Of a stretch of 9,187 bases of DNA, positions 1 through 9,187 are shown in pieces. The notes under the pieces were generated by a model. It made no database searches and was not told where the DNA came from. It was given only the letters and a program-made list of their open reading frames with translations. The position numbers and the translations under genes are program-made. Each line of letters starts with the position of its first letter. The stretch's first letter is position 1. The stretch spans positions 1-9,187 of the forward strand of contig JACUUP010000054.1 in NCBI GenBank assembly GCA_014859225.1, read 5' to 3'. The stretch comes from Candidatus Aerophobota bacterium (GTDB taxonomy: Bacteria > Aerophobota > Aerophobia > Aerophobales > B3-G15).

Positions 1-6
1 GGATAA

Positions 7-1449
7 ATGGATAGCTATAAGGTATATATAGGGCTTGAGGTTCATGTGGAGCTTTCCACGCAAAGCAAGTTTTTTTGTGGCTGCAAAACAAAATTTGGAG
101 CGACACCCAACACTCAGGTTTGTCCTGTTTGCCTGGGATTTCCCGGAGTGCTCCCTGTTATAAACAAAAAGGCGCTGGAGTATACAATAGCCTGTGCGCT
201 TGCTTTAAATTCTAAAATAAATGAAAATTCCCGCTTTGCAAGAAAAAATTATTATTATCCTGACCTTCCCAAGAATTTCCAGATATCCCAGTATGAGGAA
301 CCAATTGCCACCGGAGGATGGATAGACATTGAGATAAATGGACAAACCAAAAAAATAGGAATTGAGCGAGTTCATCTGGAAGAGGATGCGGGCAAACTTA
401 TTCACGGAGAGGGTGAGGATGCTGAATGGAGTTTCGTTGACTGCAACAGAGCAGGAATACCACTTATGGAGATAGTGTCCTGTCCAGAAATAAACTCTCC
501 AGATGAGGCTTATGAGTATCTCACAATACTTCGTCGGATTTTGCGTTATCTCGGAGTAAGCGATTGCAATATGGAGGAGGGGTCTCTTCGCTGCGATGCC
601 AATATATCACTGGGCAAAGCTGAGATGGGAACTAAAACAGAAATTAAAAATATGAACTCATTTAAGGAGTTAAGAGAAGGTCTGAAGGTGGAGATACAAA
701 GACAAGCTAATCTCCTGAAAAAAGGGGAGAAAATAATCCAGGAAACAAGATTTTGGGATGCTAAAAAAAAGAAAACCTTCAGCATGAGAGGAAAGGAGGA
801 AGCTCACGATTACAGATATTTTCCTGAGCCTGACCTTCTTCCCCTTTATATAGATGATAACTGGACAGAGAGAATAAAAGCCAATCTACCTGAGCTTCCT
901 CAACACCGTTTTGACCGCTTCATACATGAATACAAGTTACCTTCATATGATGCGGGTGTTCTTACTGAATCAAGGGAGATTGCCGATTACTTTGAGAGAT
1001 GCGTTAGGCTTTTCCCAAAACCAAAGATGGTGAGTAACTGGATAATGGGTGATTTTATGAGACTTATAAAACAGGAAGGGGAGGTCAAAATTAAAATCCA
1101 CCCTGCAGAAGTTGCAGACCTTTTAAAAGAAGTGGAAAAGGGAACTCTCAGCACAACTTTAGCTAAAGAAGTAATGGAGATTATGTTTAAGAGCGGTAAG
1201 GGAGTAACTCAGATAATGGAGGAAAAACAGCTTCAACAGATAACCGATAAAAAAAGTCTGGAAAAAGCAGCAAAGCAAGTGATTGAGGAAAACCAAAAGG
1301 CAGTGGGTGACTGGCAAAAAGGCAAATCTCAGGCAATAAAATTTTTAGTGGGACAGCTCATGAAAAAAACAAAAGGCAGGGCTAATCCCCAACTTGCCAA
1401 CGAGTTAATTGAAAAAAAACTTAAAGAGCTTTTTGGAGCATCTTCATGA
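7..1449 (+). CDS. gatB: Asp-tRNA(Asn)/Glu-tRNA(Gln) amidotransferase subunit B
   Basis: GatB is the tRNA-binding and kinase/transamidation subunit of the cytoplasmic GatCAB complex. The complex phosphorylates mischarged Glu-tRNA(Gln) or Asp-tRNA(Asn) and amidates it with ammonia produced by GatA. The protein is 480 aa, normal for the family. It opens with the family start IGLEVHVEL (8-16), then has a Cys pair set C24/C26 and C39/C42 (FCGC...CPVC) that could bind zinc. Other signatures are RKNYYYPDLPKNFQISQ (79-95), HLEEDAGK (about 123-130), MEEGSLRCDANISL (about 192-205) and DYRYFPEPD (about 267-275). The C-terminal part, about 335-480, matches the helical and YqeY-like tail that binds tRNA, including FLVGQLMKKTKGRANPQL near the end. 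The start ATG fits the family N-terminus; only 6 bases precede it, so its ribosome-binding site cannot be seen. gatA and gatC are not in the window. Its stop overlaps the argF start by 4 bases (ATGA). Confidence 0.97.
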   Translation: MDSYKVYIGLEVHVELSTQSKFFCGCKTKFGATPNTQVCPVCLGFPGVLPVINKKALEYTIACALALNSKINENSRFARKNYYYPDLPKNFQISQYEEPIATGGWIDIEINGQTKKIGIERVHLEEDAGKLIHGEGEDAEWSFVDCNRAGIPLMEIVSCPEINSPDEAYEYLTILRRILRYLGVSDCNMEEGSLRCDANISLGKAEMGTKTEIKNMNSFKELREGLKVEIQRQANLLKKGEKIIQETRFWDAKKKKTFSMRGKEEAHDYRYFPEPDLLPLYIDDNWTERIKANLPELPQHRFDRFIHEYKLPSYDAGVLTESREIADYFERCVRLFPKPKMVSNWIMGDFMRLIKQEGEVKIKIHPAEVADLLKEVEKGTLSTTLAKEVMEIMFKSGKGVTQIMEEKQLQQITDKKSLEKAAKQVIEENQKAVGDWQKGKSQAIKFLVGQLMKKTKGRANPQLANELIEKKLKELFGASS

Positions 1450-2369
1450 AAAAAGATTTTTTGTCTATCCAGGACCTTAGCCTGGAGGAAATCTACGAAA
1501 TCTTTGAACTTGCGGATGAGCTGCGAAATATATGGAGAGAAAAAAAGGGAGAAGTTTTTTCTTATCAGCCATTACAAGGGAAAACCCTTGCTTTAATTTT
1601 TGACAAGCCCTCCACCAGAACAAGAGTCTCCTTTGAGGTGGCAGCTTATCATCTGGGAGCACATCCTGTTTTTCTATCGGCACAGGATATACATCTTGGA
1701 AAAAGTGAATCCCTGGAGGATACAGCAAGAGTCATCTCAAAATACGTTGATGCGGTAGTGATTAGAACCTTTGGGCAGGAAAAGGTGGAAAAATTTGCCG
1801 CATTTTCTGATGTTCCTGTAATTAATGCTCTTAGCGACCTTCTACACCCCTGTCAGGCACTTTCTGATTATTATACCCTTTACCGAAGAAAAAAACTAAA
1901 CCAGAATATAAAATTTTCTTATGTGGGAGATGGCAATAATGTGTGTCATTCATTAATCCTGGGAGCAGCAAAACTGAAGGTCAACCTGATAGTTGCAACT
2001 CCAGAAAAATATAAGCCCAAACCCTTTATCTTGAAAGAAATCAAAGAAATGCAGGATAAAATAAAAATAACTCAGGACCCAAAATTAGCTGTGGATGGAG
2101 CTGATGTAATCTATACCGATGTTTGGGTGAGTATGGGTCAGGAAAAAGAAAAAAAGGAAAAAAAAGAGATTTTTAGACCTTACCAGGTGAACTCATCTTT
2201 ATTATCTCTGGCAAAACCTGACGCTCTGGTGATGCACTGTCTACCCGCTCATAGAGGTGAGGAGATAACGGATGAGGTAATTGATGGGAAAAACAGTATA
2301 GTGTTAGAGCAGGCAGAAAACCGGCTCCATATACAAAAAGCACTACTTGTGAAACTAATGAAGGGGTGA
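1446..2369 (+). CDS. argF: Ornithine carbamoyltransferase (anabolic type)
   Basis: This enzyme transfers the carbamoyl group of carbamoyl phosphate to ornithine, giving citrulline for arginine synthesis in the cytoplasm. It has 307 aa, the usual length. The carbamoyl-phosphate motif STRTR is at 56-60 (extended as VSFE), HPCQ at 134-137, the GDGNN nucleotide-fold turn at 161-165, the ornithine-binding DVWVSMG loop at 225-231, and HCLPAHRGEEI with the active-site Cys at 264-274. The SMG loop separates it from aspartate carbamoyltransferase. I favour the anabolic enzyme because argG follows directly; the catabolic arc partners are not seen. The start ATG overlaps the gatB stop and has a GGAG at 1435-1438, 7 bases upstream. 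Just after the SMG loop the protein has an unusually Lys/Glu-rich stretch (about 232-241) encoded by a run of A tracts. The argG start lies 5 bases after the stop. Confidence 0.97.
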   Translation: MKKDFLSIQDLSLEEIYEIFELADELRNIWREKKGEVFSYQPLQGKTLALIFDKPSTRTRVSFEVAAYHLGAHPVFLSAQDIHLGKSESLEDTARVISKYVDAVVIRTFGQEKVEKFAAFSDVPVINALSDLLHPCQALSDYYTLYRRKKLNQNIKFSYVGDGNNVCHSLILGAAKLKVNLIVATPEKYKPKPFILKEIKEMQDKIKITQDPKLAVDGADVIYTDVWVSMGQEKEKKEKKEIFRPYQVNSSLLSLAKPDALVMHCLPAHRGEEITDEVIDGKNSIVLEQAENRLHIQKALLVKLMKG

Positions 2370-2374
2370 TATAA

Positions 2375-3583
2375 ATGGGAAAAATAAAAAAAATCGTTCT
2401 TGCTTACTCGGGCGGACTGGATACATCAGTGATACTTCACTGGTTGAGGGAAAAATATAAAGCTGAGGTTATAACCTTTACTGCGGATTTGGGTCAGGGG
2501 GGAGATAAACTGGAAAAAATCAAGGAAAAAGCGGAAAAAACCGGAGCAACTAAAGCTTATGTTAAAGACTTAAAGGAGGAATTTGTTTTTGAGTATGTTT
2601 TTCCTGCCCTGAGGGCAGGTGCACTCTATGAAGGAAAATATCCTCTGGCTACAGCTTTAGCCAGACCTCTTATTACCAAAGAGCTTGTAAGGGTGGCAGA
2701 AAAGGAGGGAGCTGATGCTATTGCTCATGGATGCACAGGTAAGGGAAACGACCAGGTAAGATTTGAGGTTACAGCCCGGGCAATAAATCCTCAGATTAAG
2801 ATTTTAGCTCCGGTAAGAGAATGGGAATTTACCTCCAGAGAAGAGGAAATAGAATATGCAGCCTTGCACAACATTTCTCTTGAAGCTAAAGAAGGCTGCA
2901 TCTATTCAATTGACCGCAATTTGTGGGGAATCAGCGTGGAGTGTGGGCCACTTGAAGATGCGTGGCAGGAGCCTCCAGATGATAGTTTTCAGATTATAAA
3001 AAACCCGGAAAAGGCTCCTTCAAAACCCACCTACCTGGAAATTGAGTTTGACAGGGGAGTTCCAGTTAAGCTAAATGGAGAAAAACACCCTCCGGTCAAA
3101 TTAATTCAGCTTTTAAATGAACTGGGAGGACAAAATGGTGTGGGTAGAGTTGATATGGTGGAGAACAGACTCGTGGGAATAAAATCAAGAGAAGTTTATG
3201 AGGCACCAGCCGCCATTATTCTCCACACAGCCCATGGGGAACTTGAAAGTTTAACCCTGGATAAAGATGTCCTTCAATTTAAAAGGGTAGTTTCTAACAA
3301 ATACGCTGAGCTTGTCTATAATGGACTCTGGGAATCTTCTCTGAGGGAAGCTCTGGATAAATTTGTAGAGGAAACTCAAAGGTGGGTTACGGGAGTAGTT
3401 AAAGTCAAACTTTTTAAAGGTAGCTGTCAGGTTACCGGAAGAAAGTCTCCCTTTTCCCTTTACGATGTAAAGCTTGCAACTTATACTAAAGAGGATGTCT
3501 TTGACCAAAAAGCTGCTCCTGGATTTATCCATATCTTTGGTCTTCCTCTCACCACCTCAGCCAAAGCAAGGAGGAAAAAGTGA
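2375..3583 (+). CDS. argG: Argininosuccinate synthase
   Basis: ArgG condenses citrulline with aspartate, using ATP (to AMP and pyrophosphate), to give argininosuccinate, the step after ArgF. The protein is 402 aa, typical of the bacterial type 1 enzyme. The ATP-pyrophosphatase P-loop AYSGGLDTS is at 10-18. HGCTGKGNDQVRFE at 118-131 forms the aspartate/citrulline site, YSIDRNLWG is at 177-185, GVGRVD at 255-260 and KSREVYE at 270-276. The C-terminal multimerisation tail is present to the end. The start ATG is preceded by AAGGGG at 2361-2366, which overlaps the end of argF, so translation of the two genes is probably coupled. Its stop codon overlaps the GTG start of purB. argH, which would complete arginine synthesis, is not downstream. 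Confidence 0.97.
   Translation: MGKIKKIVLAYSGGLDTSVILHWLREKYKAEVITFTADLGQGGDKLEKIKEKAEKTGATKAYVKDLKEEFVFEYVFPALRAGALYEGKYPLATALARPLITKELVRVAEKEGADAIAHGCTGKGNDQVRFEVTARAINPQIKILAPVREWEFTSREEEIEYAALHNISLEAKEGCIYSIDRNLWGISVECGPLEDAWQEPPDDSFQIIKNPEKAPSKPTYLEIEFDRGVPVKLNGEKHPPVKLIQLLNELGGQNGVGRVDMVENRLVGIKSREVYEAPAAIILHTAHGELESLTLDKDVLQFKRVVSNKYAELVYNGLWESSLREALDKFVEETQRWVTGVVKVKLFKGSCQVTGRKSPFSLYDVKLATYTKEDVFDQKAAPGFIHIFGLPLTTSAKARRKK
3568..3574 (+). promoter_or_regulatory. Ribosome-binding site deciding the GTG start of purB
   Basis: AAGGAGG lies inside the last codons of argG and ends 5 bases before GTG at 3580. It supports this GTG, not an internal codon, as the purB start, and fits the expected PurB N-terminus. 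Confidence 0.8.
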
Positions 3584-4875
3584 TACCCCGTTACAGTCTC
3601 CCGGCAATGGTAGGTGTGTGGAAGGAGGAGGAAAAATTTAAGATATGGCTCAATATTGAAATCCTGGTGTGTGAAGCCTGGGCTAAACTTGGAAAAATTC
3701 CTCCCGGGGAAGTTGACACAATTAAAAAGAAGGCAAGCTTTGATATAGAAAGGATTAATAAAATAGAAGAGGAAGTAAAACATGATGTAATAGCCTTCCT
3801 TACTGCTCTCTCAGAAAAAGTGGGTCCTTCTTCCAGGTACATTCATCTTGGACTTACCTCATCGGATATACTGGATACTACATTAGCTGTTCAACTGAAA
3901 AGAGCTTCAGAAATAATCGTTAAAGATATGGAAAATCTCATACAGGCACTAAAAGAAAAAGCTATTGAGTATAAGTATACAATTATGATGGGAAGAACGC
4001 ACGGAGTCCACGCAGAACCTGTTACCCTTGGATTAAAATTTGCTCTGTGGTATGAGGAGATTAAAAGGAGCTTGCACAGGATAAAAATAGCAAGCGAGGA
4101 AATAGCCTGCGGCAAAGTATCAGGGGCCGTGGGGACCTATGCCCATCTTGACCCTCAAGTGGAAGAATTTGTCTGTGAGAGGCTGGGATTAAAAGCTTCA
4201 CCCGTATCAAACCAGATAATTCAAAGGGATAGACATTGCTTTTACCTTGCCGCTCTTGCCATCCTCGCCTCCTCTCTTGACAAGTTCTGTGTTGAAATAA
4301 GAAGTCTGCAGCGCACGGAAATAATGGAGGTTGAGGAAGGGTTCGGAAAAAAACAAAAAGGCTCCTCAGCCATGCCTCATAAAAAGAATCCAATAATCTG
4401 TGAGAGAATATGTGGTCTTGCCAGAGTTCTAAGAGCCAATCTCCAGGCTGCCCTTGAGAATATTCCCCTCTGGGGCGAAAGAGACATCTCCCACTCCTCG
4501 TGCGAGAGAATTATCTTTCCTGACTCCACAATCCTGATAGATTACATGCTGGTAAAATTTACCGATGTGGTGAAAGATATACGGGTGTATCCGGAAAATA
4601 TGCACAAAAATATTAAACTCTCAAGGGGAGTCTTTTTCTCCCAGGGAATAATGCTAAGATTAATAGAAAAAGGGCTATCCCGGGAGGATGCCTACAAAAT
4701 GGTTCAAAAAGATGCTATGCAAAGCTTAGAGAGGGGAGAGAATTTCAAAAAAATAATTAAAGAAGATAAAGATATTGCCAACCACCTGAGCCAGAAACAA
4801 ATAGAGGAACTTTTTAATTTGAAATACTATATTAGATATGTAGATAAAATTATGGAAAGAATAGGGGTGGTATAG
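3580..4875 (+). CDS. purB: Adenylosuccinate lyase
   Basis: PurB removes fumarate from SAICAR and from adenylosuccinate, serving both inosine monophosphate and AMP synthesis. The protein is 431 aa, matching the short bacterial form (as in Bacillus and Thermotoga). Its N-terminus, IPRYSLPAMVGVW followed by WLNIEILVCEAW, is typical of PurB. KHDV at 67-70, HLGLTSSDILDT at 89-100, the active-site RTHGVHAEPVTLG at 139-151 and the superfamily signature GSSAMPHKKNP at 261-271 (flexible catalytic Ser loop) are all present, followed by ERDISHSS at 300-307. The start is GTG, overlapping the argG stop as GTGA. ArgH belongs to the same fumarase/aspartase superfamily and commonly follows argG, so I considered it, but the N-terminus and the MPHKKNP form of the signature fit PurB (ArgH usually has MPQKKNPD). 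Confidence 0.95.
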   Translation: MIPRYSLPAMVGVWKEEEKFKIWLNIEILVCEAWAKLGKIPPGEVDTIKKKASFDIERINKIEEEVKHDVIAFLTALSEKVGPSSRYIHLGLTSSDILDTTLAVQLKRASEIIVKDMENLIQALKEKAIEYKYTIMMGRTHGVHAEPVTLGLKFALWYEEIKRSLHRIKIASEEIACGKVSGAVGTYAHLDPQVEEFVCERLGLKASPVSNQIIQRDRHCFYLAALAILASSLDKFCVEIRSLQRTEIMEVEEGFGKKQKGSSAMPHKKNPIICERICGLARVLRANLQAALENIPLWGERDISHSSCERIIFPDSTILIDYMLVKFTDVVKDIRVYPENMHKNIKLSRGVFFSQGIMLRLIEKGLSREDAYKMVQKDAMQSLERGENFKKIIKEDKDIANHLSQKQIEELFNLKYYIRYVDKIMERIGVV

Positions 4876-4880
4876 ATAAA

Positions 4881-5675
4881 ATGATGAACCTGCATCCAAC
4901 AGCCATAGTGAGTCCAACCGCAGTGCTGGGAAAAGGGGTTGAAATAGGCCCTTATTGTATAATTGGAGAGAACGTACTAATAGGTGATGAAACTAAAATT
5001 GGCTCAAATGTATCAATTCAGGGATGGACAAAAATAGGTAAAAGATGCCAGATATTTCAGGGTGCTGTAATAGGTACGCAACCTCAGGATGTTCATTATA
5101 AAGGTGAAAAAAGCTTTGTGGAAATTGGGAATGATAATATTATCCGGGAATATGTAACCATCCATCGGGGAACCGAAAAAGAAAGTGCCACTCATATCGG
5201 TAACAATAACTTACTTATGGCTTACTGTCATATAGCTCACAACTGCTGGGTAGGAAATGGAGTAGTTATAGCTAATATGGGAGCCCTCGCCGGTTATGTT
5301 AGAGTGGAAGATAAGGTAATAATCGGCGGAATGGTAGGCGTGCACCAATATGTGAGAATAGGTGCGTACGCTATAGTTGGAGGACTTAGTAAAGTCATCA
5401 AAGATATACCCCCTTTCACCCTTGCCGATGGAAACCCTGTGCATCTTTGGAATTTAAATGTGGTGGGACTGAGACGAGCAGGCTTTTCTCCTGCCACCCG
5501 CAATCACCTTGCCAGGGCTTACAAGATAATTTTCAGGTCCGGGCTGAACACTTCCCAGGCTTTAAAGAAAATAGAAAATGAGCTGGAGAATATCCCTGAA
5601 GTTGAGTATTTGTGCAATTTTATCCGCACATCTAAACGAGGAATCTGCAAGGAAGGAAGCAAAAAACATAAATGA
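4881..5675 (+). CDS. lpxA: UDP-N-acetylglucosamine O-acyltransferase (LpxA)
   Basis: LpxA transfers an (R)-3-hydroxyacyl chain from acyl carrier protein to UDP-GlcNAc, the first step of lipid A synthesis, in the cytoplasm. The 264 aa length matches the family. Residues 1-185 are hexapeptide repeats of a left-handed beta-helix (HPTAIV, VEIGPYCIIGE, TKIGSNVSIQG and so on). CHIAH at 116-120 aligns with the E. coli segment holding catalytic His125, so H120 is the predicted base. GGMVGVHQY at 149-157 and the DGNP turn at 183-186 are also conserved. The C-terminal helical domain begins with NVVGLRRAGFS (193-203). By alignment from memory, E. coli Gly173, which sets the acyl-chain length, corresponds to G168, suggesting a long (C14-like) chain. 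There are two adjacent ATGs; the first has GGGGTGG 10 bases upstream (4864-4870). It lies 5 bases after purB and overlaps uppP by 4 bases. The usual lpxD, fabZ and lpxB neighbours are absent here. Confidence 0.95.
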   Translation: MMNLHPTAIVSPTAVLGKGVEIGPYCIIGENVLIGDETKIGSNVSIQGWTKIGKRCQIFQGAVIGTQPQDVHYKGEKSFVEIGNDNIIREYVTIHRGTEKESATHIGNNNLLMAYCHIAHNCWVGNGVVIANMGALAGYVRVEDKVIIGGMVGVHQYVRIGAYAIVGGLSKVIKDIPPFTLADGNPVHLWNLNVVGLRRAGFSPATRNHLARAYKIIFRSGLNTSQALKKIENELENIPEVEYLCNFIRTSKRGICKEGSKKHK

Positions 5676-6502
5676 ATGTTACCCATAGCCTTGTTTTGGG
5701 AATCCTCCAGGGGTTTACTGAATTTCTACCTATAAGTAGCTCCGGTCACCTTGTTATTCTCCAGCACTACATGGGAATTAAAGAATCTGTAGTTTTTTTT
5801 AATGTAATGGTGCATATAGGAACTTTAGCCTCTGTAGTAGTTTTTTTTCGCAAAGAGCTTTATCTTATAGTTTTATCTGTTGTAAAATTTAGTTCCCGGG
5901 ATAAAGAATATTTATTTTATCGTCAAATTATCTTAGCCGTTCTTATAGGAACATTACCTACCGCTTTTTCAGGGTTTATTTTAAGTAAAGTGAAAGATTT
6001 TTTGTTCTATGGTGCAGTTTTACCTGCAGGAATGCTTCTTTTCACTGGATTTTTTTTATGGCTGGGGGAAAAACTATCCAGCAATATGCGCATTCCTGAA
6101 AAAAAACAAAAACCTGGCATAATTGATGCTTTATTTATTGGATTTATGCAGGGGGTAGCTATAATTCCAGGAATATCAAGGTCAGGCACGACCATATCAT
6201 CCGGGCTTATAAGAGGTCTTGGAAGAAAAATAGCTTTCCGGTATAGTTTTTTACTTTTTATTCCTGCAGCAATTGGCGCCTTAGTGCTGGAAAGTAGGGA
6301 AGTTAACGTGGCAGTGGCTAGCGCCCCCACTCTTCCCTTTTTTCTTGGAACCTCAACAGCTTTTATAACAGGTATTATTGCTTTAACCATCTTGAGAAAA
6401 GTCCTGGAAGAGAAAAAACTCGTCATCTTTTCCTGGTATTGCTGGATTTTAGGGGGGAGTATCCTTTTCTTTGAAGCTATGAAAGTATTGACATCCTTGT
6501 AG
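5672..6502 (+). CDS. uppP: Undecaprenyl-diphosphate phosphatase (BacA/UppP)
   Basis: UppP is an integral inner-membrane enzyme that dephosphorylates undecaprenyl diphosphate, recycling the carrier lipid for peptidoglycan and other envelope polymers; overproduction of this family gives bacitracin resistance. The protein has 276 aa with about eight hydrophobic segments. The first active-site motif is QGFTEFLPISSSGH at 13-26, with Q13 and E17 forming the (E/Q)xxxE pair and H26 at its end. FNVMVHIGTL (43-52) is a family signature. The second half repeats the pattern with QGVAI (160-164) and PGISRSGTTIS (166-176), including R170. All expected catalytic positions are present. The start ATG overlaps the lpxA stop (ATGA), with GGAAGGAAG 12 bases upstream, a rather long spacing. 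Pairing with lpxA makes an envelope-lipid couple at the end of the first operon. Confidence 0.96.
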   Translation: MNVTHSLVLGILQGFTEFLPISSSGHLVILQHYMGIKESVVFFNVMVHIGTLASVVVFFRKELYLIVLSVVKFSSRDKEYLFYRQIILAVLIGTLPTAFSGFILSKVKDFLFYGAVLPAGMLLFTGFFLWLGEKLSSNMRIPEKKQKPGIIDALFIGFMQGVAIIPGISRSGTTISSGLIRGLGRKIAFRYSFLLFIPAAIGALVLESREVNVAVASAPTLPFFLGTSTAFITGIIALTILRKVLEEKKLVIFSWYCWILGGSILFFEAMKVLTSL

Positions 6503-6515
6503 ATTAGAATAAAAT
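6488..6515 (+). promoter_or_regulatory. Predicted sigma-70-type promoter for hflX
   Basis: TTGACA at 6488-6493 is a perfect -35 consensus hexamer. After a 16-base spacer comes TAAAAT at 6510-6515, matching five of six -10 positions. The -35 lies within the last codons of uppP and the -10 just after its stop. Transcription would start near 6522, leaving a short leader of roughly 25 bases before the hflX start. Such matches occur by chance in A+T-rich DNA, but this is the largest untranslated gap in the window and lies directly before a new gene. Confidence 0.5.
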
Positions 6516-6530
6516 TTAGACAGAACTAAA

Positions 6531-6537
6531 AGGAGGG
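6531..6537 (+). promoter_or_regulatory. Strong ribosome-binding site upstream of hflX
   Basis: AGGAGGG is an almost ideal Shine-Dalgarno sequence. There is no ATG, GTG or TTG in the HflX frame within 140 bases downstream. The only reasonable in-frame initiator at a usable distance is ATC at 6549, 11 bases after the motif. A CTG at 6541 is in another frame, which closes after nine codons. Confidence 0.75.
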
Positions 6538-6548
6538 AAACTGCAACC

Positions 6549-7847
6549 ATCCCTAAACAAAATTATATAAAGCCAGTTGGAGCAAAGAAAAAAGAGAAAG
6601 CCGTTCTGGTAGCTCTTGAGAGCAAAAAGGAAGGTGAGACGGGGTGGAGTACAGAGGATTCTTTACATGAACTTTCCCAATTAGTGCAAACGGCGGGAGG
6701 CCAGGTGCAGAGTAGGCTCATTCAGAAGCGAGAGATGCCGGATTCCGCCTTTTATATAGGGAAAGGTAAGGCAGAAGAGGTTGTGCGTATTTGCCAGCAG
6801 CTTGCTACGGATGTAGTAATATTTGACGATGATTTAACCCCCTCCCAGCAAAAAAATCTGGAAGAAAAAATCGGTGTAAAGATTGTTGACCGCACTCAGC
6901 TTATTTTAGATATATTTGCCCTGCGGGCTAACTCGGGAATGGGAAAAATTCAGGTTGAGCTTGCTCAACTGAGCTATCTGCTTCCCCGATTAACAGGAAT
7001 GGGGCTCTTGCTTTCGCGTCTTGGTGGAGGAATAGGAACTCGCGGACCGGGAGAAATGAAACTGGAGGTGGACAGAAGGAAAATTAAGGACCGTATAATA
7101 AAGTTAAAGGAAAAAATTAAACAGATAGAAAGACAACGCCATGTAATTAAGAAAAAAAGAGCTAACTGGTGGAAAATAGCTTTAATAGGATACACAAATG
7201 TTGGCAAATCCACTCTTCTTAACCGTCTGACTGAAGCAGATGTCAGAGTTGATAACAAATTATTTGCCACGCTTGACCCTACCACAAGAAAACTCACTCT
7301 TCCCAACAACCAGGTAGTGCTTCTAACTGATACTGTGGGATTTATAAACAAACTCCCCCATCATCTAATAGCGGCATTTCACGCAACTTTACAGGAAGTG
7401 GAGGAAAATGACATACTCATTAATGTTTTGGATGCTTCTCACCCTAAGGTAATGGAACAAAATGGGGCTACTTATTCAGTGCTAAAAGAGCTTAACGCAC
7501 ATGAAAAACCCATAATTAATGTTCTAAACAAAATAGACCTTGCTCAAAATCATGCTGCAGTTGAAAGAGTTAAGCGAGCCTTAAACTCACCCATCCTTAC
7601 ATCAGGTCTCACAGGATTTGGGCTTGAGGAACTTCTGAAAAAAATAGCTGCCATGATAGATGAAACTATGATAGATACAGTATTTTATTTTCCTTACCAG
7701 AGAAATGATTTAATCTCCCTTGTTTACGAGAAGGGTGAGGTAAAAGATAAAAAGTATTTAAATGATAAAGTAATTATTGAGGCAAAAGTTACACCTGTTT
7801 TAGCGGAAAAACTAATTCAGTTCAGAGACGGAAATAAAGCAAATTAG
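6549..7847 (+). CDS. hflX: HflX-type ribosome-associated GTPase, probable ATC start
   Basis: HflX is a GTPase that binds the large ribosomal subunit; in E. coli and Staphylococcus it splits stalled or hibernating ribosomes after stress. Numbering from codon 6549 gives 432 aa, close to E. coli HflX. The nucleotide-binding N-domain starts with KAVLVALES and an SLHELSQL helix (6597-6683), which must be coding. Then come the [11 protein letters not shown] linker (about 159-169), a coiled coil (about 175-205), G1 GYTNVGKST (214-222), switch [10 protein letters not shown] (239-247), G3 DTVGF (261-265) and G4 NKID (327-330). G5 reads TSG (351-353) instead of the usual SA pair. The frame is open back to a TAA at 6510, but the first ATG/GTG/TTG is GTG at 6684, which would remove 45 conserved-type residues. 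ATC at 6549, giving (M)PKQNYIKP, is my choice; a sequencing or assembly error changing ATG to ATC would explain it equally well. The gene is certain; the start is not. Confidence 0.9.
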
Positions 7848-7865
7848 AAAGTCTTTTTAAAATAA

Positions 7866-7870
7866 GAGGT
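7866..7870 (+). promoter_or_regulatory. Ribosome-binding site deciding the TTG start at 7876
   Basis: GAGGT ends 5 bases before TTG at 7876. No in-frame ATG occurs before the first membrane segment (the nearby ATG at 7883 is out of frame), so TTG is the likely start. Confidence 0.65.
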
Positions 7871-7875
7871 AGAGC

Positions 7876-9162
7876 TTGTTAGATGCGTGGATAATATTAA
7901 TTATTCTCATTGTATGTGTTGGGCTCTCAGCCTTTTTTTCCGGTTCGGAAATAGCTCTTTCATCCCTGGGTAAAATCACTTTAAAAAGACTGGGCAAAGA
8001 AAATCCCCACAAAAAGCATTATTTTGATGCACTCATTTCAAACCCATCTCAATGGCTAACCACAATTCTTATAGGCAACAACTTAGTCAATATAACAGCT
8101 GCCAGCCTTGCTACCGTATTAACAGAGAAGTGGATAGGAGGTGCACAGGGAAAAGTTGTAGGAATTGCAACGGGAATCACGACTTTTGTAATTCTTTTGT
8201 TTGGAGAAATTACACCTAAAAGGTACTGTCGGGAGTATGCAGAAAAAGTTTCTCTTAAGGTTATTGGGCCGATTATCTTCCTCTCTGAAGTTCTTTTGCC
8301 TGCAGTGAAAGCTTTAAACTTTCTAACGCAGGGAATCCTGGGACCGGTAGCAAGAAAAGCTCTTCCAAAATTAATTACAGAAAAAGAAATCCATACCCTT
8401 ATAGATATAGGCCAGGAAGAAGGAGCCTTAGAAGAAAAAGAAGAAGAGCTCGTTCATTCAGCTTTAGAATTTGATGAAACAATAGCCAAAGAAATTATGA
8501 CTCCCCGCACAAAAATAGTAGCTATCTCCCGGGAGGCAAGTTTAACCCAGCTGGCAAAGCTTATAAATGAAGCGGGTTATTCAAGAATTCCTGTATACGA
8601 TGGAAGATTGGATAATATAGTGGGGACAGTCTACGCGAAAGACCTTTTACCTATTGCTGATAAGTGGGATACACTGAAGGTAAAAGATATTATTCACCCC
8701 CCTATCTTTGTGCCGTACGCCATGAAGCTGAGTGAGATATTTCATCAACTGCAAAGAGAAAAGACACATCTTGCCGTAGTCGTTGATGAGTATGGGGGAG
8801 TAGCCGGTATAATTACTGTGGAGGATTTACTTGAGGAGCTGGTAGGAGAAATTGAAGACGAATATGACACAGAAACATCCGAGAGAGTGCAGTTACTTAA
8901 AGATGGCTCAGCGCTCGTGGAAGGAGATACCGACATTGATGAGATTAACGATAAACTTGAAACTTCGCTTCCCGAAAAGGCAGAATCATTTGAGTCAATT
9001 AGTGGATTTATATGTAACCACATGGGAAAAATTCCTCGCAAGGGTGAAGTAATAGAACAAAATGGGGTCAGGATAGAGGTGGTAGATGTTGATGCAAAAA
9101 GGATAAAAAAGGTTAAAATATCCCGCATGCCCCAGACAGAAGAAAAAAAACCTTCCAGTTAA
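7876..9162 (+). CDS. CNNM/CorC (HlyC/CorC) family DUF21-CBS membrane protein
   Basis: Members of this family are inner-membrane proteins linked to magnesium (sometimes cobalt) efflux or homeostasis; the old label hemolysin is misleading. The 428 aa protein has the standard three-part layout. The DUF21 membrane domain (about 5-165) has hydrophobic segments and its conserved motifs FSGSE (21-25), LIGNNLVNI (66-73) and FGEITPK (109-115), which in known CorC/CNNM structures lie at the Mg2+ site. An acidic linker helix follows (170-200). The CBS pair starts at IMTPRTKI (207-214) and includes VVVDEYGGVAGIITVEDLLEELVG (301-324), a very conserved second CBS block. The C-terminal CorC_HlyC domain (about 338-417) carries GDTDIDEINDKL. 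The TTG start is supported by GAGGT 5 bases upstream. It lies 28 bases after hflX with no terminator between, so the two are probably cotranscribed. Substrate and transport direction cannot be read from sequence. Confidence 0.92.
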   Translation: MLDAWIILIILIVCVGLSAFFSGSEIALSSLGKITLKRLGKENPHKKHYFDALISNPSQWLTTILIGNNLVNITAASLATVLTEKWIGGAQGKVVGIATGITTFVILLFGEITPKRYCREYAEKVSLKVIGPIIFLSEVLLPAVKALNFLTQGILGPVARKALPKLITEKEIHTLIDIGQEEGALEEKEEELVHSALEFDETIAKEIMTPRTKIVAISREASLTQLAKLINEAGYSRIPVYDGRLDNIVGTVYAKDLLPIADKWDTLKVKDIIHPPIFVPYAMKLSEIFHQLQREKTHLAVVVDEYGGVAGIITVEDLLEELVGEIEDEYDTETSERVQLLKDGSALVEGDTDIDEINDKLETSLPEKAESFESISGFICNHMGKIPRKGEVIEQNGVRIEVVDVDAKRIKKVKISRMPQTEEKKPSS

Positions 9163-9187
9163 CACAATAGGTAACAATAAGAAAAAA

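Follow-up and report, generated by a model that had tools for sequence, protein, structure and literature searches.

A probable conserved AUH start codon of hflX in Candidatus Aerophobetes

The window, i.e. the whole stretch of 9,187 nucleotides that was analysed, is a contig of a 1.8 Mb Candidatus Aerophobetes MAG (genome G000) and carries the gene hflX, the 5' end of which is laid out in Table 1. The hflX frame is preceded by an in-frame stop (TAA, 6510-6512) and is open from 6513, and reading of all in-frame codons from 6513 to 6683 returned no ATG, GTG or TTG; the first canonical codon is the GTG at 6684, which is codon 58 of the open frame. Upstream of it, the only near-cognates of the AUH (i.e. 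AUU, AUC or AUA) or CUG type are ATC 6549, ATA 6567 and CTG 6606. A preliminary description of this DNA had reported the absence of a canonical start, the same three near-cognates, the AGGAGGG motif and a length of 432 aa for the product read from ATC 6549, all of which are found in the sequence as described.

Table 1. Features of the hflX 5' end (window coordinates), codons in the aligned hflX start column and loci of other genes with non-canonical starts
Feature	Position	Strand	Basis or remark
-35 hexamer TTGACA, hflX promoter	6488..6493	+	TTGACA-16-TAAAAT match
-10 hexamer TAAAAT, hflX promoter	6510..6515	+	overlaps in-frame stop TAA
Shine-Dalgarno (SD) AGGAGGG	6531..6537	+	window sequence; AGGAGG also in relatives
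ATC, putative hflX initiation codon	6549..6551	+	aligned AUH column in seven genomes; onset of codon constraint
HflX N-terminal basic tail before conserved core	6549..6596	+	third-position-biased differences
hflX CDS, 432 aa plus stop	6549..7847	+	TIGR03156 and Pfam matches
GTG, first in-frame canonical start	6684..6686	+	would truncate HflX
hflX start column, AUH			ATC G000, ATA G001, ATC G002, ATT G005, ATT G009, ATT G010, ATT G011
hflX start column, non-AUH			AAT G003, ACC G015, ACC G004, ACC G006, AAA G008
proB (glutamate 5-kinase), ATA genomes	G000 C72 L093:8827-9960; L229, L235, L238, L239, L240	minus (L093)	
G001 cinA	L129:2890-4131	minus	
G001 murJ	L123:about 10691-12238	plus	
G001 metF-like gene	L139:4086-4463	minus	
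G026 pdxA-like gene	L188:7697-8713	minus	

The comparison set consisted of 17 genomes of this order, 12 of which have an intact hflX 5' end. The promoter TTGACA-16-TAAAAT, which spans 6488-6515, has 11/12 matches where 0.3 sites would be expected, and in the leader alignment TTGACA and a 16-nt spacer also precede hflX in most order-mates, with TAAAAT or TATAAT as the -10 hexamer. Given a promoter at this position, the transcript probably starts about 10 nt 5' of the SD. The leader RNA is not unusual in its predicted structure (fold z-score 0.31), and its comparison with Rfam yielded only one sub-threshold chance match. An out-of-frame CTG mini-ORF with an SD spacing of 4, present in G000 and G001, was dropped as a candidate, being absent from G002 and G005.

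The hflX 5' ends were aligned at the conserved K/R-A-I/V-L-V motif, and the start column was defined as the codon after the SD that opens a tail of 13-18 residues. A canonical start before the conserved N-terminal motif is missing in 9 of the 12 genomes of the order against 0/37 in the hflX of other phyla (Fisher p = 1.1e-7, related genomes not being independent), so that the absence, as judged from these alignments, is not chance. The column is AUH in seven genomes, which belong to six genera and three families, with a constant AT and a third base that is C, A or T only. The three genera of the window's own family (f1) have ATC, ATA and ATC, and the other families with AUH have ATT; this is so although the HflX proteins of the order-mates are only about 60-76% identical to that of the window (76% in the case of G001). 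The HflX tree leaves the families unresolved, except that it places G005 with f1, and the ATC/ATA difference within f1 amounts to one certain codon change in which AU was kept and G avoided. As for the genomes with other codons in the column, G004 (ACC) has an in-frame ATG farther upstream, G006 (ACC) an in-frame ATG five codons downstream and G008 (AAA) a CTG nine bases after AAGGAG, and in G003 and G015 no near-cognate codon lies at a usable distance from the SD. G010, with ATT in the column, also has a TTG within the tail, seven codons in, which is not preceded by an SD. As a separate observation, the motif AATACCTT(T)A directly follows the SD in the hflX leaders of G015, G006 and G004 (L014, L015, L013), i.e. 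in three families whose start column is without AUH.

These relatives bear on the simplest explanation, namely that an ATG at 6549 was lost through an error of sequencing or assembly, or through a private mutation. The window does come from a MAG contig without reads and a single base turns ATC into ATG; however, six other assemblies show ATA, ATC or ATT at this position, the lack of a canonical start is shared by nine of the twelve genomes, and ATG, for which the preliminary description had proposed that positions 6549-6551 be inspected in relatives, occupies the aligned column in 0 of the 12 genomes. By this comparison the explanation is refuted, and the probability that we would still give it is negligible.

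The pattern of nucleotide differences points in the same direction. In three pairwise comparisons within f1, the differences at codon positions 1/2/3 number 3/2/7, 2/3/8 and 1/5/8 over the tail (16 codons after the start), against 4/4/4, 3/6/5 and 5/8/4 over the leader (12 codons before the start). Likewise, between G009 and G010 the tail shows 2 synonymous changes and 0 replacements, and the leader 0 synonymous changes and 5 replacements. As far as these pairs reveal, codon-like constraint starts at the codon at 6549 and is absent just upstream of it. The preliminary description had left the choice between a true non-canonical start and a damaged ATG; the ATC, ATA and ATT of the relatives, together with the onset of constraint at 6549, favour the former.

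The extent of the protein family gives an independent bound on the start. Read from 6549, the 432-aa product scores 443.9 bits against the TIGR03156 profile (GTP_HflX; cut-off 216.75), its residues 17-369 align to profile positions 1-350 of 351, i.e. the match is full-length, and the Pfam domains GTP-bdg_N, GTP-bdg_M, MMR_HSR1 and HflX_C are recognised. Since position 1 of TIGR03156 corresponds to residue 17, initiation must, by the profile alignment, lie upstream of GTG 6684, as had been claimed before, which leaves 6513 to about 6597 as the range for the start. Initiation at GTG 6684, with a 387-aa HflX and an untranslated stretch upstream, has in its favour that this is the first canonical codon and that G005 has an equivalent GTG. 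It would, however, cost the first 26 positions of TIGR03156 (the profile match then begins at 27) and positions 1-11 of PF13167, it would leave untranslated a stretch under coding constraint, a start at that position is missing in most relatives, and all 37 of the outside hflX genes start before the conserved motif; we therefore hold it to be very improbable. Gene-annotation programs would nonetheless probably choose this GTG as the start of hflX.

Ribosomes might also reach the hflX frame from elsewhere, namely by a prfB-like programmed +1 frameshift in which an SD-stimulated slip at CTT TAA or TTT TAG feeds them in from the preceding frame. The sequences AGG AGG AAA TAC CTT TAA in G015 and AAA TTT TAG in the preceding frame of G003 resemble the RF2 site, and AGGAGGAAAAATTTTAG of G003 and AGGAGGAAATACCTTTAAG of G015 look like prfB slippery sites. 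Yet the slippery pattern is missing from families f1 and f4, and the preceding frame offers no usable start after the promoter in G003 and G006; in G015 it has a single ATG, 2 nt beyond the -10 hexamer and probably upstream of the transcript, and in the window it has a stop just 5' of the SD and no start thereafter. Such a frameshift thus seems improbable.

With initiation at the start column as the preferred reading, the distance from the SD deserves attention. AGGAGG is also found upstream of hflX in G001, G002, G005, G009, G010, G015 and G003, and the spacing to the column is 12 nt in G000, G001, G002 and G005 and 4-5 nt in G009, G010 and G011. The spacing from AGGAGG to ATG, sampled in 51 ATG ORFs from G000, G001 and G003, has a mode of 6 and is mostly 5-8, with only two values of at least 11. 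The preliminary description, which had portrayed the spacing as usual for this DNA, was misleading on this point. The 12-nt spacing would lower the output of hflX further, or it hints at a different positioning of the ribosome.

Non-canonical starts are not confined to hflX in these genomes. In the case of infC, each of the 16 genomes from which the gene was recovered has an ATT, ATC or ATA preceded by an SD (L141-L156). In the case of proB, an SD followed by ATA is the apparent start in G000, G002, G004, G006, G015 and G016, and ATG or GTG is the start in G005, G008, G009 and G010. G001 alone has ATA in cinA and in murJ; for cinA, the majority of relatives carry an ATG at this position or adjacent to it, and for murJ most carry TTG and others ATG. 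Comparison of the orthologues of proB, cinA and murJ thus shows AUA, as the apparent start, to replace real start codons in the phylum, and at this level hflX is shown to differ from ordinary genes in the consistency of its non-canonical start. The genome-wide excess of such starts in Aerophobetes was not significant (about 10/573 against 1/341, p = 0.06, the sampled genes having been sorted by hand and the controls being three genomes). An altered initiator tRNA was considered as the cause of loose initiation and rejected, the initiator tRNA of these genomes being standard with its GGG/CCC anticodon stem.

Several observations were made alongside. In G001, a metF-like gene has an SD and ATC at the position of the methionine. 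Among the controls, the complete and unrelated genome G026 contains a pdxA-like gene with AGGAGG-7-ATA whose first 134 codons include no canonical start, so that annotation may underestimate the frequency of AUA starts. The prfB-like frames at L132:5350-6414 (plus) and L107:11217-12260 (plus) lack a start over 60-70 codons, in keeping with the known programmed frameshift of RF2. In G000, a gyrA-like frame (L067:16665-17906) and a polyprenyl-synthase-like frame (L048:469-1359) begin inside the protein, probably through frameshifts in the assembly, and an apparent open frame of 24,068 aa at G003:C59:88000 (L157) appears to stem from a run of N in the record, not from a giant protein, N being present upstream of the match.

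Taken together, we consider it quite probable that hflX of Aerophobetes has a real and conserved AUH start that limits its synthesis and that is probably sensitive to IF3, the last step being argued by analogy. The gene would be transcribed from its own sigma70-type promoter and AGGAGG would recruit the ribosomes, the promoter and the SD both being evident from sequence and conservation, and translation would begin at AUC in the window, and at AUU, AUC or AUA across at least six genera, by means of fMet-tRNA with a third-base mismatch. Because the initiator tRNA would pair with only two of the three codon bases, i.e. the first two, initiation would be inefficient and little HflX would be made. 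An in vitro initiation survey found that the first and second bases need Watson-Crick pairs and that the third base is tolerant and IF3-sensitive (PMC10158994). Since IF3 rejects AUH codons and infC starts with AUU, AUC or AUA in the same genomes, translation of hflX probably rises when IF3, or the stringency of initiation, falls, as the cases of E. coli infC and Streptomyces sigR suggest. HflX separates 70S ribosomes into their subunits, which IF3 holds apart, so that joint control of the two is a sensible proposal: a ribosome-splitting factor would be coupled to how much of the anti-association factor is available.

The same start could also serve a low, constant expression without regulation by IF3, a strong SD and a weak codon setting the rate and the codon drifting among AUH, ACC and AAU. 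This differs from the IF3-sensitive start in the IF3 step only, and it is agreeable with the codons other than near-cognates in the start column of five genomes and with the sporadic ATA of cinA and murJ in G001, which suggests drift of start codons. The retention of AUH over deep divergence, with a third base that changes but never to G, as in infC, speaks against it, and we regard it as possible though somewhat doubtful. A further extension of the IF3-sensitive start, which we put forward tentatively and hold to be rather unlikely, is that HflX is under the start-codon control of IF3 across the phylum, as part of a small anti-association regulon (infC, hflX, perhaps proB and others) that reads out the stringency of start-codon selection, with a choice of start codon so relaxed in some members that even AAU or ACC can be used behind a strong SD.

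To our knowledge, very few bacterial genes keep a non-canonical start over long evolution; characterised genes of that sort include regulators of translation and of stress. Our search of the literature returned no report of an hflX with a conserved non-canonical start, nor of a non-AUG start in Aerophobetes. If the IF3-sensitive start is true, the splitting of ribosomes by HflX is tied to the supply of IF3, and comparing the genomes of uncultured phyla can reveal such starts. In practice, standard gene callers would then probably truncate HflX and misplace the starts of proB, cinA or murJ in Aerophobetes genomes.

The closest known counterpart is infC, whose AUH codon is the textbook example of an IF3-autoregulated start and recurs in other bacteria. 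Like hflX, infC combines a strong SD with a conserved AUH codon and avoids AUG, and it does so in the same Aerophobetes genomes; unlike hflX, known from sequence and with a 12-nt spacing in two families, it has a normal SD spacing (about 5-6) and an experimentally established autoregulation. In Streptomyces, where IF3 represses sigR via a GTC or GTT start, with infC as a further precedent (PMC5472188), a stress gene is similarly held low by a conserved non-canonical start behind a conserved SD (AGGAGGTG); the gene and the codon are other ones, and control by IF3 is demonstrated for sigR whereas it is proposed by analogy for hflX. In S. aureus, infC (AUA), ccpN (AUA) and cvfC1 (AUU) give about 10% of the output of AUG (PMC13009471). 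The ccpN and cvfC1 genes of S. aureus and B. subtilis share with hflX the conserved AUH start and the strong SD, and they differ from it in having an extended SD at a suitable spacing and the support of ribosome profiling (PMC13009471). Finally, E. coli pcnB, as cited in PMC13009471, starts with AUU and is, as proposed for hflX, an RNA-related gene limited by an AUH codon, albeit a different gene.
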